Positions 1 to 64,000 of a DNA stretch of 64,000 bases are shown in pieces (positions within the stretch are counted from its first letter, which is position 1; every line of letters starts with the position of its first letter). The notes beneath the pieces are model-generated. The model worked only from the letters and a program-made list of their open reading frames with translations, did no database searches and was not told where the DNA came from. The DNA is from Candidatus Dichloromethanomonas elyunquensis (lineage in GTDB: Bacteria; Bacillota; Desulfitobacteriia; Desulfitobacteriales; Syntrophobotulaceae), in contig LNDB01000001.1 of assembly GCA_001515265.1 (NCBI GenBank), positions 62,001 through 126,000 of the forward strand, in the 5' to 3' direction. The position numbers and the translations under genes were made by a program.

Positions 1-236
1 ATATTTACCGCATATTCCAAAAGAATATTGCTATATTGGACACTCAAAAGCCGGACCATGATAATTAAGGGCAGCATTACGGCAAACATCACCGTGGAAT
101 GATAATATCCCATTTGGCAGAAAAGCTGATCTTTAAAACTAATTGCGACTAAAATTACTATGGCTAACAAGCAGAAAGAAATTACCTGAGAGGTGAGGAT
201 ATACTTCTCCTGCTTGTTCTTGTCTTTATACAGCAT
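1..236 (-). CDS. AgrC-like sensor histidine kinase, N-terminal part only (cut by window start)
   Basis: The first 78 codons are visible and the frame runs off the left edge. The ATG at 236 is preceded by GAGGG about 10 nt upstream. The visible part begins with a short basic segment (MLYKDKNKQEK), followed by two hydrophobic helices separated by a short loop. This resembles the minimal membrane part of Spo0B-type/AgrC-like peptide-sensing kinases of clostridia. No kinase motifs are inside the window, so the call rests mainly on its position directly downstream of agrB and agrD on the same strand, where the agrC gene normally lies. The receptor part appears small, with only two helices seen before the edge. 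It could instead be another small membrane protein. Confidence 0.55.
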   Translation of the reverse strand, partial: MLYKDKNKQEKYILTSQVISFCLLAIVILVAISFKDQLFCQMGYYHSTVMFAVMLPLIIMVRLLSVQYSNILLEYAVN

Positions 237-255
237 ATATATATGACCCTCACAA

Positions 256-288
256 AAGAATAAGGTGGGATAACCCCACCTTATTCTT
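256..288 (-). terminator. Hairpin terminator overlapping the end of agrD
   Basis: A perfect 14-bp inverted repeat (arms 256-269 and 275-288, loop ATAAC) overlaps the agrD stop codon. The left arm is A-rich, so the minus-strand RNA has several U residues at the base of the stem. It lies between agrD and the kinase-like gene and could attenuate read-through into the latter. Confidence 0.65.
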
Positions 289-409
289 ATTTTAGTAATG
301 ACTTCGGTGCTTTGGGCTGATATAGATAATAACCACAAGCAAAAACAGAACCGGCAGTAGCTAAGAGAACTAGCATTGAAGCAATTAGGGTGTAAAGCAT
401 TCTTTTCAT
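287..409 (-). CDS. agrD: Cyclic autoinducer peptide precursor AgrD
   Basis: A 40-residue precursor. It has an amphipathic/hydrophobic leader (MKRMLYTLIASMLVLLATAG) followed by the putative signal region CGYYLYQPKAPKSLLK. The single Cys at residue 25 would form the thiolactone after processing by AgrB. The Cys-x-x-x-x-YQP-x-x-PK pattern is typical of clostridial AgrD peptides. Its ATG overlaps the agrB stop as ATGA (409-406), so translation is coupled to agrB. The mature ring and tail cannot be fixed from sequence alone. Confidence 0.85.
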   Translation of the reverse strand: MKRMLYTLIASMLVLLATAGSVFACGYYLYQPKAPKSLLK

Positions 410-1002
410 GAATAATCCTCCTTCTTCTTTTTAATATTAAATACCGGCAGCAGGGTCAGAGTTTGATAACTAATCCCCAGGACTACACTGGTATTTATCA
501 GCACATTATTATTTAATAAAACTATAAAAAAAGAAAGAATAACAAAGCTTATAGAAATAAACTTCAAATTTCGTCTCAGTTTGGGTGAAATAATCGGTTT
601 AGATTCGCAATCGACTGGGGCTAAGTATGTAACAGTCATGAGACAAATTACCATGATAATTAACGAAATCTTAAAATCATAAAAGTGATATTTTACAATT
701 AATTGGGAGATGACCCCAAGGATGGAATAAATTATTGCACCAAAGGTAAGACATTTTAATGGAGTATTCATGTGAGCTCCACCAGATGTTTTTCGAAGTA
801 ACCCGCCGAAACCAGCAGCTATTACGGTAGGAATCAAGGCATTAAAGGAGAAAGCAACCAAAAGAATAGCCAAAAATCCAATGATAGACAGGAACAATGA
901 CTCCAAACCATAAGCCACAATTTCTCTTTTTTCATCGGTATAATTAAGCTCTCTGGTAATAGTATCTGACAAGTGCTGACTAATTTCCGAAAGGTTTATC
1001 AT
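406..1002 (-). CDS. agrB: AgrB-type membrane endopeptidase that processes AgrD
   Basis: A 198-residue membrane protein of usual AgrB length with about five hydrophobic helices. The central segment has the family signature: GLLRKTSGGAHM supplies the catalytic His, and the Cys is in APVDCESK. AgrB cleaves the C-terminal tail of AgrD and forms the thiolactone. A GGAAGGG ribosome-binding site precedes the ATG. The start overlaps the stop of the upstream membrane-protein gene (ATGA at 1002-999) and the stop overlaps the agrD start, so three genes are read as a coupled unit. Confidence 0.93.
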   Translation of the reverse strand: MINLSEISQHLSDTITRELNYTDEKREIVAYGLESLFLSIIGFLAILLVAFSFNALIPTVIAAGFGGLLRKTSGGAHMNTPLKCLTFGAIIYSILGVISQLIVKYHFYDFKISLIIMVICLMTVTYLAPVDCESKPIISPKLRRNLKFISISFVILSFFIVLLNNNVLINTSVVLGISYQTLTLLPVFNIKKKKEDYS

Positions 1003-1454
1003 TTTAAATCCCTTCCAACTCTTACTTTGTTAATGATATAGGCTAACATAAGAAGAACGATTACTTGCGGCCATGTTAATAAAATGCGAGTCAAAACATT
1101 AGTTGTCAGAGTTTCTATGGAAATATGAAATAAATACATAAACGATGATAAAAAAAATGTTTCCAAAAGAATTAATGCTAAGAAACCGACTAGGGAAGCC
1201 AACAATGAAGTACTAATTGGTTTCTTACAAAATTCTAGCAATATTATAAATTGGAGTCCAAGTAAAATAACAGTATGTACTCCAAATGTAATTGGTAATA
1301 ATCTCAATATATAAGCAATTAATGCAAAACCAGCACCTATAGAGACAACTTCTTTCCACCGTATCGGAACCTTCGCAATTACAAATATTAACGTAACCAC
1401 AGCTATTTGTTCTGGCACCCCCTGAAAAATTAAAGCCATAAATGGGATCCTCAT
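999..1454 (-). CDS. Small multi-pass membrane protein of the agr-like locus (paralogue 2)
   Basis: About 151 residues with about five predicted transmembrane helices and no soluble domain. I chose the ATG at 1454 over the upstream GTG at 1490 because GGGAGGG lies 4-5 nt before it and the resulting N-terminus (MRIPFMALIFQGVPEQ) aligns with that of its neighbour (MKIPILALIFQGIPEQ). Shared motifs with the neighbour are LIFQG-PEQ near the start and LRLLPITFG-HTV in the middle. The stop overlaps the agrB start. Function is not known to me. The architecture resembles a detached membrane sensor domain of clostridial peptide-sensing kinases, which is inference. Confidence 0.75.
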   Translation of the reverse strand: MRIPFMALIFQGVPEQIAVVTLIFVIAKVPIRWKEVVSIGAGFALIAYILRLLPITFGVHTVILLGLQFIILLEFCKKPISTSLLASLVGFLALILLETFFLSSFMYLFHISIETLTTNVLTRILLTWPQVIVLLMLAYIINKVRVGRDLK

Positions 1455-1504
1455 GTGCCCTCCCTTGATTACTTTGGTTATATTCGACACTCACTATTAT
1501 TTTC

Positions 1505-1951
1505 CTATTTTCTATTCTTAATTTTAAATATAACAAACGCTAAAAGAATAATAATAACCTCTTGAGGCAGACCAATAATAATTCTTGCTGTTGAATCTGT
1601 TGTTAAACTTTGTAAATCAACATTTAATAGAGGCATGAGGAGAGATAAACTTATTGTCTCCGCGATAATTAAACTTAAAAAACTGATTAGACTTGCTATA
1701 AGTGAGGAATTAATATTTCCCTTACCAATTACAATTAATAAAATGAAAAGTAAACTCATAATGAGAACAGTATGTATCCCAAACGTTATTGGCAGCAGCC
1801 TTAGTACATAAGCACTACATGCTACAATTGTGCCAATTAAAGCAATCCGTTTCCATACTAAAGGGATATTTGCTATAACAAAAGCTAACGCTGCAACAGC
1901 CATTTGCTCGGGTATTCCCTGAAAAATCAAAGCTAAGATTGGAATCTTCAT
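1505..1951 (-). CDS. Small multi-pass membrane protein of the agr-like locus (paralogue 1)
   Basis: A 148-residue, strongly hydrophobic protein that is clearly a tandem paralogue of the next gene downstream, with equal length and the same LIFQG-PEQ and LRLLPITFG-HTV motifs. It has a strong CGGAGG site before the ATG. It is the first gene of the agr-like unit on the minus strand. No enzyme motif is visible. It may take part in sensing or exporting the AgrD-derived peptide; this is inferred only from position and membrane topology. Confidence 0.75.
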   Translation of the reverse strand: MKIPILALIFQGIPEQMAVAALAFVIANIPLVWKRIALIGTIVACSAYVLRLLPITFGIHTVLIMSLLFILLIVIGKGNINSSLIASLISFLSLIIAETISLSLLMPLLNVDLQSLTTDSTARIIIGLPQEVIIILLAFVIFKIKNRK

Positions 1952-2056
1952 TTATTTCCTCCGTTGGAATATTTACCCTATTTTAATTCTACAAAAGATT
2001 AAATTATCCTTGTGAGAATACCAAAATAGTACTTTTGACCTATTATAATTAGGGAC

Positions 2057-3865
2057 TTATTGCTGTAAGCCCTTTTCCGTAGGAAATTTTATATAAAATA
2101 CTGTTCCGTCGGGACCTGTTTCGAATTCTAATTTTGCTCCGTGTCTCTGAACTATCCCGATGGAAATTGCGAGGCCCAAACCGGTGCCGGTTTCCTTGGT
2201 AGTGATAAAAGGCGTCCCCATTTTTTCCTGGACTTCCTGAGGGATTCCCCCGCCTTCATCTTCAATCGTGAGGACGACACAGTTTTCCTCCAGGTATGTG
2301 CTTACGGATACCTTCCCTCCTTCCGGGGTTGCTTCCAATCCGTTACGGACCAAATTTAAGATTAATTGTCTGATCTCCGACTCATTCAAATCCAGTTCGG
2401 GAATATCTCCCAGGTGAATCGTCACATCTTTGTCGTGATGAAGAGCATCCGCTTGCAGCATAGGGAAAATATGGGAAATAATTTCATTGACATTCTGACG
2501 TTTTATCGATTCCGCATTGACTTTAGCCAACGATAAGAAGTCTGTGATGATGGCATTGGCCCTGTCTATTTCCGAAATCATGATTTCCATATATTCCTTA
2601 TTTTTTTCTGAATAGGAACGTGATTCCAGCATCTGCAGAAAGCCTCTTACCGTTGTCATCGGGTTCCTGACCTCATGGCTGATTCCTGCCGCCATCTGTC
2701 CGATGAGATTTAACCTTTCCAGCCGAAGCAGTTCACCCTCCTGTTTCTTTGCTTCCGTGATATCCCTGATAAAAACGGACAGCCCCTGGGCAAAGGGGTA
2801 AGCATGAATTTCGTAGTACCTCCCTCCCGGTTCCTGCTGTGTCTCCCAATGCATCGAAATATCTTCGCTTACTGCCCGCTTCAAATTATCCATCGTTTCA
2901 CAATTGATAAACTCGGAAAATTCTTCCCGGATATCTTTGCCGAGTAAATATTCATGAGGTTTTCCGGTTATCTTTTTTGCTTCTTCGTTGATAAAAGTAA
3001 AATACCAGTTCCTGTCCAGGGACAAAAATCCGTCAGATATGCCTTCCATAATGGTTAAAAGCTTATTATGGGATTCTTCCAATTCTGTAGTAAGTTTTTT
3101 TAACGAATCCAAATGACTCCGGATTCTGTCATAAACAGGTTTTAATTCCGGTAATTTCTCCAGTTCTTTTTGGTTTTGGGGTTCGTCCTTGACGACCATC
3201 TCTGTAAACGTATCCAGAGATTCTTGGATCTGGGCAATATTCTTTTTAATTAATAGAAGGACAATAATCCAAAGGAGTATGCTTGGAATAAAAACCTTGC
3301 TATAGTTCAGGTAAGAGGTGTAAAAAATTTCTCCCGAATCAATCATCGCCAAGGTATATCCCATAACCTGGTCTTTATAAACGACAGGGACCGAAACTCC
3401 GATGACCCCTTTGCCGTCCCAATCAACTACTTCGGAATTGGAAATAAAGACCGGTGCCCGTGATTCCAAGATCTTTGATTTCTTTTCTTCCTTTAAAATA
3501 ATTTTTGAGGGGTCCTGAACATTGGGTGAAAATGCCAGCATAGAATTGAGATAAAAATCAAAGTACCCTAAAACCATCCTTGGATTTCCTTGGGACAACT
3601 TATTCAGAAAAGTCTGAAGTCCGGTCTTGACCAGTTCCCTTTTCTCTCCGTCACTTAGTCTTTGGTCGGCTTCAGAGAGGGGCAAAGTTTGTTCAACCTG
3701 ATGTTCCACCGCACCGGCAATGGATAATAACTCCAACTGCCTGTTAGTAACTTCCTTTTCCCAATAAATTCTCGCAACAAAGAAATAGAGCATAACCAGT
3801 ATAGAAAAAATAAGAACCGTTATTTTTAGCATGGTGGACTGGACAACGGAATGCCTTGTTCCCAT
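2057..3865 (-). CDS. Membrane-bound PAS sensor histidine kinase (sporulation-kinase-like)
   Basis: 602 residues. An N-terminal helix and a second helix near residue 200 bracket an extracytoplasmic sensor of about 160 residues. A PAS domain follows (about 270-380), then HisKA with GQMAAGISHEVRNP, where H397 is the phospho-acceptor, and an HATPase domain with N box LILNLVRNGLEATPEGG and G boxes DEGGGIP and GTGLGLAIS. This layout is that of KinB/orphan kinases feeding the Spo0F-Spo0A relay. No response regulator gene is adjacent, while a Spo0F-like gene lies about 4 kb away, so coupling to it is an inference. A good RBS (GAGAGGAG) precedes the ATG. Two Spo0A-box-like sites lie just upstream. Confidence 0.9.
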   Translation of the reverse strand: MGTRHSVVQSTMLKITVLIFSILVMLYFFVARIYWEKEVTNRQLELLSIAGAVEHQVEQTLPLSEADQRLSDGEKRELVKTGLQTFLNKLSQGNPRMVLGYFDFYLNSMLAFSPNVQDPSKIILKEEKKSKILESRAPVFISNSEVVDWDGKGVIGVSVPVVYKDQVMGYTLAMIDSGEIFYTSYLNYSKVFIPSILLWIIVLLLIKKNIAQIQESLDTFTEMVVKDEPQNQKELEKLPELKPVYDRIRSHLDSLKKLTTELEESHNKLLTIMEGISDGFLSLDRNWYFTFINEEAKKITGKPHEYLLGKDIREEFSEFINCETMDNLKRAVSEDISMHWETQQEPGGRYYEIHAYPFAQGLSVFIRDITEAKKQEGELLRLERLNLIGQMAAGISHEVRNPMTTVRGFLQMLESRSYSEKNKEYMEIMISEIDRANAIITDFLSLAKVNAESIKRQNVNEIISHIFPMLQADALHHDKDVTIHLGDIPELDLNESEIRQLILNLVRNGLEATPEGGKVSVSTYLEENCVVLTIEDEGGGIPQEVQEKMGTPFITTKETGTGLGLAISIGIVQRHGAKLEFETGPDGTVFYIKFPTEKGLQQ

Positions 3866-3957
3866 GGATTACTCCTCTCTCGTTTTCACAGGAATATAGC
3901 CAGGAATCTTAGGTATTCTTATTTTAAATAAAATTTTACAAAAAAGGAAGAACTAAG

Positions 3958-4009
3958 TTGTCGAAATAAAACATAAAAATCATGATATTTACATAAAATC
4001 TTTCGACAA
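3958..4009. promoter_or_regulatory. Pair of inverted Spo0A-box-like sites in a divergent promoter region
   Basis: TTGTCGAAA at 3958-3966 and its exact reverse complement TTTCGACAA at 4001-4009 face each other across 34 bp of AT-rich DNA. Both contain the TGTCGAA core of Spo0A boxes. They lie between the divergently transcribed sensor kinase (start 3865) and lipoprotein (start 4102), so either gene could be controlled. Binding is inferred from the motif only. Confidence 0.5.
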
Positions 4010-4101
4010 TAGCGAAAATATTGATAAAGTTTTTGATGAGGTATTGTAAATAGAAATTTTACAAATAATATCAACAAAACTAACAGCAAGGAAGATGAAA
4101 T

Positions 4102-4932
4102 ATGAATACTTGGTTTTTGAGTCCAAAAAAACAACAGGTTATTTTCATCGGAGCGATGATCCTAGTTTTGATTTTTTTGCCGGGCTGCAGCATGCTGAAG
4201 AAAATAACCGGACAGCAGCCCAAGCAAGAATCGCAGAGTCAACAAGAAGAACCGAAGCAATTAATGCAGATAGAGACTATCCTCGATAAAATATTTACGG
4301 ATTTAGGAGGACCTGCCTTGGAATCTGAAAAAGTTCAAGGACAAGGACAGGAAGACCAGCCGGGTCAAAACCAGCAGAATAAGCAAAGCGCGTCTGTTCA
4401 AGATCCATGGCAGCAAGTCTCCCAAGAGATTAAAAGCTTACATCTCAGTTGGAATGAAATTATGCCGGAAGCCGCTAAGAAAGGTGCCAAGAAAGACTTA
4501 ATCGATAATTTCAGCAACACGCTGAATAATTTAACAAAAACAGCGGACACCAAAGATAAAGACAAGGTACTCCTTTCGGCAAACAGCCTTTATCAATATA
4601 TCCCCGAACTTTATTCCCTTTACCAAACGAAGACCTCTCCCGAACTGAAACGGGTAAACTATTATTCAAGAAATATTATCTTGAACGCGAAAACAGGCAA
4701 TTGGGATAAGGTATCATCCGATACCGAGAAATTAAAATCTTTGTGGTCACTGATAAAAAATACAGCCGGGAAAGACCAGCAGGAAGACTCTGCAAAGCTG
4801 GACCTTTCAATATATGAACTTGAAAAAGTAGTTCAAGAGAGAAACAAAGAACTGATAGATATTAAGGGAAAGATTATTCAAACCAATCTTCAGTCGCTGC
4901 TGAAATCCATGGAAAAATCAGGCGGCCAATAG
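4102..4932 (+). CDS. Predicted lipoprotein of unknown function
   Basis: 276 residues with a basic N-terminus, a hydrophobic segment and a lipobox LPGC near residue 29, so it is likely lipid-anchored on the outer face of the membrane. A low-complexity Gln/Glu/Lys-rich linker follows (about 35-110), then a helical C-terminal region rich in Lys, Leu and Asn with no family I recognise. It is divergent from the sensor kinase and convergent with mnmA, from which it is separated by about 20 bp. The Spo0A-like boxes upstream suggest, but do not prove, growth-phase or sporulation control. Confidence 0.75.
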   Translation: MNTWFLSPKKQQVIFIGAMILVLIFLPGCSMLKKITGQQPKQESQSQQEEPKQLMQIETILDKIFTDLGGPALESEKVQGQGQEDQPGQNQQNKQSASVQDPWQQVSQEIKSLHLSWNEIMPEAAKKGAKKDLIDNFSNTLNNLTKTADTKDKDKVLLSANSLYQYIPELYSLYQTKTSPELKRVNYYSRNIILNAKTGNWDKVSSDTEKLKSLWSLIKNTAGKDQQEDSAKLDLSIYELEKVVQERNKELIDIKGKIIQTNLQSLLKSMEKSGGQ

Positions 4933-4951
4933 ATCAATAATGATTCAGCCA

Positions 4952-6028
4952 TTATTTCTCGGAAGAACAAATTGTGGCCCCTCCCACTACAATATCTTCC
5001 CGGTAAAATACGACTGCCTGTCCCGGAGTAATGGCCCGGACCGGTTCGTCAAATCTAACCTTAACCTTTTTATCGTCCAAGACATACATTTGAGCGGGAA
5101 CCTTGGGGCCGTTATATCGGATTTTGGCTGTTACACGCGAGGGTGAAGGCGGAAGCTCCCCCGAAGTAAAACTATAATTCTCCGCTGTCAGTGTCGAACG
5201 ATAGAGTTCTTCTTTTGCTCCAACCTGAACGGTATTATTGGACGGATCTATTGCGGTCACATAAACGGGATGACCCAGCGCAAGCCCCAGTCCTTTATGC
5301 TGTCCCACTGTGTAACGGTAAATTCCGAGATGTCTGCCAATCTTTTTCCCCTGAGCGTCAATAAAATCCCCGGGTGATGCGGAAATGTTGCGGTAACTTT
5401 CTACAAAATCAGCATATGAGCCTTCGACAAAGCAGATTTCCTGACTTTCCGGCTTTTCTGCGACCACCAATCCTTTTTCTTTGGCCAGCACCCGTATCTC
5501 AGCTTTTCGGCAGTCTCCCAAGGGAAAAAGGGTATGTTTCAATTGGGCCTGCGTCATAGGGTAAAGGGCGTAACTCTGATCTTTGGTGAAGTCCAAGCCT
5601 GTTTTTAATACGTACTTCCCCGAGGCTTGATCAAATTCCCGACGGACATAATGCCCGGTAGCAATATAATCAGCACGCAAGGCCTGCGCTTTTTTCAGCA
5701 GCAAATCAAATTTAATAAATCTGTTGCAGGAAATACAGGGATTAGGTGTCCTTCCGCCTAAATATTCATCACAAAATTCCCGAATGACTTTTTCCTCAAA
5801 TTCTTTGCGAAAATTCATGACATAATGGGGAATTCCTATTTTCCAGGCAACTCTCTGCGCGTCACTTACCGCTTCAAGGCTGCAGCAGGCTTTGGCCTGA
5901 TCTTCTTGCTGCGGCCATATTTGCATGGTTACCCCGATGACCTGATAACCGGCCTCTTTCAGCAGTAAGGCCGCGACAGAGCTGTCCACACCGCCGCTCA
6001 TCGCAACTATGACAGTTTTATTCATCAT
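4952..6028 (-). CDS. mnmA: tRNA-uridine 2-sulfurtransferase MnmA
   Basis: 358 residues, the normal length. The N-terminal PP-loop MSGGVDSS binds ATP. The catalytic cysteines lie in NPCISCNRFIKF and in ESQEICFVEG. The C-terminal beta-barrel contains GQHKGLG. MnmA thiolates U34 of Lys, Glu and Gln tRNAs, using sulfur delivered by a cysteine desulfurase. No cysteine desulfurase gene is adjacent here. The first two codons are both ATG and either could start. Confidence 0.96.
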   Translation of the reverse strand: MMNKTVIVAMSGGVDSSVAALLLKEAGYQVIGVTMQIWPQQEDQAKACCSLEAVSDAQRVAWKIGIPHYVMNFRKEFEEKVIREFCDEYLGGRTPNPCISCNRFIKFDLLLKKAQALRADYIATGHYVRREFDQASGKYVLKTGLDFTKDQSYALYPMTQAQLKHTLFPLGDCRKAEIRVLAKEKGLVVAEKPESQEICFVEGSYADFVESYRNISASPGDFIDAQGKKIGRHLGIYRYTVGQHKGLGLALGHPVYVTAIDPSNNTVQVGAKEELYRSTLTAENYSFTSGELPPSPSRVTAKIRYNGPKVPAQMYVLDDKKVKVRFDEPVRAITPGQAVVFYREDIVVGGATICSSEK

Positions 6029-6117
6029 TTTCCCTCATGTTAATTTCTTCATCTGATTTGAAAATATTTTATCCTTAATGCTTGCATAACGCAATGCAGA
6101 ATTTTGCAAAGGCTAGC

Positions 6118-7515
6118 TTAGGACTTCGGCATATGGGCCAGACGTACTCCGGTGATGTCCGCTATAAAGGGATCAATGGCGATGAGATCATCTTTGCCAA
6201 GATCATGAACTGCGGTTTTGCCCATAGCGCTCAAAGACATTCTTATCTCCGCAGTGCATGATTTAAGATAATTATATAAACTGTCCGCGCCCTTCTTGAC
6301 ATTAAACCGATGGGACAGTTGACTGACATTCCAAGCGACCGACGTCGGCGGTTCAAAAGGAAACGCCTTCAGGACCTGCGTATGAGCTACTGCGTAGAGA
6401 GCCGCTGTCCCGATGTATACTGCATTGGCCCCAAGGGCCAGCGCTTTTAAGAAATCCCCCGGGGTGATCAGTTTCCCATCTGTAATTAAATCGATTTCTT
6501 TTCTTGCCCCGCTTCTTTCCAAATAATTTACCGCTCTGCACAGACCAAATATTGCAGGAAGTCCATGATCATCCTGCAGTGTAGGCGGGGACCCTTTGGA
6601 GCCCCCTTCCGAGCCGCTTACCGTAACGAAATCCAGACCTGCTTCCAGACACCAAAATAGGTCCTTTTCCAGGCTGTCGCTGCCGGCAATCTTAGCCCCT
6701 ATAGGGATTCCTCCCCCGGTAATACCACGAAGTTCTCTTACCTTGTTCACCAGATCCCGAGGCTTATTTATCCCGGGAATCCTTGAAGGGTAGAGAATTC
6801 TTTCCCCTTTGCGCACCCCGTACATATTCCTCATTTCCCGGGAAATATTCTTTGCAGGAAGAATCTCGAAACTGCCTCCAAACGCCCCCTGCCCAAAATG
6901 AAGTTCGATCGCATCAGCCTGACGTAAGGTTTCGGGATCTTTACTCCAATGTCCCCGGTTATACTGGAGAATCAATTGTTTCGCGGCCTGACGTTCCTTG
7001 GGCAGCAGCCCTCCCTGCCCCGTATTGGCTGCCGTACCTGCCATCGAACATCCTTTGGCTATAGCAACCCTGACTCTCTCGCTTACCGCAAAGCCATAGG
7101 CCATCCCCCCGACCATAATAGGTGTCTCCAAAACGAGGGGTTTTTGCGCTTTTTTACCGATTATCACCGTTGTGTCAATATCTTCGTGTTGTGGAACAGG
7201 GAGTGTCTCAATCTGCGCAAAGGAAAACATCAGCCCATCTAATGAAGGCACTTTCTTTGGGCTCCCCAAGGGTCTTTCCACAGGCTCCCCTGTTTCGGAC
7301 CTTAAGTTCAGTTCTAAAATCTTCTGTGGTGTAACCCTTGAGGCCGCTGAAACCAGTTCCAATAGATTTTCGTTATACTCATCCGTCATGAGAATCCTGG
7401 TCCATTTTTTTATGATTCGTCCCGCCGCTTTTTTACCAAAGTACTTGAAAACAGTAATACCGCCTAGCAACATCGCTATCCTGCGCAGATAGTCGTACTT
7501 ATCTTTGTCAATCAT
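6118..7515 (-). CDS. FMN-binding glutamate-synthase-like protein (GltB central domain family)
   Basis: 465 residues. It consists of an N-terminal hydrophobic helix followed by a stand-alone FMN-binding alpha/beta barrel of the glutamate synthase type. Visible motifs are GGMAYGFAVSERVRVAIAKG, GQGGLLPKER, a flavin/phosphate segment TVSGSEGGSKGSP and GANAVYIGTAAL. The amidotransferase and GXGXG domains of true GltB are absent, as is usual for this subfamily. No small subunit is adjacent, so its real electron donor and substrate are open. It may not make glutamate at all. Confidence 0.85.
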   Translation of the reverse strand: MIDKDKYDYLRRIAMLLGGITVFKYFGKKAAGRIIKKWTRILMTDEYNENLLELVSAASRVTPQKILELNLRSETGEPVERPLGSPKKVPSLDGLMFSFAQIETLPVPQHEDIDTTVIIGKKAQKPLVLETPIMVGGMAYGFAVSERVRVAIAKGCSMAGTAANTGQGGLLPKERQAAKQLILQYNRGHWSKDPETLRQADAIELHFGQGAFGGSFEILPAKNISREMRNMYGVRKGERILYPSRIPGINKPRDLVNKVRELRGITGGGIPIGAKIAGSDSLEKDLFWCLEAGLDFVTVSGSEGGSKGSPPTLQDDHGLPAIFGLCRAVNYLERSGARKEIDLITDGKLITPGDFLKALALGANAVYIGTAALYAVAHTQVLKAFPFEPPTSVAWNVSQLSHRFNVKKGADSLYNYLKSCTAEIRMSLSAMGKTAVHDLGKDDLIAIDPFIADITGVRLAHMPKS

Positions 7516-7576
7516 ATACTTCCACCAATAAATTTAATATAAAAGAAAATTCTGCTTCCTTTTGGATTCTTGCGTA

Positions 7577-7753
7577 TTAAAGCTTGCTGCCGTTTTTTAA
7601 TTGCTGCTCTGCAAACTGGATCATTCTCTTGACCATATTTCCTGCTTCCCGGGAGGTAATATCCCCCGCATCCCCATCAACCCATTGAATACCCATCTGT
7701 TTTTCACCAGCTCCCGCTGCCTGAGACGGATCAATCGGTCTTAATTTCGCCAT
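7577..7753 (-). CDS. Short alpha/beta-type small acid-soluble spore protein-like protein
   Basis: 58 residues from the ATG at 7753, which has GAGGTG six bases upstream; the in-frame GTG further up overlaps that RBS. The C-terminal half (GDITSREAGNMVKRMIQFAE) matches the DNA-binding part of alpha/beta SASPs, which coat and protect spore DNA. It is shorter than usual: the stretch between REAG and MVKRM holds one residue where typical proteins have about five with a GG pair, and the N-terminal helix is replaced by a Gly/Ala-rich segment. Whether it still binds DNA is uncertain. Confidence 0.7.
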   Translation of the reverse strand: MAKLRPIDPSQAAGAGEKQMGIQWVDGDAGDITSREAGNMVKRMIQFAEQQLKNGSKL

Positions 7754-8050
7754 GATGTTCACCTCATTTACGTTTAATTCTATTAGTAATCTTTACTTTT
7801 TATTGAAATAAATACGCGCTAATTATTGGTTGTTCCCATGGCTTCTTATGGCATAATTTTATTTAAAGTATGAACTATTTTTTTCCTTAATATTTAGTTT
7901 TACCTTTTATTTTTAGAAATATAAAGAATATTTTGCATCCGGGAAGGAACCTGAAGTAAACACGTAGAATTACTAAGGTCACAAATATATTCCAAAAATC
8001 GTGGTAATCCAAATCTGAGAGGTTTTCTGAAACGGACCGGGAGGAAAGAG

Positions 8051-8443
8051 ATGAATAAACGTATTCTGATCGTTGATGATAACCGGGGAGTAAGATTTTT
8101 ACTCAGAGAGTTGCTAAGAACTGAAGGCTATGATGTAGTAGAAGCGGCAAATGGCCGGGAAGCTTTATACTATTCAACCCTATATGACTTCCCTTTGGTT
8201 TTGCTTGATGTCAAAATGCCCGGAATAACAGGTATCGATGTACTGCATAGACTAAAAGCACAAAACCCCGGACTCACGGTCATTCTCATGTCTGCATATT
8301 CCGAAATGGAGCTGCTCAATATGGCTTTGGAATATCATCCGAAGGTTCTTTTTCTCAGCAAGCCCTTTGACCTTGATAACGTCCGCGAACTCATCTTCAA
8401 TACGTTTCTCTTTCAGCAAAAGATGGAATTTCAGAATAGGTAG
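8051..8443 (+). CDS. spo0F: Single-domain response regulator, Spo0F-like
   Basis: 130 residues containing only a receiver domain. Acidic pocket D9/D10, phospho-acceptor D53 (LLDVKMPG), switch S81 and K104 (SKPFD) match the Spo0F layout closely. Without an output domain it should pass phosphate from sporulation kinases to Spo0B/Spo0A. GGGAGG precedes the ATG. It is followed after about 80 bp by pyc on the same strand. Other single-domain CheY-like regulators cannot be fully excluded, but length and residue spacing favour Spo0F. Confidence 0.8.
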   Translation: MNKRILIVDDNRGVRFLLRELLRTEGYDVVEAANGREALYYSTLYDFPLVLLDVKMPGITGIDVLHRLKAQNPGLTVILMSAYSEMELLNMALEYHPKVLFLSKPFDLDNVRELIFNTFLFQQKMEFQNR

Positions 8444-8524
8444 CTACTCATGATTTTCCTTTTTATAGGATACATTAGGTATGAACAACAAGGATCTTAA
8501 GTAAAGGAGAAACAAGAAGAAATT

Positions 8525-11500
8525 ATGAGTATAAAACCTTTTAATAAAATACTCGCCGCTAACAGGGGAGAAATCGCTATACGGATTTTTCGGGCCTGTA
8601 AAGAACTTGGGATCAGGACGGTCGCTATCTATTCGGAAGAAGATAAATACGCCTTATTCCGGACTAGAGCGGACGAATCTTATTTGATCGGAAAAAAGAA
8701 AAAACCGATAGAAGTCTACCTCAGTATGGATGAAATTATTGATTTGGCCTTAAAAAAAGGCGTAGATGCCATTCATCCGGGGTATGGGTTTCTGTCTGAA
8801 AACCCGGAATTTGCAAAGAAATGCCTGGAAGCGGGTATCGCGTTCATCGGACCTTCCCCCCATACTTTGGAAAACCTGGGAGATAAAATTAAATCCAAAT
8901 TGCTTGCCCACAACGTAGGCGTACCCACCATACCCGGAGTAGATAAACCCATGTCCTCTGTGGTCGAAGCTACGGAATTCACCAATATTTACGGGTTCCC
9001 TGTCATCCTGAAAGCTGCTGCGGGCGGAGGCGGCAGGGGGATGAGGGTCGTGTACAGTGAAAAAGATTTGGAGAGGGAATATCATAACGCCAAAAATGAA
9101 TCACGCAAGGCTTTCGGCATTGACGATATCTTTATAGAAAAATATCTGGAAAAACCTAAGCATATCGAAGTTCAGGTCCTCGCCGATAAGTACGGCAACC
9201 TGGTTCATCTTTATGAGAGGGATTGTTCCGTTCAAAGAAGGCATCAGAAAATCGTGGAATACACGCCGGCTTTTGCTATCCCGCGTGACTTGAGAGAAAA
9301 ATTGCACCAGGATGCGCTAAAGCTTTCCAGAGCCGTAAATTATGTGAATGCCGGCACTGCGGAATTCCTGGTGGACAAAAGCGGAAATCACTACTTTATT
9401 GAGATGAACCCCAGGATACAGGTGGAACATACCATTACGGAAATGACAACAGGCATAGATATTGTCCAGAGTCAGATTCTGATCGCCCAGGGCTATTCCT
9501 TAGACTCTCCGGAAATTGGCATTCCTTCGCAGGATGCGATTGAACCGCGGGGGTATTCCATTCAGTGCCGTATTACCACGGAAGACCCCCTGTCCAATTT
9601 TATGCCGGATACAGGGAAAATTGACATTTACCGGACAAGCTCCGGATTCGGTATTCGCTTGGATGGAGGAAACGGCTATACGGGTTCCACGATCTCACCC
9701 TATTATGACAGTCTTCTGGTTAAAATCATTTCCTGGTCGAGAACTTTTGAAAACGCGACTCAAAAAGCGATCCGGTCCATTAAAGAAATGAATGTTAAAG
9801 GGGTTAAGACCAACGAGGCTTTCCTCATTAATGTCCTTAATCATGAGACATTCCTGAGCGGGGAATGCGATACGCACTTCATCGATGATACCCCCGAACT
9901 GTTCGATATTAAACCCAAGAAAGATTATGAAACAAAAATTCTCAAATACATCGGCGAAAAAGTAGTCAACGAAGTCAAAAACACGAAACGGGATTATAAC
10001 GTGGCGCCGGTCCCTAAAATCCAGGTCCCCGCTGAACGGACCGGCTTAAGAAAGCTCCTTCAGGAAAAAGGTCCGGAAGGCTTTGTCTCTTGGATTAAAG
10101 CCCAGGACAGACTCTTGCTTACCGATACCACTTTCAGGGATGCCCATCAATCCCTTCTGGCTACCAGGGTACGCACCAAGGATATGGTCAAGATCGCCGA
10201 AGCTGCATCTATTTTGGCGAAAGACCTGTTTTCCTTGGAGATGTGGGGCGGAGCCACCTTTGACGTTTCCTACCGGTTCTTGCGGGAATCTCCCTGGAGA
10301 AGGCTGCAGGGTTTAAGGCAGCTTATCCCCAATATTCCCTTCCAGATGCTCCTGCGCGGGTCCAATGCCGTTGGTTATACCAATTATCCCGATAACCTTA
10401 TCCGGTCCTTTATCCGGGAAGCGGCTGACCAAGGAATTGATATCTTTCGGATTTTTGACAGCCTGAATTGGCTTAAAGGAATGGAAGTTGCTTTTGACGA
10501 AGTCATGAAAACGGGCAAAGTAGCGGAGGTCTGTATTTGTTACACCGGCGATATTCTCGATGAAAGCCGGGATAAATATTCTCTTCAATATTATGTGCGC
10601 AAAGCCAAAGAAATCGAGCGAATGGGGGCGCATATCCTGGCTGTCAAAGATATGGCAGGCCTTTTAAAACCGTTCGCTGCTGCTAAATTGATAGGAGCCC
10701 TCAAACAGGAAATATCCATTCCGATTCATCTGCATACCCATGATACGAGCGGAAACGGTCTTGCCACTTTGCTCATGGCGGCAGAGGAAGGCGTAGATAT
10801 TGTGGATACCGCCATCAACCCGATGGCAGGGCTGACCAGTCAGCCTGCCCTGAATTCGGTCATTGCAGCCCTGGAAAACACAGCCTTCGATACCAAAATG
10901 AACCTGGAAGACATTCAGAAAATCTGCGATTACTGGAGAGAAACCAGGACTGTCTATGAACCTTTTGAATCCGGACTGAAATCGGGAACAGCTGAAATCT
11001 ACAAATATGAAATTCCAGGGGGACAGTATTCCAATCTCAAACCCCAGGTTGAAAGTTTTGGGCTTGGGCACAAGTTTACAGAAGTCAAAGAGATGTACAA
11101 AGAGGTTAATGAACTGTTGGGAGACATCGTTAAGGTAACCCCCACTTCTAAAGTGGTCGGAGACTTCGCCATTTTTATGGTTCAAAATGATTTAACCAGG
11201 GAAAACATTTTAGAAAAAGGAAAAAACCTTTCTTTCCCGGATTCAGTTGTTGACTATTTCAAAGGAATGATAGGGCAGCCTGAAGGAGGTTTCCCGCCTG
11301 AACTTCAAAAACTGGTACTCAAGGGACAAGAGCCATTTACCTGCAGGCCCGGAGAAATACTGAATCCTGTCGATTTTGACGCTATTAAGAAAACACTCAA
11401 AGATGAATTTAACGTTAATGCCAATATGCGGAATGCTTTAAGTTATGCGTTATATCCCAAAGTTTACAGCGACTATCTCAAATCCTTAAATGAATATGGG

Positions 11501-11962
11501 CCCCTTTATAATTTAGAAAGCCATGTCTTCTTCTACGGATTAAAAGAAGGAGAGACCAGTGAGATTGATTTAGACGAGGGAAAAATTATGATCGTCAAAC
11601 TGGTGGAGGTCGGCGAAGTTGACGAAGAAGGGTATAAAACCGTTGTCTTTGAAGTCAACGGCAATAGAAGAGAAATCAAGATCGTTGACCGGAATTTTGA
11701 AGAAAAAGAGAAAGTCGATATTACTCAGATGGCAGACCCTGAAAATCCCAAGGAGATAGGTTCTTCAATTACGGGTACCGTCAGCAAAATCTTGATGAAA
11801 GAAGGGGACGCTGTTACCCATAAACAAAGTTTAGTTATTATCGAGGCCATGAAAATGGAGACGAACGTTCTCGCCCCTTCCGATGGAGAAATAGAAAAGA
11901 TTTTCATTACCGAAGGCCAGCCGGTTAAATCCGGACAGCTTTTGATGAAACTCAGGCAGTAA
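8525..11962 (+). CDS. pyc: Pyruvate carboxylase
   Basis: 1145 residues, full length for the single-chain enzyme. It contains biotin carboxylase (about 1-450; GGGGRGMRVV ATP loop, RRHQKIVE), the carboxyltransferase barrel (about 530-1000; DTTFRDAHQSLLATR) and a C-terminal biotinyl domain with EAMKMET carrying the biotinylated Lys. It converts pyruvate, bicarbonate and ATP to oxaloacetate, feeding the TCA reactions and gluconeogenesis. It works alongside ppdK found later in the window. It ends just before a strong terminator. Confidence 0.97.
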   Translation: MSIKPFNKILAANRGEIAIRIFRACKELGIRTVAIYSEEDKYALFRTRADESYLIGKKKKPIEVYLSMDEIIDLALKKGVDAIHPGYGFLSENPEFAKKCLEAGIAFIGPSPHTLENLGDKIKSKLLAHNVGVPTIPGVDKPMSSVVEATEFTNIYGFPVILKAAAGGGGRGMRVVYSEKDLEREYHNAKNESRKAFGIDDIFIEKYLEKPKHIEVQVLADKYGNLVHLYERDCSVQRRHQKIVEYTPAFAIPRDLREKLHQDALKLSRAVNYVNAGTAEFLVDKSGNHYFIEMNPRIQVEHTITEMTTGIDIVQSQILIAQGYSLDSPEIGIPSQDAIEPRGYSIQCRITTEDPLSNFMPDTGKIDIYRTSSGFGIRLDGGNGYTGSTISPYYDSLLVKIISWSRTFENATQKAIRSIKEMNVKGVKTNEAFLINVLNHETFLSGECDTHFIDDTPELFDIKPKKDYETKILKYIGEKVVNEVKNTKRDYNVAPVPKIQVPAERTGLRKLLQEKGPEGFVSWIKAQDRLLLTDTTFRDAHQSLLATRVRTKDMVKIAEAASILAKDLFSLEMWGGATFDVSYRFLRESPWRRLQGLRQLIPNIPFQMLLRGSNAVGYTNYPDNLIRSFIREAADQGIDIFRIFDSLNWLKGMEVAFDEVMKTGKVAEVCICYTGDILDESRDKYSLQYYVRKAKEIERMGAHILAVKDMAGLLKPFAAAKLIGALKQEISIPIHLHTHDTSGNGLATLLMAAEEGVDIVDTAINPMAGLTSQPALNSVIAALENTAFDTKMNLEDIQKICDYWRETRTVYEPFESGLKSGTAEIYKYEIPGGQYSNLKPQVESFGLGHKFTEVKEMYKEVNELLGDIVKVTPTSKVVGDFAIFMVQNDLTRENILEKGKNLSFPDSVVDYFKGMIGQPEGGFPPELQKLVLKGQEPFTCRPGEILNPVDFDAIKKTLKDEFNVNANMRNALSYALYPKVYSDYLKSLNEYGPLYNLESHVFFYGLKEGETSEIDLDEGKIMIVKLVEVGEVDEEGYKTVVFEVNGNRREIKIVDRNFEEKEKVDITQMADPENPKEIGSSITGTVSKILMKEGDAVTHKQSLVIIEAMKMETNVLAPSDGEIEKIFITEGQPVKSGQLLMKLRQ

Positions 11963-11973
11963 GGTATCTTAAC

Positions 11974-12006
11974 AAGGGGACGCAGCAGTTTGGCTGCGTC
12001 CCCTTT
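11974..12006. terminator. Strong hairpin terminator between convergent genes
   Basis: Arms AAGGGGACGCAGC and GCTGCGTCCCCTT form a near-perfect GC-rich stem followed by a short T-rich tail (TTTATT). It sits just after pyc and just before the end of the convergent small gene, so it probably serves both. Confidence 0.85.
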
Positions 12007-12011
12007 ATTGA

Positions 12012-12179
12012 TTAATTCTCAGTTTTTTCTTCGGTAACAGTTTTCTTTTGATCGTCCAGTTCCGTATAGATAAAAAGCAAGATGATGATGATAAGCGCTA
12101 ATTCGTATACGACGACCCACTCCGTCAGTTTGCATGAATTGCATTGACATTCTTTTTTATCTAAACTGCATTCGCTCAT
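12012..12179 (-). CDS. Small cysteine-rich single-pass membrane protein
   Basis: 55 residues from the ATG at 12179, which has AGAGGG about 8 nt upstream. A longer reading from 12239 lacks an RBS. The N-terminus holds four cysteines (CSLDKKECQCNSC), followed by one transmembrane helix rich in Ile/Leu and a charged C-terminal tail. The Cys cluster could bind a metal or form disulfides. No family is recognised. Confidence 0.55.
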   Translation of the reverse strand: MSECSLDKKECQCNSCKLTEWVVVYELALIIIILLFIYTELDDQKKTVTEEKTEN

Positions 12180-12259
12180 GATAAATCCCTCTTTCAGATT
12201 TTTTATATTCCAGTGTATTCCAAAAGAAGGGATGTGCACATTGTCCGAATGTATTATAA

Positions 12260-14008
12260 TTATCTGAGCGTTTTCAGAAAAACAGCAACCAGATAGGGGT
12301 CAAATTGGATATCTGAAAACTTGTTTAACTCTGAAATGATGTCTGAATAACTCATTGCCTTGCGGTAAGGACGATCATTACTCATACTGTCATAGGCATC
12401 CGCAATAGCAAGAATCCGGCATTCCAGGGGAATCTCTTTTCCGGCAATTCCCAAAGGATAGCCCTTGCCGTTCCACCATTCATGATGTTTTAGAATCAGA
12501 TCGGAAATATGTGCAAGATCAGGGGAAGAATTCGCGATTCTAAATCCTATTTCACTGTGTTTTTTCATTTCTTCATATTCATCAGGCTCCAGTTTCCCGG
12601 GTTTAAATAGGATTGCATCCGGAATTCCTACTTTTCCAATATCATGAAAACGGGCAAAAAGACTAAGCCTGCTTTTCTCCAGTTCACTCATTCCAACCAG
12701 AATCGCTAAATCTTCAACAATTTTTTGGAGCCTGTCGGTATGACCTTCAGTGATATAATCCCTTGCTTCCAGCGTCTTCATGAGAAGATCAACTGTTTTA
12801 CTTCTCGTACTTTGAGCATGCAAAAGTTTATAAAAATACATTTTTTCTTCGGCTTCTTTAAATACTCGGGTAAAGGTTATTTGATCAAGGGTGCCGCAGT
12901 ATGCCCAGCCCATAGAGATACTTAAAGGGATGGAATTTTGAAGATGGTTGTATTCCTCCACTTCTTGGCTGATGGAGTGGCAAATCCGGGAAACTTTTTC
13001 CTGATCGGTCTCTTTCAGGAGGACCGCAAACTCATCCCCTCCGACCCGTGCTATAATGCTTCCCTGCAAACAGGACCTGCGGAGAATTTCAGCGCAGGCA
13101 ATCAGATATTTATCCCCTTCCTGATGCCCCAGAGTATCGTTAATAAGTTTTAACCCGTCCACATCGCAAACAATAATGCCATTTGTTTTGAATTCCTGTA
13201 CTTTTTCCATAATGATCTGTTCAAAAAACCTGCGGTTGTATAAACCTGTAAGGGTATCGTGTTCTGCATAAAACCGGAGTTGTTCTTCGGTCAAGTACTG
13301 CTCGGTAATATCCCGGATTACTCCCAATATTTTCTTAGGCTGATTCTGTCCGTCTTTCTCCAGAACAGCAACCGAGTGGATAATCCGTTCTCCCCCGTCT
13401 TGCTCCCTGTTAATTCTAAATACAACATCATATTTCTCCTCATTCTGAATAAGGTTTGCTAATGCCAAATCCAAGTATGGCCTATCCTCACGGTTCACCA
13501 CGGCCTGCGCTTTATCCAGGGGCAGAATGGAATCCCCCCCTGTTATTCCGTAAATCCGGAACGCCTCGGCGGAAGCCCATATCTTTTTCCCGTGCAAATC
13601 CAATTCCCAGTTCCCAACGTGGGCTAAAGCCTGGGCACGATTCAACCGGTCTTCATTTATTTTCAGTTGAAAAAGATACGTCTTCAATTCTTCATATTGG
13701 CTTTGAATCTCCTCATTGGTTGCTTCAAGCTCTTCATGCGCTGCGATTAAATCTTGGTTGTTCTGGATAATTTTCATTTCGGCCGTCTGTACCGTTTTTA
13801 GCAATTTCCTGAGAAAAAGATAAAGCATCAGTCCGGTTAAAATAACATAAAACCATCCTTTATATGTACTGAAGATTCGAAAACTTTCTTTATCCATAGA
13901 GAAAGAATCTGCAAATGTATCGGAAAATAAAATCCATATCACACCAAGCGCCAAATAAACCAAACTGATTTTCACCGCTTGATGCTTATATTTATTTTTG
14001 TCCTTCAA
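12260..14008 (-). CDS. Membrane PAS-GGDEF-HD-GYP protein (c-di-GMP synthesis/degradation)
   Basis: 582 residues. Two N-terminal transmembrane helices, a coiled coil (about 75-115), a PAS domain (about 125-235), a GGDEF domain with intact VGGDEFAVLL, and an HD-GYP domain with HDIGKVGIP, HHEWWNGKGYP and LAIADAYDSM. Both output motifs look intact, so the protein could make and hydrolyse c-di-GMP, or one domain could regulate the other. The sensory input is probably the membrane/PAS part. It stands alone, convergent with pyc. Confidence 0.92.
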   Translation of the reverse strand: MKDKNKYKHQAVKISLVYLALGVIWILFSDTFADSFSMDKESFRIFSTYKGWFYVILTGLMLYLFLRKLLKTVQTAEMKIIQNNQDLIAAHEELEATNEEIQSQYEELKTYLFQLKINEDRLNRAQALAHVGNWELDLHGKKIWASAEAFRIYGITGGDSILPLDKAQAVVNREDRPYLDLALANLIQNEEKYDVVFRINREQDGGERIIHSVAVLEKDGQNQPKKILGVIRDITEQYLTEEQLRFYAEHDTLTGLYNRRFFEQIIMEKVQEFKTNGIIVCDVDGLKLINDTLGHQEGDKYLIACAEILRRSCLQGSIIARVGGDEFAVLLKETDQEKVSRICHSISQEVEEYNHLQNSIPLSISMGWAYCGTLDQITFTRVFKEAEEKMYFYKLLHAQSTRSKTVDLLMKTLEARDYITEGHTDRLQKIVEDLAILVGMSELEKSRLSLFARFHDIGKVGIPDAILFKPGKLEPDEYEEMKKHSEIGFRIANSSPDLAHISDLILKHHEWWNGKGYPLGIAGKEIPLECRILAIADAYDSMSNDRPYRKAMSYSDIISELNKFSDIQFDPYLVAVFLKTLR

Positions 14009-14110
14009 TACTTTTTCCCCTCTCCCAAAAGAGATGACTATACCTTTTATTATAATCTAAAATGACACAAGATTTTACTGTATTGGGATAAATTATGCAG
14101 TGTCTTATCG

Positions 14111-14150
14111 AAAAAAAAATTAGCCCCTCTTACCAATCTGGCAAAGGGGC
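14111..14150 (-). terminator. Terminator of sspH
   Basis: A GCCCCT...AGGGGC stem (14123-14128 with 14145-14150, extended inward by weaker pairs) is followed on the minus strand by an unbroken run of nine T after TAA. It lies about 30 bp past the sspH stop. Confidence 0.9.
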
Positions 14151-14180
14151 CGTCTATTATATGTAACCTGGATACAATCG

Positions 14181-14354
14181 TTATTCTGCTAATTGGGCAA
14201 CCGGTACATGGATCTTCTCTTGCTTATCCAGAACCGTAACCTCGGCGGTACCGCTTCCTTCCCGAATACTCTCAATCCATACCGGCGATCCCTGATATCG
14301 TACTTGAATTGTTTCAGGTGATGATAAAATTTCTTTTGCCCGTGTTAAGTCCAA
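14181..14354 (-). CDS. sspH: H-type small acid-soluble spore protein
   Basis: 57 residues starting with TTG at 14354; an in-frame TGA immediately upstream excludes a longer form, and AAGGAG lies 11 nt before the TTG. The sequence MDLTRAKEILSSPETI, then VRYQGSPVWIE, then a C-terminal VPVAQLAE match SspH proteins of spore formers. SspH is made in the forespore and packed in the spore core. It is a single-gene unit with its own terminator. Confidence 0.93.
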   Translation of the reverse strand: MDLTRAKEILSSPETIQVRYQGSPVWIESIREGSGTAEVTVLDKQEKIHVPVAQLAE

Positions 14355-14389
14355 GATTCATTCAACTCCTTACAGTGAACTTCCCGGCT

Positions 14390-15346
14390 TTAGTTAACGA
14401 CGTTTGTCGGATTACCGTCTAAAAAAGCCTTTAGATTGTCTGCGGCGAAATTCATTAGTCTGCTTCTTGCCTCTTTTGTTGCCCAGGAGATGTGGGGAGT
14501 AATGATGCAGTTTTTGGCATGCAGCAGCGGATTTTCAGGCGGAGGGGGTTCCTCCGAGAGAACATCCAGGCAGGCGCCGGCAATTTTTCCGCTGTTCAGT
14601 GCTTCAGCCAGATCTCTTTCTACGACAAGTTTTCCGCGGGCCGTGTTAATTAATATTGCTGATTTTTTCATTTTGTTTAGATTAGCTTGACAGATAATTC
14701 CCTCTGTTTCGGGGGTGAGTGGGGCATGAAGCGAGATAACATCCGATTCTGCAAATAGTTCATCCAGTCCTACGTAATGATAGTCTGGGGACGGGTTCCT
14801 TATTCCATGGGGGTCATAGGCCAAGACCTTCATTCCAAAGGCTTTGGCAATTTGCGCAGTTTTCCTTCCGATCCGGCCAAAGCCGAAAATCCCCATCGAT
14901 TTTCCATCCAATTCCATTAATGGGTAAATCGAGAAACAACAGTCTTTGCTTTGTGACCAGGCATCTTGTTCTCTTACCAGGGTACTGTGTTTCTGGACAT
15001 GACTGCACATTTCCAGAAGAAGAGCGAAGACCATTTGGGCCACAGAATTTGTGCCGTAAGTAGGGACATTCGTGACAACAATTTTTTCGCGGGAGGCATA
15101 TTCAACATCAACCACATCATACCCGGTTGCCAATACCCCGATGAATTCTAATTTCGGAAGCTGCTGAATATCCGCTTCTTCCAGGGGGGTCTTATTGGTA
15201 TAGATGATCTCTGCATCTTTGGAGCGTTCCAGAATCAATTCTTTTGGAGTGCGGTCATACACTTTCAGATTGCCGTACTTTTCTAACCCCTGCCAGGAAA
15301 GGTCACCAGGATTGAGCGTATAACCGTCCAGGACGACAATATTCAC
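14390..15346 (-). CDS. D-isomer-specific 2-hydroxyacid dehydrogenase (glycerate-dehydrogenase-like)
   Basis: 318 residues from the GTG at 15346, which follows AGGGGGTTAGAGAAA; a longer frame to 15403 lacks a good RBS. It has the Rossmann motif GFGRIGRKTAQIAKAFGM. The catalytic Arg is in NTARGKLV, the Glu in LSEEPPPPENPLL and the His in TPHISWATKEAR. It likely reduces a 2-oxo acid such as hydroxypyruvate or glyoxylate with NAD(P)H. Exact substrate is not readable. It precedes sspH on the same strand by 35 bp, which may be chance. Confidence 0.9.
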   Translation of the reverse strand: MNIVVLDGYTLNPGDLSWQGLEKYGNLKVYDRTPKELILERSKDAEIIYTNKTPLEEADIQQLPKLEFIGVLATGYDVVDVEYASREKIVVTNVPTYGTNSVAQMVFALLLEMCSHVQKHSTLVREQDAWSQSKDCCFSIYPLMELDGKSMGIFGFGRIGRKTAQIAKAFGMKVLAYDPHGIRNPSPDYHYVGLDELFAESDVISLHAPLTPETEGIICQANLNKMKKSAILINTARGKLVVERDLAEALNSGKIAGACLDVLSEEPPPPENPLLHAKNCIITPHISWATKEARSRLMNFAADNLKAFLDGNPTNVVN

Positions 15347-15464
15347 TTTCTCTAACCCCCTAAGGCAACAGCAATTTTTTCTACTTTTATTTAGAATACC
15401 CAATTATAAGAATGGTATCCTATAGCCGAAAGAAAAATCATTTATCGTTTACTCCAACATCTCC

Positions 15465-16024
15465 CTAGAGGTTTTCCATATCTTCCCAGTCTCTTACACG
15501 TGCAACTGCTTTTTGCCACCCTTTATAGTATTTATTCCGCTCCTCTTCGGGCATGCGGGGTTCAAAGACGCGGTTGATCCCGTATTTTTCCTTCAGTTCT
15601 TTTTCCCCCGTCCAGAAAAATAAGCGTCCAGAACCAAGCCGGTCTTCTCGCGGACCTTCTCCGCAAACCCGCGGTCTTTAAGTTCGTCACAGATTTTCGT
15701 AGTCCTCCGGCACTGCCAGACGATAGCATTGCAAACGGGCTTGCCGGTATGCTTATCCCAGACCACCGTGGTTTCCCGCTGGTTGGCGATCCCAATCGAA
15801 GCGATCTCCAGCGGGTTTACCTGATAACGGGCTAACAGCTCGGCGATGACCCCGATCTGGGTGCTCCAGATTTCCTCCGGATCATGTTCCACCCAGCCGG
15901 GCCGGGGGTAATACTGGGTAAACTCCTTCTGCGCCATTCCCACAATCCGGCTGCCCCTATCAAAAAGAATCGCCCTGCAGCTCGTTGTCCCCTGGTCAAT
16001 CGCCAGGACGTATTTTTTGCCCAC
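15465..16024 (-). pseudogene. glpK: Glycerol kinase remnant with large internal deletion and frameshift
   Basis: The N-terminal about 135 codons are excellent GlpK ([51 protein letters not shown]). The frame then stops after SGRGKKN. In the +1 frame, starting at the same few bases, the C-terminal end of GlpK appears ([14 protein letters not shown]... through WQKAVARVRDWEDMENL, stop at 15465). About 300 codons of the usual roughly 500 are missing, including most of the catalytic region, so the gene is dead. The junction TATTTTTCTGG is where both segments meet. No other glycerol genes are nearby. Confidence 0.9.
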
Positions 16025-16222
16025 CGTATTCTTCTCCCCTTACCCCGGTGTTATCGATCTGACTGCCTCACTTCATTATATTTGCCCCGTCTGTTTTTTT
16101 ACAACATGTTTTGTTATTTGGAACAAGGAACATATGTATTTTTATCTAATGAATGAACATATAAACATACGTAGGTAAACAATATTGGCTGCACAGTGGA
16201 TGCGGATTAAGTGTCTGCCTCC

Positions 16223-16505
16223 TTATTTTTCAATTTTAGCGCCGCAGCGTACACAATAAATATCCTGTCTGCTTACAATAGCCTCGCACTTTGCGCAGGA
16301 CTCATTGATTCTGGTCCCGCAGTAACTGCAGTACGTATTGTTTTTATGCTGCAAAGTACCGCACTTGAAACAAGTCTGGTTATTCTGTTTGTAAATAGCA
16401 TAGACAATTAAACCCACAAGATTTGTGATTAAGAGAAGCAGCCCCCATAAACGGGAGGTATGTCATTTACTTCATTCCAAAAAATATTCCCTTAAGCACA
16501 TCCTG
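16223..16505 (-). pseudogene. Double zinc-ribbon membrane protein, probably frameshifted at its 5' part
   Basis: The readable part is one transmembrane helix (LWGLLLLITNLVGLIVYAIY) followed by two zinc ribbons with four CxxC knuckles (CFKCG, YCSYCG, CAKCE, YCVRCG). No convincing start with an RBS lies in this frame: it meets a TGA just upstream of the helix. Coding-like sequence continues in the other frames: GIFFGMK in one, and VNDIPPVYG in another. These look like the preceding membrane part, so two small frameshifts are likely. It could instead be a short intact gene starting at the GTG near 16417. Confidence 0.5.
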
Positions 16506-16510
16506 CTTAT

Positions 16511-16543
16511 ATAAATAAAGGCGGCTACCATAAAGTAACCGCC
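16511..16543 (-). terminator. Terminator of rnpB
   Basis: GGCGGCTAC (16520-16528) pairs with GTAACCGCC (16535-16543), with one internal mismatch, and is followed on the minus strand by TTTATTTAT. It lies about 60 bp past the P1 helix of the RNase P RNA. Confidence 0.75.
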
Positions 16544-16603
16544 GGATCCATTGGATACAGATTATTTTAAATAATATCGGTCCCATAACGAAAAAAATAT
16601 AAA

Positions 16604-16961
16604 CGAAGTCAACCTATAAGCCGAGTTCTGTACCTCTTGCGAGGTGATGATCATCTATCTGGGACTGTCGTTGCCGGCAGCCTCAAGCGACCTAACCCGG
16701 GAACAGAGCGGGCCGCTCCATTGTTCCTCTATTTGGTCTTGCTCCAGGTGGGGTTTGCAGGGCCAGCCAGTTACCTGACTGCCGGTGAGCTCTTACCTCG
16801 CCTTTCCACCCTTACCGCTTACAAGCGGCGGTATATCTCTGTTGCACTTTCCTTGGGGTTACCCCCACCGGGGATTACCCGGCACCCTGCCCTACGGAGC
16901 TCGGACTTTCCTCAGAGACGACCTTTCGGTACTTGTCCCCGCGACCATCCGGTTAACTTCG
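16604..16961 (-). ncRNA. rnpB: RNase P RNA (bacterial type)
   Basis: The minus-strand transcript carries the universal GAGGAAAGTCCG motif near its 5' end (from about 16926 downward) and a typical 3' end in TATAGGTTGACTTCG. The ends fold into P1: CGAAGTTAACC (from 16961) pairs with GGTTGACTTCG (ending 16604) with a single G-U. The span of about 358 nt fits the catalytic RNA that matures tRNA 5' ends. Open frames through this region on the plus strand are not genes. Confidence 0.95.
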
Positions 16962-16968
16962 CTACACA

Positions 16969-16997
16969 ATCTTACTAGATAAAAGCAGTTTGGTCAA
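16969..16997 (-). promoter_or_regulatory. SigA promoter of rnpB
   Basis: On the minus strand TTGACC (16992-16997) and TAAGAT (16969-16974) are separated by 17 bp. The predicted start point coincides with the beginning of P1 about 8 nt downstream. Confidence 0.8.
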
Positions 16998-17108
16998 ATC
17001 AAAATTGGCGCTCAATTATCATAACACTGCCAAATATAAAATCAAGCTTTATTTTTTGACAGCAAAACCATTTTTTTGCGAAAAAGGGTTTTGCTCCAAG
17101 AAATACGG

Positions 17109-17215
17109 TTATGCACAAAGTGTGGATAAGTTGTGGATAATTTTTAACTCTTCTCTGTTTGTGACGTTATTTTGCCGCAATTGGGACCTTTATTTTGTTG
17201 ATAACCTTATCCACG
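17109..17215. promoter_or_regulatory. Cluster of DnaA boxes
   Basis: Three exact matches to TTATNCACA: TTATGCACA (17109-17117, plus) and two TGTGGATAA copies (17121-17129 and 17132-17140, minus orientation). A near match, TTATCCACG, lies at 17207-17215 and overlaps the nif3 stop. They lie in the AT-rich gap between rnpB and nif3. Such clusters away from oriC can titrate DnaA or regulate nearby genes. No dnaA/dnaN genes are in the window, so this is not evidence for the origin itself. Confidence 0.6.
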
Positions 17216-18346
17216 GCTTACCCAGGGGATTTTATTTGCCGAACTGATGATCAATTCTATGTCCTTAAACGTCTTATCCCCCCTCAGATAAGCATAGAGC
17301 GACTGAATCATGGGAATTTCGCTGAGGAAATGCCCTAATTCTATCACAGCCATGCCTCCCTGCAGGGCATCAAGTACACCATGGTAGTCAATATCACCTG
17401 TTATGTAAAGGTCCGCCCCCTTGCTCAATGCTTTCGGAATAAAACTGCTGCCGCTTCCATTCAGCACAGCGATCTTTCTGATTTTGCGCTGAAGGTTACC
17501 GGCCAGCCTTACAGAGGAACGATCAAATTCGCCGGGGAAGATCTTTGCAGGCAAATCTCCCAGAGCCATCGGTTCCGGCAAGGAGCCGATCATCCCGTAT
17601 CCTCTTTTTTTTCCGGTATTCATCAAAGGGATCAGGTCATATGCCGGTTCTTCATAAGGGTGCGCCCTGTGCAGCGCTTTGACGGCCCTGCTTAAAAACC
17701 TTTCTTCTACAATACTCTCCAATCTGATCTCTGCCACACGGGTAAGCTCGCCTATTTTGCCGATTGCCGGCTCGGAACCTGCCAGGGGTCTGAACAGGCC
17801 TTCTCCTCTGCTCTGATAAAAACATTCCGCGTAATTGTCACTATGTTCGCCATCAGTGATCCCTGAGCCGACACCCTCGGCAGCAAGCTCCTTCCGGACC
17901 TCTTCGGCATTTTCTTCGGGAACAAAAGTCACAATTTTGACGAGTTTCTCTGACGAAGTAACCTGGAGAAATTCTGTCTTCTGCAATCCCAGAAGCTTTG
18001 CCAAAGTCAAACTGGAAGAAAGAATAGATTGGTCCAGGTTGGTATGCGCCGCATAGAGAGAAATCCCGCTGCGGAAGAGTGTTAAGGGCAAAAGTGCCGT
18101 TGGGTTGTCGATCCTCAGATTTTTCAGAGGTTTAAACATCAAGGGGTGATGGGAGACGATCAAACCTGCTTTCTCCCTTACAGCTTCATCGATTACCTCC
18201 ATTGTCGTGTCCAAAGAAAGCAGAATCCTGTGTACTTGTTGGGAACTGCTTCCGACTAAGAGCCCAGGATTATCCCATTCTTCCGCCCAGGAACGCGGGG
18301 CAATTTTTTCAATGGATTGCTCCACCTGGCCTACCGAAACAGACAT
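17207..18346 (-). CDS. Nif3-like dinuclear metal-centre protein (YqfO family)
   Basis: 379 residues, the long Gram-positive form with a PII/CutA-like insert between the two Nif3 halves (about 140-230). Metal ligands are visible in VSHHPLMFK near the start, AAHTNLD and the C-terminal GHFLSE. GTP cyclohydrolase-like activity has been suggested for relatives, but the role is not settled. It overlaps trmK by 16 bp, the conserved trmK-yqfO pairing, and has GGAGG before its ATG. Confidence 0.92.
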   Translation of the reverse strand: MSVSVGQVEQSIEKIAPRSWAEEWDNPGLLVGSSSQQVHRILLSLDTTMEVIDEAVREKAGLIVSHHPLMFKPLKNLRIDNPTALLPLTLFRSGISLYAAHTNLDQSILSSSLTLAKLLGLQKTEFLQVTSSEKLVKIVTFVPEENAEEVRKELAAEGVGSGITDGEHSDNYAECFYQSRGEGLFRPLAGSEPAIGKIGELTRVAEIRLESIVEERFLSRAVKALHRAHPYEEPAYDLIPLMNTGKKRGYGMIGSLPEPMALGDLPAKIFPGEFDRSSVRLAGNLQRKIRKIAVLNGSGSSFIPKALSKGADLYITGDIDYHGVLDALQGGMAVIELGHFLSEIPMIQSLYAYLRGDKTFKDIELIISSANKIPWVSRG

Positions 18347-19122
18347 TGCTCCATTACCTCCATCAGAGTAAGTTCCTCAAGAATTTCTTGAACTTTTCCT
18401 GCCAGTTCTTTTCGATCTGATTTTTGTATTTCTTCCCTGACGCGAGTCAGCCTTTTCATGTAATCCCGGACCATCCTCTGAAGCAATCCATTTTTTTGGG
18501 TGATAATAACAGGACCAAACCGCCAAACGGCTTTATTCAAATTCTCCAAAAGAATATCGTCCTGACCCCTTTGTCCAAGACTGTCCAAAAGCGCTTTGAT
18601 CCGGTCCTCAATATCTTTATTAGTCAGTCCCTCCGTCCTGGAAAAGTGAATAACGGAATAAATCCTTCCCTCTTCCTCGGTCAACCGTTCCCCCTGCAGC
18701 TTCCAGCCGCTGTCCATTAATTCTTTGCGAACCTTGCCTTCCGCTCCCTGCGGCTGCAGAACCAGTTCTTCAATGCCCCGGAGAATATCCACTCTCTCCG
18801 CAAGAATTTGTAAAATGGTATTTCCGCCCATTCCCGCCAGGACCAGGACATTCACTTCCCCGGGTCCTATCGGGTTCAGACCATTCCCCTTGCGAATATC
18901 GATGGCCAGCTGAAGCCCATAAGCCTGAACGGTTTCCAGCGCAGAATGATACGGCCCGTCATGGATGTCAACCCCCACAGCCCGTTCGATAATTCCCTGC
19001 TGCACCAGGTAAACGGGGAGATAGGCATGATCCGTTCCAATATCTCCTAACACAGATCCTTTTTTTATAAATGACGCGACGGTTTGCAAACGCGTGCCCA
19101 GAGTTATCAAATCACTGTCCAT
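18331..19122 (-). CDS. trmK: tRNA (adenine(22)-N1)-methyltransferase TrmK
   Basis: 263 residues. The SAM-binding motif GDIGTDHAYLPVYLVQ, the motif VLVGVDIHDGPY-like segment (AVGVDIHDGPY) and LAGMGGNTILQIL identify the TrmK family, which methylates A22 in tRNAs with a purine there. A C-terminal helical coiled region (about 200-255) is typical. It is translationally coupled to nif3 downstream. In Bacillus it lies near sigA; here an accessory block separates the two. Confidence 0.93.
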   Translation of the reverse strand: MDSDLITLGTRLQTVASFIKKGSVLGDIGTDHAYLPVYLVQQGIIERAVGVDIHDGPYHSALETVQAYGLQLAIDIRKGNGLNPIGPGEVNVLVLAGMGGNTILQILAERVDILRGIEELVLQPQGAEGKVRKELMDSGWKLQGERLTEEEGRIYSVIHFSRTEGLTNKDIEDRIKALLDSLGQRGQDDILLENLNKAVWRFGPVIITQKNGLLQRMVRDYMKRLTRVREEIQKSDRKELAGKVQEILEELTLMEVMEQCLFR

Positions 19123-19210
19123 TCCAGTCTCCTGTTCCTACAGTTATGATAATACACCATTCTCTATTCATCCGCAAAGCAAACCGCGAAAGACAGCCTA
19201 AAAAAAAGCC

Positions 19211-19852
19211 TTAATAACCCATGCTTTTACCTATTAATATTATTTTAAACTCTTTTATAGCACGTGAAGGAGCATCTATAATCGTAGTAACCCGGCAGAG
19301 GCGTACTTTGGCGCTGCAATCATGGCATTTTTTTGTTATGGCACAGGGAGTGGGATCTTTTCTTCGAAAACAATTCTCCGGAGCGGCCACTTCTTTGATG
19401 CGCCGGACAGCAGCATGAAGGTCAGGAACAATTTTATTCACTCCCGCCACCACAATAACCTTTTCAGGACCACATATCATTGCGGCTACCCTGTTTCCGG
19501 TATGATCCGTATTCACAAGCTGACCCTTTATGGTTATCGCATTTGTACCCGTAATGAATACGTCTGAACTTAAATGGTGCTTTTGCATCTCCAGCTTTTT
19601 CTCCGGGCTGAGACCTTCCTGCCAATGGTCGTAAACTATATGCCCCTTGCTGATCAGGATATCTACCAAACCGAGTTCCCTTATCGTTGCAGAACCGCCG
19701 ATCCCGACTCTGGCGTTAACCGGAACACTTGAAAGCAGTTCACTGAGAGCTTGCGCCTGATCCTCAACATAAACAATCTCAAAACCTTGTTTTTGGAGTG
19801 ACTTGATTGCTTTTTGCACATCAGTTTGCGTAAGATTTTCATCTTCTGGCAT
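19211..19852 (-). CDS. LUD-domain protein (LutC-like)
   Basis: 213 residues. The LUD (DUF162) fold is shown by GIGGSATIRELG, VNTDHTGNRVAA and VVAGVNKIVPDL. The C-terminal end adds a cysteine-rich segment (PCAITKKCHDCSAKVRLC) that may bind an Fe-S cluster or metal. Family members take part in lactate oxidation as LutC or stand alone with unknown function. No LutB is nearby, but an Fe-S/CCG protein and hydroxyacid enzymes lie within 10 kb. A strong AGAGGAGGG site lies 10 nt before the ATG. Confidence 0.85.
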   Translation of the reverse strand: MPEDENLTQTDVQKAIKSLQKQGFEIVYVEDQAQALSELLSSVPVNARVGIGGSATIRELGLVDILISKGHIVYDHWQEGLSPEKKLEMQKHHLSSDVFITGTNAITIKGQLVNTDHTGNRVAAMICGPEKVIVVAGVNKIVPDLHAAVRRIKEVAAPENCFRRKDPTPCAITKKCHDCSAKVRLCRVTTIIDAPSRAIKEFKIILIGKSMGY

Positions 19853-19878
19853 TACGTGATTCCCTCCTCTAAAAGTTA

Positions 19879-19921
19879 CGTGTTGCCCTTAGCTAAATGG
19901 CTCAACGCTAAAGGCAACACG
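19879..19921 (-). other. Long hairpin between transporter and LUD gene
   Basis: A 15-bp stem with one G-T pair (arms 19879-19893 and 19907-19921, 13-nt loop) lies directly between the DASS transporter stop and the LUD start. No U-run follows, so it is more likely an mRNA processing or stability element, or a weak attenuator, than a classical terminator. Confidence 0.6.
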
Positions 19922-19991
19922 CATGATAGATTTATAAGTTCATTCTGCTAAGTTTATTCCACGCTGTCAGAAACTTGCTTTTCTTCCGGAC

Positions 19992-21494
19992 CTACATCCA
20001 AATATTCATTCCGGCAAACCGGCCAAAAATCGCCACGCTTATTGTTACGATGATAATCGCAGCAATCGTCATCAGTACGCCAGCCTTAGCATAATCTTTA
20101 ATGCTAAAATAACCTGCCGAATATGGGACCACATTCGTGGGGCTCGAGGTGACCATGATGAATGCCATCGAAGCAGCGATTCCGGCCGGACCTGCCACTA
20201 CCCATGGGTTCATTTTTAAATCCAAAGCCAGAGCGATTACTAAAGGCATTACTACCGCACCGGTCACACTGTTGCTGGAAAAGAAGATCTTTAGTAATTC
20301 TACCAGACTGATAACGGCTAAAACTCTGAGGACCGGATGCATGCTTCCGATTCCCGAAAGCATTCCCCAAGCAATATAACGGGCAGCTCCTGTGTCGGCC
20401 AGCAGTGTGCCGGCAGCAATACCGCAGCCAATCAAGAGCAGGGCTCCTAAGTCCAGTTCTTTTTTAACATCCTGCCAACTGTCAAATACTCTTAAGCCAG
20501 GGAGAAAAAGCAGGAAAAAGGCAAGTATCGCAACATAGTCCTCAGGAATATTAAGATTGAATTTGGCCTTGAGAAATGGACCGCCTAACCAGAGTCCTAC
20601 GGCAATGAAAAATACGATAATCGTATTAATTTCTTTGCGTGACAACGCCCCTAGACCTTTAAGATCTTTCTTTACCTCGTCCAGTCCAAGAGGGATTTCC
20701 TTGATTTCCGGCGGGAATAGCTTCATCAGAATAAACCAGCCTACAGGAGCCATGAGTATTGCGCCCGGCACTCCCACCGCCATCCATTGGCCAAAAGTTA
20801 CATTCATCCCGGCAAGCCTGCGCACAAAATCCATGGCTAGAATATTGGGTCCGCATCCGGCCGGTGTTGCTGTGCCTCCGATGAGTGCTCCGTAGACAAC
20901 ACCGATCATCAATGCCCGTCCGAAATTACTTTCCAAGGGTTTACACCCGGCATTCTTAAGGATGCTCACTGCCAAAGGCACCATCATTGCAGCAACGGCT
21001 AAATCTGTAACAAACATAGAAAGAACCGTTCCAATCCCAATGAAGGCCAGCACTATCCTGTCGGTTTTGGTTCCCACTTTGGAAAGAACAAAATACATGA
21101 TTCGTTTGGCTAAGCCGGAAGAGCCCAAAGCGGCTGAAATTCCTAATGCTCCTAGGATAAAAAACAATACGCTGCTGCCCATACCTGTTTGGGCCATCTT
21201 CGCAAAGGTAGACACCCCCATCATATGAAGGATGATCAGCAAACTGATTGCAGTAACAGAGAATGGAATAGCCTCTGTCATCCACAAAATTACAGCATAG
21301 AAGAGAACCCCTAATACTGCCTTACCTGCAAAAGTCAGCGGTATGGCTTCTGTCCCTTTGTGAAGCGGAGCCGGCGATGGCAGCCAGTAGACAATCATCA
21401 TAACCGCCACAGCTATCAGGAAAATAAGTGCATTTTTAGCATTCAAACTGAACTTCTTGTTCGTTTCATTGCCTATAATAGTCTCTGTTTTCAT
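19992..21494 (-). CDS. DASS (SLC13) family sodium-coupled anion/dicarboxylate transporter
   Basis: 500 residues with about 12 transmembrane helices. DASS signatures include WMTEAIPFSVTAISLL near residue 75, a SNSVTGAVVMP-type hairpin near 405 and the late SSPTNVVPYSAGYFS. Relatives import succinate, malate, tartrate, citrate or related acids with Na+. It stands between the enolase-superfamily enzyme and the LUD gene on the same strand. It likely imports the substrate of this cluster. The exact substrate is not readable. GAGGGGGG precedes the ATG. Confidence 0.93.
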   Translation of the reverse strand: MKTETIIGNETNKKFSLNAKNALIFLIAVAVMMIVYWLPSPAPLHKGTEAIPLTFAGKAVLGVLFYAVILWMTEAIPFSVTAISLLIILHMMGVSTFAKMAQTGMGSSVLFFILGALGISAALGSSGLAKRIMYFVLSKVGTKTDRIVLAFIGIGTVLSMFVTDLAVAAMMVPLAVSILKNAGCKPLESNFGRALMIGVVYGALIGGTATPAGCGPNILAMDFVRRLAGMNVTFGQWMAVGVPGAILMAPVGWFILMKLFPPEIKEIPLGLDEVKKDLKGLGALSRKEINTIIVFFIAVGLWLGGPFLKAKFNLNIPEDYVAILAFFLLFLPGLRVFDSWQDVKKELDLGALLLIGCGIAAGTLLADTGAARYIAWGMLSGIGSMHPVLRVLAVISLVELLKIFFSSNSVTGAVVMPLVIALALDLKMNPWVVAGPAGIAASMAFIMVTSSPTNVVPYSAGYFSIKDYAKAGVLMTIAAIIIVTISVAIFGRFAGMNIWM

Positions 21495-21533
21495 AATTAA
21501 CCCCCCTCAATTTTATACTTTAAAATAAGTCCG

Positions 21534-22646
21534 TCACTCCCGCATATACCGCTCGTAATACACTTCTCCAATCCCTAATCCCGGCGCGTTGGAAATAGTG
21601 GCAAACCCATCCGTGAGTTCAACCGGATATTCCACGATGTCGCTTTTCAGACGCCGGTTTCCATTCATTTCTCCCGCATAGGGTATGCAGCCTGTTGCTG
21701 CCGCCAGATGTATTTCTGCGGCAACACCGATGCTTGATTCATGACCGCTCCCCAATACGACCGGCAGTCCGCATGCTTCTGCGACTGCGCAAACCTTACG
21801 GGCCTTATAAATACCCCCGCAGCGCATAGCTTTAATCTTAATGATATCTCCCGCTTTCTTTTCGTAAGCAGTCAATACGTCTTGAGGTGTACTTATCGGC
21901 TCGTCAACCATGATTGGTGTGTCTAAAGCTTCTGCGACTCTGGCCATGCCATCCCAATCCCACGCAGGCAAAGGCTGCTCAATCAGGTGCAGCTCAAATT
22001 TTTCTAAAGCGCGCAGTATCGGAATAGCCTGGTCTGCCGTATACGCTTGGTTTGCGTCTACACGTATTTGAATATCTTTGCCCACTGCGGAGCGGACTGC
22101 CGAAACCGTTTCCACGTCCTTTTCTTTTCCCCGCCCGATCTTCATCTTAATCGTCTTAAATCCTTGAGCCGCTAATGCTTCAGCTGCTGCGGCGGCAGCT
22201 GCTCCGTCTTCAGGAACACCCATACCGCCCAAAATCGGAATCTTGGTTCGAAACGCTCCGCCTATCACTTTATATACAGGGAGTCCTAAAGTTTTACCGA
22301 TCGCGTCATATATAGCGATATCAATTCCGCCCTTGGCAAAAACATGGCCTGGCAGAGCGATATCCAACGCGTGATGAATAGATTCCAGATCAAAAATGTC
22401 AAAGCCAACGACCGCTTTTGCAAAATAATTGTTAATTGAAGGAACAATATCGTACTGTGTTTCTTCCGTCTCGCCAGGGAAAGGGGCACACTCACCGACT
22501 CCAACTACTCCTTGGCTTGTTTCCACTAAGACCACTACATACTCAGCCGCATGCTGAATAACGTTTGCGAGAACATACGGCGCTTTTAGAGGCATACAAA
22601 CCGGGATAGCGGTAACTTTCTTAATAATGCTCTGACTGGCGTACAT
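21534..22646 (-). CDS. Enolase-superfamily enzyme, muconate-lactonizing/dipeptide-epimerase subgroup
   Basis: 370 residues, normal for the family. The capping domain includes GVVGVGECAPFPGET. The barrel has the K-x-K pair in TIKMKIGRG, the metal ligands in RVDANQAY, LIEQPLPAWDWDG and MVDEPISTP, and the second general base in IIKIKAMRCGG. This is the MLE-subgroup pattern that covers cycloisomerases, o-succinylbenzoate synthases, dipeptide epimerases and N-acylamino acid racemases. The setting with a DASS transporter favours a small carboxylic acid substrate. Strong RBS GGGAGG. Confidence 0.9.
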   Translation of the reverse strand: MYASQSIIKKVTAIPVCMPLKAPYVLANVIQHAAEYVVVLVETSQGVVGVGECAPFPGETEETQYDIVPSINNYFAKAVVGFDIFDLESIHHALDIALPGHVFAKGGIDIAIYDAIGKTLGLPVYKVIGGAFRTKIPILGGMGVPEDGAAAAAAAEALAAQGFKTIKMKIGRGKEKDVETVSAVRSAVGKDIQIRVDANQAYTADQAIPILRALEKFELHLIEQPLPAWDWDGMARVAEALDTPIMVDEPISTPQDVLTAYEKKAGDIIKIKAMRCGGIYKARKVCAVAEACGLPVVLGSGHESSIGVAAEIHLAAATGCIPYAGEMNGNRRLKSDIVEYPVELTDGFATISNAPGLGIGEVYYERYMRE

Positions 22647-22669
22647 GCATTAAACCTCCCAGCTTATCA

Positions 22670-23614
22670 TCAGTTCTTAGACATAATTTCCGAGGCGAAC
22701 AATTCCATCCCTTCATAGGGCGGCATAGGTTGGACAATGAGGTGATCTACTCCGGCTTCCCGATAGGCATTGACCATTTCTCTGCAATGTCCGATATCGC
22801 CGATGATGTTAGATTCCAGGACTTTTTCAAGAGTCGGTTTTACTTTAAACCGGTGTTCGCGTTCAGCCACGAACTTCTTGGCGTAAGCCATAATTTTTTC
22901 CTCGCTCATTCCTGAGACAAACACTGCTGAAATAGCGAGTTTAATTTCCCTGCCGCAAAATTCGCTCATTTCCTTTTTCATCTGGGCAACCACTTCCGGA
23001 GACTTTGAGTAGATCAGCCAGACATCACCTAACTCTTTCATAATTTCACGGCCAATTTTGGATTCTCCCGGAACCCAGATCGGCGGATGAGGTTTGGTGT
23101 ACGGTTTAGGGTCTTGATAAGCCTTTTCCAGCGTATAGTGCTTGCCTTTGAACGTGACTTCATCTTGCGTCCAAAGTCCTTTGATGATCTGATACGCCTC
23201 CCTGGTCTGTTCCATCCTGGTTTCTTTATCAGGCCAAGGATAACCATGACTTTCAGCTTCTTTTTCAAACCATCCCCCGCCGAGGGAAAGGAGAATTCTT
23301 CCTTGCGAAAATTGGTCTAAGGTGGCTGTCATCTTGGCTAACAACCCCGGATGACGGAAAGTATTACAATATACATGCGGACCGAGGACAATGTTTTTTG
23401 TTTTCATCAGCATTGCTGTCATGCTGGTAAAACACTCAAGACTTGGACCTTTCTGATCATTGCCGACCCTGGCATTATTGATATGGTCAGGAATCCATGC
23501 CGTTTTATAGCCTAATTCATCAGCTCGGATCCCCATCTTCATAGAATAATCAGCAACAGCGCTGCCAGGTGCCCCCATTTCTCCTTGAACTGTAAGTCTA
23601 ACTCCAAAATCCAT
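22670..23614 (-). CDS. LLM-class flavin-dependent oxidoreductase (luciferase-like)
   Basis: 314 residues forming the bacterial luciferase-like barrel: WIPDHINNARVG near the start, then RHPGLLAKMTATLDQFSQGR, LSLGGGWFEKEAESHGYPWP and HPPIWVPGESK. Such proteins use FMN or F420. In an obligate anaerobe an F420/FMN reductase role is more likely than an oxygen-using monooxygenase, but this cannot be read from sequence. It is followed by the enolase-superfamily gene after 23 bp, so the two are probably co-transcribed. Its 5' region carries one copy of the duplicated regulatory segment. Confidence 0.88.
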   Translation of the reverse strand: MDFGVRLTVQGEMGAPGSAVADYSMKMGIRADELGYKTAWIPDHINNARVGNDQKGPSLECFTSMTAMLMKTKNIVLGPHVYCNTFRHPGLLAKMTATLDQFSQGRILLSLGGGWFEKEAESHGYPWPDKETRMEQTREAYQIIKGLWTQDEVTFKGKHYTLEKAYQDPKPYTKPHPPIWVPGESKIGREIMKELGDVWLIYSKSPEVVAQMKKEMSEFCGREIKLAISAVFVSGMSEEKIMAYAKKFVAEREHRFKVKPTLEKVLESNIIGDIGHCREMVNAYREAGVDHLIVQPMPPYEGMELFASEIMSKN

Positions 23615-23734
23615 GTAAATTACCCCCTAAGTTTTGAATGTTTTCTTTTTAAGGTCGGAAAAAATACATAATCGCGATTATTTATTTGAATATTCGATGA
23701 ATTTATTTACTTTCCTTCAAATAACGCATTAAGT

Positions 23735-23858
23735 ATTTTAATGTCGAAAATAAGGAATCGCAATATTTGTTTTATTTTTACATTTATACTAACAATACTT
23801 GTTTTGAATGTATTAGAAATTTTAATGTCAAAAATAAATAATTATAATATTTAATTTT
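23735..23858. repeat. Duplicated regulatory segment, copy A (with internal repeat)
   Basis: This 379-bp gap (23615-23993) holds no gene. Its AT-rich part contains the motif ATTTTAATGTC-AAAATAA twice (from 23735 and from 23819). Positions 23771-23850 align without gaps with 25175-25254, 64 of 80 bases identical by hand count. Both copies lie upstream of minus-strand genes of the same cluster (LLM oxidoreductase and Fe-S/CCG protein), so this is probably a shared control region. The LysR regulator at 25415 is the obvious candidate binder. Confidence 0.65.
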
Positions 23859-23904
23859 TTACCGGTTATTCATTACATTTTTTACCTTGATCACAAAATA
23901 TATA

Positions 23905-23948
23905 AAACCTCCATATGATGCTCTTATCTTACATCAGCATGGAGGTTT
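23905..23948 (-). terminator. Hairpin terminator after the Fe-S/CCG gene
   Basis: AAACCTCCAT (23905-23914) pairs perfectly with ATGGAGGTTT (23939-23948) around a 24-nt loop. On the minus strand the stem is followed by TATATATTTTG. It is located about 45 bp past the Fe-S/CCG gene stop. Part of it recurs at 27681-27705. Confidence 0.65.
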
Positions 23949-23993
23949 AGAGATGTCAACGGTCTTAACCTTTGTCTCAGTGGATACAAATGG

Positions 23994-25145
23994 CTATTTG
24001 ATGCTGTCTTGCCGCTTGTGCCCCAGTGCGGAAACGATATAGGCGGAATAATTCTCCACGTCTATGCCATTCCGGCCGGTCTCCTTCTGCCGCTGACAGA
24101 AGACCCAGTGGCAATTATGGCACATGTTCAGCATGATGTCGGCACCGGTAGCACGCGCTTCTTCCAGACGGTCGTCGGTAACGTTGTTACCGACCTCGGG
24201 CATGGATATCACAGCGCGGCAGCCACAGCACATTGTGTTTTCGCGGTGATGCTCCATTTCTACAATGCTCGTTCCCGGGATCGCACGCAGAATATTCCGC
24301 ACCTCTTCCAAATCAATCTTCATATAGGCAGTTTTGCAGGGCTCATGCAGCGTAACGGTATGCGGTTGTGCGGCGGGGAAGGTCAGTTTGTCGATATTCT
24401 GAAGCACATATTTCCCCAATGTTACGGTTTCAAACGGAAGCTTTTCAACGAACTTGTCAATCCGATAGTTCAGATTGCAGGCACAGGTGGGGCACCAGAA
24501 GATTAACGTTTCCGCCCCGAACTCCACAGCTTTGGCAATCAGGCTTTCGGCGCGGTCCTGAAGACTATCGGCATCTCCCACTTTTGCGCTGGGTATTAGC
24601 CCGCAGCAATACTGCATACCGGGTATAAAGGAGTACGGAGTCCCAATGGCATCCATGATGTCCAGTATATTCAAGACCTTGTCGGGCTGCTTGTAAATAT
24701 TGCACCCGGGGAACAAAACGTATTTGGCACCCGGGGTATGTACAGGTGTCATAATGCGCGTGAATTCCTCCGGGCTTGTAAACTCCCGGGAACGCTGCAT
24801 GTGAATGTCGTAAAGCGGCATGGAGACGAACGGGTTTTCTTTTGCCAGTTCAGAAGCCCTCCACACCAACTCGTTGATACACAGGGAATCCAATCCGACC
24901 GGACATCCGGAACTGACGCAGCCATAACAGCGCATACAGGCTGTAGTTTTCAGGGATGCCGCAGCAGAGAGTTCTCCTCCGTCAAGAAAGGTTTTAAAAC
25001 CGGAAATTATTTCACTTGCTTCAGGCGCGTTTGGAAGCCGTTTCAGCACCAGGCATTCGTCAACGCATTGGCCGCATTCTATACATTGGGTGAGAAACTT
25101 TTCTTTGCATGCGTCATAGTAATCTGAAAGTCGGAACTGGGACAT
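23994..25145 (-). CDS. Fe-S oxidoreductase with two 4Fe-4S motifs and two CCG domains
   Basis: 383 residues. The N-terminal ferredoxin-like motifs CIECGQCVDECLVL and CMRCYGCVSSGCPVG (the latter irregular) are followed by two CCG domains of the HdrB/HdrD/GlpC/LutA type, ending in CCGLIPSAKVG and CCGCRAVI. Such subunits pass electrons between a flavin dehydrogenase and quinone or a thiol carrier. No flavin partner is adjacent; the remnant hydroxyacid dehydrogenase at 27.7 kb or the LLM protein are possible partners. RBS GAGAGGAG is present. Confidence 0.88.
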   Translation of the reverse strand: MSQFRLSDYYDACKEKFLTQCIECGQCVDECLVLKRLPNAPEASEIISGFKTFLDGGELSAAASLKTTACMRCYGCVSSGCPVGLDSLCINELVWRASELAKENPFVSMPLYDIHMQRSREFTSPEEFTRIMTPVHTPGAKYVLFPGCNIYKQPDKVLNILDIMDAIGTPYSFIPGMQYCCGLIPSAKVGDADSLQDRAESLIAKAVEFGAETLIFWCPTCACNLNYRIDKFVEKLPFETVTLGKYVLQNIDKLTFPAAQPHTVTLHEPCKTAYMKIDLEEVRNILRAIPGTSIVEMEHHRENTMCCGCRAVISMPEVGNNVTDDRLEEARATGADIMLNMCHNCHWVFCQRQKETGRNGIDVENYSAYIVSALGHKRQDSIK

Positions 25146-25174
25146 CGCAATTCTCCTCTCGCTGAAATATTCAC

Positions 25175-25262
25175 TTTATTTCTATACTTATACCTGCAAT
25201 ACCTGTTTTACATGTATTAGGAATTCAGATGCCAAAAATAAGTAATTATCATATTCACTTTT
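25175..25262. repeat. Duplicated regulatory segment, copy B
   Basis: It lies between the divergent Fe-S/CCG gene (start 25145) and the LysR gene (start 25415). It is collinear with copy A at 23771-23858 at about 80 percent identity, including the ATGCCAAAAATAAGTAATTA motif at about 25229-25248. A LysR regulator usually binds in exactly this kind of divergent gap. Confidence 0.6.
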
Positions 25263-25414
25263 ATTTGTATAGGCGTATTAGCTCCGTATACCGACTCGAA
25301 TTATTGCTTATAGATACTCTCTGACTGATGGACAGCACGTCGGTTATCTGTTATATTATTAATAAATAATTCGAATAATCAGAATAATATATATTGGGCA
25401 AAGGAGGGGGGTTT

Positions 25415-26320
25415 ATGGAAAGTTCACTTACTGTTTTCTGCAGAGTGGCGGATACAAAAAGCTTTACTAAAGCTGCTAAATCTCTCTTCTTGTCCCAGTC
25501 AGCCGTTAGTCAACAGATTAGCAGTTTGGAGTCTCATTACGGTGCCAGACTTTTTGTGAGAAGCAAGCAGGAAATCATGCTGACCCCGGAAGGCGAGATT
25601 TTATACAACTACTCCAAACAGATTCTTAAGCTCTATCATCTTGCGACTGATAGAATATGCAAAGAATCGGGTGTTCTGTCAGGAAGTATGATTGTCGGGG
25701 CATCTTGCACCATAGGCGAATACATTCTTCCTCTGATCGTTGGTAAGTTTAAAAACCTTTATCCTAAAGTTAACCTTTTTTTTCATGTCGGAAATAATGA
25801 AAATATTCTTGAAGGCATCCGCCAGAATAAATTTGATTTGGGGTTCATTGGCGAACCCTGTAAAGCCTCTGGTCTGGAGACCGACTTTTTTACACAGGAT
25901 GAAATTGTCATTATCGCAGCTCCTAATCACCCCCTGACGAAAAAAGAAACCATTACGATAGATGAGTTATGTCAGACACAGTTTATTATTCGGGAAAACG
26001 GTACCGGAACGCGTAAATTTATCGAAGATTTTCTGAAACAGTATAGCTTGACACTTTCCGACCTCAACATTTGGTTTGAATACGGTAGCTTTGAATCGAT
26101 TAAGCGATTTGTGGAAACAGGGATGGGAATCTCGATGCTCTCCAAGTGGGCAGTCAAGCAGGAAATAGATCTTAATCTTTTGAAAGAACTGCGTATAGAA
26201 GGACATCTTTTAGTCAGAAAATTTCTATTTGCTTATCGGAAAGAAAATTTAGAATCCCCCTTGATAAATTCTTTCATTCATTTTTGTCAAGAAAATCAAC
26301 TCGAATTGCTATCGACATAA
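25415..26320 (+). CDS. LysR-family transcriptional regulator
   Basis: 301 residues from the ATG at 25415 after AAAGGAGGGGGG; an in-frame longer reading overlaps this RBS. The winged-HTH is at 5-65 (FTKAAKSLFLSQSAVSQQISSLE) and the periplasmic-binding-like effector domain at about 90-295. It is divergent from the Fe-S/CCG gene and probably controls the organic-acid cluster to its left and/or the YeiH-type gene to its right. The effector is unknown. It belongs to the CysL/CbbR-like general class by eye only. Confidence 0.92.
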   Translation: MESSLTVFCRVADTKSFTKAAKSLFLSQSAVSQQISSLESHYGARLFVRSKQEIMLTPEGEILYNYSKQILKLYHLATDRICKESGVLSGSMIVGASCTIGEYILPLIVGKFKNLYPKVNLFFHVGNNENILEGIRQNKFDLGFIGEPCKASGLETDFFTQDEIVIIAAPNHPLTKKETITIDELCQTQFIIRENGTGTRKFIEDFLKQYSLTLSDLNIWFEYGSFESIKRFVETGMGISMLSKWAVKQEIDLNLLKELRIEGHLLVRKFLFAYRKENLESPLINSFIHFCQENQLELLST

Positions 26321-26380
26321 CTGGACCCTAATGATCCTATTATTTTTCTGTCAATAAACTCTTATCTCCTGAAGAACTCA

Positions 26381-26418
26381 CCTTCTTTGATAGAACAACT
26401 CTGTCAAAGGAGGTTTTT
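26381..26418 (+). terminator. Terminator of the LysR gene
   Basis: CCTTCTTTGATAGA pairs with TCTGTCAAAGGAGG (14 bp with G-T pairs, loop ACAAC), followed by TTTTTAATTT. Confidence 0.88.
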
Positions 26419-26569
26419 AATTTGGCTTCCCGATTCCATGTATTAAGCGGTCTATAACTCTCTTTAATAACTACTATAAATAATAAATATTTTTCATTGT
26501 TCGCCGGCCGTGCTATTCTCGAGTTACCCGGTACGTACTGATGAAATTATAGAAAAACGGAGGGCGATT

Positions 26570-27592
26570 ATGAAAAACATCTTTAAAGGACTTGTCTTAG
26601 CTGCAATACTGGGCTTTATATCCGAATATGTAATACACAACCTGATTGTTATCGGAGGGCAGAAACCTGTCAGTGGAGTGATTATCGCCATATTGCTGGG
26701 TATTCTGGTGAAAAATACTGTCGGTGTCAGGGACACCTACTTGCCGGGTATTAACTTTGCCCTGAAAAAGATCTTAAAACTTGCAATTATTTTACTTGGC
26801 TTAAACTTGAGTTTCTATGCTGTCATTACTACTGGCGCCAAAGCATTAACGATTATTATTATATGTGTCCTGTTTGCAATTACTATTACCTTCCTCATCG
26901 GTAAAAAGTTGGGATTGCCGGATAAACTGGCCGTCCTAATAGGTGTAGGAACAGCCATTTGCGGCAGTACGGCAATTGTCGCCGCTTCACCTGCCATAGA
27001 TGCACGGGATGAAGAAGTAACTTTCTCGGTAGCCACTATCACGCTTTTTGGTATTCTAGCAATATTTATTTATCCGATTTTAGGAAAAATTATGCTTCTT
27101 TCCAATATGCAATTTGGAACATGGGCCGGAACCGCTGTTCATGAAACGGCTCAAGTCATCGCAGCCGGATTTGCCTACAGCGATGCCGCCGGAAAAATTG
27201 CTACTGTCGTCAAGCTGACTCGTACCGTATTACTGGCACCATTAGTATTTATACTGGGAGTTATTTACTCTAAAAAACAAAAAGCAGCCGGAGCTCAGAA
27301 TGTTAATTATTTCAGTATCTTCCCTTGGTTTGTAGTTGGTTTCGTGGCAATGGCCGCCTTACGTACATTTGGCGACAACCTGTTTACCGGCAGCAGCCAA
27401 TGGTCGTATTTTCTTTCTAAAGCAAGTGACCTTGCCAAGTTTCTGATTGTAACGGCTATGGCAGGAGTGGGTTTGCTGACGAACTTTAGCGAAATGAAAC
27501 GGATTGGGGTTAAGCCTTTTATTGTCGGTCTAGTTGCTTCATTGATTATGGCTGTTTTTAGTTTAACTCTGATATTCGCCTTAGGTATCTAA
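26570..27592 (+). CDS. YeiH/UPF0324-family membrane protein (putative sulfate/anion exporter family)
   Basis: 340 residues from the ATG at 26570, which follows CGGAGGGCG; the longer frame from 26510 has no RBS. It has about ten transmembrane helices and the family segment GVGTAICGSTAIVAASPAI. A LysR regulator precedes it on the same strand, the usual arrangement for yeiH genes, though a terminator lies between them. The substrate is uncertain: members have been linked to sulfite/sulfate or taurine metabolism. Confidence 0.9.
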   Translation: MKNIFKGLVLAAILGFISEYVIHNLIVIGGQKPVSGVIIAILLGILVKNTVGVRDTYLPGINFALKKILKLAIILLGLNLSFYAVITTGAKALTIIIICVLFAITITFLIGKKLGLPDKLAVLIGVGTAICGSTAIVAASPAIDARDEEVTFSVATITLFGILAIFIYPILGKIMLLSNMQFGTWAGTAVHETAQVIAAGFAYSDAAGKIATVVKLTRTVLLAPLVFILGVIYSKKQKAAGAQNVNYFSIFPWFVVGFVAMAALRTFGDNLFTGSSQWSYFLSKASDLAKFLIVTAMAGVGLLTNFSEMKRIGVKPFIVGLVASLIMAVFSLTLIFALGI

Positions 27593-27619
27593 TGACCTTG
27601 CTTTTACCTCCCTTTTTGT

Positions 27620-27672
27620 TTGACCTCCTGTTACTGTTATTAAGTAGCCGGAGGTCAATTTATTATTTTTTT
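27620..27672 (+). terminator. Terminator of the YeiH-type gene
   Basis: TTGACCTCC (27620-27628) pairs perfectly with GGAGGTCAA (27650-27658), followed by TTTATTATTTTTTT. Confidence 0.88.
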
Positions 27673-27706
27673 CGCCATAGATAAAACCCCTATATGATGC
27701 TCTTAC

Positions 27707-28258
27707 TTAATACCATACTATTTCAGGATCAATTTTATGTATGTCAGGGGATCCTGTAAGACGCATAGTCCGGCGCAAATCTTCGTTGGTATCGGTGATC
27801 ACTTTCCGCACACCTTCTCCTCCTTCTGATGCCAAACCGGACATTACCATCCTGCCGGCCAAGACCCCGTTTGCCCCTAATGCCAAAGCTTTAAAAACAT
27901 CCGTCCCTTTGGTTATCCCACCATCGACAAATATGGGAATTTTCCCCTCAATAACTTTCACAATACGCGGCAGAACTTTCAAAGGCGGTACTGCACTATC
28001 CACAATTGAACCGCCGTGATTAGAAACTACAATAGCTTCCGCCCCGGCTGCCGCAGCCCCTTTCGCAACTTCTTGCATAGGATTTGGACATATGCCTCCC
28101 AGTCCTGACAGCGGGGCAACCATCACAGGCGTGGAAAATGTTTCCCCAAAAAGCTTCATTTCCGTTGAGGCCTCTCCCGAATCTATTACCCGGGTTTCAA
28201 TCATCAGCGAGTCGAAGTAGTCACGGGTTAGATTGCGGACACTGCGTTTTTCGTCCAT
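27707..28258 (-). pseudogene. FMN-dependent alpha-hydroxyacid dehydrogenase with in-frame internal deletion
   Basis: The 183-residue frame is intact but about 110-120 residues short. It begins normally (SVRNLTRDYFDSLMIETRVI, then FGETFSTPVMVAPLSGLGG) and ends normally (AIVVSNHGGSIVDSAVPP, IPIFVDGGITKGTDVFKALALGANG, SPDIHKIDPEIVWY). The middle of the barrel, which carries FMN-binding strands and substrate contacts, is missing between EVAKGAAAAGA and EAIVV. The two Ala-Gly-Ala sequences at the join suggest recombination between short repeats. It retains an RBS (GAGGAGG) and a TetR-type operator upstream, so it was lost recently or has a new role as a short protein. Confidence 0.8.
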
Positions 28259-28281
28259 AAATACCTCCTCATAGCTTTTAA

Positions 28282-28295
28282 ACCAACCGGTTGGT
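28282..28295. promoter_or_regulatory. TetR-type operator 1
   Basis: Perfect 14-bp palindrome ACCAACCGGTTGGT, 24 bp upstream of the truncated dehydrogenase start. It is identical to the site at 29490 and close to the one at 28961. Confidence 0.75.
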
Positions 28296-28334
28296 ACAAC
28301 CAGGCTATAACATCTTACCCATGACTGAAAAAAT

Positions 28335-28952
28335 CTACTCCTCTTTCCCAGGGGAATATGACGGTAGATAACTGTCGACCAGATACCTGACTAATTCTGT
28401 CATGTCCTTCAAAACGTTAATATCCTGTTTGCTTTTCATCATGAGGATTCCTCCTTCGAGCATTGCTACAATTCCTTGCGCCAGCTTTTCTACCTTTAAA
28501 AAATCTGCCGGTTCAGATGGTTTAATCATTTCCAGCAAAACTAATTTTATTTTTTCTGTCCAATTTTCAAAAACTTCTTTTACTTTTTCGCGAAAACTTT
28601 CATCGTGTTCGCTCATTTCCACTGCTAAATTACCAAATAAACAACCGCATTTTGACCGACTGGTCTTATGAAACATAACAAGCCAGTCAAGCATTTCATC
28701 AAATTTTATTTCAGGGCTTTTGGGGGAACTAAGAATATTTTCCAATAATTGTTTATTAAAGGCCATAAAAGAATAATCTATGACAGCCAATCCCAGTTCA
28801 CGTTTGGATGAAAAATAATAATAAAATTGCCCCTTGCCAATTTGACTTGCCTCTAAAATATCACTGAGTTTGGTATTTTCATATCCTTTGGACCGAATCA
28901 GCAATATAGCTGATTCTATAATTTCCTGGCGTTTTTGGGACAAAATCATCAT
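28335..28952 (-). CDS. TetR/AcrR-family transcriptional repressor
   Basis: 205 residues. The N-terminal TetR HTH spans about 8-55 (TKLSDILEASQIGKGQFYYYFSSKRELG). The C-terminal ligand domain resembles the TetR_C group with CGCLFGNLAVEMSEHDESFREKV. Two adjacent ATGs follow GGAGGA; either may start. The operator at 28961-28974 overlaps its own transcription start region, so it is probably autoregulated, and it likely controls the DsrE-like gene and the truncated dehydrogenase through identical sites. The ligand is unknown. Confidence 0.92.
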   Translation of the reverse strand: MMILSQKRQEIIESAILLIRSKGYENTKLSDILEASQIGKGQFYYYFSSKRELGLAVIDYSFMAFNKQLLENILSSPKSPEIKFDEMLDWLVMFHKTSRSKCGCLFGNLAVEMSEHDESFREKVKEVFENWTEKIKLVLLEMIKPSEPADFLKVEKLAQGIVAMLEGGILMMKSKQDINVLKDMTELVRYLVDSYLPSYSPGKEE

Positions 28953-28960
28953 TCCTCCAT

Positions 28961-29007
28961 ACCTGCCGGTTGGTACGATTATATATTGGCAAGGACTTCC
29001 CTGTCAA
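28961..29007 (-). promoter_or_regulatory. Promoter of the TetR gene with operator 2
   Basis: On the minus strand TTGACA (29002-29007) and TATAAT (28978-28983) are 18 bp apart. The operator variant ACCTGCCGGTTGGT (28961-28974) covers the expected start site. About 40 bp of this promoter are nearly identical to the promoter at 29490-29536. Confidence 0.8.
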
Positions 29008-29025
29008 TTCCGGCTTCTCCTGCCA

Positions 29026-29373
29026 TCAGAAAGTCATTATTTTGATGTCATTCTTTAAGTATTCCGTCAGCGGCTGACCCATAGGTATTACATTCACACC
29101 GAGTCTTTCAAGATTTCCCGTGACGCCATATTGGTCTGCGCATGCCCTGCAGGCCAGTAATTCTACACCTGAATCCTTCATGTTTCCGATATACTCTTGA
29201 AGTTCCTCGTCTTCACTCAACAGTCGGGAGGACGGTCCCCACACGATCAGGGTTACATCTTCCCACCAACCCTTGACCTTGGCATTTAATCCATACATAA
29301 ACACCATTTTTAAGGCAACCTCCCGGTCCGCACTGGTCCAAATGATAACCAGTTTGTCGTTCATTAACGGCAT
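29026..29373 (-). CDS. DsrE-family small protein
   Basis: 115 residues from the ATG at 29373, nine bases after AGAGAGG; an ATG nine bases further up touches the RBS. The fold pattern (KLVIIWTSADREVALKMVFMY, WGPSSRLL and the central ELLACRACADQYG with a CxxC pair) matches DsrE/DsrF-like proteins, which carry sulfur or act in redox reactions. It has its own TetR-controlled promoter at 29490-29536. A direct sulfur-transfer role is not shown, since the Cys arrangement differs between subfamilies. Confidence 0.82.
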   Translation of the reverse strand: MPLMNDKLVIIWTSADREVALKMVFMYGLNAKVKGWWEDVTLIVWGPSSRLLSEDEELQEYIGNMKDSGVELLACRACADQYGVTGNLERLGVNVIPMGQPLTEYLKNDIKIMTF

Positions 29374-29489
29374 AATATTCATCCTCTCTTTTAAACTTAA
29401 GACAAGACAATACTCAGCATTTTTTCTTTAGAATAAATAGGCTGATGCTTTCTTACCTCCTTTTAAATAAATGTATCTTCCAGCAATAA

Positions 29490-29536
29490 ACCAACCGGTT
29501 GGTACAATTATATATTGGTAAGGATTGCCCTGTCAA
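29490..29536 (-). promoter_or_regulatory. Promoter of the DsrE-like gene with TetR operator 3
   Basis: Minus-strand TTGACA (29531-29536) and TATAAT (29507-29512) are 18 bp apart, followed by the perfect palindrome ACCAACCGGTTGGT (29490-29503) over the start site. Spacing and flanks copy those of the TetR gene promoter. Confidence 0.85.
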
Positions 29537-29538
29537 TC

Positions 29539-29736
29539 TCAGCCCGTCAGTGCAATTTTGATATAGGTCCCCATAATCCCTATGGCGCTGAAGATGCTAA
29601 TTAAAAGAAGTTTTTCCAGCCAATCGCTGCGCCGCCGCATGGCATTTTTAAATACTTTCGTTTTACTGAGCAAATAGGCTATCGTCACGATCATACCGGT
29701 ATTTTGGCTAAGCTTAAGGAAAAGCTGGAGGATCAT
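29539..29736 (-). pseudogene. N-terminal fragment of a LytS-type (5TMR-LYT) membrane sensor
   Basis: About 65 residues from the ATG at 29736. The sequence (NTGMIVTIAYLLSKTKVFK, then the late GIMGTYIKIAL) resembles the first two transmembrane segments of LytS-family sensor kinases. It stops abruptly where the protein would normally continue for hundreds of residues, three bases before the promoter of the DsrE-like gene. This suggests a deletion remnant. It could be a small membrane protein in its own right; the RBS is weak. Confidence 0.5.
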
Positions 29737-29823
29737 GGTTATCACCGCCTTAGAGATAACGGGTTATATTCTGCTATCATTCCACATCTTCCCTTTATTT
29801 CCTTCTGACAGGACTGATTTTCA

Positions 29824-29861
29824 TAAAAAAACAAACTTCAGTATTTTGTACCGAAGTTTGT
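29824..29861 (-). terminator. Terminator of the tRNA pair
   Basis: ACAAACTTC (29831-29839) pairs with GAAGTTTGT (29853-29861), followed on the minus strand by a run of T. It lies just downstream of both tRNA genes. Confidence 0.85.
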
Positions 29862-29894
29862 GGTCTATACAATATGTTATTATCCTAACATAAT

Positions 29895-29969
29895 TGGTGG
29901 GCCCACCTGGGATCGAACCAGGGACCAACCGGTTATGAGCCGGCCGCTCTACCGCTGAGCTATAGGCCC
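29895..29969 (-). tRNA. tRNA with CAU anticodon (elongator Met or lysidine-type Ile)
   Basis: 75 nt including an encoded CCA. The acceptor stem GGGCCTA pairs with TGGGCCC, the D arm is GCTCAGCGGTAGAGC, the anticodon loop is CTCATAA and the T arm contains GGTTCGATCC. The GGxCC acceptor with a CTCATAA loop somewhat favours tRNA-Ile(CAU) that needs TilS modification, but elongator Met is possible. Confidence 0.9.
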
Positions 29970-29976
29970 AATGAAA

Positions 29977-30051
29977 TGGCTCCCCGAGCTGGATTCGAAC
30001 CAGCAACCTACCGGTTAACAGCCGGTCGCTCCACCGTTGAGCTATCGAGGA
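29977..30051 (-). tRNA. tRNA-Asn (GTT)
   Basis: 75 nt with encoded CCA and discriminator G. Acceptor TCCTCGA pairs with TCGGGGA (one G-U), the D arm is present, the anticodon stem CCGGC...GCCGG-type encloses CTGTTAA, and the T arm is GGTTCGAATCC. It is 7 bp upstream of the CAU tRNA and probably co-transcribed. Confidence 0.94.
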
Positions 30052-30232
30052 AAGCCTGCGTCGTTTATTATACGGAATTATCTCGGCATGGTCAAGTATC
30101 TTGTAAATTTTTTTTATCTGATTTTTAGCAATAATAACCAGATATACAAGAAGGGCATCTTGTTCTAATAGTTTAATCTTTTAATGAAAAAAGCTCAATA
30201 TGAATTGGTTTCCAAATTTTAAAAAAACTATT

Positions 30233-31333
30233 TTAGTCCAGGTAATCTTTTAATTTTTTGCTGCGGCTGGGGTGGCGCAACTTCCGTAAAGCTTTTGCTT
30301 CAATTTGTCTGATCCTTTCCCGGGTGACCCCAAATTCCTGCCCAACCTCTTCAAGGGTCCGCGTTCTTCCGTCATCCAATCCGAAACGCAAGCGCAATAC
30401 TTTTTCTTCTCTGGGAGTGAGTGTTTCTAATACTTCCTCCAACTGTTCCTTCAGCAGAATAAAGGAGGCCGCCTCCGAAGGAGCAGGGGCATCTTCATCG
30501 GGGATAAAGTCGCCCAAATGAGAATCCTCCTCTTCGCCAATGGGAGTTTCCAGAGAAACGGGTTCCTGTGCGATCTTTAAGATTTCCCGGACCCTTTCCT
30601 CGGGAATATCCATCACCTTTGCGGTTTCATCCGGCGTAGGATCCCTCCCCAGTTCTTGAAGGAGCTGCCTATTCACGCGAATCAGCTTATTAATGGTTTC
30701 AACCATGTGGACAGGTATCCGGATCGTTCTGGCTTGGTCAGCGATAGCGCGGGTAATCGCCTGCCTAATCCACCAAGTGGCATAGGTGCTGAACTTAAAT
30801 CCTTTCCGGTAATCGAACTTTTCGACTGCTTTGATCAGCCCCAGATTGCCTTCCTGGATGAGATCCAGAAAGAGCATGCCGCGGCCAACATACCGTTTGG
30901 CAATACTGACCACAAGCCTGAGATTGGCTTCAGCCAAACGCCTTTTGGCAATTTCATCTCCGGCTTCCATCTTCAGGGCCAGATCAATTTCTTCTTCCGC
31001 AGTTAACAGCGGTACCCTGCCGATTTCTTTCAGATACATCCGAACCGGATCATCAATCCCCACACCCTCGGGGATAGATAGATCAATATCGGTCTCGTTG
31101 GCAATTTCATCGGCAAGTTCCTTTGTTTCCTTATCAATTTCAACATCCACATTGTCTTCAACGACATCAATACCCATACCGCTCAGTTGATCATAGATTT
31201 CCTCGATTTGCTCCTCTGAAAGGTCAACTTTCTGCAAAGCATTGGCAATCTCATCGTAAGTAAGATTTCCTTTTGTTTTCCCCAATTCAATCAGGTTGGT
31301 GACATTTTCTTTTTTTTGTTCATCAACCATCAT
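30233..31333 (-). CDS. rpoD: Primary sigma factor SigA/RpoD
   Basis: 366 residues from the ATG at 31333, which follows AAGGGGGAACCTCC; the longer frame would overlap dnaG and lacks an RBS. Region 1.2 ([16 protein letters not shown]), region 2 ([35 protein letters not shown]), region 3 and the region 4 HTH ([20 protein letters not shown]) are all present. It lies directly downstream of dnaG, the classic macromolecular-synthesis arrangement. Confidence 0.98.
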
Positions 31334-31379
31334 GGAGGTTCCCCCTTCCAGCGGGTAATTCGTAACAAATCCACCGGTC

Positions 31380-33218
31380 TTATTTTTCGCCACGTTTCAA
31401 CCGCTCTCCTATCTCCTGGAGCAAGGCCATGGCCCCAGCCATGTCTCCGGATTTTTCTAATCGTATCATTCTGGTTTGCAACTCTTCAATGGTTTCCTTA
31501 TTTTTAGCGGAAAGGATCGAAGCAATGCAATCCTTAAGCAAGGTTTCGGCATGATTGGTATCCAATTCCAACTGAAAAATTTCTGCTAGGCGCCGTTGAA
31601 CCTGTTGATACCAAGAAGCGTCATTCTCCATATGCTCTAAATTATACTTCGGAAAATGATCAAAAATATACCGATGTTCCTTCAATCTCCAAAAATTTTC
31701 TTCCAGATTCTCAAGCACGCCGGCCTTTAATTCAGGCTTTTCTAGAACAAGTCTTAAAATGATTTGTTCAGCCCGGAAAACTCCCAAAGGAACGAAAGAA
31801 TCCAAAGGGTAGTCAAATTCTTTCCCTTCTATAGTATTTCTTTTTTTTACAGAAATATCCTGTTTTTGAGAAAAATTTTCGAGTTTTCCTTTGTTTTCTC
31901 TGCTTTTCTTGACTAGGCTGTCTATTTCATGTTGTACCGCATCCAGTGTAAGTCCGAGTTCAAGACTTAAATACCGCTCGTACCCTTCCCTTTCAACGGC
32001 ACTGGGATTTTTGAGGATATCAGGCGCCAGTTTCCGAATGAGTTCCGCTTTATCGGGAATGGTCCGCAGAGGATGTTCCTGAATCAGAACCTTGTATTTA
32101 TACTCGATAAAAGTAACGGCATTTTCCAGGTTCCTGCCAAATTCATCCGGTGAGTGTCCCCTTAAAAATTCATCAGGGTCTTTGGCATTATCTAATGTCA
32201 GCACGCTAACTTTCATGCCCTCTTCCAGAAGAATCTCTCCGGCCCTTAAAGCTGCCTGAACTCCGGCAGTATCGGAATCATAACCGATAATTACCTTGTT
32301 GGCATACTTTTTCAATATCTTGGCCTGGTCTCTGGTAAGGGCAGTCCCCAGTGAGGCAACTGCATTTGAAAAGCCGGCTTTATGAACTGCAATGGTATCC
32401 ATATAGCCTTCCAAGAGCAAAGAATAACCTGCCTCCCTGATTCCCCGGTAAGCCAAATGGATGCCATATAAGTTGCGTCCTTTATAGAAAAAAGCAGTTT
32501 CGGGGGAGTTAAGATATTTGGGCAAGGAATCATCAAGTACCCTGCCGCCAAAAGCAACAGGAGAACCTCGGAGATCAGATATTGTGTACATAACCCTTCC
32601 CCGAAAGCGGTCATAAAAACTAATACTGCCATCATCATTAATTTTTTGTACTGCAAGTCCGAATTCTGCCAACTCTTGGGCTGTAAACCCTTTCGCAGAC
32701 ATCTCTTTGAGCAGACCGTCCCATCGCTCAGGCGCATATCCCAAGCGGAAGACCCCAATGGTATTTTGATCTATTCCTCTGCCCATAAGGTACTTTAGTC
32801 CGGCCTGCCCTTCCGGCCGGCGGATAAGCACATCCTGAAAATATTTGGCTGCATGTTCGTAAATTTCTTTAAATTGGCTGCGTTTCTGTTCAATTTTCTT
32901 TTCTTGCGGGGAAAGCTCTTTGGCAGGAAGAGAAAGTCCGATTTTCCGGGCGGCATAGGCAACAGCCTCGATGAAAGTAAAATTTTCCTTTTTTATGAGA
33001 AAGGAAAAGATATTTCCCCCTGTTTGACACCCAAAGCAATAAAACATCTGCCTCTCAGGATTGACATGAAAACTAGGTGTCTTTTCAGAATGAAACGGAC
33101 AAAGCCCTTGATAGTTTTTGCCCGTACGTTTTAATACAACATACTCAGATATGATTTCAACAATATCGGACTGCCGGCGCACTTTTTCAATAAAATCTTC
33201 TGCAATCCTGTTGTCCAC
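31380..33218 (-). CDS. dnaG: DNA primase
   Basis: 612 residues. The N-terminal zinc-binding domain has [14 protein letters not shown] and [11 protein letters not shown]. The TOPRIM core shows [15 protein letters not shown] and [12 protein letters not shown], and the C-terminal part is the helicase-binding region. It makes RNA primers at the replication fork. It is followed by rpoD after about 45 bp and preceded by dgt. Confidence 0.97.
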
Positions 33219-33347
33219 TTTACAGCACGCCCTTTAAACCCCTAACAATCGGACACAATGCGTGATCAAAAACTTGATTTGACAGACTTTATTATCTTTC
33301 GATAAAATTCTAGTTTTTCCTTCTTTGAGACATGAAAAACTATTTTT

Positions 33348-34337
33348 TTATTCTTGAGGAATGAAAAAATGTTTAAATGTGCTAATGGCATAGTTATCCG
33401 TTAATCCCGCAATATAGTCCGTTATAGCCCTTTCACAGTCCCCCGCTGCCCATTCCATGTATTCCGGAGGAAGTACGTCAAGGTGATGCCGGTAATAATC
33501 AAACAGGATTTCCAGGATGAGACGTCCTTTGCTGCGTTCTTCTCGAAGTTCATTGCATAAATACACTTTTTCAAACATAAAAGACCGGAATTCATCCATC
33601 GCCTGTCTGACTGCCCGGGAAAGGGTAACGCTTTCCTTCCCGTCCGACTCCCTGATCATATCGGTAACCATTGTGGTAATCATTTCGCTTGTCGTAGTGC
33701 CAATAATCTCTTTGACGATCATCGGCAGGTCATAGCGAAACAACAGTCCCGCTCTGAGTGCATCATCATAATCGTGACAAAGATAAGCGATGCGATCCCC
33801 GGTTTTGACCACCTGGCCCTCTAATGTCTTGGGAATTCCATTGCCGGTATGATGGAGAATCCCGTCCAGAACTTGTTCCGTTAGATTGAGACCGCTGCCG
33901 CCGCCGGTAAGAACGGTAAAAATTCTGACAGATTGCTCATTATGCTCAAAATGGCCGATGATTGCAGACAAGGCTTCTTCTCCAACATGTCCGAACGGTG
34001 TATGCCCAACATCATGACCCAAGGCAATTGCTTCGATGAGGTCTTCATTGAGTCGTAACCCTCTGCCGATCGTCCTGCAAATCTGTGCAACTTCCAAACT
34101 ATGGGTCATTCTGGTACGATAATGATCGCCGGTCGGGGCAATATATACTTGGGTTTTATGTTTTAAACGGCGAAATGGCTTGCTGTGCAGGATCCGGTCC
34201 CTATCCCGCTGAAATTCAGTTCTGACCGTACACGTTTCTTCCTCTTTGGCCCTTCCGGCTTCGGCGCTTTTTGCTGCAAAGGGTGACAGTCTTTGGTATT
34301 CTTCTTGTTCTGTTCTTTCCCTAACTAATAGGGACAT
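33348..34337 (-). CDS. dgt: Deoxyguanosinetriphosphate triphosphohydrolase-like HD protein
   Basis: 329 residues from the ATG at 34337, preceded by GGGAG; the longer frame starts 18 bp upstream. HD-domain ligands are in YRTRMTHSLEVAQICRTIGR, ALGHDVGHTPFGHVGEEAL and AYLCHDYDDAL. It hydrolyses dNTPs to deoxynucleosides and tripolyphosphate. Location between ppdK and dnaG is common in Peptococcaceae and clostridia but not in Bacillus. Confidence 0.93.
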   Translation of the reverse strand: MSLLVRERTEQEEYQRLSPFAAKSAEAGRAKEEETCTVRTEFQRDRDRILHSKPFRRLKHKTQVYIAPTGDHYRTRMTHSLEVAQICRTIGRGLRLNEDLIEAIALGHDVGHTPFGHVGEEALSAIIGHFEHNEQSVRIFTVLTGGGSGLNLTEQVLDGILHHTGNGIPKTLEGQVVKTGDRIAYLCHDYDDALRAGLLFRYDLPMIVKEIIGTTTSEMITTMVTDMIRESDGKESVTLSRAVRQAMDEFRSFMFEKVYLCNELREERSKGRLILEILFDYYRHHLDVLPPEYMEWAAGDCERAITDYIAGLTDNYAISTFKHFFIPQE

Positions 34338-34547
34338 AGTGATCTCCCGCTTCATTCAGTCCAAATTGATTCAGAGCCGAGAAATCCGCCTTACAGGCGG
34401 AAAAAAACATTTGTACTTTGTACAGCTATATTCAACAAAGGATATCGATAATCCTTTTTTTACAGATAGAATTTTACAGGCATTTACAAAATGCTGTAAA
34501 TGCCCTGATTATTGGTATTAAGTTAATTATCCCCAGCCTTATCCATA

Positions 34548-37211
34548 TTATTCGGATTTTCTTGATTTCAGCATACTTTGGGCCGCGCTTAACCTGGCGA
34601 TAGGGACCCTGAAAGGAGAGCAAGAAACATAATTCAGATTGATTTCCTGACAAAAGTCTATCGAGGAAGGATCCCCCCCGTGTTCACCGCAAATTCCGAT
34701 TTTCAGTTCAGGATTGCTCATACGGCCTAATTGCACGCAGATTTTCATGATCTTGCCGACGCCTTCTTTGTCCAGAATAGCAAAAGGGTTTTCCGATAGG
34801 ATATGATTGTCGATATATACCGGCAAAAACTTCCCTTCAGCATCATCGCGGGAAAAGCCAAATACAGTCTGAGTAAGGTCATTGGTCCCAAAAGAGAAAA
34901 AATCGGAATAGCGGGCAATCTCGTCCGCAGTTAAAGCCGCTCTCGGCGTTTCAATCATTGTCCCCGTCTTAAAAGGAATATCTACCCCTTCAGCCCCCAT
35001 GACTTCCTTGGCAATCTGTGCAGTTTGTTCGCGAAGAACCTCAAGCTCTTTGTAATGAACCACTAAAGGAATTTTAACCTGAGGAAGTACAGTGTACCCT
35101 TCTTTGATAAGTCGGGCCGCGGCTAGGAAAATCGCTTTGGACTGCATTGCATAAATTTCCGGATAGGTAATACCGAGACGGCAGCCCCGGTGACCGAGCA
35201 TAGGGTTCATCTCATGCAAGGCCCTGACTTTTTTGAGAAGAACTTCCTTTTGATAGAGTTCTTCCTGAACCTTTCTGTCTTCCAGGTTTTGGGTAAGCTT
35301 TATTCTTAAGATATCTTCCCCCAATTCTTCCCCATTGGGAAGAAACTCATGCAAAGGCGGGTCCAAGAGCCTGATGGTAACGGGAAGACCTGCCATCGCT
35401 TTCAATATTCCGTAAAAGTCGTTCTCCTGCATGGGCAATAGTAAAGCTAACGCCTCTTCTCTTTCTTCCAGGGTTTGGGCCAGGATCATTTTCTGGACAA
35501 TGGGCAAACGTGAAGGATCCATGAACATATGCTCAGTCCTGCAGAGGCCGATTCCTTCAGCACCGAAATCTCTCGCTTTTGCCGCATCGAAAGGGTTATC
35601 CGCATTGGCCATGACCTTGAGGGTCCTGATCTCATCCGCCCATTTCAAAATGGTCTGAAATTCTTCACTAAGGTCGGGGTCTTTCATAGGGACCATCCCG
35701 TCAATCACTCTGCCGGTCCCGCCATCAATCGTAATTTCTGTCCCCTCAGGGTATTCACGATTGTGGATGACTAACTTTTTATCTGAATAATAGATTCTTA
35801 AAGCTTCACAACCGCATACCGCAGGTTTTCCCATATGTCTGGCCACAACTGCGGCATGGCTGGTCATCCCGCCCCTGCTGGTCAGGATGCCCTGAGATGC
35901 CATAACCCCATGAATATCATCCGGAGTCGTCTCCGTCCTTACCAGAATAACTTTTTCACCTGCAAGACCCAGTCTCTCCGCAGCATCCGCATCGAAAACA
36001 ATCTTTCCTGAAGCTGCACCGGGAGAAGCAGGAAGACCCGTTACCAGAACTTCCAGCTCAGCCTCATCATCAATCCTGCGGTGAAGCAGCTTCCCCAAAT
36101 GATGCGGATCAATACGTGTTACGGCTTCTTCCCTGGTAATAAGTCCTTCTTTACAAAATTCAACCGCTATACGGATAGATGCTGAAATGGTGCATTTTCC
36201 GTTTCGGGTCTGGAGAATATAAAGTTTTCCTTTTTCGATGGTAAATTCAATATCCTGCATATCCCTGTAATGTTTCTCCAAGTTGGAAGCAATCTGACAG
36301 AACTGACCGTAGAGTTCCGCATTTTCCTCCTGCAGGCTCGTTATGGGCAGGGGTGTACGGATTCCGGCGACAACATCTTCCCCTTGGGCGTTCATCAAAA
36401 ACTCCCCGTACAAAACCTTTTCCCCTGTGGATGGATTGCGGGTAAAAGCCACTCCTGTTCCTGAATCCTTCCCCATATTGCCAAAGACCATTGACTGAAC
36501 ATTTACCGCAGTGCCGATATCGTCCGGAATGTGGTTCACTTTCCGGTAAAATTTGGCCCTTTGATTGTTCCAAGACCTAAAAACGGCGGTAATAGCTTGT
36601 TTCAGCTGTTCATAAGGGTCATCCGGAAACGGATGCCCTGTCTCCGCTTTGATCAGGCTTTTAAACTTTTTCACAAGTCCTTCTAAAGAATCGGCAGAAA
36701 GCTCAGAATCAAATTTAACACCCTGTTTTTCTTTAACTTCATCTAAAATATTTTCAAATCGATAACTTTCAATTCCTAAAACAACATCGCCAAACATCTG
36801 GACAAAACGGCGATAGCAGTCAAAAACAAATCTCGCGTTTTGAGTTGCCTCGGCTAAACCATAGGCGGTATCGTCATTGAGTCCTAAATTCAGGATCGTA
36901 TCCATCATTCCCGGCATTGATATTTTAGCTCCGGAACGGACTGAAACCAGCAGGGGATTTCTGGAGCCGCCGAATTTTTTTCCGGAAGAATGCTCAACAT
37001 CACTCATTGCGGGAATAATTTGTTCCCAAAGGCCCTCGGGAAAACGTTCCCCTTCGGTATAATACTCCCTGCAGGCTTCGGTCGTGACGGTAAATCCTTG
37101 CGGGACACTCAGCCCGATATTGGTCATCTCGGCGAGGTTTGCACCTTTACCGCCTAAGAGGTCGCGCATGTTTGAATTCCCTTCGCGGAAAAGGTAAATA
37201 TATTTCTTCAT
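34548..37211 (-). CDS. ppdK: Pyruvate, phosphate dikinase
   Basis: 887 residues, full length. It has an N-terminal ATP-grasp domain (LLGGKGANLAEMTNIG), a central phosphohistidine domain with GGMTSHAAVVARHMGKPAVCG split around the catalytic His, and a C-terminal PEP/pyruvate barrel with GIGLCRTEHMFMD and CGEHGGDP. It reversibly interconverts pyruvate, ATP and Pi with PEP, AMP and PPi. The gene for its regulatory protein lies six bases upstream, so the pair forms an operon. The Thr-Ser-His segment needed for regulation by that partner is present. Confidence 0.97.
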   Translation of the reverse strand: MKKYIYLFREGNSNMRDLLGGKGANLAEMTNIGLSVPQGFTVTTEACREYYTEGERFPEGLWEQIIPAMSDVEHSSGKKFGGSRNPLLVSVRSGAKISMPGMMDTILNLGLNDDTAYGLAEATQNARFVFDCYRRFVQMFGDVVLGIESYRFENILDEVKEKQGVKFDSELSADSLEGLVKKFKSLIKAETGHPFPDDPYEQLKQAITAVFRSWNNQRAKFYRKVNHIPDDIGTAVNVQSMVFGNMGKDSGTGVAFTRNPSTGEKVLYGEFLMNAQGEDVVAGIRTPLPITSLQEENAELYGQFCQIASNLEKHYRDMQDIEFTIEKGKLYILQTRNGKCTISASIRIAVEFCKEGLITREEAVTRIDPHHLGKLLHRRIDDEAELEVLVTGLPASPGAASGKIVFDADAAERLGLAGEKVILVRTETTPDDIHGVMASQGILTSRGGMTSHAAVVARHMGKPAVCGCEALRIYYSDKKLVIHNREYPEGTEITIDGGTGRVIDGMVPMKDPDLSEEFQTILKWADEIRTLKVMANADNPFDAAKARDFGAEGIGLCRTEHMFMDPSRLPIVQKMILAQTLEEREEALALLLPMQENDFYGILKAMAGLPVTIRLLDPPLHEFLPNGEELGEDILRIKLTQNLEDRKVQEELYQKEVLLKKVRALHEMNPMLGHRGCRLGITYPEIYAMQSKAIFLAAARLIKEGYTVLPQVKIPLVVHYKELEVLREQTAQIAKEVMGAEGVDIPFKTGTMIETPRAALTADEIARYSDFFSFGTNDLTQTVFGFSRDDAEGKFLPVYIDNHILSENPFAILDKEGVGKIMKICVQLGRMSNPELKIGICGEHGGDPSSIDFCQEINLNYVSCSPFRVPIARLSAAQSMLKSRKSE

Positions 37212-37217
37212 CTTTCT

Positions 37218-38030
37218 TTACTCCCCCTTGTATATTTTTTGCATGATGATACTGGCCGTTTCCTCTACCGCCCTGGTGGTGGTGTCTATAGTATAACAGC
37301 CAATCTTTTTCATAATTTGTTCGGCGTACTCCAGTTCCTCCATAATCCTGTTGAGATTGGCATAATCTGCCGAAACCCCGAGTCCTAAAGTCTTTAAACG
37401 TTCGCTTCGTATCTGGTTTAACTTCTCAGGGCTCAATATCAAACCAAAGATCTTTTTAGGAGGAATAATAAAAAGCTCACGGGGCGGGGTAACCTCCGGG
37501 ACAAGCGGTATATTTGCCGTTTTAATCCCTTTATGGGCCAGATACATACTGAGAGGGGTTTTTGAAGTCCTGGAAACTCCTACTAAGACAACATCGGCAA
37601 AAAGTGCTCCGCGCGGGTCTTTGCCATCATCGTATTTAACTGCAAATTCAACCGCTTCCACCTTGCGAAAATATTGCTCATCCAACCGGTAAATGATATT
37701 TGGGATATTCTTAGGCTGCATCCCTGTTTTTTCAGCCAAGGCCGAAATCAGGGGACTTAGGATATCAATTGTAATCAGTTTTTTTTCCATAGCCCGGCGT
37801 TCTATGTAAAGCCTGAGATCGGTAAGCACCAGGGTATAGACCAGGATAGCCTGTTCCTCTGCCGCCTCTTCCAGAATCTCGTCAATATGCGTTTCATCCT
37901 GGACATAGGGAACCCTTCTGATCTTAGTCTTGATTCCGTTAAACTGTGCAGCCGCCGCTCTGCTTACAAATTCCGCAGTCTCCCCTAAAGCATCTGAAAT
38001 AACGTAGATTACCGGGATCTGTCCTGTCAC
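37218..38030 (-). CDS. ppsR: PPDK regulatory protein (bifunctional kinase/pyrophosphorylase, DUF299)
   Basis: 270 residues from the GTG at 38030 with GAGGGG eight bases upstream; an ATG 24 bp further up is possible. The ADP-dependent kinase P-loop is VGVSRTSKTPLSMYLAHKG; the N-terminus IYVISDALGETAEFVSRAA is typical. It switches PPDK off and on by phosphorylating the Thr next to its catalytic His. It lies between a CcpN-like repressor and ppdK; in Bacillus its orthologue yqfL follows ccpN in the same way. Confidence 0.93.
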   Translation of the reverse strand: MTGQIPVIYVISDALGETAEFVSRAAAAQFNGIKTKIRRVPYVQDETHIDEILEEAAEEQAILVYTLVLTDLRLYIERRAMEKKLITIDILSPLISALAEKTGMQPKNIPNIIYRLDEQYFRKVEAVEFAVKYDDGKDPRGALFADVVLVGVSRTSKTPLSMYLAHKGIKTANIPLVPEVTPPRELFIIPPKKIFGLILSPEKLNQIRSERLKTLGLGVSADYANLNRIMEELEYAEQIMKKIGCYTIDTTTRAVEETASIIMQKIYKGE

Positions 38031-38066
38031 CGGAAATTCCCCTCTCTTTCTCAAATACGCTTCTAT

Positions 38067-38699
38067 TTAACACCCTAGTTCAACAAAGAGATTGGTAACG
38101 TTCGTTTTGGTAAACCTCCCAACCACTTCAAAAACAGCGTTTCCATCTTCATTGATATAGTTCTCGACCACCGGCAAGGTATCAATTTGATGCTGGACAA
38201 TCTTTCTGGCCGCATCCAAGACAGACTCATCCGAAGTTACCATAATGATGTTGGGCATTCTGGTCATGATCACACCGATCGGAACCTGATGCAGTTCGGT
38301 TTTTCCCAGGGAGGCTTTGAGAATATCCTTTCGGGATACCATCCCCTTCAATTCACGGCTTTCGCCAACCACAATCAGGCTGCCGACATTATTGGTAAAC
38401 ATAGATACCACGGCATCATAAATAGAGGTATTCTCTTTAACAGCTGCGGCAATCGATTTAAAATCACCGACTCTGAGCTGACGCATCTTTTCTGCGACAG
38501 GAGAACGTTCACGGTCTTCCTTATAGAAATAGCCTACCCTGGGTCTTGCCTCTAAAACCCCTGTCATGGTTAGAATGGTTAGATCGGGTCTTAAGGTAGC
38601 CCTGGTCAGTTTTAACCGGCTCGCGATTTGCTCCCCAGTCATCGGACTATATCTTTTAACGAGTTCAACGATTTTTTCTTGCCGTTCAGAAAGCCGCAT
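38067..38699 (-). CDS. ccpN: CcpN-like HTH-CBS transcriptional repressor
   Basis: 210 residues from the ATG at 38699. An N-terminal winged helix (about 1-60; LSERQEKIVELVKRYSPMTG) is followed by two CBS domains (about 80-205) that probably sense adenine nucleotides. CcpN represses gluconeogenic genes in Bacillus. Here it is next to ppsR-ppdK, so this operon is a likely target. The longer start at 38750 is unlikely because it lacks an RBS. About 115 bp of AT-rich sequence separates it from glyS. Confidence 0.88.
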   Translation of the reverse strand: MRLSERQEKIVELVKRYSPMTGEQIASRLKLTRATLRPDLTILTMTGVLEARPRVGYFYKEDRERSPVAEKMRQLRVGDFKSIAAAVKENTSIYDAVVSMFTNNVGSLIVVGESRELKGMVSRKDILKASLGKTELHQVPIGVIMTRMPNIIMVTSDESVLDAARKIVQHQIDTLPVVENYINEDGNAVFEVVGRFTKTNVTNLFVELGC

Positions 38700-38865
38700 A
38701 CCTATCACTCTCCGAAAAAAAATACCATTCGAATAAATGTTATAATACATTTCCAGTTAATTACTTTAATTAATATGTCACATTAAGTTAATATATAACA
38801 CAATTTTTCTTATTTAATATATACCATATTTTTTAAGATTCGTATAGGGGTATTGAAAAAATCAA

Positions 38866-40938
38866 TTATGCCAGTAATGTCAGATCCCCAAGGCAGCTTA
38901 ATTGTTTAACACATTCCGCCAAAAGTCCGAGACGGGCATTCCGCACTTTTTCATCTTCTACCATGATCATCACCGCATCAAAAAATTCTTCAATCAGCGG
39001 CACAAGACGGGCAGCCTGAGAAAAAGCGCCGGCGTAGTCGCCTTTCTGTAAAGCTTGATGGACCGAATGAGCATTGTGCTGAAGGAAGTTTGCCAATTTA
39101 ATCTCGGACGGATCCGTTAAATCCGTTGAAGCCCAAGAGACGCCTCCCGCTTTTTTACACAGGTTCATACAGCGAACCGCAGCATTGAGATAAGCGATGA
39201 AGCCGGCTTGCTCTCTCTGCTCGGAAAGACATTTCGCTTTCTTCAGGACTGCGTGAGGTCTGTCTCCGCCTTGGGCCATGACCGCATCGACCGTATCGTA
39301 GCGCAGTCCTGCTTCTTGGAGCAGGTACCTGATTCTCTGATTGAAGAAATCTTCTAAGGAAGGCATTATCTTGGCTAAAGGCTCAAGGATAATTCCCTGC
39401 TTTTGAAAAATGTTGCAGGATTCTTCCAGAAGTGATCGTAAAGAAAGATTGCGTTCCTCCCGCATAAGCATGCCAACGACCCCTAAAGCCTGTCTTCGTA
39501 AAGCATAGGGGTCCTGCGAGCCGGTTGGCTGGATTCCGATCCCGAAGGAACCGACAACGGCATCAATCCTATCCGCCAGACTGACTGTTTTCCCCGTGAA
39601 TGATACGGGAAACCTGTCAGCGGTAAATCGCGGGAGGTAATGTTCCACAATCCCTGAACACACTTCTTTTTCCTCACCGTTATTTCTGGCATAGTAAGCA
39701 CCCATGATACCCTGAAGCTCAGGAAAATCATAAACCATATGCGATACAAGATCGGCCTTTGCCAGGTATGCCGTACGGTCTACGAGTTCTTGCTCCTTCT
39801 CATTCAGCTCCATTTTTTCTGCTATAACACCCGCGAGCATTCGAAGACGCTCAACCCTTTGTCCTACCGTGCCCAGTTTCTCGTGGTATACCACTCGGTC
39901 AAGCTGGGGGACTAATGCGGCCAAGGGTTTCTTTAAGTCCTCGCGGTAATAAAACGCCGCATCTTCCAAACGTGCTTTAAGGACTTTCTTATTTCCCTCT
40001 CTGACAACATCTAACGAAGAACTGTCTCCGTTGCGTACGGTCACAAAGTAAGGAAGGAGTTTACCGTCTTCCCCCCGTACCGGAAAATATCTTTGGTGTT
40101 CTTTCATTGGGGTTGTTATGACTTCCTCCGGTAAAACCATATATTTTATGTCTACTTCTCCCATCAGGGCAGTAGGATATTCCACCAGATGGCAGATCTC
40201 CGTAAGAAGCTCCTCATCTTCATCAACTTTTCCTCCGACCTTGGCTGCCAAGGATCGGACCTGTGTCCAAATGGTTTCTTTCCTCTTGTTTTGGTCTGCT
40301 ATGACAAAAGCGGATTCCAGGGCCTCAAAATACTCCTCCGGTTTAACCAGCCGGACGTATCCGCCGAGGGACCGGTGGCCGCGTGAAGTCCTCCCCGCCT
40401 GCAAGCCGGCATAGTTGAAAGGAATGACCTGATCCCCGTAAAGAGCCGTAAGCCAGCGAATAGGACGGGCAAAACGGATCTCATGATCGCCCCACCGCAT
40501 TGGCTTGGGGAAATTAAGACCGGTCACCAAATCCAAGCAGAATTTTGGCAACAGTTTTTCTGCTTCTTCTCCTTTTAAATGTTTCAACGCAAAGACATAA
40601 GGGATACCATTAAATTCCTTCACATACAATTCGTCTGTGGCAACCCCCTGTCCCCGGGCAAATCCTTCAGCTGCCTTGGTAGGTTTGCCTTCAGCATCAA
40701 ACGCCGCTTTTTGAGCCGGCCCTTTGGCTTCTTCCTGAACATCTGCCTGTTTTTCAGCCAGAGACGCGACATAAAGGGTGATTCTCCTTGGCGTTACAAA
40801 TGCTTTCAGATTTTTATACGCCAGCCGAAGTTCCCCAAGCAATTTACCGGCATTGTTTTCCATTTGGGAAACCGCTCCCGGTGCAAACTTTGCCGGTATT
40901 TCTTCTATCCCAATCTCAAATAAGAAATCTTTGCTCAT
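38866..40938 (-). CDS. glyS: Glycyl-tRNA synthetase beta subunit
   Basis: 690 residues from the ATG at 40938, which follows AAAGGGGAATAAGC. It starts with the family motif MSKDFLFEIGIEEIPAKF, has ITLYVASLAEKQADVQ-like core sequence and an HD-like region (LGTVGQRVERLRMLAG), and a C-terminal anticodon-binding part. With GlyQ it forms the alpha2-beta2 enzyme charging tRNA-Gly. It starts 2 bp after glyQ and is controlled by the T-box upstream. Confidence 0.97.
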   Translation of the reverse strand: MSKDFLFEIGIEEIPAKFAPGAVSQMENNAGKLLGELRLAYKNLKAFVTPRRITLYVASLAEKQADVQEEAKGPAQKAAFDAEGKPTKAAEGFARGQGVATDELYVKEFNGIPYVFALKHLKGEEAEKLLPKFCLDLVTGLNFPKPMRWGDHEIRFARPIRWLTALYGDQVIPFNYAGLQAGRTSRGHRSLGGYVRLVKPEEYFEALESAFVIADQNKRKETIWTQVRSLAAKVGGKVDEDEELLTEICHLVEYPTALMGEVDIKYMVLPEEVITTPMKEHQRYFPVRGEDGKLLPYFVTVRNGDSSSLDVVREGNKKVLKARLEDAAFYYREDLKKPLAALVPQLDRVVYHEKLGTVGQRVERLRMLAGVIAEKMELNEKEQELVDRTAYLAKADLVSHMVYDFPELQGIMGAYYARNNGEEKEVCSGIVEHYLPRFTADRFPVSFTGKTVSLADRIDAVVGSFGIGIQPTGSQDPYALRRQALGVVGMLMREERNLSLRSLLEESCNIFQKQGIILEPLAKIMPSLEDFFNQRIRYLLQEAGLRYDTVDAVMAQGGDRPHAVLKKAKCLSEQREQAGFIAYLNAAVRCMNLCKKAGGVSWASTDLTDPSEIKLANFLQHNAHSVHQALQKGDYAGAFSQAARLVPLIEEFFDAVMIMVEDEKVRNARLGLLAECVKQLSCLGDLTLLA

Positions 40939-40940
40939 GC

Positions 40941-41819
40941 TTATTCCCCTTTCTGTTTTAAGAGCGGGAACCCTAATTCTTCCCTTTGAGCTACATAGGC
41001 TTGCGCACAAAGCCGGGCCAGGTTTCTTACCCGGGCGATATACCCTGTTCTTTCAGTGACACTGATCGCTCCCCTGGCTTCCAGAAGGTTGAAAGTATGA
41101 GAACACTTCAGGACATAATCATAAGCCGGTACTACCAGACCGTGGGCGACAGTCCTCTCCGCTTCTTTTTCATACATATCAAACCATGTTCTTAAGGCTT
41201 CCACATCGGCGACTTCAAAATTATAACGGGAATAATCCTTTTCATTTTGCAGGTAAATATCTCCGTACAAGATATCTCCAACCCACTCGATGTCAAAAAC
41301 ACTGTCTTTGCCTTGAATAAAAGTGGCCAGTCTTTCAATCCCATACGTAATCTCGGCACAGACCGGTTTACAGTCAATTCCGCCGCACTGCTGGAAATAG
41401 GTAAATTGAGTTACCTCCATACCATCGAGCCAGACTTCCCAGCCAAGTCCCCAAGCGCCAAGAGTCGGGGATTCCCAATTATCCTCTACAAAGCGGATAT
41501 CATGGTCAAGGGGATTAATCCCTAATCGCTCCAGGCTTTCCAGGTAAAGCTCCTGGACATTATCCGGCGAAGGCTTAAGGATGACCTGATATTGAAAGTA
41601 GTGCTGAAGACGGTTGGGATTTTCCCCGTACCTCCCGTCGGTCGGACGTCTGGATGGTTCCACATACGATACATTCCAGGGTTCGGGTCCTAAGGCGCGC
41701 AAGAAAGTAGCCGGATTCATTGTCCCTGCTCCTTTTTCCATGTCGTAGGGCTGCGCAATAATACATCCCTGTTCTCCCCAAAACTGATTGAGGCCCAGGA
41801 TTATGTCTTGAAACTTCAT
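40941..41819 (-). CDS. glyQ: Glycyl-tRNA synthetase alpha subunit
   Basis: 292 residues, the normal length. [19 protein letters not shown] at the start and [19 protein letters not shown] form the class II catalytic core. It works with GlyS. The T-box leader lies directly upstream, so expression rises when tRNA-Gly is uncharged. Strong AGGAGG before the ATG. Confidence 0.98.
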
Positions 41820-41895
41820 GCCGTTTCCTCCTAAATAATTACTTCATCCTTGATTAACAATCTCCATACGGAAAACGAAAAAAAGTATCCTACAA

Positions 41896-42130
41896 AATAA
41901 AAAAACCCTCCATCCTTGCAGCACATACAGTACTGCAGGGACGAGAGCTGATCTCCCGCGGTTCCACCCTGCTTGATTCCCTGAAGGAATCCGCTTTACA
42001 TCACGTCCGCTCCGGGCTGCCCAGTCTGCTCATTCCCGTCCGGCTCCCACCAGCCCGGACTCTCTTCAGGGCCCTTGACAAACATCCTTCCCATCAAAGC
42101 AGAAACATCGTTCATCACAGCATATAACAC
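41896..42130 (-). promoter_or_regulatory. T-box riboswitch controlling glyQS
   Basis: The T-box core GGGTGGAACCGCGGG lies at about 41954-41969 on the minus strand. It is followed by a stem (TCGTCCCTGCAG with CTGCAAGGATGGA) and a run of T at 41898-41905, forming the terminator alternative. About 150 nt of GC-rich Stem I precede it. The leader is short, as expected for glycine T-boxes. It explains the 340-bp gap between recO and glyQ. Confidence 0.93.
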
Positions 42131-42137
42131 CTAGTTT

Positions 42138-42166
42138 ATTATATTGCGGCGGTTCTTCACTGTCAA
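42138..42166 (-). promoter_or_regulatory. SigA promoter of the glyQS leader
   Basis: Minus-strand TTGACA (42161-42166) and TATAAT (42138-42143) with an exact 17-bp spacer. The -35 box overlaps the recO stop codon, so glyQS has its own strong promoter within the array. Confidence 0.88.
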
Positions 42167-42909
42167 ATGAATTCACTTCCCTGCCGCCAGGCATGTAGTC
42201 TTTTTTCCAGCCTATGCTCGCAGAAGAAGCAAAGACCCCCCAGAATTTCTTCCCGCACTTTTTTATTCCAGCGCAAACGGTCCAGCATTCCAAGGTCTGC
42301 CTTGTACAGCTGGTGCATTAAGGCTACGCTTCCGGGATTCAAAGCTTTTACGGCACGGTTATTTTTACATGTCGCACAGACCAGACCCCCCGCCTCAGCG
42401 CTGATAAAAGCTTGCTCACCCCGAAGCGATTTTCCGCAATCCCCGCATTCATCCAAGGCAGGCAGATAACCTGCGGAATGCATTAACCTTAAAGCAAAAG
42501 CTGCCTGCGCTATATAAGGATCGACGTGTCTTAACAAAAACAAAAAACTTAAGGTCAGGGTGAACAGTTCGGGTTCCGGTTGTTCTTTGGGCGCTGCTGT
42601 GTCCAAAAGCTCCACCATGCCGGAGGCTGCGATGGTCCGGTCAAAATCATTCCAAAGATGGATAAAGCTTTCCTTTGGCTGTGCCTGACTGACGGTATCC
42701 AGATTTTTCCCCCGGTATAGAAGAAAATCTGCATAGGTGAAAAGCTGGGTGCCCCCCCGCTGGGTGCTTCTGGGCTTACGCGCGCCTTTCGCAATAGCTT
42801 CGATTTTACCCTTTTCCCTGGAAAAGAGGGTAATTAACCTGTCCGACTCTCCGTATTCCCTACTGCGGATCACGATGGCGTCAGTGGAGTAGACAGCCAT
42901 TTTTACCAT
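42163..42909 (-). CDS. recO: DNA repair protein RecO
   Basis: About 248 residues. It has an N-terminal OB fold (DAIVIRSREYGESDRLITLF), a helical middle and a C-terminal zinc motif (ECGDCGKSLRG...VCATCKNNR). It loads RecA onto SSB-coated DNA with RecR. The start at 42909 follows AGGA and GGGG; ATG at 42900 or GTG at 42924 are alternatives. It lies next to era, as in many Firmicutes, with deoC between. Confidence 0.92.
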   Translation of the reverse strand: MVKMAVYSTDAIVIRSREYGESDRLITLFSREKGKIEAIAKGARKPRSTQRGGTQLFTYADFLLYRGKNLDTVSQAQPKESFIHLWNDFDRTIAASGMVELLDTAAPKEQPEPELFTLTLSFLFLLRHVDPYIAQAAFALRLMHSAGYLPALDECGDCGKSLRGEQAFISAEAGGLVCATCKNNRAVKALNPGSVALMHQLYKADLGMLDRLRWNKKVREEILGGLCFFCEHRLEKRLHAWRQGSEFI

Positions 42910-42948
42910 CCCCGATTTCCTCACGATTCAACAAGGGGGAGCACCGTA

Positions 42949-43587
42949 TTAAAGAAGAGACAGCCCTGAACTTGTGCCCAGCCTATCTGCTCCGGCCTTA
43001 ACGAGTTCTATGGCGAATTCCCTGGTCTTAATCCCGCCGGAAGCCTTAACCTTAACAGATGGGCCCACCCATTCTTTTAAGTTTCGAACATCTTCTACTG
43101 CCGCTCCCCCATAAAAGCCGGTAGAAGTTTTGATAAAATCGGCCCCTGATTCTTTAACGATGAATGCTGCTTTTTTCTTTTCATCCTGATCCAGAAGGCC
43201 TGTTTCAATGATAAATTTGATTTTTAATCCGCAGCTTTGAGCAGTCCGTACCACCGTTTCCATATCCCGCTGGACAGTCTTCCAGTCCCCGGATTTAGCT
43301 CTGCTGATATTCATAACTGCGTCAACTTCTCTAGCTCCATAAGCTTTTGCCGCGAGAACTTCCTGTACTTTTATTTCCGTAAGAACGGCTCCCAGGGGAA
43401 ATCCAACTACCGTTGAGGCGGCAACACGCGTACCATGCAACAAGCGGGAGGCGGTACAGATATAAGTCGGGTTTACACATACTGAGGCAAATCCATATTT
43501 GACCGCCTCATGACAGAGGTTCACAATATCCTTCTCGGCAGCCTCCGGTTTAAGAAGCGTATGATCGATTTTTCCTGCCAGCTCCAT
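42949..43587 (-). CDS. deoC: Deoxyribose-phosphate aldolase
   Basis: 212 residues. IDHTLLKPEA at the start, the Schiff-base Lys in VKASGGIKTREFA and FIKTSTGF are diagnostic. It splits 2-deoxyribose-5-phosphate to acetaldehyde and glyceraldehyde-3-phosphate. It sits near cdd, so pyrimidine deoxynucleoside salvage genes are grouped within this array. Confidence 0.96.
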   Translation of the reverse strand: MELAGKIDHTLLKPEAAEKDIVNLCHEAVKYGFASVCVNPTYICTASRLLHGTRVAASTVVGFPLGAVLTEIKVQEVLAAKAYGAREVDAVMNISRAKSGDWKTVQRDMETVVRTAQSCGLKIKFIIETGLLDQDEKKKAAFIVKESGADFIKTSTGFYGGAAVEDVRNLKEWVGPSVKVKASGGIKTREFAIELVKAGADRLGTSSGLSLL

Positions 43588-43624
43588 ATCCTATTCCTTC
43601 CTTCAAAAAAATGCGGAAACTTGC

Positions 43625-44548
43625 TTATTCTCTTAAGTCCTCCAGGTTATATCCAAATTCTTTTAGGCGAGCCTGCTGGTTGCGCCAATCTTTTCTGACC
43701 TTTACCCAAAGTTCTAAAAATACTTTATTTCCAAGTAATTCTTCAAGCTCTTCCCTGGCAAGACGTCCCACTTCTTTTAAAACATTCCCGTTTTTTCCGA
43801 TAACAATCCCTTTTTGCGAATCACGTTCTACTAAAATAACGGCTCCGATCTTGATTAATGACTTTTTTTCCTGCATCTGTTCCACAATAACAGCCAAGGA
43901 ATGCGGGACTTCCTCCCGCATTAACTGTAAGAGTTTTTCCCTGATCATTTCCGCCGCGATAAATTTCTCCGGTTGATCGGTTACCTCATCTTCAGGGTAG
44001 TACAACGGGCCGGCCGGTAAGGCATCGAAAATTAAATCCAACAATTTTACGGTATTTTCCGACCGAATGGCAGAAATCGGAATAATCTCTTGGAAATCAG
44101 CGAGTTTGGAGAATTCAGCAATTCGCAATAGGACCTCGTTTTTTGTAAGCAAATCAATTTTATTTAAGGCCAGGATACAGGGAATTCTGTTTTCCCGGAT
44201 CATTTCCATCACATACGCGTCCCCGCTTCCAAGAGGAACGGAAGCGTCAACAACATAGACCGCAAAATCCACCCCCCTAAGTGTGCTCTTGGCTGCGGCA
44301 ACCATATATTCTCCCAGACGGTGCTGGGGTTTATGGATTCCGGGCGTATCAAAAAAAATAACTTGTCCCCTTTCCTCTGTAAGGATGCACTGAATCCTAT
44401 TCCGTGTAGTTTGGGGTTTATCCGAAATGATCAACACTTTTTGGCCAAGGAGGGTGTTTAACAAGGTGGATTTTCCGGCGTTAGGCCTCCCGATGACCGC
44501 AACAAAACCGGAACGGAATTCTTTTTTTTCTTTATTCAAGCGGAACAT
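43625..44548 (-). CDS. era: GTPase Era
   Basis: 307 residues. G1 GRPNAGKSTLLNTLLGQ, G3 DTPGIHKP, G4 NKIDLL and the C-terminal KH domain (GAVILVERDSQKGIVIGKNG) are complete. It binds the 3' end of 16S rRNA during small-subunit assembly. It follows cdd and precedes deoC. Confidence 0.97.
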   Translation of the reverse strand: MFRLNKEKKEFRSGFVAVIGRPNAGKSTLLNTLLGQKVLIISDKPQTTRNRIQCILTEERGQVIFFDTPGIHKPQHRLGEYMVAAAKSTLRGVDFAVYVVDASVPLGSGDAYVMEMIRENRIPCILALNKIDLLTKNEVLLRIAEFSKLADFQEIIPISAIRSENTVKLLDLIFDALPAGPLYYPEDEVTDQPEKFIAAEMIREKLLQLMREEVPHSLAVIVEQMQEKKSLIKIGAVILVERDSQKGIVIGKNGNVLKEVGRLAREELEELLGNKVFLELWVKVRKDWRNQQARLKEFGYNLEDLRE

Positions 44549-44552
44549 CCTC

Positions 44553-44951
44553 TCAATTCAAGTTATGAGCCCCGAACGAATCCGGCAGCAGTTCACCAAG
44601 TGTCGTTTTTTTGCTTTGCCCTTTTCCATTGATCAGAAGGATATCACAGTCTTCCGCAAACTCCCTGATCACTTGACGGCAGGCTCCGCAGGGTGAGGGT
44701 ATGTTATCCGCAGGTACGGCGACTGCTACCGCACAAATCTTTCTCTCTCCTAAGCAAGCCCCGGCAAATATGGCATTGCGTTCGGCACAAACCGTTAATC
44801 CATAAGAGGCGTTTTCTACATTCGAACCGGAAGTAATTATTCCGGATTCCCATAGAACTGCAGCACCTACCTTGTAATGGGAGTAAGGTGTATAAGCATT
44901 ATCACAGGCCTCTGCAGCCCTTTTGCACAGTTCCCGGTATCTTTCTCCCAT
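44553..44951 (-). CDS. cdd: Cytidine deaminase
   Basis: 132 residues from the ATG at 44951; the TTG-initiated longer frame overlaps dgkA. Zinc site: CAERNAIF and PCGACRQVI. It converts (deoxy)cytidine to (deoxy)uridine. It starts just after dgkA and ends 4 bp before era. Confidence 0.95.
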   Translation of the reverse strand: MGERYRELCKRAAEACDNAYTPYSHYKVGAAVLWESGIITSGSNVENASYGLTVCAERNAIFAGACLGERKICAVAVAVPADNIPSPCGACRQVIREFAEDCDILLINGKGQSKKTTLGELLPDSFGAHNLN

Positions 44952-44964
44952 TTCCCCACTACCC

Positions 44965-45333
44965 TTAAAAGAAATAAGGTCCAAACAAAATTATCCCAAT
45001 AACCACAGCTTGAACCGCTGTGACAAGGACGGCCCCTGAAGCGATATCTTTTGCTGCTCCTGCGAGCGGATGATAACCCGGCTGCACCAAGTCAATGACC
45101 CTCTCAACTGCGGTATTGAACAATTCGGCAGTAATAACGCTTCCAATAGCATATGTCAGAAGCAGCCAATTCAGTCTTGAAAATTTCAGCAAAACTCCTG
45201 AAACAATCACCAGAAAAGCAGCAAAAAGATGGAACCTCAAATGTTTTTCAGTTTTTAACGAATGAAAAATCCCTTGACAGGCTCCCCTGAAGCTATTCAG
45301 AAAAGAGGACCTATTTTCTTGAGATTGACTCAT
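44965..45333 (-). CDS. dgkA: Undecaprenol/diacylglycerol kinase family protein
   Basis: 122 residues from the ATG at 45333 with GGAGGGG upstream. Three transmembrane helices; the active-site segment AELFNTAVERVIDLV is intact. Gram-positive members phosphorylate undecaprenol for cell-wall lipid recycling. Normal position between ybeY and cdd. Confidence 0.93.
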   Translation of the reverse strand: MSQSQENRSSFLNSFRGACQGIFHSLKTEKHLRFHLFAAFLVIVSGVLLKFSRLNWLLLTYAIGSVITAELFNTAVERVIDLVQPGYHPLAGAAKDIASGAVLVTAVQAVVIGIILFGPYFF

Positions 45334-45346
45334 AGCCCCTCCTGAA

Positions 45347-45832
45347 TCAGCGTGAAAGTCCAAGCTTTTCCATCACCTGTTCCTCAAACCGTCTCATCGT
45401 TACGGATTCACCATCGGCACCATGCTCAAATCCAAGCAAATGCAGCGTGCCGTGAACAGCTAAATATACGATCTCCCTCTCCAAGGAATGCCCATATTCT
45501 TCTGCCTGGGTCCGGGCTCTTTCTACTGATATTACAATATCCCCAAGCGTATCCTCTTCAATCAGAAAATCCTGAAGGTTAATTTCAGGCTCGCCTTCTC
45601 CTTTTTCCCTCATGGCAAATGACAGGACATCTGTAGGGCGGTCTATGCCCCGATAGGTCCTATTCAGCTCTTGAATAGCCGTATCGTCAACAAGTACGAG
45701 TCCAATCTCGGCATTTTTCGGCCCGCCTCCGATATCCAGGGTCTCTGAAATACCTTTTTTTAATAATTCCTGAAGCAAGGTTTGTTCCTTTTGTCCTACA
45801 GTATTCTCTTCCCAGGTAATATCTATTTCCAT
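45347..45832 (-). CDS. ybeY: Endoribonuclease YbeY (16S rRNA maturation)
   Basis: 161 residues with the zinc triad HGTLHLLGFEH (three His) near the C-terminus and RGIDRPTDVLSFAM. It acts in 16S rRNA 3'-end processing and ribosome quality control. It lies 18 bp after pgpH and 13 bp before dgkA. Confidence 0.96.
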   Translation of the reverse strand: MEIDITWEENTVGQKEQTLLQELLKKGISETLDIGGGPKNAEIGLVLVDDTAIQELNRTYRGIDRPTDVLSFAMREKGEGEPEINLQDFLIEEDTLGDIVISVERARTQAEEYGHSLEREIVYLAVHGTLHLLGFEHGADGESVTMRRFEEQVMEKLGLSR

Positions 45833-45850
45833 GAGTCTGCGCTCTCTCCT

Positions 45851-48061
45851 TTAGTCGTTTTTCTTTTCGTTTTCTTCTTTTGCCTCTCCGTCATTCTGAA
45901 CAGGACGGGCCGCTTCGACAATCCTGAGCTTGGAAGGGGATAGTTCGGGGTATTCTATCCTCGTATGAAAAATACCGCTTAGCACTTTGACAAAAGCAAT
46001 AGAAATTTTGTCTAAGTCTTTGAAGGTAAGGTCGCATTGATCCAGAAGCCCCTCGTCAAACTTCTCTTTAATGATCTTACGCACCAATCCTTCAATTCTT
46101 CCCGGAGTATTCCCTTTTTGGGAACGGACAGCGGCTTCCACATTATCTGCTAAAAGAACTAAAGCAGCTTCTTTAGATTGAGGTCGGATTCCGTCATACC
46201 GGAAAGCTTCTTCCGGTATATCCGGATTTTCTTCAAGAGCCTTGTGATAGAAATACGATGCTAAACTGTCCCCGTGATGTTGGGCAATAATATCACGCAG
46301 ACTTTCCGGTAATTTATGTTCTTTGGCCATCTCCAAACCGTCTTTAACGTGGGATATGACAATCAAGGAGCTTAAAGTAGGAGCGATCTTATCGTGCGGA
46401 TTGTCTTTTGTAAACTGATTTTCAATAAAGAAATACGGTCTTTTCAGCTTTCCAATATCATGATAGAGAGCTCCCACCCGGACAAGTACAGGATCGGCTT
46501 TTATTTCTTCAGCCGCTGTTTCGGCGAGATTGCCTACTAATACGCTGTGATGGTAGGTCCCCGGAGCTTCCATTAACAACTCCTTCAGCAATGGGGCATT
46601 GGGATTCGATAATTCCAGAAGCCTGACAGCGGAAGTAATATTAAATCCGGACTCAAACCATGGCAGGGTCCCCATGGTGAGTACTGAAGCAAGAAGTCCA
46701 TTGGCCAGAGCAAAAGCACAGCCGATTAACCAATAAGCCGCATTGAGATTAAGAATAAGTGCTGCCCCGCATATCAAGGCAACATTGACCAAAGCAACAA
46801 AAAGACCTGCCCGGGCGAGGTCTGAACGCTGGTCGAGTCTGGCGACACTCTGAATGCCGACAAGTCCTCCAATCAAACTAAACAGCCCGGCCAAAGATCC
46901 TGAAGCGCCGGCGGCTGCCGGATCTGCCATCGACCCTACAAAAACCCCTAAAATAATTCCGACTACAACCGCAATCCTTACGCCAAGAAGAATCGTTACC
47001 GTCATAGTGACCCAGGCCGCAGGGACAAGAACAGCCGTTAAATTATTAAGATCACTTTTGCCGAGATTGATGGCCATGAAGGCTTTGCCTAAAGTTAGGA
47101 CAAGGAATATCAAAAGACCGATTAAAACAAGCCTTTTCCATTTTTGAATGATATCAGGCGTTATCTGATAAGAAAATATCATCAGGATAATCATGGATAC
47201 AAAAACGAGAATCGCAATTCCGCCTGTCGGTTTCCAGGGTGATTTTACTTCGATCAGCCCGTAAGCCAGCAGTACCTGCGATACCCTTTCATCCACGATT
47301 TCACCGGGGCCCACAATTTTTTCATTTTCCACATAGGTATGAACTAACGGTTTGATTTTGGAACTGGCAATTTCTTTGAGTCTTTGTGTTTCTTCCGGAT
47401 CAATTATCAGAGTCGGTTTCGTTACCCGAAGATCAACATAAGCTTGGGAAAAAGCTTTCATATTGTTCGTCAAACCGGATTTATTGACTTGCTCTTTCAT
47501 CCTGTCCTTAAGCAGGGAAACTTCGCTCTGAAATTTTGCGCCGCTGTTAGGGTCCTTAGCAATGCCGGTGACAATTCTGCTGACGGTCTGTTCGGATTTT
47601 TCCATATCATTATCCGTCATTGCCAGGAGGGCTTGCAGCGTACTATCGGGCAATATAGAAAAAGGAAGCGTCTTTCTCAACTCCGTAATCGCTTGGGAAA
47701 TCTCTATTTTATCCGTGTTCTGCTGTTTTAATAATCGGAAGCAATGACTTATATCTTCAGTTAAAAAAGAGATCTGGGATTCATCCGCAGCATAAACAGG
47801 GGTAACAGCATTCGCGGCCGATTCCTGTTCTTCACGGTACGTTGTCAGATCAGTGATCTCTTTGGTATAAGGCGCAGTAATTAACTGCGGACTTGGTTCA
47901 CCCAACTCTACATTAAGCTTAGACCCAAACAGCCCGGAAGCAATCACTGATGTAAATAGCAAAAAAAACAAGATAAAAACAGATACCTGATATTTGAACT
48001 TAAAATTCTTATACGGTACTTTGGGAGAAAGCATTTTTTTTATTTTTTTATCCAAATCCAT
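45851..48061 (-). CDS. pgpH: 7TM-HD family c-di-AMP phosphodiesterase PgpH
   Basis: About 736 residues: one N-terminal helix, an extracellular 7TMR-HDED domain (about 60-270), seven transmembrane helices (about 280-480) and a cytoplasmic HD domain with YHHSVLVGNLAE, YHDIGKLKRPYFF and IAQHHGDSLASYFY. It hydrolyses c-di-AMP. ATG at 48061 overlaps the phoH stop (TGATG), so it is coupled to phoH; a TTG three bases earlier is possible. Confidence 0.95.
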   Translation of the reverse strand: MDLDKKIKKMLSPKVPYKNFKFKYQVSVFILFFLLFTSVIASGLFGSKLNVELGEPSPQLITAPYTKEITDLTTYREEQESAANAVTPVYAADESQISFLTEDISHCFRLLKQQNTDKIEISQAITELRKTLPFSILPDSTLQALLAMTDNDMEKSEQTVSRIVTGIAKDPNSGAKFQSEVSLLKDRMKEQVNKSGLTNNMKAFSQAYVDLRVTKPTLIIDPEETQRLKEIASSKIKPLVHTYVENEKIVGPGEIVDERVSQVLLAYGLIEVKSPWKPTGGIAILVFVSMIILMIFSYQITPDIIQKWKRLVLIGLLIFLVLTLGKAFMAINLGKSDLNNLTAVLVPAAWVTMTVTILLGVRIAVVVGIILGVFVGSMADPAAAGASGSLAGLFSLIGGLVGIQSVARLDQRSDLARAGLFVALVNVALICGAALILNLNAAYWLIGCAFALANGLLASVLTMGTLPWFESGFNITSAVRLLELSNPNAPLLKELLMEAPGTYHHSVLVGNLAETAAEEIKADPVLVRVGALYHDIGKLKRPYFFIENQFTKDNPHDKIAPTLSSLIVISHVKDGLEMAKEHKLPESLRDIIAQHHGDSLASYFYHKALEENPDIPEEAFRYDGIRPQSKEAALVLLADNVEAAVRSQKGNTPGRIEGLVRKIIKEKFDEGLLDQCDLTFKDLDKISIAFVKVLSGIFHTRIEYPELSPSKLRIVEAARPVQNDGEAKEENEKKND

Positions 48062-49053
48062 CAATCCTTACCTGACTGCACGTCCTCTTTTTTGGAAGGA
48101 TGATCACCCTTCTCTTCATAAGCATGAATAATGCTTTGTACAAGCGGGTTACGTACAATATCCTCCACGGTAAAGTAATGGAAGGAAATATCGGGTATCC
48201 CCTTTAGGATACGCTGTACTTCAATTAGCCCTGAATAATGGCCGCGGGGAAGATCAACCTGGGTAATATCCCCTGTCACCACGGCTTTTGATCCAAATCC
48301 CAAACGGGTCAAAAACATTTTCATTTGCTCGGGAGATGTATTTTGAGCCTCATCCAGAATAATGAAGGAGTCATCAAGGGTACGCCCGCGCATATAGGCC
48401 AAGGGAGCGATTTCTATCGTCCCTTTTTCGATATACCTGCCTGTAGTCTCAGGTCCAAGAAGATCAAACAGGGCATCATAGAGAGGCCTTAAGTAAGGAT
48501 TCACCTTTTCCTGAAGGTCACCGGGCAAGAACCCCAGTTTTTCACCGGCTTCCACTGCCGGGCGGGTAAGAACAATCCGGTTGACTTCCTTAGCCCTTAA
48601 AGCCTTAACCGCCATGACCACTGCCAAGTAGGTCTTTCCTGTTCCCGCCGGACCGATCCCAAAAACCAATGACTCTTTTTCAATAGCTTTCACATATTTG
48701 GATTGCCCCATCGTTTTCGGTTTGATCGGCCTGCCTCTTTGGGTCGTAGCGATGACCCTGGTCAGGCTTTGCGCCATATCCTGTTCACTGCCGTCTTCAA
48801 CTCTGGAAACTACATAGGTAACATCCGCCAAGGTCAGACAATTCCCATTCCTAATCAGGGCTAGGAGCTGTCCCAATACTGATTCAGCCAGTTTAACATG
48901 AAGTTCTTCACCGGAGACTGTCATTTCTTCCCCACGGACTACAATCTGACAGCCTAACCTTTCTTCAAGAAAACGTAAGTGGACATCTTCTAAACCCAAA
49001 AGATTTAAAGCCTCATCGCCGTCTTTGAGATTTAATTTAGTTTCACTATGCAA
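48061..49053 (-). CDS. phoH: PhoH-family ATPase
   Basis: 330 residues from the TTG at 49053, which has GGAGG seven bases upstream; the frame extends to 49128 without an RBS and into yqfD. Walker A GPAGTGKTYLAVVMA and Walker B DDSFIILDEAQN are present, after an N-terminal KH-like region. A likely role is RNA metabolism. It lies between yqfD and pgpH as in Bacillus. Confidence 0.93.
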   Translation of the reverse strand: MHSETKLNLKDGDEALNLLGLEDVHLRFLEERLGCQIVVRGEEMTVSGEELHVKLAESVLGQLLALIRNGNCLTLADVTYVVSRVEDGSEQDMAQSLTRVIATTQRGRPIKPKTMGQSKYVKAIEKESLVFGIGPAGTGKTYLAVVMAVKALRAKEVNRIVLTRPAVEAGEKLGFLPGDLQEKVNPYLRPLYDALFDLLGPETTGRYIEKGTIEIAPLAYMRGRTLDDSFIILDEAQNTSPEQMKMFLTRLGFGSKAVVTGDITQVDLPRGHYSGLIEVQRILKGIPDISFHYFTVEDIVRNPLVQSIIHAYEEKGDHPSKKEDVQSGKD

Positions 49054-49084
49054 TCTGTTTCCTCCATTGTTATGAGAAGTCACG

Positions 49085-50245
49085 TTACTGCTTGTAGACT
49101 GCCAGTTCTTCGAAGGTTTCAATCTCAACTCTGATGAATTCCACTCCTTTTTCAGAAGAAAGGACCCTGACTTTGTCCTGAAGGACTTTTGCTTCCGGTG
49201 GTATCTTCCCTTTTAGCTCTTCCCTGGCTAAGGTTTCAGCAAGCTCCTTAGCTGCCGATACTGTACGTTCAACATGTACTTTTTGTGTTTCTTCATACTG
49301 TACCTTTATAATTTCGACAGGGAATCGCCAATTCCTCCAAGCTGGCAGCGCATAACTCTTTGTTTCTTGAAATGATTCAGAATAAGGACTTTTCTGGTTT
49401 GTTATCATTATTACTCTATCTTTTATTTTTATACCCCAGCCATGAGCAACTTTTCCAGTTTTCTCAGTAATATCCTCTGTCAAAGGCACTTTTTTTTCAG
49501 AACTGTACCAAACCCTGCCCCGGACGAACCCTTTGGCGGCCATATCAAAGCTATACTCCGTCATCCCCCCGGAAGCTTTAATCAGAACCTGCCCTTTTTT
49601 AACGGTCTGTCCTTCTTTGACCACCGGAATCCCTTGAATCACGATGACATTGTCCACGAAACCTGTTTTTCCGGCAATGAGATCTCCTGTGAATTCTACT
49701 TTTTGCGGCAGCTTCTTTTCTACCACGCGAATGCGAATATTGGTCCCGCGCTCTTCCATCGTTACCCAGGCAAGATCCGGTATGCTTTCCTGCAGCTGTT
49801 TGCTCATCTGGTCCAGATGAAGCCCGCTTTTCAGCACCCATCGATTTAGTCCCGCTTTTTGCGCCTCAGTAATAATACGGCCCGAGTCAATCCTCTCATT
49901 TCCTTCCACACTGACCGATAGAACAAATTGAGAAAGAATGGCAAGTGCCGCAAAAATAAGAAAAAGGCCGATAATCAGTCCCTTTCTGCGCTGCCAACGC
50001 AAAGCTACAAATGGAAAACCGTATTTTGCCCTGATCTTTAACTTCACTTTATTTTCTTTTGCAATTCTTCTTAATGGGCGAAAATCTTTCGTATTTATCT
50101 CAGCTACGAATGAATCCTTTAATCTTCTGCCGTTGTAAAAGACGATCCCTTCTTTTAATGCTTGGTTCATAAATTCAGATAAGCTGCTGCCCAGAGCCTT
50201 AATGTAAATACGTCCTTCGTAATAACGGAATATTTTGCCGAACAT
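49085..50245 (-). CDS. yqfD: Sporulation protein YqfD
   Basis: 386 residues. A cytoplasmic N-terminus, one transmembrane helix (about 88-110; GLIIGLFLIFAALAILSQFV) and an extracytoplasmic domain with VSVEGNERIDSGRI. The family is made in the mother cell under SigE in Bacillus and has no known enzyme activity. Adjacent yqfC is its usual partner. Confidence 0.93.
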   Translation of the reverse strand: MFGKIFRYYEGRIYIKALGSSLSEFMNQALKEGIVFYNGRRLKDSFVAEINTKDFRPLRRIAKENKVKLKIRAKYGFPFVALRWQRRKGLIIGLFLIFAALAILSQFVLSVSVEGNERIDSGRIITEAQKAGLNRWVLKSGLHLDQMSKQLQESIPDLAWVTMEERGTNIRIRVVEKKLPQKVEFTGDLIAGKTGFVDNVIVIQGIPVVKEGQTVKKGQVLIKASGGMTEYSFDMAAKGFVRGRVWYSSEKKVPLTEDITEKTGKVAHGWGIKIKDRVIMITNQKSPYSESFQETKSYALPAWRNWRFPVEIIKVQYEETQKVHVERTVSAAKELAETLAREELKGKIPPEAKVLQDKVRVLSSEKGVEFIRVEIETFEELAVYKQ

Positions 50246-50248
50246 TTT

Positions 50249-50521
50249 TTATCCCTCCTCAAAGCTAATCTGGTCGATTTGCCCTTGGAGATGAATTTCT
50301 GTTTCCAGAACAGTATTCAGTACAAAATTCTTTCCTTTAATACTCAGTTTTCCTTGGGGAGTTTTCAGGATAATTTCTTGGTTAGAAAAAAGAATGACAT
50401 CCCGAAAATACTCAATAGTCATTCCAGAACGTCCCATAATCGTTATTTTTGGCCCGCTGTCCAGGATATCTGAAGGAAATTCCAGGACTTCGCCGGCTTG
50501 TCTTTGAAGTTTCTTGAACAC
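50249..50521 (-). CDS. yqfC: Sporulation protein YqfC
   Basis: 90 residues from the GTG at 50521, eight bases after GGAG. The YabP/YqfC pattern is clear (PKITIMGRSGMTIEYFRDV, then GKLSIKGKNF). It is the first gene of the yqfC-yqfD-phoH-pgpH run. The gene that usually precedes it (yqeY or yqfA) is displaced by the accessory block. Confidence 0.93.
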   Translation of the reverse strand: MFKKLQRQAGEVLEFPSDILDSGPKITIMGRSGMTIEYFRDVILFSNQEIILKTPQGKLSIKGKNFVLNTVLETEIHLQGQIDQISFEEG

Positions 50522-50705
50522 AGTCACCACTCCCTTCTTTAGCATATCTATGCAAAAGAAGGGAAAAATAGTCCAAGCCCAGAGTTATAAAGATTGTTGT
50601 AATAATGCCTTTGGTAATTCTCAATCTGGTCCCTGCAGCTGCTTACTGTTTTTCTAAGTTTTTTAAAAAGTAACCGGGTCCAAAGGCCAGAGTGGAATTA
50701 ATTAA

Positions 50706-50739
50706 AGGCCGTTTCAAAAATCAGCTTTTGAGACGGCCC
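50706..50739. terminator. Hairpin terminator downstream of the antiporter gene
   Basis: GGCCGTTTCAAAA and TTTTGAGACGGCC form a long stem with loops in the middle, flanked by AT-rich sequence on both sides. It lies in a 304-bp gap (50522-50825) that otherwise shows no gene or clear site. Confidence 0.75.
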
Positions 50740-50825
50740 TTATTATAACCAACAAACAAACACGCAAACAACTGTTAGCACCACATCCCATTTTGGAGTG
50801 AGTTTATCCAACAATTGAGAAAAAA

Positions 50826-52022
50826 CTAAATATTTTGTTCTGGACGAAATAGAAAATTAAATATAAGCGGGGAAATAGTACATGTAAAAATTGCAACTAA
50901 AATAATTGTAGCATTTAGAGCACCGCTAATTATTCCCATTTTAAGTCCAATTGCTCCTGCTGCAATTATCAGACTAAGTCTTGATGATAATAATGTACCT
51001 GCAGCTATCAATTTTTTCCATGAATAGTTAAACCGCAGAAAGAGTGAAGGTACAATGGTTACAAAATAAATAATTGCTACGAACACCGGTAATAAATACA
51101 AAGATTCGGGTTTATTCATAATATCTTGAATACTAAAGTTCACACCTACCATGATAAAAAATAGAGGAATGAAGAAACCATAACCTACAGCATCTAATTT
51201 ATGATAAATTTGTGATGTACTTCTATCATGAACTAGGGACATGATTAATCCTGCTAAAAAAGCCCCAAGGATCATTTCTGTTTTTAAGACCTGGGTCAAA
51301 GTCATAAACATAATTAATACAGCCATAGCTCCTCTGACTTTAATCTGTGCTGTTTTATGAGCTAAGTCTTCAATTATTTTATATTTCATAATTCTATGTC
51401 CAACTTTATATACTAAGAAAAATGCGGGAATCAACAATAAAAATGATAAAATTTCAGAAATTGAACTGGAATTACTCAGAGTAACAAAAGTTGACAGCAT
51501 AATCATTGTAGAAAAGTCAGCTAATAACGCAATTATCAATACTATTTGGCCATATTCCTGACCTAATAAACCTTTTTCTTTAAGAATCGGAATAACTATT
51601 CCTACTGAAGTACTACAGAATACTATTGTAAAAAGAGTGATATTAGGTATTAATCCAAAAGATTTTAGTATAAAAGCACAACCCGCCGACATTAGCAAAC
51701 TTAATAAAAAGATGATGCTTGCTACAAAAATCGGTTGTCTCATTAATTGAACTTTTTTATTCAATGGACCAATTAATTTAAAATTTATTTCTAATCCTGA
51801 CATAAACATTAAAAAAGCAAAGCCTAGTTTAAAAAGAAAGTCTAGCCAGATACTTTCGGATATCAAATTCAAACCACTCTTGCCTATTATTATACCGGCA
51901 ACTATTTCGCCAACTACAATAGGGATTGAAATAAACTTTATCTTATTAACAATCACAGGTATTAAAGCTGCAACAACAACTATAATAAATAATGAATAAT
52001 AAGAAAATGTCTCTTGTTCCAT
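50826..52022 (-). CDS. CPA2-family monovalent cation/proton antiporter
   Basis: 398 residues with about 12 transmembrane helices and no cytoplasmic TrkA-N domain. KefB/NapA-like segments include IVVGEIVAGIIIGKSGL, FMSGLEINFKLIGPL and FIPLFFIMVGVNFSI. Likely exchanges Na+ or K+ for H+. The ATG at 52022 has better RBS spacing than the one at 52028. It is markedly more AT-rich than the flanking core genes, which supports acquisition from elsewhere. Confidence 0.9.
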   Translation of the reverse strand: MEQETFSYYSLFIIVVVAALIPVIVNKIKFISIPIVVGEIVAGIIIGKSGLNLISESIWLDFLFKLGFAFLMFMSGLEINFKLIGPLNKKVQLMRQPIFVASIIFLLSLLMSAGCAFILKSFGLIPNITLFTIVFCSTSVGIVIPILKEKGLLGQEYGQIVLIIALLADFSTMIMLSTFVTLSNSSSISEILSFLLLIPAFFLVYKVGHRIMKYKIIEDLAHKTAQIKVRGAMAVLIMFMTLTQVLKTEMILGAFLAGLIMSLVHDRSTSQIYHKLDAVGYGFFIPLFFIMVGVNFSIQDIMNKPESLYLLPVFVAIIYFVTIVPSLFLRFNYSWKKLIAAGTLLSSRLSLIIAAGAIGLKMGIISGALNATIILVAIFTCTISPLIFNFLFRPEQNI

Positions 52023-52143
52023 TCTCATAACCTCTTTTTTGTTATTTATATTTTAACATCGAACGCTAAAACTCAAACAAAGTTCTTGTTTAATTTTGAG
52101 CAGCAACAATGTTAAAAATATATAAAGTTAGTTTTAAAATTTT

Positions 52144-52767
52144 TCAATTTCCCAATTCAAAATATCTGCTCTCTTTATTATAGATAAAAACTTCACCGGT
52201 TTCACAAATATAGTACCAACCACTAATCACAAGAGATTGCTCTTCATATTTTACTTTAATAAACGGATATGTCAAGAGGTTTTCCATCTGTTCAACGACA
52301 TTAATTTGTTCGATTAATCTTTCCGGATGATTGTATTCGTCTTCCGGTTCCTCTTTTAATACTCTGCTGTTTTGATGATATCCCAGTCCGAGTGATTTCT
52401 TGGCACGGGATTTGCTCTTGAATACCCCTTTAGGTGAAAATAATACTTTACAGCCCCCGCAATGGGAATGACCGCAAATAATAATATTTGGGACGTTAAG
52501 CTTATTAACCGCATACTCCATTGCCGAAGCGCTTTCAGAATATTTTCTGTTTTTTCGATAACGGGGAATGCGGTTGGCAATATTTCTTACCACAAACAGC
52601 TCTCCCGGTGAGGTTTGCGTAATTAAATTGGGTACGACTCTGGAATCGGAACACCCGATAAACAGCGTATGCGGGTTTTGAGAATACTTTAATTCTTTAA
52701 AGAGTGATTTATGCTTTTCAAAATCATTTTGTTTGAATTTTATTATTCCTTCCAAAAGCTTTTCCAT
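52144..52767 (-). CDS. Beta-class carbonic anhydrase
   Basis: 207 residues. Zinc ligands and active site: C39-S-D41-S-R43 and IICGHSHCGGCKV. It hydrates CO2 to bicarbonate. It might supply pyruvate carboxylase with bicarbonate or support pH balance with the nearby antiporter; both links are inference. Independent gene with a terminator-like hairpin upstream. Confidence 0.95.
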   Translation of the reverse strand: MEKLLEGIIKFKQNDFEKHKSLFKELKYSQNPHTLFIGCSDSRVVPNLITQTSPGELFVVRNIANRIPRYRKNRKYSESASAMEYAVNKLNVPNIIICGHSHCGGCKVLFSPKGVFKSKSRAKKSLGLGYHQNSRVLKEEPEDEYNHPERLIEQINVVEQMENLLTYPFIKVKYEEQSLVISGWYYICETGEVFIYNKESRYFELGN

Positions 52768-52820
52768 AATTCACAACTCTCTCAGCAGAAAATTTTATAA
52801 ACCTATATTAAACAAGGAAA

Positions 52821-52892
52821 GGAAATTTCCCGGAAGAGATATCATTTTTTGCTAAAGCTGCGGATGTTGCGTGAAATCTCCGGGAAATCTCC
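52821..52892. other. Long imperfect palindrome between MFS and carbonic anhydrase genes
   Basis: GGAAATTTCCCGG (52821-52833) and CCGGGAAATCTCC (52880-52892) pair with one mismatch around a 46-nt loop that contains further short complements. It may be the MFS gene terminator, but the loop is long and the U-run weak. Confidence 0.5.
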
Positions 52893-52953
52893 CCTATGAC
52901 AAGTTTTTTGATTATAAATCTTTTGTCAAATTTAAATAAGAAACGATTGCCTG

Positions 52954-54243
52954 TTAAGCGGCTGGTTTTTTCTGTGTAATATAGAAGAGCATTCCGATAA
53001 TCAGAGTTGCAAAGGCAAAAGTAAAGGATGCTTTGAACGCTGCTACAGGGATAATTTTGTTTACAACAGGATATTGGTTAATAATAATCCCCATCAGTTG
53101 CTGGAACAAAGCGGCAACGATGAAGACGAACGTGTTCAGGAAGCCGGTAGCGGAACCTGTGATTCTACCGTCAATATGCTGTCTGAGATTGGCATACAGC
53201 AAGGGGAAGAATCCTCCGAAGAAGCCATATGCGAAAAGCATGGGGCCGAAAGCGGATGCAGAAATAGAATCAGTCATAAAGACCAGCGGTATCCAAATTA
53301 AGGTGTAGCCGATTACACCGGCCAGCAGGACGTATTTTCTATTTTTGAGCTTATCGGAAATGAATCCGGAAAGAGGACATCCCACGATCATGCCAAGAGG
53401 AATTAAACTTAATAAGGCACCTGCCTGGGGTTTCGTCATTCCGAAAACATTCATCAGATAAGGACCGGCCCACAGTCCTTGGAATCCCATGATGGATCCG
53501 TACATGGCGCAGAACATTACCACGATAGTCCAAAAGGCGTGCGACTTGGAAACCATTTTCAGACTTTCGCCAATGCCTATTTTTGCTGAGGAAGCAACAG
53601 CTTTTCCTTCTATTTCCGCAGGGGACGCTCCGCCGATATCGGCAGGCTTACTGCGGATGAACAGATAGCCGACAACAGCTACTACCAGAAGAACAACCCC
53701 GGCAAGATTCATGGAACCTCTCCAGCCCATCATTGCGATCAAAGCAACGAAGGGACCGGCGGAGGCAAAAGAACCGCTGTTGCCGATGGCTACCATGATA
53801 CCGGTGAAAGTTCCGAGTTCAGAACTCTTGAACCAGTCATTAATCATGCGTACTGCCGGCACATAGACAAATCCTGCGCCAAGGCCGATTAAAAAACGGC
53901 CGACCAGAGCAATCTGAAAATTGGGGGCGCTGGCTACAACCACGGAACCTACCGCCGCAAAAAGCACCAAAGCGATGGTCTTGCGGATGCCCCAATGGTC
54001 AGCCAAGATACCGGCCGGGAGCTGTCCGAGAGCATAAGCGTAGAAGTACAAGGAACCAAAAAAGCCCAACGCTGCAGAGTCGATCCCAAAAGCTTTTGTC
54101 AGGTCCGGAGCAAGGACCGCAGTTGAAGTTCTGTGAAAGTATGCAAAGAAAAATGCCAAAGCAACAAAGAAATAAACAACATAGCGGTAAGAAAGAGTCT
54201 TTTTAATCGCAGACTCAGTCACATTGGTTGAAGAAGTCATCAA
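52954..54243 (-). CDS. Major facilitator superfamily transporter
   Basis: 429 residues, 12 transmembrane helices. MFS motif A is GILADHWGIRKT after helix 2 and GFISDKLKNRK after helix 8. It resembles anion:cation or monocarboxylate transporters that often accompany catabolic genes. It is followed upstream on the same strand by a haloacid dehalogenase gene, so it may import the substrate of that enzyme. A perfect 18-bp palindrome lies about 60 bp before the ATG. Confidence 0.9.
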   Translation of the reverse strand: MMTSSTNVTESAIKKTLSYRYVVYFFVALAFFFAYFHRTSTAVLAPDLTKAFGIDSAALGFFGSLYFYAYALGQLPAGILADHWGIRKTIALVLFAAVGSVVVASAPNFQIALVGRFLIGLGAGFVYVPAVRMINDWFKSSELGTFTGIMVAIGNSGSFASAGPFVALIAMMGWRGSMNLAGVVLLVVAVVGYLFIRSKPADIGGASPAEIEGKAVASSAKIGIGESLKMVSKSHAFWTIVVMFCAMYGSIMGFQGLWAGPYLMNVFGMTKPQAGALLSLIPLGMIVGCPLSGFISDKLKNRKYVLLAGVIGYTLIWIPLVFMTDSISASAFGPMLFAYGFFGGFFPLLYANLRQHIDGRITGSATGFLNTFVFIVAALFQQLMGIIINQYPVVNKIIPVAAFKASFTFAFATLIIGMLFYITQKKPAA

Positions 54244-54304
54244 ATATTCCTCCCCTCAAAATTTGAGAAACGGCAAAGGATAATTTCTAAAAAAACCAAA
54301 TTAT

Positions 54305-54322
54305 TTCCAGAATATTCTGGAA
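54305..54322. promoter_or_regulatory. Perfect 18-bp palindrome upstream of the MFS gene
   Basis: TTCCAGAATATTCTGGAA is exactly self-complementary. Its position 62 bp upstream of the start codon fits an operator. The binding protein is unknown; the LysR regulator at 55301 is one candidate. Confidence 0.6.
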
Positions 54323-54483
54323 TTTCAAAATAAAAAACATTTTCATACAATCTTAATAATATTCCTTTTGATGAAACACGCGTCTATCATATTCACCGGT
54401 TTATGCGAAGCCGCCCAGAATCACAAAAAACCCTAAGCGACTTCACAATCTGCTTTAATCTTTGAACTTAGGCAATAATTAGG

Positions 54484-55149
54484 TTATAGGCCTTTAACTT
54501 TTTGAGCCAATTCAATGAGACTCTTAACAATGAAATCAGGCTCATTACCCAATTTTTCAATGGGCTCATCGTTACGGTTAATCCAACCGGTGGTGAATCC
54601 ATAATTTTTAGCACCGGCTGCATCCCAGCCATTGCAGGAAACGAAGAGAATTTCTTCTTTCTTAACATTCAGATATTTTTCTGTTAAAGCATAAACATCC
54701 GGTTTTGGTTTGAAGACTTTCAGCTCGTCAACGCTGATAAAACGGGTGAAATATTTGTAATGGCCATTATTGGAAATTACTTTATCAAGCATATCGGGTG
54801 ATCCGTTGGACATAATTACAAGTTCGCGGGGAGCAAAAGTTTCAAGTGCTTCCGTAACATCGGAGTATGGATCCAAATGATAATATTTGTCCAAAACTTC
54901 GTCTAAAATTTTGTCGTCATGGGGCAATTTGAGCATTTCCAAAGCATACTTAAGACCGAATTTTGTAAGTTCCCAGAAATTCTGGTAGTTTCCCATAAGG
55001 GAACGTTGCCAAGAATACTGCAGCTGTTTCAGTCTCCAAATCTGGCTGATTTGTGCTCCTTTTCCAGGCCAAACCTGATCACATTTTTCGGTGACTGAAT
55101 GTACATCGTAGATGGTACCGTAGGCATCAAATGCGCATGCCTTAATCAT
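54484..55149 (-). CDS. Haloacid dehalogenase, type II (HAD family), paralogue 1
   Basis: 221 residues, the usual size of L-2-haloacid dehalogenases. Nucleophile D8 (FDAYGTIYD), the Arg segment YSWQRSLMG, VIMSNGSPDML, Lys in VFKPKPDVY and FVSCNGWDAAGAKNYG match the active site of L-DEX type enzymes. They hydrolyse 2-haloacids to 2-hydroxyacids of inverted configuration. It is divergent from a LysR gene and has a near-identical-length paralogue beyond it. Assignment to haloacids is by family; other phosphate or halide substrates remain possible. Confidence 0.88.
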   Translation of the reverse strand: MIKACAFDAYGTIYDVHSVTEKCDQVWPGKGAQISQIWRLKQLQYSWQRSLMGNYQNFWELTKFGLKYALEMLKLPHDDKILDEVLDKYYHLDPYSDVTEALETFAPRELVIMSNGSPDMLDKVISNNGHYKYFTRFISVDELKVFKPKPDVYALTEKYLNVKKEEILFVSCNGWDAAGAKNYGFTTGWINRNDEPIEKLGNEPDFIVKSLIELAQKVKGL

Positions 55150-55183
55150 GAAAAAATTCCTCCCTTGTGTATTTTGATTTTTC

Positions 55184-55202
55184 GAACTGTTTTGAATAGT
55201 TC
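55184..55202. promoter_or_regulatory. Inverted repeat in the dehalogenase/LysR divergent promoter region
   Basis: GAACT (55184-55188) and AGTTC (55198-55202) are separated by nine bases in the gap between divergent genes, a spacing acceptable for a LysR site. Short arms make this tentative. Confidence 0.35.
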
Positions 55203-55300
55203 TGTTAATTAATATATCTCAACAGTCGAAATTTGTAAAATTGATAGTTGTAATAGATTTAATTATGATTTATAATATCGACCAAGGGGTGTGATATTTT

Positions 55301-56203
55301 TTGGAAATAAAACAATTAAAAACCTTCTCTACAATAGCCCAAACCGGCAGTTTCATTCAAACAGCTAAAATGCTTGGATATGCTCAGCCCACAATCACTA
55401 TGCACATTCAATCATTGGAAAATGAGTTTAATGTCAGGTTGTTTGAAAGATTAGGACATAAAATCAAGCTTACCCAGGAGGGAGAACGTTTACTTTATTA
55501 TGCGGAAAATATTCTGAAATTTTCTACTGAGGCAACGTCTTTGCTTGTTTCAAATAAAACAGTGGCAGGAAAAATCGTAATTGGCGTGAACGAGTGCTTT
55601 AGTGTTGTCCGCTTGCCAGAAGTACTCAACCACTTTAGGAGAGACTGTCCCGAGGTCGATATCAATTTACGATTCGGTCCTACAAAAATTATACACGAAC
55701 AGCTTCGAAATAATACTGTGGATGTAACCTTTTTTTTGACAAGGCAAATGTCTTTTACCGATTTGAAAGTCGAAACTTTGATGCCTGAACCGGTCGCCGT
55801 GGTTGCATCCCCCAATCATCCCTTTGCTTCGCGCGCTTCAGTTAATATTGAAGATTTTGAAGACCAGGATTTGATCACTACTCCTTCAAGTTGTACCTAC
55901 CGTGAAATGCTTGACGAGTTTCTAAGGGAGACGCATACCAATCCCCGGTCTATCCTTGAGACAAATAACATTCAGGCAATAATACAAATTGTTATGAATG
56001 GCCTTGGAATTAGTATTCTTCCCCGTGTTTCCGCAGAAAACGAAATAGCTCAGGGCTTGCTTGCTGAGATACCTTGGAAAGATTCAATTCCCCCTGTTTT
56101 TACTCAAATTGCCTACCATAAAGATAAATGGCTTTCTCCGACAATTTTAGCTTTTTTGGAACAAGCTAAAAACACATATCCTCCCTTTAAATATCAAAAT
56201 TAG
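55301..56203 (+). CDS. LysR-family transcriptional regulator of the dehalogenase pair
   Basis: 300 residues starting with TTG after AAGGGGTG. HTH at about 3-60 (FIQTAKMLGYAQPTITMHIQSLE); effector-binding domain from about 90. It stands divergent to dehalogenase 1 and convergent with dehalogenase 2, so regulation of at least the first is likely. The inducer is presumably a halo- or hydroxyacid, which is inference. Confidence 0.92.
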   Translation: MEIKQLKTFSTIAQTGSFIQTAKMLGYAQPTITMHIQSLENEFNVRLFERLGHKIKLTQEGERLLYYAENILKFSTEATSLLVSNKTVAGKIVIGVNECFSVVRLPEVLNHFRRDCPEVDINLRFGPTKIIHEQLRNNTVDVTFFLTRQMSFTDLKVETLMPEPVAVVASPNHPFASRASVNIEDFEDQDLITTPSSCTYREMLDEFLRETHTNPRSILETNNIQAIIQIVMNGLGISILPRVSAENEIAQGLLAEIPWKDSIPPVFTQIAYHKDKWLSPTILAFLEQAKNTYPPFKYQN

Positions 56204-56342
56204 GAAATTGCCGGTTGGCCGTTATTATTATTCATAATAAGACCTGGTATTATTATTTATACTGATAAAATGAATTATGCATTGTTTGTATTATTATTGA
56301 TGGTAAATAGTACGAATAATGCATTTCTTTGTTTTGTGAAAT

Positions 56343-57008
56343 TCAAATATTCTTAGTTTTGAGGGCCAACTCTAGAAGACTAGATACAATATAATCCGGC
56401 TTAACTCCAAGTTTCTCAATAGGACTATTTGTCCGGTTTATCCATCCTGTTATATATCCGTACCATTTAGCCCCTGCTATATCCCAGCCGTTCGAGGACA
56501 CGAAGAGGATTTCTTTTTTGTTTAGCTTTAATTCTTTCGCAGCCAAGCCATAAACTTCGGGAGCAGGTTTGAATATCTTTACGGCATCTGCGCTTATTAT
56601 ATTTTGAAAATACTTATCTTGGTCATTATTTTTTACCACTTGATGAAGCATATCAGCAGTCCCGTTGGACAGGATTGCCAGCTGGCGCGGAAAGAAAATA
56701 TTTAAGGCCTCAGTAACGTCCGGATAAGGCCTTAAGAAATAATATTGATTTGAGATTTCCTTGACTATTTCTCTGTTGTACGGTAAGCGAAGCTCCTCTA
56801 GGGCATAACGGAGACCATCTACTGTAAGCACCCAAAAGTTCCGATAGTTTCCCATTAAGGAACGCTGCCAGGAATACTGCAGTTGTTGTGTCCGCCAGAT
56901 TAGACTGATTTGGGTCCCCCATCCCGGATAAAATTCTTCACATTTGGGGATAACTGAGTTCACGTTATAGAGGGTATTATAGGCATCAAAGACTACAGCT
57001 CTAATCAT
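56343..57008 (-). CDS. Haloacid dehalogenase, type II (HAD family), paralogue 2
   Basis: 221 residues, the same length as paralogue 1 and similar throughout (QLQYSWQRSLMGNY and GWINR are shared). Nucleophile D8 (FDAYNTLYN), SNGTADML, IFKPAPEVY and FVSSNGWDIAGAKWYG are conserved, so it should be active. The Gly after DAY is replaced by Asn and the following Asp by Asn, which may change specificity. It is separated from paralogue 1 by the LysR gene. Confidence 0.87.
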   Translation of the reverse strand: MIRAVVFDAYNTLYNVNSVIPKCEEFYPGWGTQISLIWRTQQLQYSWQRSLMGNYRNFWVLTVDGLRYALEELRLPYNREIVKEISNQYYFLRPYPDVTEALNIFFPRQLAILSNGTADMLHQVVKNNDQDKYFQNIISADAVKIFKPAPEVYGLAAKELKLNKKEILFVSSNGWDIAGAKWYGYITGWINRTNSPIEKLGVKPDYIVSSLLELALKTKNI

Positions 57009-57097
57009 TAAAATTCCTTCTTTTTATATCAGACTATTCCTGCTTTATTTGATTTATTCCGCAACTTACTTCTCAGTTAATCGTAATATGAATTTCC

Positions 57098-57127
57098 TTG
57101 ACAAAAGTATATACTTCAATATATACT
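57098..57127 (+). promoter_or_regulatory. VapBC promoter with operator-like inverted repeat
   Basis: TTGACA (57098-57103) and TATACT (57122-57127) are 18 bp apart. A perfect inverted repeat AGTATATA...TATATACT (57106-57127, six-base spacer) overlaps the -10 box, as expected for autoregulation by the VapB-VapC complex. Confidence 0.7.
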
Positions 57128-57146
57128 ATAAATGAGGTGATCAGAA

Positions 57147-57377
57147 ATGGAAACTGCAAAATTATTTGTCAATGGTCAGAGCCAAGCTGTCCGGCTGCCT
57201 AAAGAATACCGTTTTTCGGGTAACGAAGTATATATTCAAAAAGTGGGTAATGCTGTTATGTTGTTTCCAAAAGAACGTGCGTGGGAAACCTTTCTTAACG
57301 GTCTTAACAGCTTTACCGATGATTTCTTTGCAGACGGACGTAATCAGGGTGTTCAAGCACCGAGGGAGATGTTATGA
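57147..57377 (+). CDS. vapB: Antitoxin VapB (AbrB/MazE-like)
   Basis: 76 residues. The swapped-hairpin DNA-binding domain is clear: [20 protein letters not shown]. The C-terminal tail should wrap VapC and block it. The stop overlaps the vapC start (ATGA), ensuring coupled translation. A GAGGTGA site precedes the ATG. Confidence 0.93.
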
Positions 57378-57778
57378 AATACATGCTGGATACAAATATT
57401 TGTGTGTATCTCATAAAGAAAAAATCAGAAAATGTGCTTATAAATCTCCATTCGAACATGGGCAACGGCATTGCCATTTCTGCAATTACGCTTGCAGAAC
57501 TCATACATGGCGTAGAAGCAAGCGCATACCCGGAAAAAAACACACTTGCACTAAATCAATTTCTATCGATTGTGGATATCTTGCCATTTGATGATGAAGC
57601 GGCTGCAGAATACGGGAAAATTTGTGCAACATTACGGCGGCAGGGAACTCCGATTGGAGTTATGGATATGCTGATTGCAGCACATGCGAAAGCTAAAGGA
57701 CTTATTATTGTCACTAATAATGTCCGTGAATTTGAGCGAGTTGAGGGCCTTGGACTCGAAAATTGGGTTAGTGCATGA
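57374..57778 (+). CDS. vapC: Toxin VapC (PIN-domain RNase)
   Basis: 134 residues. PIN acidic residues are in [35 protein letters not shown] and [11 protein letters not shown], giving an intact active site. VapC toxins cleave tRNA or rRNA when freed from VapB. The pair lies at the end of the accessory block next to yqeY, a typical location for a passenger module on transferred DNA. Confidence 0.93.
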
Positions 57779-57817
57779 AAGCCCGTCGGCATAGCTTAGC
57801 TGTTCAAGAGCAGACTC

Positions 57818-57850
57818 AAACGAGGCACTTCATTGTGAAGTACCTCGTTT
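57818..57850. terminator. Hairpin terminator after vapC
   Basis: AAACGAGGCACTTCA and TGAAGTACCTCGTTT form a 15-bp stem with one mismatch and a three-base loop. The stem ends are A/T-rich, so it can end transcription from both directions. Confidence 0.8.
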
Positions 57851-57938
57851 CTCATTCCGGTATCGGTTTGGGGTATGGTTCAACAAGTTTCCCTATTAAA
57901 CCGCGCCTTTTAGACACTCTCTTTTCTTCTAAACTTAA

Positions 57939-58400
57939 CTAATTACCCAGGAGCTCTCTTACAATTTGGTTAACAATCTTTCCATCGGCTCTTCCCTTGG
58001 TCTTCGGAGTAATCATTCCCATGACCTTTCCTAAGTCCTTAGGTCCCTGGGCTCCGGTTTCAGCGATGATTTCCTCGGCTATCTTTCGGATCTCCTCTTC
58101 AGTCAACTGCTGAGGTAAGTACTCCATAAGGATGGCGACTTCTTCTACCAGCTCCTGAACTTTATCCGGACGATTGCCTCTGGAAAACTCTTCCATAGCA
58201 TCCCGCCGCATCTTTACTTCGCGGGCGAGAACCTCTATGACCTGAGCATCGTTAAATTCCGTTTTCTTGTCTATTTCAGCATTTTTAACGGCAGCCCGAA
58301 CCATTCGGATGACAGAAAGTCTGACCTTCCCCTCCTCTTTGGCTTTCATGGCAGCCTTCATATCCTCAACAAGACGATCCTTTAGGGACAATTGGGACAA
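57939..58400 (-). CDS. yqeY: GatB/YqeY-domain protein
   Basis: 153 residues. SLKDRLVEDMKAAMKAKE and the C-terminal GKVMGMITPKTKGRADGK identify the YqeY family, related to the tRNA-binding tail of GatB. It lies 5 bp after rpsU, the conserved pairing. Its molecular role is not settled. Confidence 0.94.
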   Translation of the reverse strand: MSQLSLKDRLVEDMKAAMKAKEEGKVRLSVIRMVRAAVKNAEIDKKTEFNDAQVIEVLAREVKMRRDAMEEFSRGNRPDKVQELVEEVAILMEYLPQQLTEEEIRKIAEEIIAETGAQGPKDLGKVMGMITPKTKGRADGKIVNQIVRELLGN

Positions 58401-58405
58401 CTCCC

Positions 58406-58582
58406 TTATTTGAATTTGCGTTTACGCGCAGCCTCGGATTTCTTTTTCTTTTTCACGCTGGGTTTTTCATAATGCTCATGTTTACGAGCCTCTGACAATA
58501 CTCCCGAACGTTGGCAATTTCGCTTGAACCGGCGGAGTGCAGAATCCAGGGATTCATTTTTTCCAACTCTTACTTCACTCAT
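58406..58582 (-). CDS. rpsU: Ribosomal protein bS21
   Basis: 58 residues: [20 protein letters not shown], then a very basic C-terminus ([16 protein letters not shown]). Normal length for Gram-positive bS21. GGAGGGAGGG precedes the ATG. It is followed directly by yqeY and has a strong promoter of its own. Confidence 0.97.
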
Positions 58583-58621
58583 TTTTTATCCCTCCCTCCA
58601 CTGGTCGAATGATACGAAATA

Positions 58622-58650
58622 ATTATAAAGGATGAACATGGACACGTCAA
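58622..58650 (-). promoter_or_regulatory. SigA promoter of rpsU-yqeY
   Basis: Minus-strand TTGACG (58645-58650) and TATAAT (58622-58627) with a 17-bp spacer, about 40 bp before the rpsU start. A 10-bp perfect hairpin (58662-58671 with 58683-58692) lies just upstream, between hinT and this promoter. Confidence 0.88.
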
Positions 58651-58779
58651 GCTGGAAGCAGGCTGCCAAGCGCTGACCGGAAGCTTGGCAGCTGCGGAAA
58701 TAAACCAAATAAATTGCTATGATAAAGTATATGTCGGACAGGGGCGCAAATCGCGTATGCTCTGAATAAACTTGAGAAT

Positions 58780-59124
58780 TCAGCCAATTTTTTTCCCGAG
58801 CGGCTTACCGCCAAGGAGATGGAAATGCAAATGTCCCACTTCCTGTCCGCCGTCTTCCCCGGAATTGGCTACAACCCGGAAACCTGATTCAGCTATTCCC
58901 AATTCAGAAGCTAACTTCTTTATAACGATGAAAATACTTCCCATAGTTTTGGCGTCCCCATCCGTAAGGTCATTAACACTGACCATGTGTTTCTTCGGAA
59001 TAACAAGGACATGAACCGGTGCAACCGGGTGAATATCTTTAAAAGCGACCAATTCCTCATCTTCATATATCATTTGTGCGGGGATTTCCTTGCGGATGAT
59101 TTTACAAAAGATACAGTCGGACAT
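58780..59124 (-). CDS. hinT: HIT-family nucleotide hydrolase (HinT)
   Basis: 114 residues from the ATG at 59124, eight bases after GGAGG; the frame extends to 59163 without an RBS. CIFCKIIRKEIPA at the start and the histidine triad GHLHFHLLGG at the end are diagnostic. It hydrolyses nucleoside phosphoramidates and aminoacyl adenylates. Confidence 0.96.
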   Translation of the reverse strand: MSDCIFCKIIRKEIPAQMIYEDEELVAFKDIHPVAPVHVLVIPKKHMVSVNDLTDGDAKTMGSIFIVIKKLASELGIAESGFRVVANSGEDGGQEVGHLHFHLLGGKPLGKKIG

Positions 59125-59168
59125 CAAAAGAACCTCCAAAAAATGATTATTCTTACCGAACATGAATA

Positions 59169-60023
59169 TTAGGTATTTTTAGTAATCGTTGTTTTACTTA
59201 AAATGTTATTATCGCAATCCTGAATCGTACTGCTGTCCGGCGACATTACATATAAAAATACCGTATCCTGAAATTCGGGGAAATATCTTACGTAAAGCCT
59301 ACCATAGGCGGTAATCAGTCTAAAATCTTCCTGATTAAGTTTTTTCAGCGGATTACCAAATTGAATATACGCCCTGCGGTCTCCCCTGTATTTATGGTTG
59401 GGACTATTCACTTGCATAAATGAATCAATTTGAACCCAATCATGATATCCCGCATACTGAACATTCTTTTTAAGGTTATAGGAAAGAACATCCATCGTAA
59501 GTTTTTCGGAAGGACAGCCCAAACTCTCTATAACGAGGTGTTTATAGTCATACTGGGGAATTGAAAAGATTTCATCAAGATTGGGATCCCCTTGTTCTAA
59601 GAATCCAAACTTCTTGCCCGTTTTATCTTTGACCAAATAGCCGCCGTAAAAACTCGCAAAATAAGGAGAATCGTCCTGAAAGAAATCAGACGAACTCTGG
59701 TTCCAACTAAACGAACCAAAATTATACAAGACCGTTAAACTTAGTTCCCTGCCCAGAAAGCTGGAAATACCAGTGTCATCATTAAAGACCATTGTAAACG
59801 GATACCAGTCTTTTTCCTTCGTACTGGACCCTCCCGGAATAGTAAAGGTAATTCCTTGTTTCGCCATGAGACTGTTTTTGTTCTCATACTTGCTGTAAGC
59901 GTACATCGTAAGATAGCTTCTGGCTTGGTAATAAAGCGGAACCTTTAAGAATAGCACACATAAAGCAATAATAATGACAACGATCAGTCCCAATCTTGAT
60001 TTCCAATTCTTTTTCGGTTTCAT
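59169..60023 (-). CDS. Membrane-anchored protein of unknown function
   Basis: 284 residues. An N-terminal basic segment and one transmembrane helix (about 10-30; LGLIVVIIIALCVLFLKVPL) anchor a large, aromatic- and Tyr/Asp-rich extracytoplasmic domain. No family is recognised. It is not part of the Bacillus gene order and is more AT-rich than mtaB. Position between mtaB and hinT on the same strand. Confidence 0.8.
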   Translation of the reverse strand: MKPKKNWKSRLGLIVVIIIALCVLFLKVPLYYQARSYLTMYAYSKYENKNSLMAKQGITFTIPGGSSTKEKDWYPFTMVFNDDTGISSFLGRELSLTVLYNFGSFSWNQSSSDFFQDDSPYFASFYGGYLVKDKTGKKFGFLEQGDPNLDEIFSIPQYDYKHLVIESLGCPSEKLTMDVLSYNLKKNVQYAGYHDWVQIDSFMQVNSPNHKYRGDRRAYIQFGNPLKKLNQEDFRLITAYGRLYVRYFPEFQDTVFLYVMSPDSSTIQDCDNNILSKTTITKNT

Positions 60024-60100
60024 TTTTTTCCTTCATTTCTTGATAATATTTATCTTATGATACAACAAAAAGGCGATTTAGTTAATTACTTTTTAAAAAA

Positions 60101-61420
60101 TCAAGAAAAAAGGTATTCCTTTTTAAAAACGCAATTAACCAGTTGTCCCGGCTGCCAGAACCCTGGGTTTAATTCCGGAGGGATCCTTAATTCTAAATAA
60201 TTTCCCGTGTGGCCCTGTGCCGTTCCATCCGGACTTACTTTTTCCAGAAGGACTTCCACGGGGTGGTGAATGAACCTCGTAACATATTTTTCACGGCTTT
60301 TGCGGCCTGCCTTCATAAATTCTTTAACTCTGGCAGCCTTTACGCCTTTAGGGATTTGACCGGGCATATCGGCAGCCGGTGTCCCTGGCCGGCGGGAATA
60401 CGGAAAAACATGAATACCTGCGAATTCACAGTTCTCTGCAAATTTTAGAGCTTCTTGATGAATTTCATCTGTTTCCCCGGGGAACCCGGTCATCACATCT
60501 GCTGCAATTGCCGCATCAGGGAGGTTCTCCCTGATTTTTCCGAGCAGCAGTGCATACTCTCTGACGGTATACGGTCTCCTCATTTTTTCCAGGATGATAT
60601 CCGAACCGCTTTGAAGAGGAATATGAAAATGCGGACACACCGCTTTATGGACTATCACTTCTAAAAGTTCAGGCGTAAACTCCATAGGTTCTATCGAACC
60701 CAGCCTGAGTCTGGACATTCCCCTCAACTCAACTAACCTGGCTATGAGACCCGCCAGATTTATCTTGTGATTCAGTTCTTGTCCATAAACCCCGATATGG
60801 ATCCCGGTCAGTACGATTTCCTTATATCCTGCCTCCAGCAAACGTGAGGCTTCAGCAATGACATTCTCCGGATCCCGGCTTCGGGATGGTCCTCGGGCAT
60901 AGGGAACGATACAGTATGTACAGAACTGGCTGCATCCGTCTTGAATCTTAAGCATGGCTCTGGTTCTGCTTTCACTTTGCAACAGGGGAAGTTCTTCAAA
61001 ACGTGATCCGTAAACGAAAGGCCGAACGGTCTGAACCGGTTTTTTTTGTTTATTCCGGCCGCTGTCATTGCCTGTTTGCTGTCTGAGCGTTCTAAGATGC
61101 TTAAGGATGGAAAATCGATCCTGGGTCCCCATGATGAGATCGACCCCCTCCAGTTCCGCAATTTCTTCAGGTTTCGTCTGGGAGTAACAACCCATGACAA
61201 CGAGGGTGCTGCTTGGGTGTTCCTTGGCAATTCTTCGGATCAGTTTCCGTGATTTTACGCTTCCCATGCCCGTAACCGTACAGGTGTTAATGATAAAAAT
61301 ATCAGGTTCTTCGGTCTCCTGGACAATATCATACCCTTCACCCTGAAAAAACTGCGCCAATGCTTCGCTTTCCGTCTGATTCACTTTACAGCCCAATGTA
61401 AGAAAGCTTACTTTTTCCAT
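60101..61420 (-). CDS. mtaB: tRNA t6A37 methylthiotransferase MtaB
   Basis: 439 residues from the ATG at 61420 behind GGGGG; a longer frame to 61459 lacks an RBS. UPF0004 domain with LGCKVNQTESEAL, INTCTVTG and VMGCYSQ; radical SAM motif CSQFCTYCIVPYARG; C-terminal TRAM domain. It makes ms2t6A at position 37 of ANN-decoding tRNAs. It is part of the dnaJ-prmA-rsmE-mtaB run. Confidence 0.96.
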   Translation of the reverse strand: MEKVSFLTLGCKVNQTESEALAQFFQGEGYDIVQETEEPDIFIINTCTVTGMGSVKSRKLIRRIAKEHPSSTLVVMGCYSQTKPEEIAELEGVDLIMGTQDRFSILKHLRTLRQQTGNDSGRNKQKKPVQTVRPFVYGSRFEELPLLQSESRTRAMLKIQDGCSQFCTYCIVPYARGPSRSRDPENVIAEASRLLEAGYKEIVLTGIHIGVYGQELNHKINLAGLIARLVELRGMSRLRLGSIEPMEFTPELLEVIVHKAVCPHFHIPLQSGSDIILEKMRRPYTVREYALLLGKIRENLPDAAIAADVMTGFPGETDEIHQEALKFAENCEFAGIHVFPYSRRPGTPAADMPGQIPKGVKAARVKEFMKAGRKSREKYVTRFIHHPVEVLLEKVSPDGTAQGHTGNYLELRIPPELNPGFWQPGQLVNCVFKKEYLFS

Positions 61421-61445
61421 CCAGTATTCCCCCAAGATTCTAGGA

Positions 61446-62183
61446 TTAGCCAAGATCACCGAAATAAGTCAAAACCATTGTCAGTGCTGTTAAAGCCGCC
61501 GTCTCCGTCCTCAATATTCTTGGCCCCAGGGAAACACTGCACGCTTTCAGTTTCTCGCGTGCTTCGGACACTTCTTCAGGCGTGAATCCTCCCTCGGGGC
61601 CGATAAGGATTGCAATTGGATATTCTGAGTGAAAACCCCGTAAGATATGAGTTAAAGATGCTGTCTTTTCATCTTCATAGGCAATTACCCATTGTGTCTG
61701 TGCGGGCAGAATATCCATCAGATCATTCCAATCCGCTACCTTACCGATCGGGGGTTCAATCATTCTTCGGCATTGTTTTACCGCTTCTGCAGCGATTTTT
61801 TGCCAACGGACAACCTTCTGTTCCGCCTTTTTACCGTCCAGCTGCAAAACTGCCCTCTGAGTCCGAAGCGGAACAAACCCTGCCATCCCAATTTCAGTTC
61901 CCTTTTGAATAACCCATTCGATTTTTTCACCTTTGGCCAACCCCATGACGATGTAAACCATCGTTTTGGCCTCAACTTCAGGGAATTTTTCTTCTACGAT
62001 TCTGCAAGAAGCACAATCCCTATCTATAGATTCAATGATTCCCCGGTACTGAACGCCGGTATTGTCAAAACCCACCGCCTGGTCCCCTTCCTTCAGACGA
62101 AGCACCTTGACCAGATGATAAAGCTCATCCCCCAGAATGTGAAAAGAGCCCTCGGTTTTATTCCCTATGCGAAAGCGGTGCAT
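61446..62183 (-). CDS. rsmE: 16S rRNA (uracil(1498)-N3)-methyltransferase RsmE
   Basis: 245 residues from the ATG at 62183, with GGGAGAGGG just upstream. The SPOUT knot shows IAILIGPEGGFTPEEV and SLGPRILRTETAAL; the N-terminal PUA-like domain has HLVKVLRLKEGDQ. The start overlaps the prmA end by 26 bp. Confidence 0.96.
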   Translation of the reverse strand: MHRFRIGNKTEGSFHILGDELYHLVKVLRLKEGDQAVGFDNTGVQYRGIIESIDRDCASCRIVEEKFPEVEAKTMVYIVMGLAKGEKIEWVIQKGTEIGMAGFVPLRTQRAVLQLDGKKAEQKVVRWQKIAAEAVKQCRRMIEPPIGKVADWNDLMDILPAQTQWVIAYEDEKTASLTHILRGFHSEYPIAILIGPEGGFTPEEVSEAREKLKACSVSLGPRILRTETAALTALTMVLTYFGDLG

Positions 62184-63129
62184 ATCCCTCTCCCTTAACA
62201 CTTTCCTGAAATTGCGCTTTTAACAGGACCCATCCTGAATCTTCAAGCTTCCCGACACATCTTAGGCCATGTTCATTCATTTTTTCCACGACTTTCTCTA
62301 CCCGGGTGTCAATTAATCCGGATGCCATAAAAAGTCCGTCCGGCTTCATAAGCACCGGCAGCTGCGGCAGAAGATCAATGATGACATCCGCAATAATATT
62401 GGCGATGACCACATCGGCTAATCCCGTAAAAACTTCACCTAAATTCCCGGCCTTAACTGTCACCCTGTCACCAGCTTCATTCAATGATATATTTTCCTTT
62501 GCTATTTTCACTGCCATAATGTCGATGTCTCCGGCCTGAACGAAGGCCCCCCTTTTGGCCGCCGCTACTGCCAGGATTCCTGAACCTGTCCCAACATCAA
62601 AGACTATTTGGCCTTCGCAAACGTGGTCTTCAATTGCTTCTAAACAGAGCGAAGTCGTCGGATGGGTTCCTGTTCCAAAGGCCATTCCAGGGTCAATTTC
62701 TATCATCAGTTCATCTTTCTCCGGCAGGTATTCCTCCCAGGAAGGCTTGACGAGAAAGTTTCTTCCTATTTTAATAGGTTTGAAATAACGTTTCCATTCG
62801 TTAGCCCAATCTTCTTCCTTAACCATGATAGTTTCCGATTGTATTACCCATTCCGGGAAAAGCTCTTTGAGAAAAAGAAGGTCTTCCCGCAGGGACACAA
62901 GTCTTCCGCTTAAACGCTCATCTTCCGGAAAATAGCCCTTAATTACGGATTGACCGGTCACATCAATCTGGTCAAAAACGTGGCAGTCCCAGATTCCTGA
63001 ATCGATATAAGTCTTAATCAGTTCAGCTGATTCCACAACAACTCCCTGACTGCCCAATCTGTAAAAAAGATCGGTAACAGCTTCTTCGCCTTCTGACGAA
63101 ACCGTTACCGCTACTTCCATCCAATTCAT
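62158..63129 (-). CDS. prmA: Ribosomal protein L11 methyltransferase PrmA
   Basis: 323 residues. SAM site VFDVGTGSGILAVAAAKRGA and catalytic segment VIANIIADVIIDLLPQL. AAGGAG precedes the ATG. It lies between dnaJ and rsmE. Confidence 0.96.
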   Translation of the reverse strand: MNWMEVAVTVSSEGEEAVTDLFYRLGSQGVVVESAELIKTYIDSGIWDCHVFDQIDVTGQSVIKGYFPEDERLSGRLVSLREDLLFLKELFPEWVIQSETIMVKEEDWANEWKRYFKPIKIGRNFLVKPSWEEYLPEKDELMIEIDPGMAFGTGTHPTTSLCLEAIEDHVCEGQIVFDVGTGSGILAVAAAKRGAFVQAGDIDIMAVKIAKENISLNEAGDRVTVKAGNLGEVFTGLADVVIANIIADVIIDLLPQLPVLMKPDGLFMASGLIDTRVEKVVEKMNEHGLRCVGKLEDSGWVLLKAQFQESVKGEGYAPLSHRE

Positions 63130-63174
63130 AGCTTTCTCCTTTTAACCAAGGCTATTGACATTGATGCATTCTAC

Positions 63175-64000
63175 TCAGCCTATGGCATCTTTCACATTTT
63201 CCTTGACCTTATCCCAGAAGGATTTTTTGCCCATTTGCTGGTCCTCGGTAGTAATCCGTCCGAATTCTTTCAACAGCTCTTTCTGTCTGTCTGTAAGTTT
63301 CGTAGGAGTAGCAATGATCACCCTGACATGCTGGTCTCCTGCCCCGCCTCCTCTTCGGTAGGGTATACCCATACCTTTGATCCTGAAAATTTTTGAAGTC
63401 TGTGTCCCTTCCGGAATCTTCATTTGTACATCTCCATGAATGGTAGGAATATCAATCTCATCCCCTAAAGCGGCTTGTACAAAAGTGATAGGTATTTCAC
63501 AGTAGATATCGTTTCCCTGCCGTTCAAAAAATTCATGGGGTTGAACATTGAGGACTACATAAAGGTCCCCGGAAGGGCCTCCTTTTTCCCCTGCTTCGCC
63601 CCGTCCGCTGAAGCGAAGACTTAACCCTTCTTCTGATCCTGCCGGAATGTTGACTTCAATCTTCTTCACTTCACGAATCTTGCCTCGGCCGTTGCATTTA
63701 TGGCATGGTGTACCGATCATGCTCCCCTGGCCGTTACACGCAGGGCAAGTGCGGGTAGTCGCCACCTGACCGAAGGGCGTTCTCTGCACAGAGCGGACGT
63801 GCCCTGAACCTCCGCACTGAGAACAGGTTGTGGGGTGTGTCCCGGGAGCGGCACCGCTGCCGTTGCAATGGGGACATGTATCGGAAATAGGTACCTCTAT
63901 GGTTTTTTTTGCGCCAAAAGCGGCTTCATATAGTGTAATTGTCAAATCGTACCGCAAGTCTGCCCCCCTTGCGGGGCCCCTTCTTCTTTGACCGCCCCCG
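63175..64000 (-). CDS. dnaJ: Chaperone DnaJ, C-terminal part (cut by window end)
   Basis: About 275 codons are visible, running off the right edge. They cover the end of the Gly-rich linker, the zinc domain with four CxxCxGxG repeats (CPHCNGSG, CSQCGGSG, CPACNGQG, CHKCNGRG) and both C-terminal client-binding domains. The J-domain lies outside. The Met at 63957 is internal. It starts the dnaJ-prmA-rsmE-mtaB run. Confidence 0.97.
   Translation of the reverse strand, partial: GGGQRRRGPARGADLRYDLTITLYEAAFGAKKTIEVPISDTCPHCNGSGAAPGTHPTTCSQCGGSGHVRSVQRTPFGQVATTRTCPACNGQGSMIGTPCHKCNGRGKIREVKKIEVNIPAGSEEGLSLRFSGRGEAGEKGGPSGDLYVVLNVQPHEFFERQGNDIYCEIPITFVQAALGDEIDIPTIHGDVQMKIPEGTQTSKIFRIKGMGIPYRRGGGAGDQHVRVIIATPTKLTDRQKELLKEFGRITTEDQQMGKKSFWDKVKENVKDAIG

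Follow-up and report, generated by a model that had tools for sequence, protein, structure and literature searches.

What might two small membrane proteins be doing directly ahead of agrB and agrD, at a locus with no AgrC, that is, without a polytopic sensor joined to a kinase of the GHKL/HPK10 type? The locus lies at the left edge of the window, by which we mean the whole 64,000-nucleotide stretch of Candidatus Dichloromethanomonas elyunquensis DNA that was analyzed, and on the minus strand it reads, in order, a PAS-HisKA-HATPase kinase gene, the genes of the small proteins SMP1 and SMP2, agrB, agrD and a TM6-GGDEF-HD-GYP gene (Table 1). AgrB has its catalytic His/Cys pair and an AgrD precursor adjoins it, as in an agr locus; no AgrA LytTR response regulator was seen among the ORFs read in positions 1-14000 of the extended contig (L002) or 1-6000 of the window. 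The initial annotation had recognized agrB, agrD, the two multi-pass proteins before agrB and the ATGA overlaps that chain the SMP2 stop to the agrB start and agrB to agrD, and all of these were found again; the kinase gene just upstream had been missed. The ATG chosen for SMP2 is preceded by a strong ribosome-binding site (GGGAGG), and an alternative GTG at 1490 would give 163 aa. The hairpin that lies between agrD and the gene of the c-di-GMP enzyme (-23 kcal/mol, z=-4.55; terminator-like call on the plus strand only) is possibly a partial terminator or a stabilizer of the mRNA 3' end. Chance is excluded as the source of the locus arrangement, because it is conserved across dozens of clostridial genera.

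Table 1. Features of the agr-type locus; positions refer to the window except where L002, the extended contig, is given.
Feature	Position	Strand	Description
TM6-GGDEF-HD-GYP gene, first 78 residues	1..236	-	start codon at 236; runs past window edge
TM6-GGDEF-HD-GYP gene, full	L002 10623-12236		537 aa (extended contig)
Hairpin, 14 bp	256..288	-	between agrD and c-di-GMP gene; strong fold
agrD	287..409	-	40-aa precursor, TIGR04223 E=3e-10; adjoins agrB
agrB	406..1002	-	peptide-processing protease/exporter, PF04647 E=5e-38; catalytic pair H77/C84 present
SMP2	999..1454	-	SMP1 paralogue, 49% identity, 151 aa from ATG 1454
SMP1	1505..1951	-	148 aa, free-standing, five TM helices; homologue of the AgrC-type sensor domain
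PAS-HisKA-HATPase sensor kinase	2057..3865	-	602 aa; directly upstream of SMP1, same orientation

The gene at the left edge had been read as a kinase whose N-terminus has only two helices. On the extended contig its product has about six TM helices followed by GGDEF (E=3e-41) and HD-GYP (E=1e-42) domains and no kinase domain, which rules out a kinase; only two helices were apparent because the gene is cut by the window border. The argument that had been drawn from this N-terminus for a receptor split between the kinase and the small proteins was therefore wrong, since the gene encodes no kinase and its membrane domain has all six helices, but the idea itself is well supported by two other, comparative observations set out below, namely that the SMPs carry an AgrC-type sensor domain and that adjacent two-gene kinases occur elsewhere. 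A full 6-TM AgrC receptor at this gene had been named as counting against the idea. Six helices are indeed present, but this domain, TM6, shows weak similarity to DUF4118 and to 6TM_PilS (for the latter, 4/20 members, best E=5e-7) and is not an AgrC receptor, so the objection does not apply; a common fold or family with the SMPs was ruled out (hhalign 0.5%). A structure model of TM6 had no significant match among solved structures. The active-site motifs of the c-di-GMP enzyme are intact (GGEEF, HDIGK, HHHENYDGSGYP) and no RxxD inhibitory site was seen in the protein, which is predicted to be a c-di-GMP synthase/hydrolase; because both domains look active, the direction of the c-di-GMP change cannot be read from sequence. 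At another locus (L037:5896-7420, minus strand) the protein is divided over two frames, TM6 in one of 109 aa and GGDEF-HD-GYP in one of 394 aa, either by a frameshift or as a natural split. Beyond the c-di-GMP gene of the present locus, a haemolysin-III/YqfA-like membrane gene, recognized by eye (L002:9920-10572, minus strand), looks frameshift-split in two.

SMP1 and SMP2 belong to one 5-TM family. No Pfam or NCBIfam model matches either, and relatives among solved structures were found neither by sequence nor by fold; the AlphaFold2 model of SMP1 (pLDDT 92.7) has five long helices. Their affinity became evident from larger proteins: eight matches fell in reading frames of 450-485 aa, and all five that were read out are kinases headed by an SMP. 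SMP residues 1-145 align with the N-termini of AgrC-like kinases of 450-476 aa, most of which lie beside agrB, at 99.75% in hhalign (E=3e-27, 145 columns), the kinase side being built from six such N-termini. The membrane residues P14, E15, R51, G58, H60 and E98 are conserved in both the stand-alone and the fused forms. In one SMP-headed kinase the cytoplasmic portion matches both NF046015, the AgrC model (E=2.6e-20), and the kinase module of S. aureus AgrC (6e52, E=1.3e-9); the fused proteins match NF046015 from model position 44-49 on, and the SMP alone has no NCBIfam match. By these alignments, the SMPs are end-to-end homologues of the membrane sensor domain of AgrC-like kinases. Tandem duplications are frequent, and by the SMP tree loci with two or three copies came about more than once; the paralogues may form heteromers or differ in peptide preference. 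One locus (L132:6037-10544) has SMP genes before agrB-agrD, two intact and one apparently broken, and one more directly before a HisKA kinase. Elsewhere (L162-L165), kinase-less 7-TM SMP relatives whose cytoplasmic tail is short stand directly before agrD, with no agrB nearby; these are possibly truncated AgrC receptors.

Relatives of the SMPs occur in 72 of the 151 genomes searched and, in a phylum-wide profile search, in 109/299 genomes and 86/215 genera, with hosts that include Desulfosporosinus, Gracilibacter, Formimonas, Moorella and Romboutsia (36/341 genomes of the class of the last). Phages gave no match to the Romboutsia SMP as query. A relative of 31% identity on a 27-kb record labelled as a Klebsiella plasmid (NZ_CP061968.1, 13991-14425) probably reflects a contaminating clostridial contig. 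Co-occurrence with agrBD, which the initial annotation had proposed to test, is borne out: among near relatives, a same-strand agrB gene lies within 2.5 kb of 99 of 108 stand-alone SMPs, the SMP lying upstream in 95 of these, so the family does not occur mostly apart from agr genes. Several of the nine without a nearby agrB sit close to contig ends. SMP and agrB genes overlap in 43/70 pairs. The reverse link is looser, with an SMP-type domain near 79 of 114 AgrB matches and none near the other 35. In three cases (L119, L123, L130) an SMP adjoins a TM6-kinase gene with no agrB nearby, and the SMP therefore tracks the output protein as well as agrB. A clostridial genome also appears to carry agrB and agrD in a single 269-aa frame, an AgrB-AgrD fusion, beside an SMP and TM6-GGDEF-HD-GYP (L153:2971-3780). 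At agrB1D1 loci with the peptide core NSTCPWII, which we take to be of the C. difficile AgrD1 type, no SMP lies within about 1.5 kb, and by adjacency the SMP is thus ruled out as the missing receptor for that peptide. The receptor of C. difficile AgrD1 is stated to be unknown (PMC10602386).

The domain is found in four arrangements: fused to an AgrC-like kinase, cut off between TM5 and TM6 and adjoined by a separate kinase gene, beside 6TM-GGDEF-HD-GYP proteins, and beside HisKA kinases. In a census of 102 non-duplicate loci that were read, a HisKA kinase stands beside the SMP in 32, a GGDEF-HD-GYP protein in 26 and both in 9, and SMP-kinase fusions account for 5. A separate SPOB-HATPase kinase gene is present in 19 (one also with a HisKA kinase), and the SMP gene usually overlaps it or lies within 60 bp. 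No output gene was seen in 11 loci; 10 of these are cut by a contig end, and L047 holds a fragment of an orthologous kinase. The separate SPOB kinases start with two TM helices and one of them spans AgrC model positions 139-397 of 414, and the cut therefore lies between TM5 and TM6. A fragment of S. aureus AgrC with nearly this extent, 134-430, is active as a kinase in liposomes (PMC3841183). Fused forms are scattered among split ones in the SMP tree, where the fused L067 pairs with the split L140 (support 100/95). In eight split-kinase loci (L116, L120, L122, L129, L131, L136, L137, L139) AgrD often has Ser at the expected ring Cys, as in PASVLLWHQPEVP, which suggests lactone rather than thiolactone peptides.

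The TM6 domain is likewise tied to the SMPs. All 35 GGDEF-HD-GYP proteins that lie within 3.2 kb of an SMP carry TM6, versus 0/2 of those farther off. Since the GGDEF-HD-GYP set also supplied the TM6 profile, this count is partly circular, and independent weight attaches only to the results on kinases and across genomes. TM6 also heads 10 HisKA kinases beside SMPs, and across 299 genomes 37 of 44 strong TM6 matches fall within 3.2 kb of an SMP.

Taking into consideration the homology, the gene order, the integrity of the motifs, the recurrent splitting of kinases at TM5/TM6 and the co-occurrence of SMP and TM6, we propose, with a probability of about 0.62, that the SMPs are detached AgrC-type peptide-receptor subunits that act on interchangeable membrane output proteins in agr-type cyclic-peptide quorum sensing. 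AgrB would trim and cyclize AgrD, the product probably being a thiolactone of five residues around CGYYL; this core (C-G-Y-Y-L, ahead of YQP) is predicted by analogy and was compared with the cores of relatives, which are variable, as in the known agr specificity groups. The exported peptide would then be sensed in the membrane by SMP1 and SMP2, which correspond to helices one to five of an AgrC-like kinase, and its occupancy would be passed to the output protein through helix-helix contact in the membrane. With TM6-GGDEF-HD-GYP as the output at this locus, c-di-GMP would be shifted up or down with cell density, and the adjacent PAS-HisKA kinase is probably a further output. Peptide and SMP do covary, inseparably from AgrB: the partial Mantel correlation is r=0.31 (p=0.0015) given kinase divergence and r=0.05, not significant, given AgrB. 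In S. aureus a peptide effect was reported on AgrC TM5-6 itself (PMC3841183), so TM1-5 may not be the sole peptide contact.

Some of the same observations could be read otherwise. The frequent overlap of SMP with agrB, their nearly constant proximity and a peptide covariation that cannot be told apart from that of AgrB would all suit accessory subunits of AgrB, that is, chaperones or exporters for AgrD processing or secretion with no role as receptors. We consider this unlikely, given that AgrC-like kinases carry the SMP domain as their sensor end, that split loci couple the SMP to a kinase gene instead, that SMP-TM6-kinase pairs occur without agrB, and that close to a third of the AgrB matches (35/114), as well as the C. 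difficile-type agrB1D1 loci, do without a nearby SMP-type domain. It is harder to see the SMPs as kinase-less decoys or immunity proteins that sequester the peptide and tune a receptor encoded elsewhere. The kinase-less 7-TM relatives beside orphan agrD genes and the frequent tandem duplications would agree with such a role, which we nevertheless hold to be quite improbable: the repeated physical linkage of SMPs with particular output proteins, together with the natural split kinases, points to a signaling subunit, and the genome itself, which is 82% complete, has no fused SMP-kinase that could serve as the true receptor.

A third possibility keeps the SMPs as peptide sensors but lets them signal only via the PAS-HisKA kinase, the c-di-GMP gene being a co-transcribed target or a bystander. 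Every Desulfitobacteriales agr locus examined keeps the sensor region of this kinase, either upstream or downstream; in Desulfosporosinus the SMPs and the PAS kinase occur with no TM6 protein beside them, and a hairpin stands between agrD and the c-di-GMP gene. As the Desulfosporosinus loci lack TM6, that domain is not always needed and signaling there must proceed differently. A kinase-only output is nonetheless doubtful, because in many genera outside Desulfitobacteriales SMP and TM6-GGDEF-HD-GYP occur together with no kinase of this type, and the tie between TM6 and SMP holds genome-wide. We retain the detached receptor acting on exchangeable outputs as the preferred reading.

Set against known systems, the locus resembles staphylococcal agr (AgrBDCA) in its AgrB protease with H77/C84, its AgrD-type precursor and its AgrC-like sensor domain in the membrane; it differs in that the sensor domain is free-standing and duplicated, neither an AgrC fusion nor AgrA being present, and in its outputs, which here would be c-di-GMP turnover and probably a PAS-HisKA kinase. 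In DSF signaling by RpfC/RpfG, a cell-density signal feeds an HD-GYP c-di-GMP phosphodiesterase, as proposed here, but the signal is a fatty acid, the phosphorelay leads to a soluble regulator, the hosts are Gram-negative and the receptor is unrelated. PilS (6TM_PilS, PF25323) offers a parallel within the membrane: its 6-TM input domain is weakly similar to TM6, and according to the title of a study cited in PMC6058289 it senses pilin by direct intramembrane contact. Unlike the present case, the partner there is pilin, the output is a kinase only and there is no quorum peptide.

The literature search returned no description of stand-alone AgrC-type sensor proteins and, outside the main comparative agr survey of Wuster and Babu (2008), in which prior mention is possible, no description of an agr-GGDEF-HD-GYP operon. 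What comes closest in print is the agr operon of C. perfringens (CPE1563-CPE1562-agrB-agrD), in which two upstream genes of unknown function are co-transcribed with agrBD and complementation needed the four-gene clone (PMC2706048). The likeness is one of operon layout, two unexplained genes before agrBD, and the receptor reported for C. perfringens is VirS (PMC10602386).

Whether the arrangement amounts to a large unrecognized class of peptide signaling in clostridia, in which a detached 5-TM receptor gates exchangeable 6-TM outputs (c-di-GMP enzymes or kinases) and a direct pathway leads from cyclic peptide to c-di-GMP, is in our judgment evenly balanced. The two domain families named here, SMP and TM6, which no existing model covers, provide a handle for finding such circuits, and in the split loci a sensor kinase is found naturally divided between two genes. 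If the proposal is true, agrBD loci without agrC would gain candidate receptors, clostridia would have a route from quorum to c-di-GMP that bypasses a response regulator, and agr signaling would be modular, its peptide receptor a portable membrane subunit that is plugged into kinases or c-di-GMP enzymes.

Follow-up and report, generated by a model that had tools for sequence, protein, structure and literature searches.

A minus-strand cluster in Candidatus Dichloromethanomonas elyunquensis places a TetR-family repressor gene between a dsrE-like gene and a decayed dehydrogenase gene, with a similar palindrome at the start of each. The locus raises the question of whether these genes form a regulon and, if so, which signal it would answer. 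The reading developed here, which is held to be probable, is a local autoregulated TetR regulon in which a thiol electrophile or oxidant would release the repressor and thereby induce tetR and the DsrE-like protein. All coordinates are positions within the window, the whole 64,000-nt stretch of DNA that was analyzed (contig LNDB01000001.1, 62,001-126,000).

Operators and promoters in the window

The genes follow one another on the minus strand in the order dsrE, tetR, and dehydrogenase remnant. The features, listed in that direction, are as follows.

29539..29745, minus strand: truncated lytS-like ORF, 68 aa, its end abutting the dsrE promoter copy
29507..29536, minus strand: dsrE promoter, a copy of the tetR promoter, TTGACA-18-TATAAT, 12/12 consensus, with the -10 ending 2 bp before operator 3
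29489..29504: operator 3, before dsrE, matrix score 25.2
29026..29382, minus strand: dsrE-like gene, 118 aa, with a CxxC pair (Cys78 and Cys81)
28978..29007, minus strand: tetR promoter, TTGACA-18-TATAAT, 12/12 consensus, with the -10 ending 2 bp before operator 2
28960..28975: operator 2, before tetR, matrix score 19.7
28335..28952, minus strand: tetR, a 205-aa TetR-family repressor of the TetR_C_13_2 / NemR-AcuR-like group
28304..28331, minus strand: weak candidate promoter of the dehydrogenase remnant, TTTTCA-16-TATAGC, 8/12 consensus, with the -10 ending 7 bp before operator 1
28281..28296: operator 1, before the dehydrogenase remnant, matrix score 25.2 (maximum 26.8)
27707..28258, minus strand: FMN-dependent alpha-hydroxyacid dehydrogenase-type (FMN_dh) remnant, 183 aa, open frame

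The scores derive from a 16-bp matrix. A scan of GTDB genomes with a three-sequence TetR alignment returned 49 loci, and 48 were retained after the exclusion of L147, where the match covered residues 2-57 only. Two sequences are each present in two collections (L100 is identical to L097, and L101 to L096). The matrix was trained on tetR-upstream sites from 12 of the 48 loci, with the window excluded, while 36 loci were held out and the threshold was 15.5.

A search of the window bore out the positions given in the original prediction: the 14-mer ACCAACCGGTTGGT is perfect in two places, 28282-28295 and 29490-29503, and a third copy at 28961-28974 has two changes. The sites also lie at gene starts, as had been claimed: the start codon is 23 bp away for the FMN_dh remnant, 8 bp for tetR, and 107 bp for dsrE. 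Six places in the window match the 14-mer with at most three mismatches, compared to a mean of 1.81 in shuffled sequences, and one of 100 shuffles reached six. The scan was extended to the 2.08-Mb assembly, which is 82% complete and contains two perfect copies and eight places at 0-2 mismatches (five for the reversed-pattern control), not the dozens that had been named as an argument against a dedicated operator. The five places besides the operators are all inside long ORFs, and no further intergenic site at 0-2 mismatches was found in the whole assembly; since the assembly is 82% complete, further targets may be located on missing contigs. A hairpin overlapping operator 1 was also reported by the promoter scan. 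A terminator is a minor possibility at this site, as the T-tail is weak and the motif precedes gene starts in the relatives.

The claim of duplicated promoters held for tetR and dsrE, whose sequences upstream of the operator agree at 29 of 35 positions (the next best match to this 35-mer in the window has 21). A count by eye over the aligned stretch that begins at ATTGACA and includes the operator gives 42 identities in 49. It did not hold for the FMN_dh remnant, whose candidate promoter agrees with that of tetR at 8 of 35 positions, is not a copy, and is absent from the promoter-scan output. Among 26 chosen sites, 17 are associated with a promoter of at least 9/12 consensus, and nine of these 17 have the 2-bp spacing between the -10 and the operator. 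Elsewhere in the window, a LysR regulator lies beside a YeiH-type putative sulfate exporter (25394-26320 and 26510-27592); the regulator exceeds the cut-off for selenium-metabolism-associated LysR proteins (267.8 against 250), and the exporter scores under its NCBIfam cut-off.

The repressor and its predicted signal

The TetR protein contains the Pfam domains TetR_N (42.6 bits, cut-off 24) and TetR_C_13_2 (62.0 bits, cut-off 27). Its AlphaFold model has a mean pLDDT of 87.3; Foldseek matches include 3bru, 3dpj, and NemR (4yze), and the top ten have TM scores of 0.72-0.77 by query. Residues Cys104 and Lys173 align with Cys106 and Lys175 of NemR; all 22 aligned TetRs share them, whichever of three alignment settings was used. 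According to the available text of one study, NemR uses Cys106 and Lys175 for bleach and Cys21 and Cys116 for electrophiles (PMC7464077); by alignment, the equivalents of the latter two are absent from the window TetR (Ile19 and Ser114). Because the equivalents of Cys106 and Lys175 are kept, the protein is read as a sensor of thiol electrophiles or oxidants, and the loss of the other two cysteines leads to the prediction of a Cys104-centered switch. The window TetR thus probably senses chemicals that attack cysteine.

In the proposed mechanism, a TetR dimer would bind the 16-bp palindrome (consensus TACCAACYGGTNGGTA). At tetR and dsrE the operator coincides with the transcription start and comes right after the -10, where the bound repressor would block RNA polymerase. 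Release would begin with modification of Cys104 by a thiol-reactive electrophile or oxidant, possibly with a bond to Lys173 as seen in NemR of E. coli, and the modified repressor would leave the operator, so that tetR and the DsrE-like thiol protein would be induced together. The third operator would control the former FMN-dependent dehydrogenase gene. The sequence itself records the sites, the promoters, the autoregulatory layout, the conservation of the operator beside tetR orthologues, the types of genes controlled, the conserved Cys and Lys, and the deletion in the remnant; binding, repression, release, thiol sensing, and the class of inducer are inferred.

The genes under the operator in relatives were tallied from ORFs within 450 bp downstream of 72 sites in the 48 loci, and representatives were checked by Pfam. 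A classified ORF was found at 62 of the 72 sites and none at the other ten. Redox and thiol classes included AhpD/CMD (10 loci), old yellow enzyme (6), DsbA (6), KefF-like flavodoxin (4), OsmC (3), AhpC/redoxin (2), thioredoxin (1), and FMN reductase (1), tetR itself was downstream of sites in 17 loci, and the remaining classes were HesB (2), GcvH (2), O-acetylhomoserine sulfhydrylase type (2), Dabb (1), and DUF1330 (1); these counts include near neighbors of the true first gene as well as closely related species, and they overstate independence because close kin (Bacillus, Paenibacillus) account for much of the set of 48 loci. Judged from these gene types, the operator beside TetR relatives in many Firmicutes appears to control mostly stress-defense enzymes.

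The same operators and repressor could instead serve a non-covalent small organic ligand, such as an acid, an acyl-CoA, or an aromatic compound, with Cys104 and Lys173 as structural residues. AcuR, the acrylate-utilization regulator with acrylate as its ligand, provides the best NCBIfam model for the window TetR (NF051457), although the score of 88.2 bits is under the cut-off of 247, so that the protein is not assigned to the AcuR equivalog, and the genes involved are different. The matching Cys and Lys (GC...K) are also found in the alignment with 3bru, which we take to be AcuR, an acrylate sensor; the pair is hence not specific to NemR and may have a structural role or respond to a different ligand. 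In addition, FMN_dh-type enzymes act on hydroxyacids. However, the operator genes in relatives serve mostly thiol, peroxide, and quinone defense, which is a better fit to a thiol stress signal, and a non-covalent ligand is considered unlikely, while still carrying some weight.

Several known systems resemble the proposed regulon. Like E. coli NemR (nemRA-gloA), the window TetR would be an autoregulated repressor with a palindrome just before its gene and conserved Cys106/Lys175 equivalents, and reductases of the OYE kind are among the targets, here in relatives. In contrast to NemR, it lacks Cys21 and Cys116 and shares only about 20% identity with that protein by structure alignment, the half-site differs (the sequence upstream of nemR is TAGACCGACTGGTCTA), and both nemA and gloA are absent from the window cluster. 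Pantoea AltR, as described in the available text of two papers, is likewise a TetR repressor relying on one cysteine, and the Pseudomonas allicin-resistance set osmC, dsbA, trx, ahpD, oye, and kefF overlaps the operator genes in relatives (PMC13178969, PMC7119367). None of these genes is in the window cluster, and the AltR paper has no OsmC, DsbA, thioredoxin, AhpD, flavin, or KefF. In the same accessible texts, the half-site ACCAAC/GTTGGT also occurs in a published IR2, with a spacer of six bases as opposed to two in the window operator, whereas the demonstrated AltR box differs in sequence from the window operator; AltR is likened here by description. Gram-negative TetR relatives on plasmids, among the matches listed, are about 22-35% identical, and AltR-like Gram-negative plasmid proteins are therefore not close orthologues.

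The regulator GbaA has a role in the electrophile response. Together with the Staphylococcus aureus TetR1 regulon (PMC10715087, available text), it represents the Firmicutes TetR regulators of thiol and electrophile stress, again likened by description. The accessible portions of papers on GbaA (PMC12115738) and DitR (PMC9342713) held nothing decisive for the window regulon. A search of the open-licence PMC literature did not find the 14-mer, and for a TetR-DsrE operon in Desulfosporosinus it returned, as far as the available texts go, only apparently unrelated work. The regulon would be a NemR/AltR-like kind of TetR system, a kind already known, and the possible capture of its promoter is an interesting side story.

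Partner genes and possible promoter capture

The DsrE-like protein falls within the Pfam DsrE family (26.2 bits, cut-off 22.7) and scores below the cut-off for YedF (TIGR03527; 21.3, cut-off 110). Its Cys78 and Cys81 are invariant in nine of nine aligned relatives, and a sequence search for solved structures yielded a single relative, 2fb6, which is annotated as a conserved hypothetical protein. The operator ties an uncharacterized DsrE-like protein to a probable thiol-stress regulon. The joining of DsrE and dehydrogenase genes to this repressor had been called an unusual pairing, yet it is not unique. For example, downstream of tetR in Desulfosporosinus FKB, and on its strand, lie genes for DsrE, a flavoprotein (like the Lucifera FMN reductase), a nitroreductase, and an aldo/keto reductase; no site scoring at least 11 was found at this locus (L101/L096). 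In Lucifera (L103), dsrE is directly after tetR, and the gene that comes next has an operator before it; in a Sporomusaceae MAG the two genes are 3.7 kb apart. The dsrE gene of L104 is without its own site, and among 21 further DsrE loci (L042-L062) a strong site was present in L048 and in none of the other 20. These DsrE loci speak against the regulon as read here.

The FMN_dh side of the pairing recurs in Papillibacter (L102), where a 306-aa FMN_dh follows tetR and an operator-like TACCGGGCGGTTGGTA (15.5) lies between them; FMN_dh was found in only one of the 48 tetR loci, a further point against the regulon reading. The window copy matches Pfam FMN_dh with 170.2 bits in two stretches and lacks 109-110 internal residues, including the KGVL segment, relative to L102, L094, and L095. 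The lysine of this segment is catalytic in lactate oxidase. A complete FMN_dh barrel with the lysine segment is not present in the window copy, and the term remnant was well chosen, with about 110 internal residues gone against three fuller relatives. Judged from its sequence, the product has lost its mid-barrel and probably lacks enzyme activity.

The 183-aa product could alternatively be a functional small protein, as the 183-codon frame is open, a good GAGGAGG site is upstream of the start, and the operator is kept. A relic is nevertheless the far better explanation, and a functional role is distinctly improbable, given the segment missing against all three compared relatives, a further truncated FMN_dh copy in G021, and an intact paralogue on another contig of the window genome. 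The paralogue is 63% identical to the Papillibacter protein, and no operator-like site was found in 6 kb around it. In the G021 copy (L093:2586-2840), the N-terminal part alone is open, and its neighborhood resembles that of the copy in G012.

The duplicated tetR promoter suggests how dsrE may have come under the operator. Three cases of capture seem to be present, involving dsrE in the window, dsrE in the Desulfosporosinus genome G051, and a reductive dehalogenase gene in G012, and together they suggest a recurrent route, against which stand the 20 DsrE loci with no strong site and the missing tetR relic in the window copy. Tentatively, and with a likelihood placed slightly below an even call, the tetR promoter-operator may be a portable switch captured by unrelated genes, and the regulon would therefore grow by promoter capture.

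In the window, the dsrE promoter copy carries no tetR relic. It abuts the lytS-like ORF, which is 69% identical over residues 4-68 to its best match, inside a 567-residue open frame in another genome, and scores 22.4 bits for Pfam 5TM-5TMR_LYT, just under the cut-off of 24.6. This boundary is likely a rearrangement junction. Two tRNA genes (29895-30051) are located near the truncated ORF. In G051 (L048:1780-1960; C22), dsrE lies away from the intact tetR; upstream of this dsrE are TTGACA-17-TAAAGT, the operator TACCAACCGGTAGGTA, and a tetR relic of 16 codons. The relic reads LSQKRQESIESAALEI followed by a stop, and it matches the start of the window TetR at 13 of 16 residues and that of G051's own TetR at six of 16.

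In G012, which we take to be Dehalobacter, a promoter, an operator, and about 35 tetR codons run in frame into the reductive dehalogenase gene (L170:2573-4119; G012:C1:1219572-1221118). The relic is identical to the TetR of Desulfosporosinus FKB at 27 of 31 compared residues, and no intact close TetR orthologue was found in G012. The 181-bp stretch is present in one of five genomes of the same genus. The dehalogenase itself scores 224.5 bits for TIGR02486 (cut-off 160.35), and its neighbors encode a NosR/RnfG-like protein and, presumably, a small membrane protein and an ApbE-like start. The cluster resembles the Dehalobacter cfrA/dcrA cluster, and the accessible text of the Dehalobacter CF/DCA genome paper, which covers the cfrA cluster, does not mention TetR (PMC4751268). 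If capture is true, a thiol-stress repressor would control the G012 dehalogenase gene, or the gene would have escaped from it; capture would be a clear case of a local repressor recruiting new genes, and a control element before a reductive dehalogenase gene would be relevant to bioremediation.

Conservation of the operator beside tetR relatives

Close orthologues of the window TetR were found in only two of 60 relatives searched, Desulfosporosinus MAG_BO295 (G051, 63%) and Desulfosporosinus FKB (G044, 65%). Among the tetR genes of relatives, TACCAACYGGTNGGTA recurs upstream, directly after a -10-like box. When applied to the held-out loci, the matrix identified 52 sites in 33 of 36, compared to 0, 0, 0, 0, and 1 in five dinucleotide shuffles. 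No site was found in the remaining three, L101 (Desulfosporosinus FKB), L121 (a cut locus), and L146. Across 251,726 bp of other loci, five places scored at least 11, one of them high.

Exact copies of WACCNACYRGTNGGTW occur twice in the window genome, once in G051, and twice in G012, where one of the two (L169) falls within an ORF and was not considered further. None was found in six examined genomes without a close TetR relative, nor in G044 despite its orthologue. With one mismatch allowed, related sites were roughly as frequent as matches to the reversed control pattern in each of 10 genomes, and single degenerate matches hence carry no meaning. This last result is what could be expected of chance palindromes, or of sites for another DNA-binding protein with tetR unrelated, but the distribution of exact copies, the search of the full assembly, and the result on the held-out loci make such an origin scarcely credible, and it was rejected. 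The site is kept before orthologous tetR genes and their neighbors across Firmicutes, which supports the TetR regulon originally proposed and makes it much the best reading.

The operator can be regarded as a readable signature of a probable thiol-stress regulon, from strict anaerobes (Desulfosporosinus, Papillibacter, and Lucifera) to Bacillus, Paenibacillus, and staphylococcal plasmids. No such site was found with a TetR relative (37.9%) on a Lactococcus plasmid. On a Priestia plasmid (L172) and the S. warneri plasmid pPI-1 (L173), this type of TetR is encoded beside OsmC, AhpD-like, trxB, or trxA genes, with sites; on pPI-1 it adjoins trxB, AhpD-like, and trxA genes, and three sites are present. 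These two plasmid tetR modules are possibly mobile thiol-stress modules.
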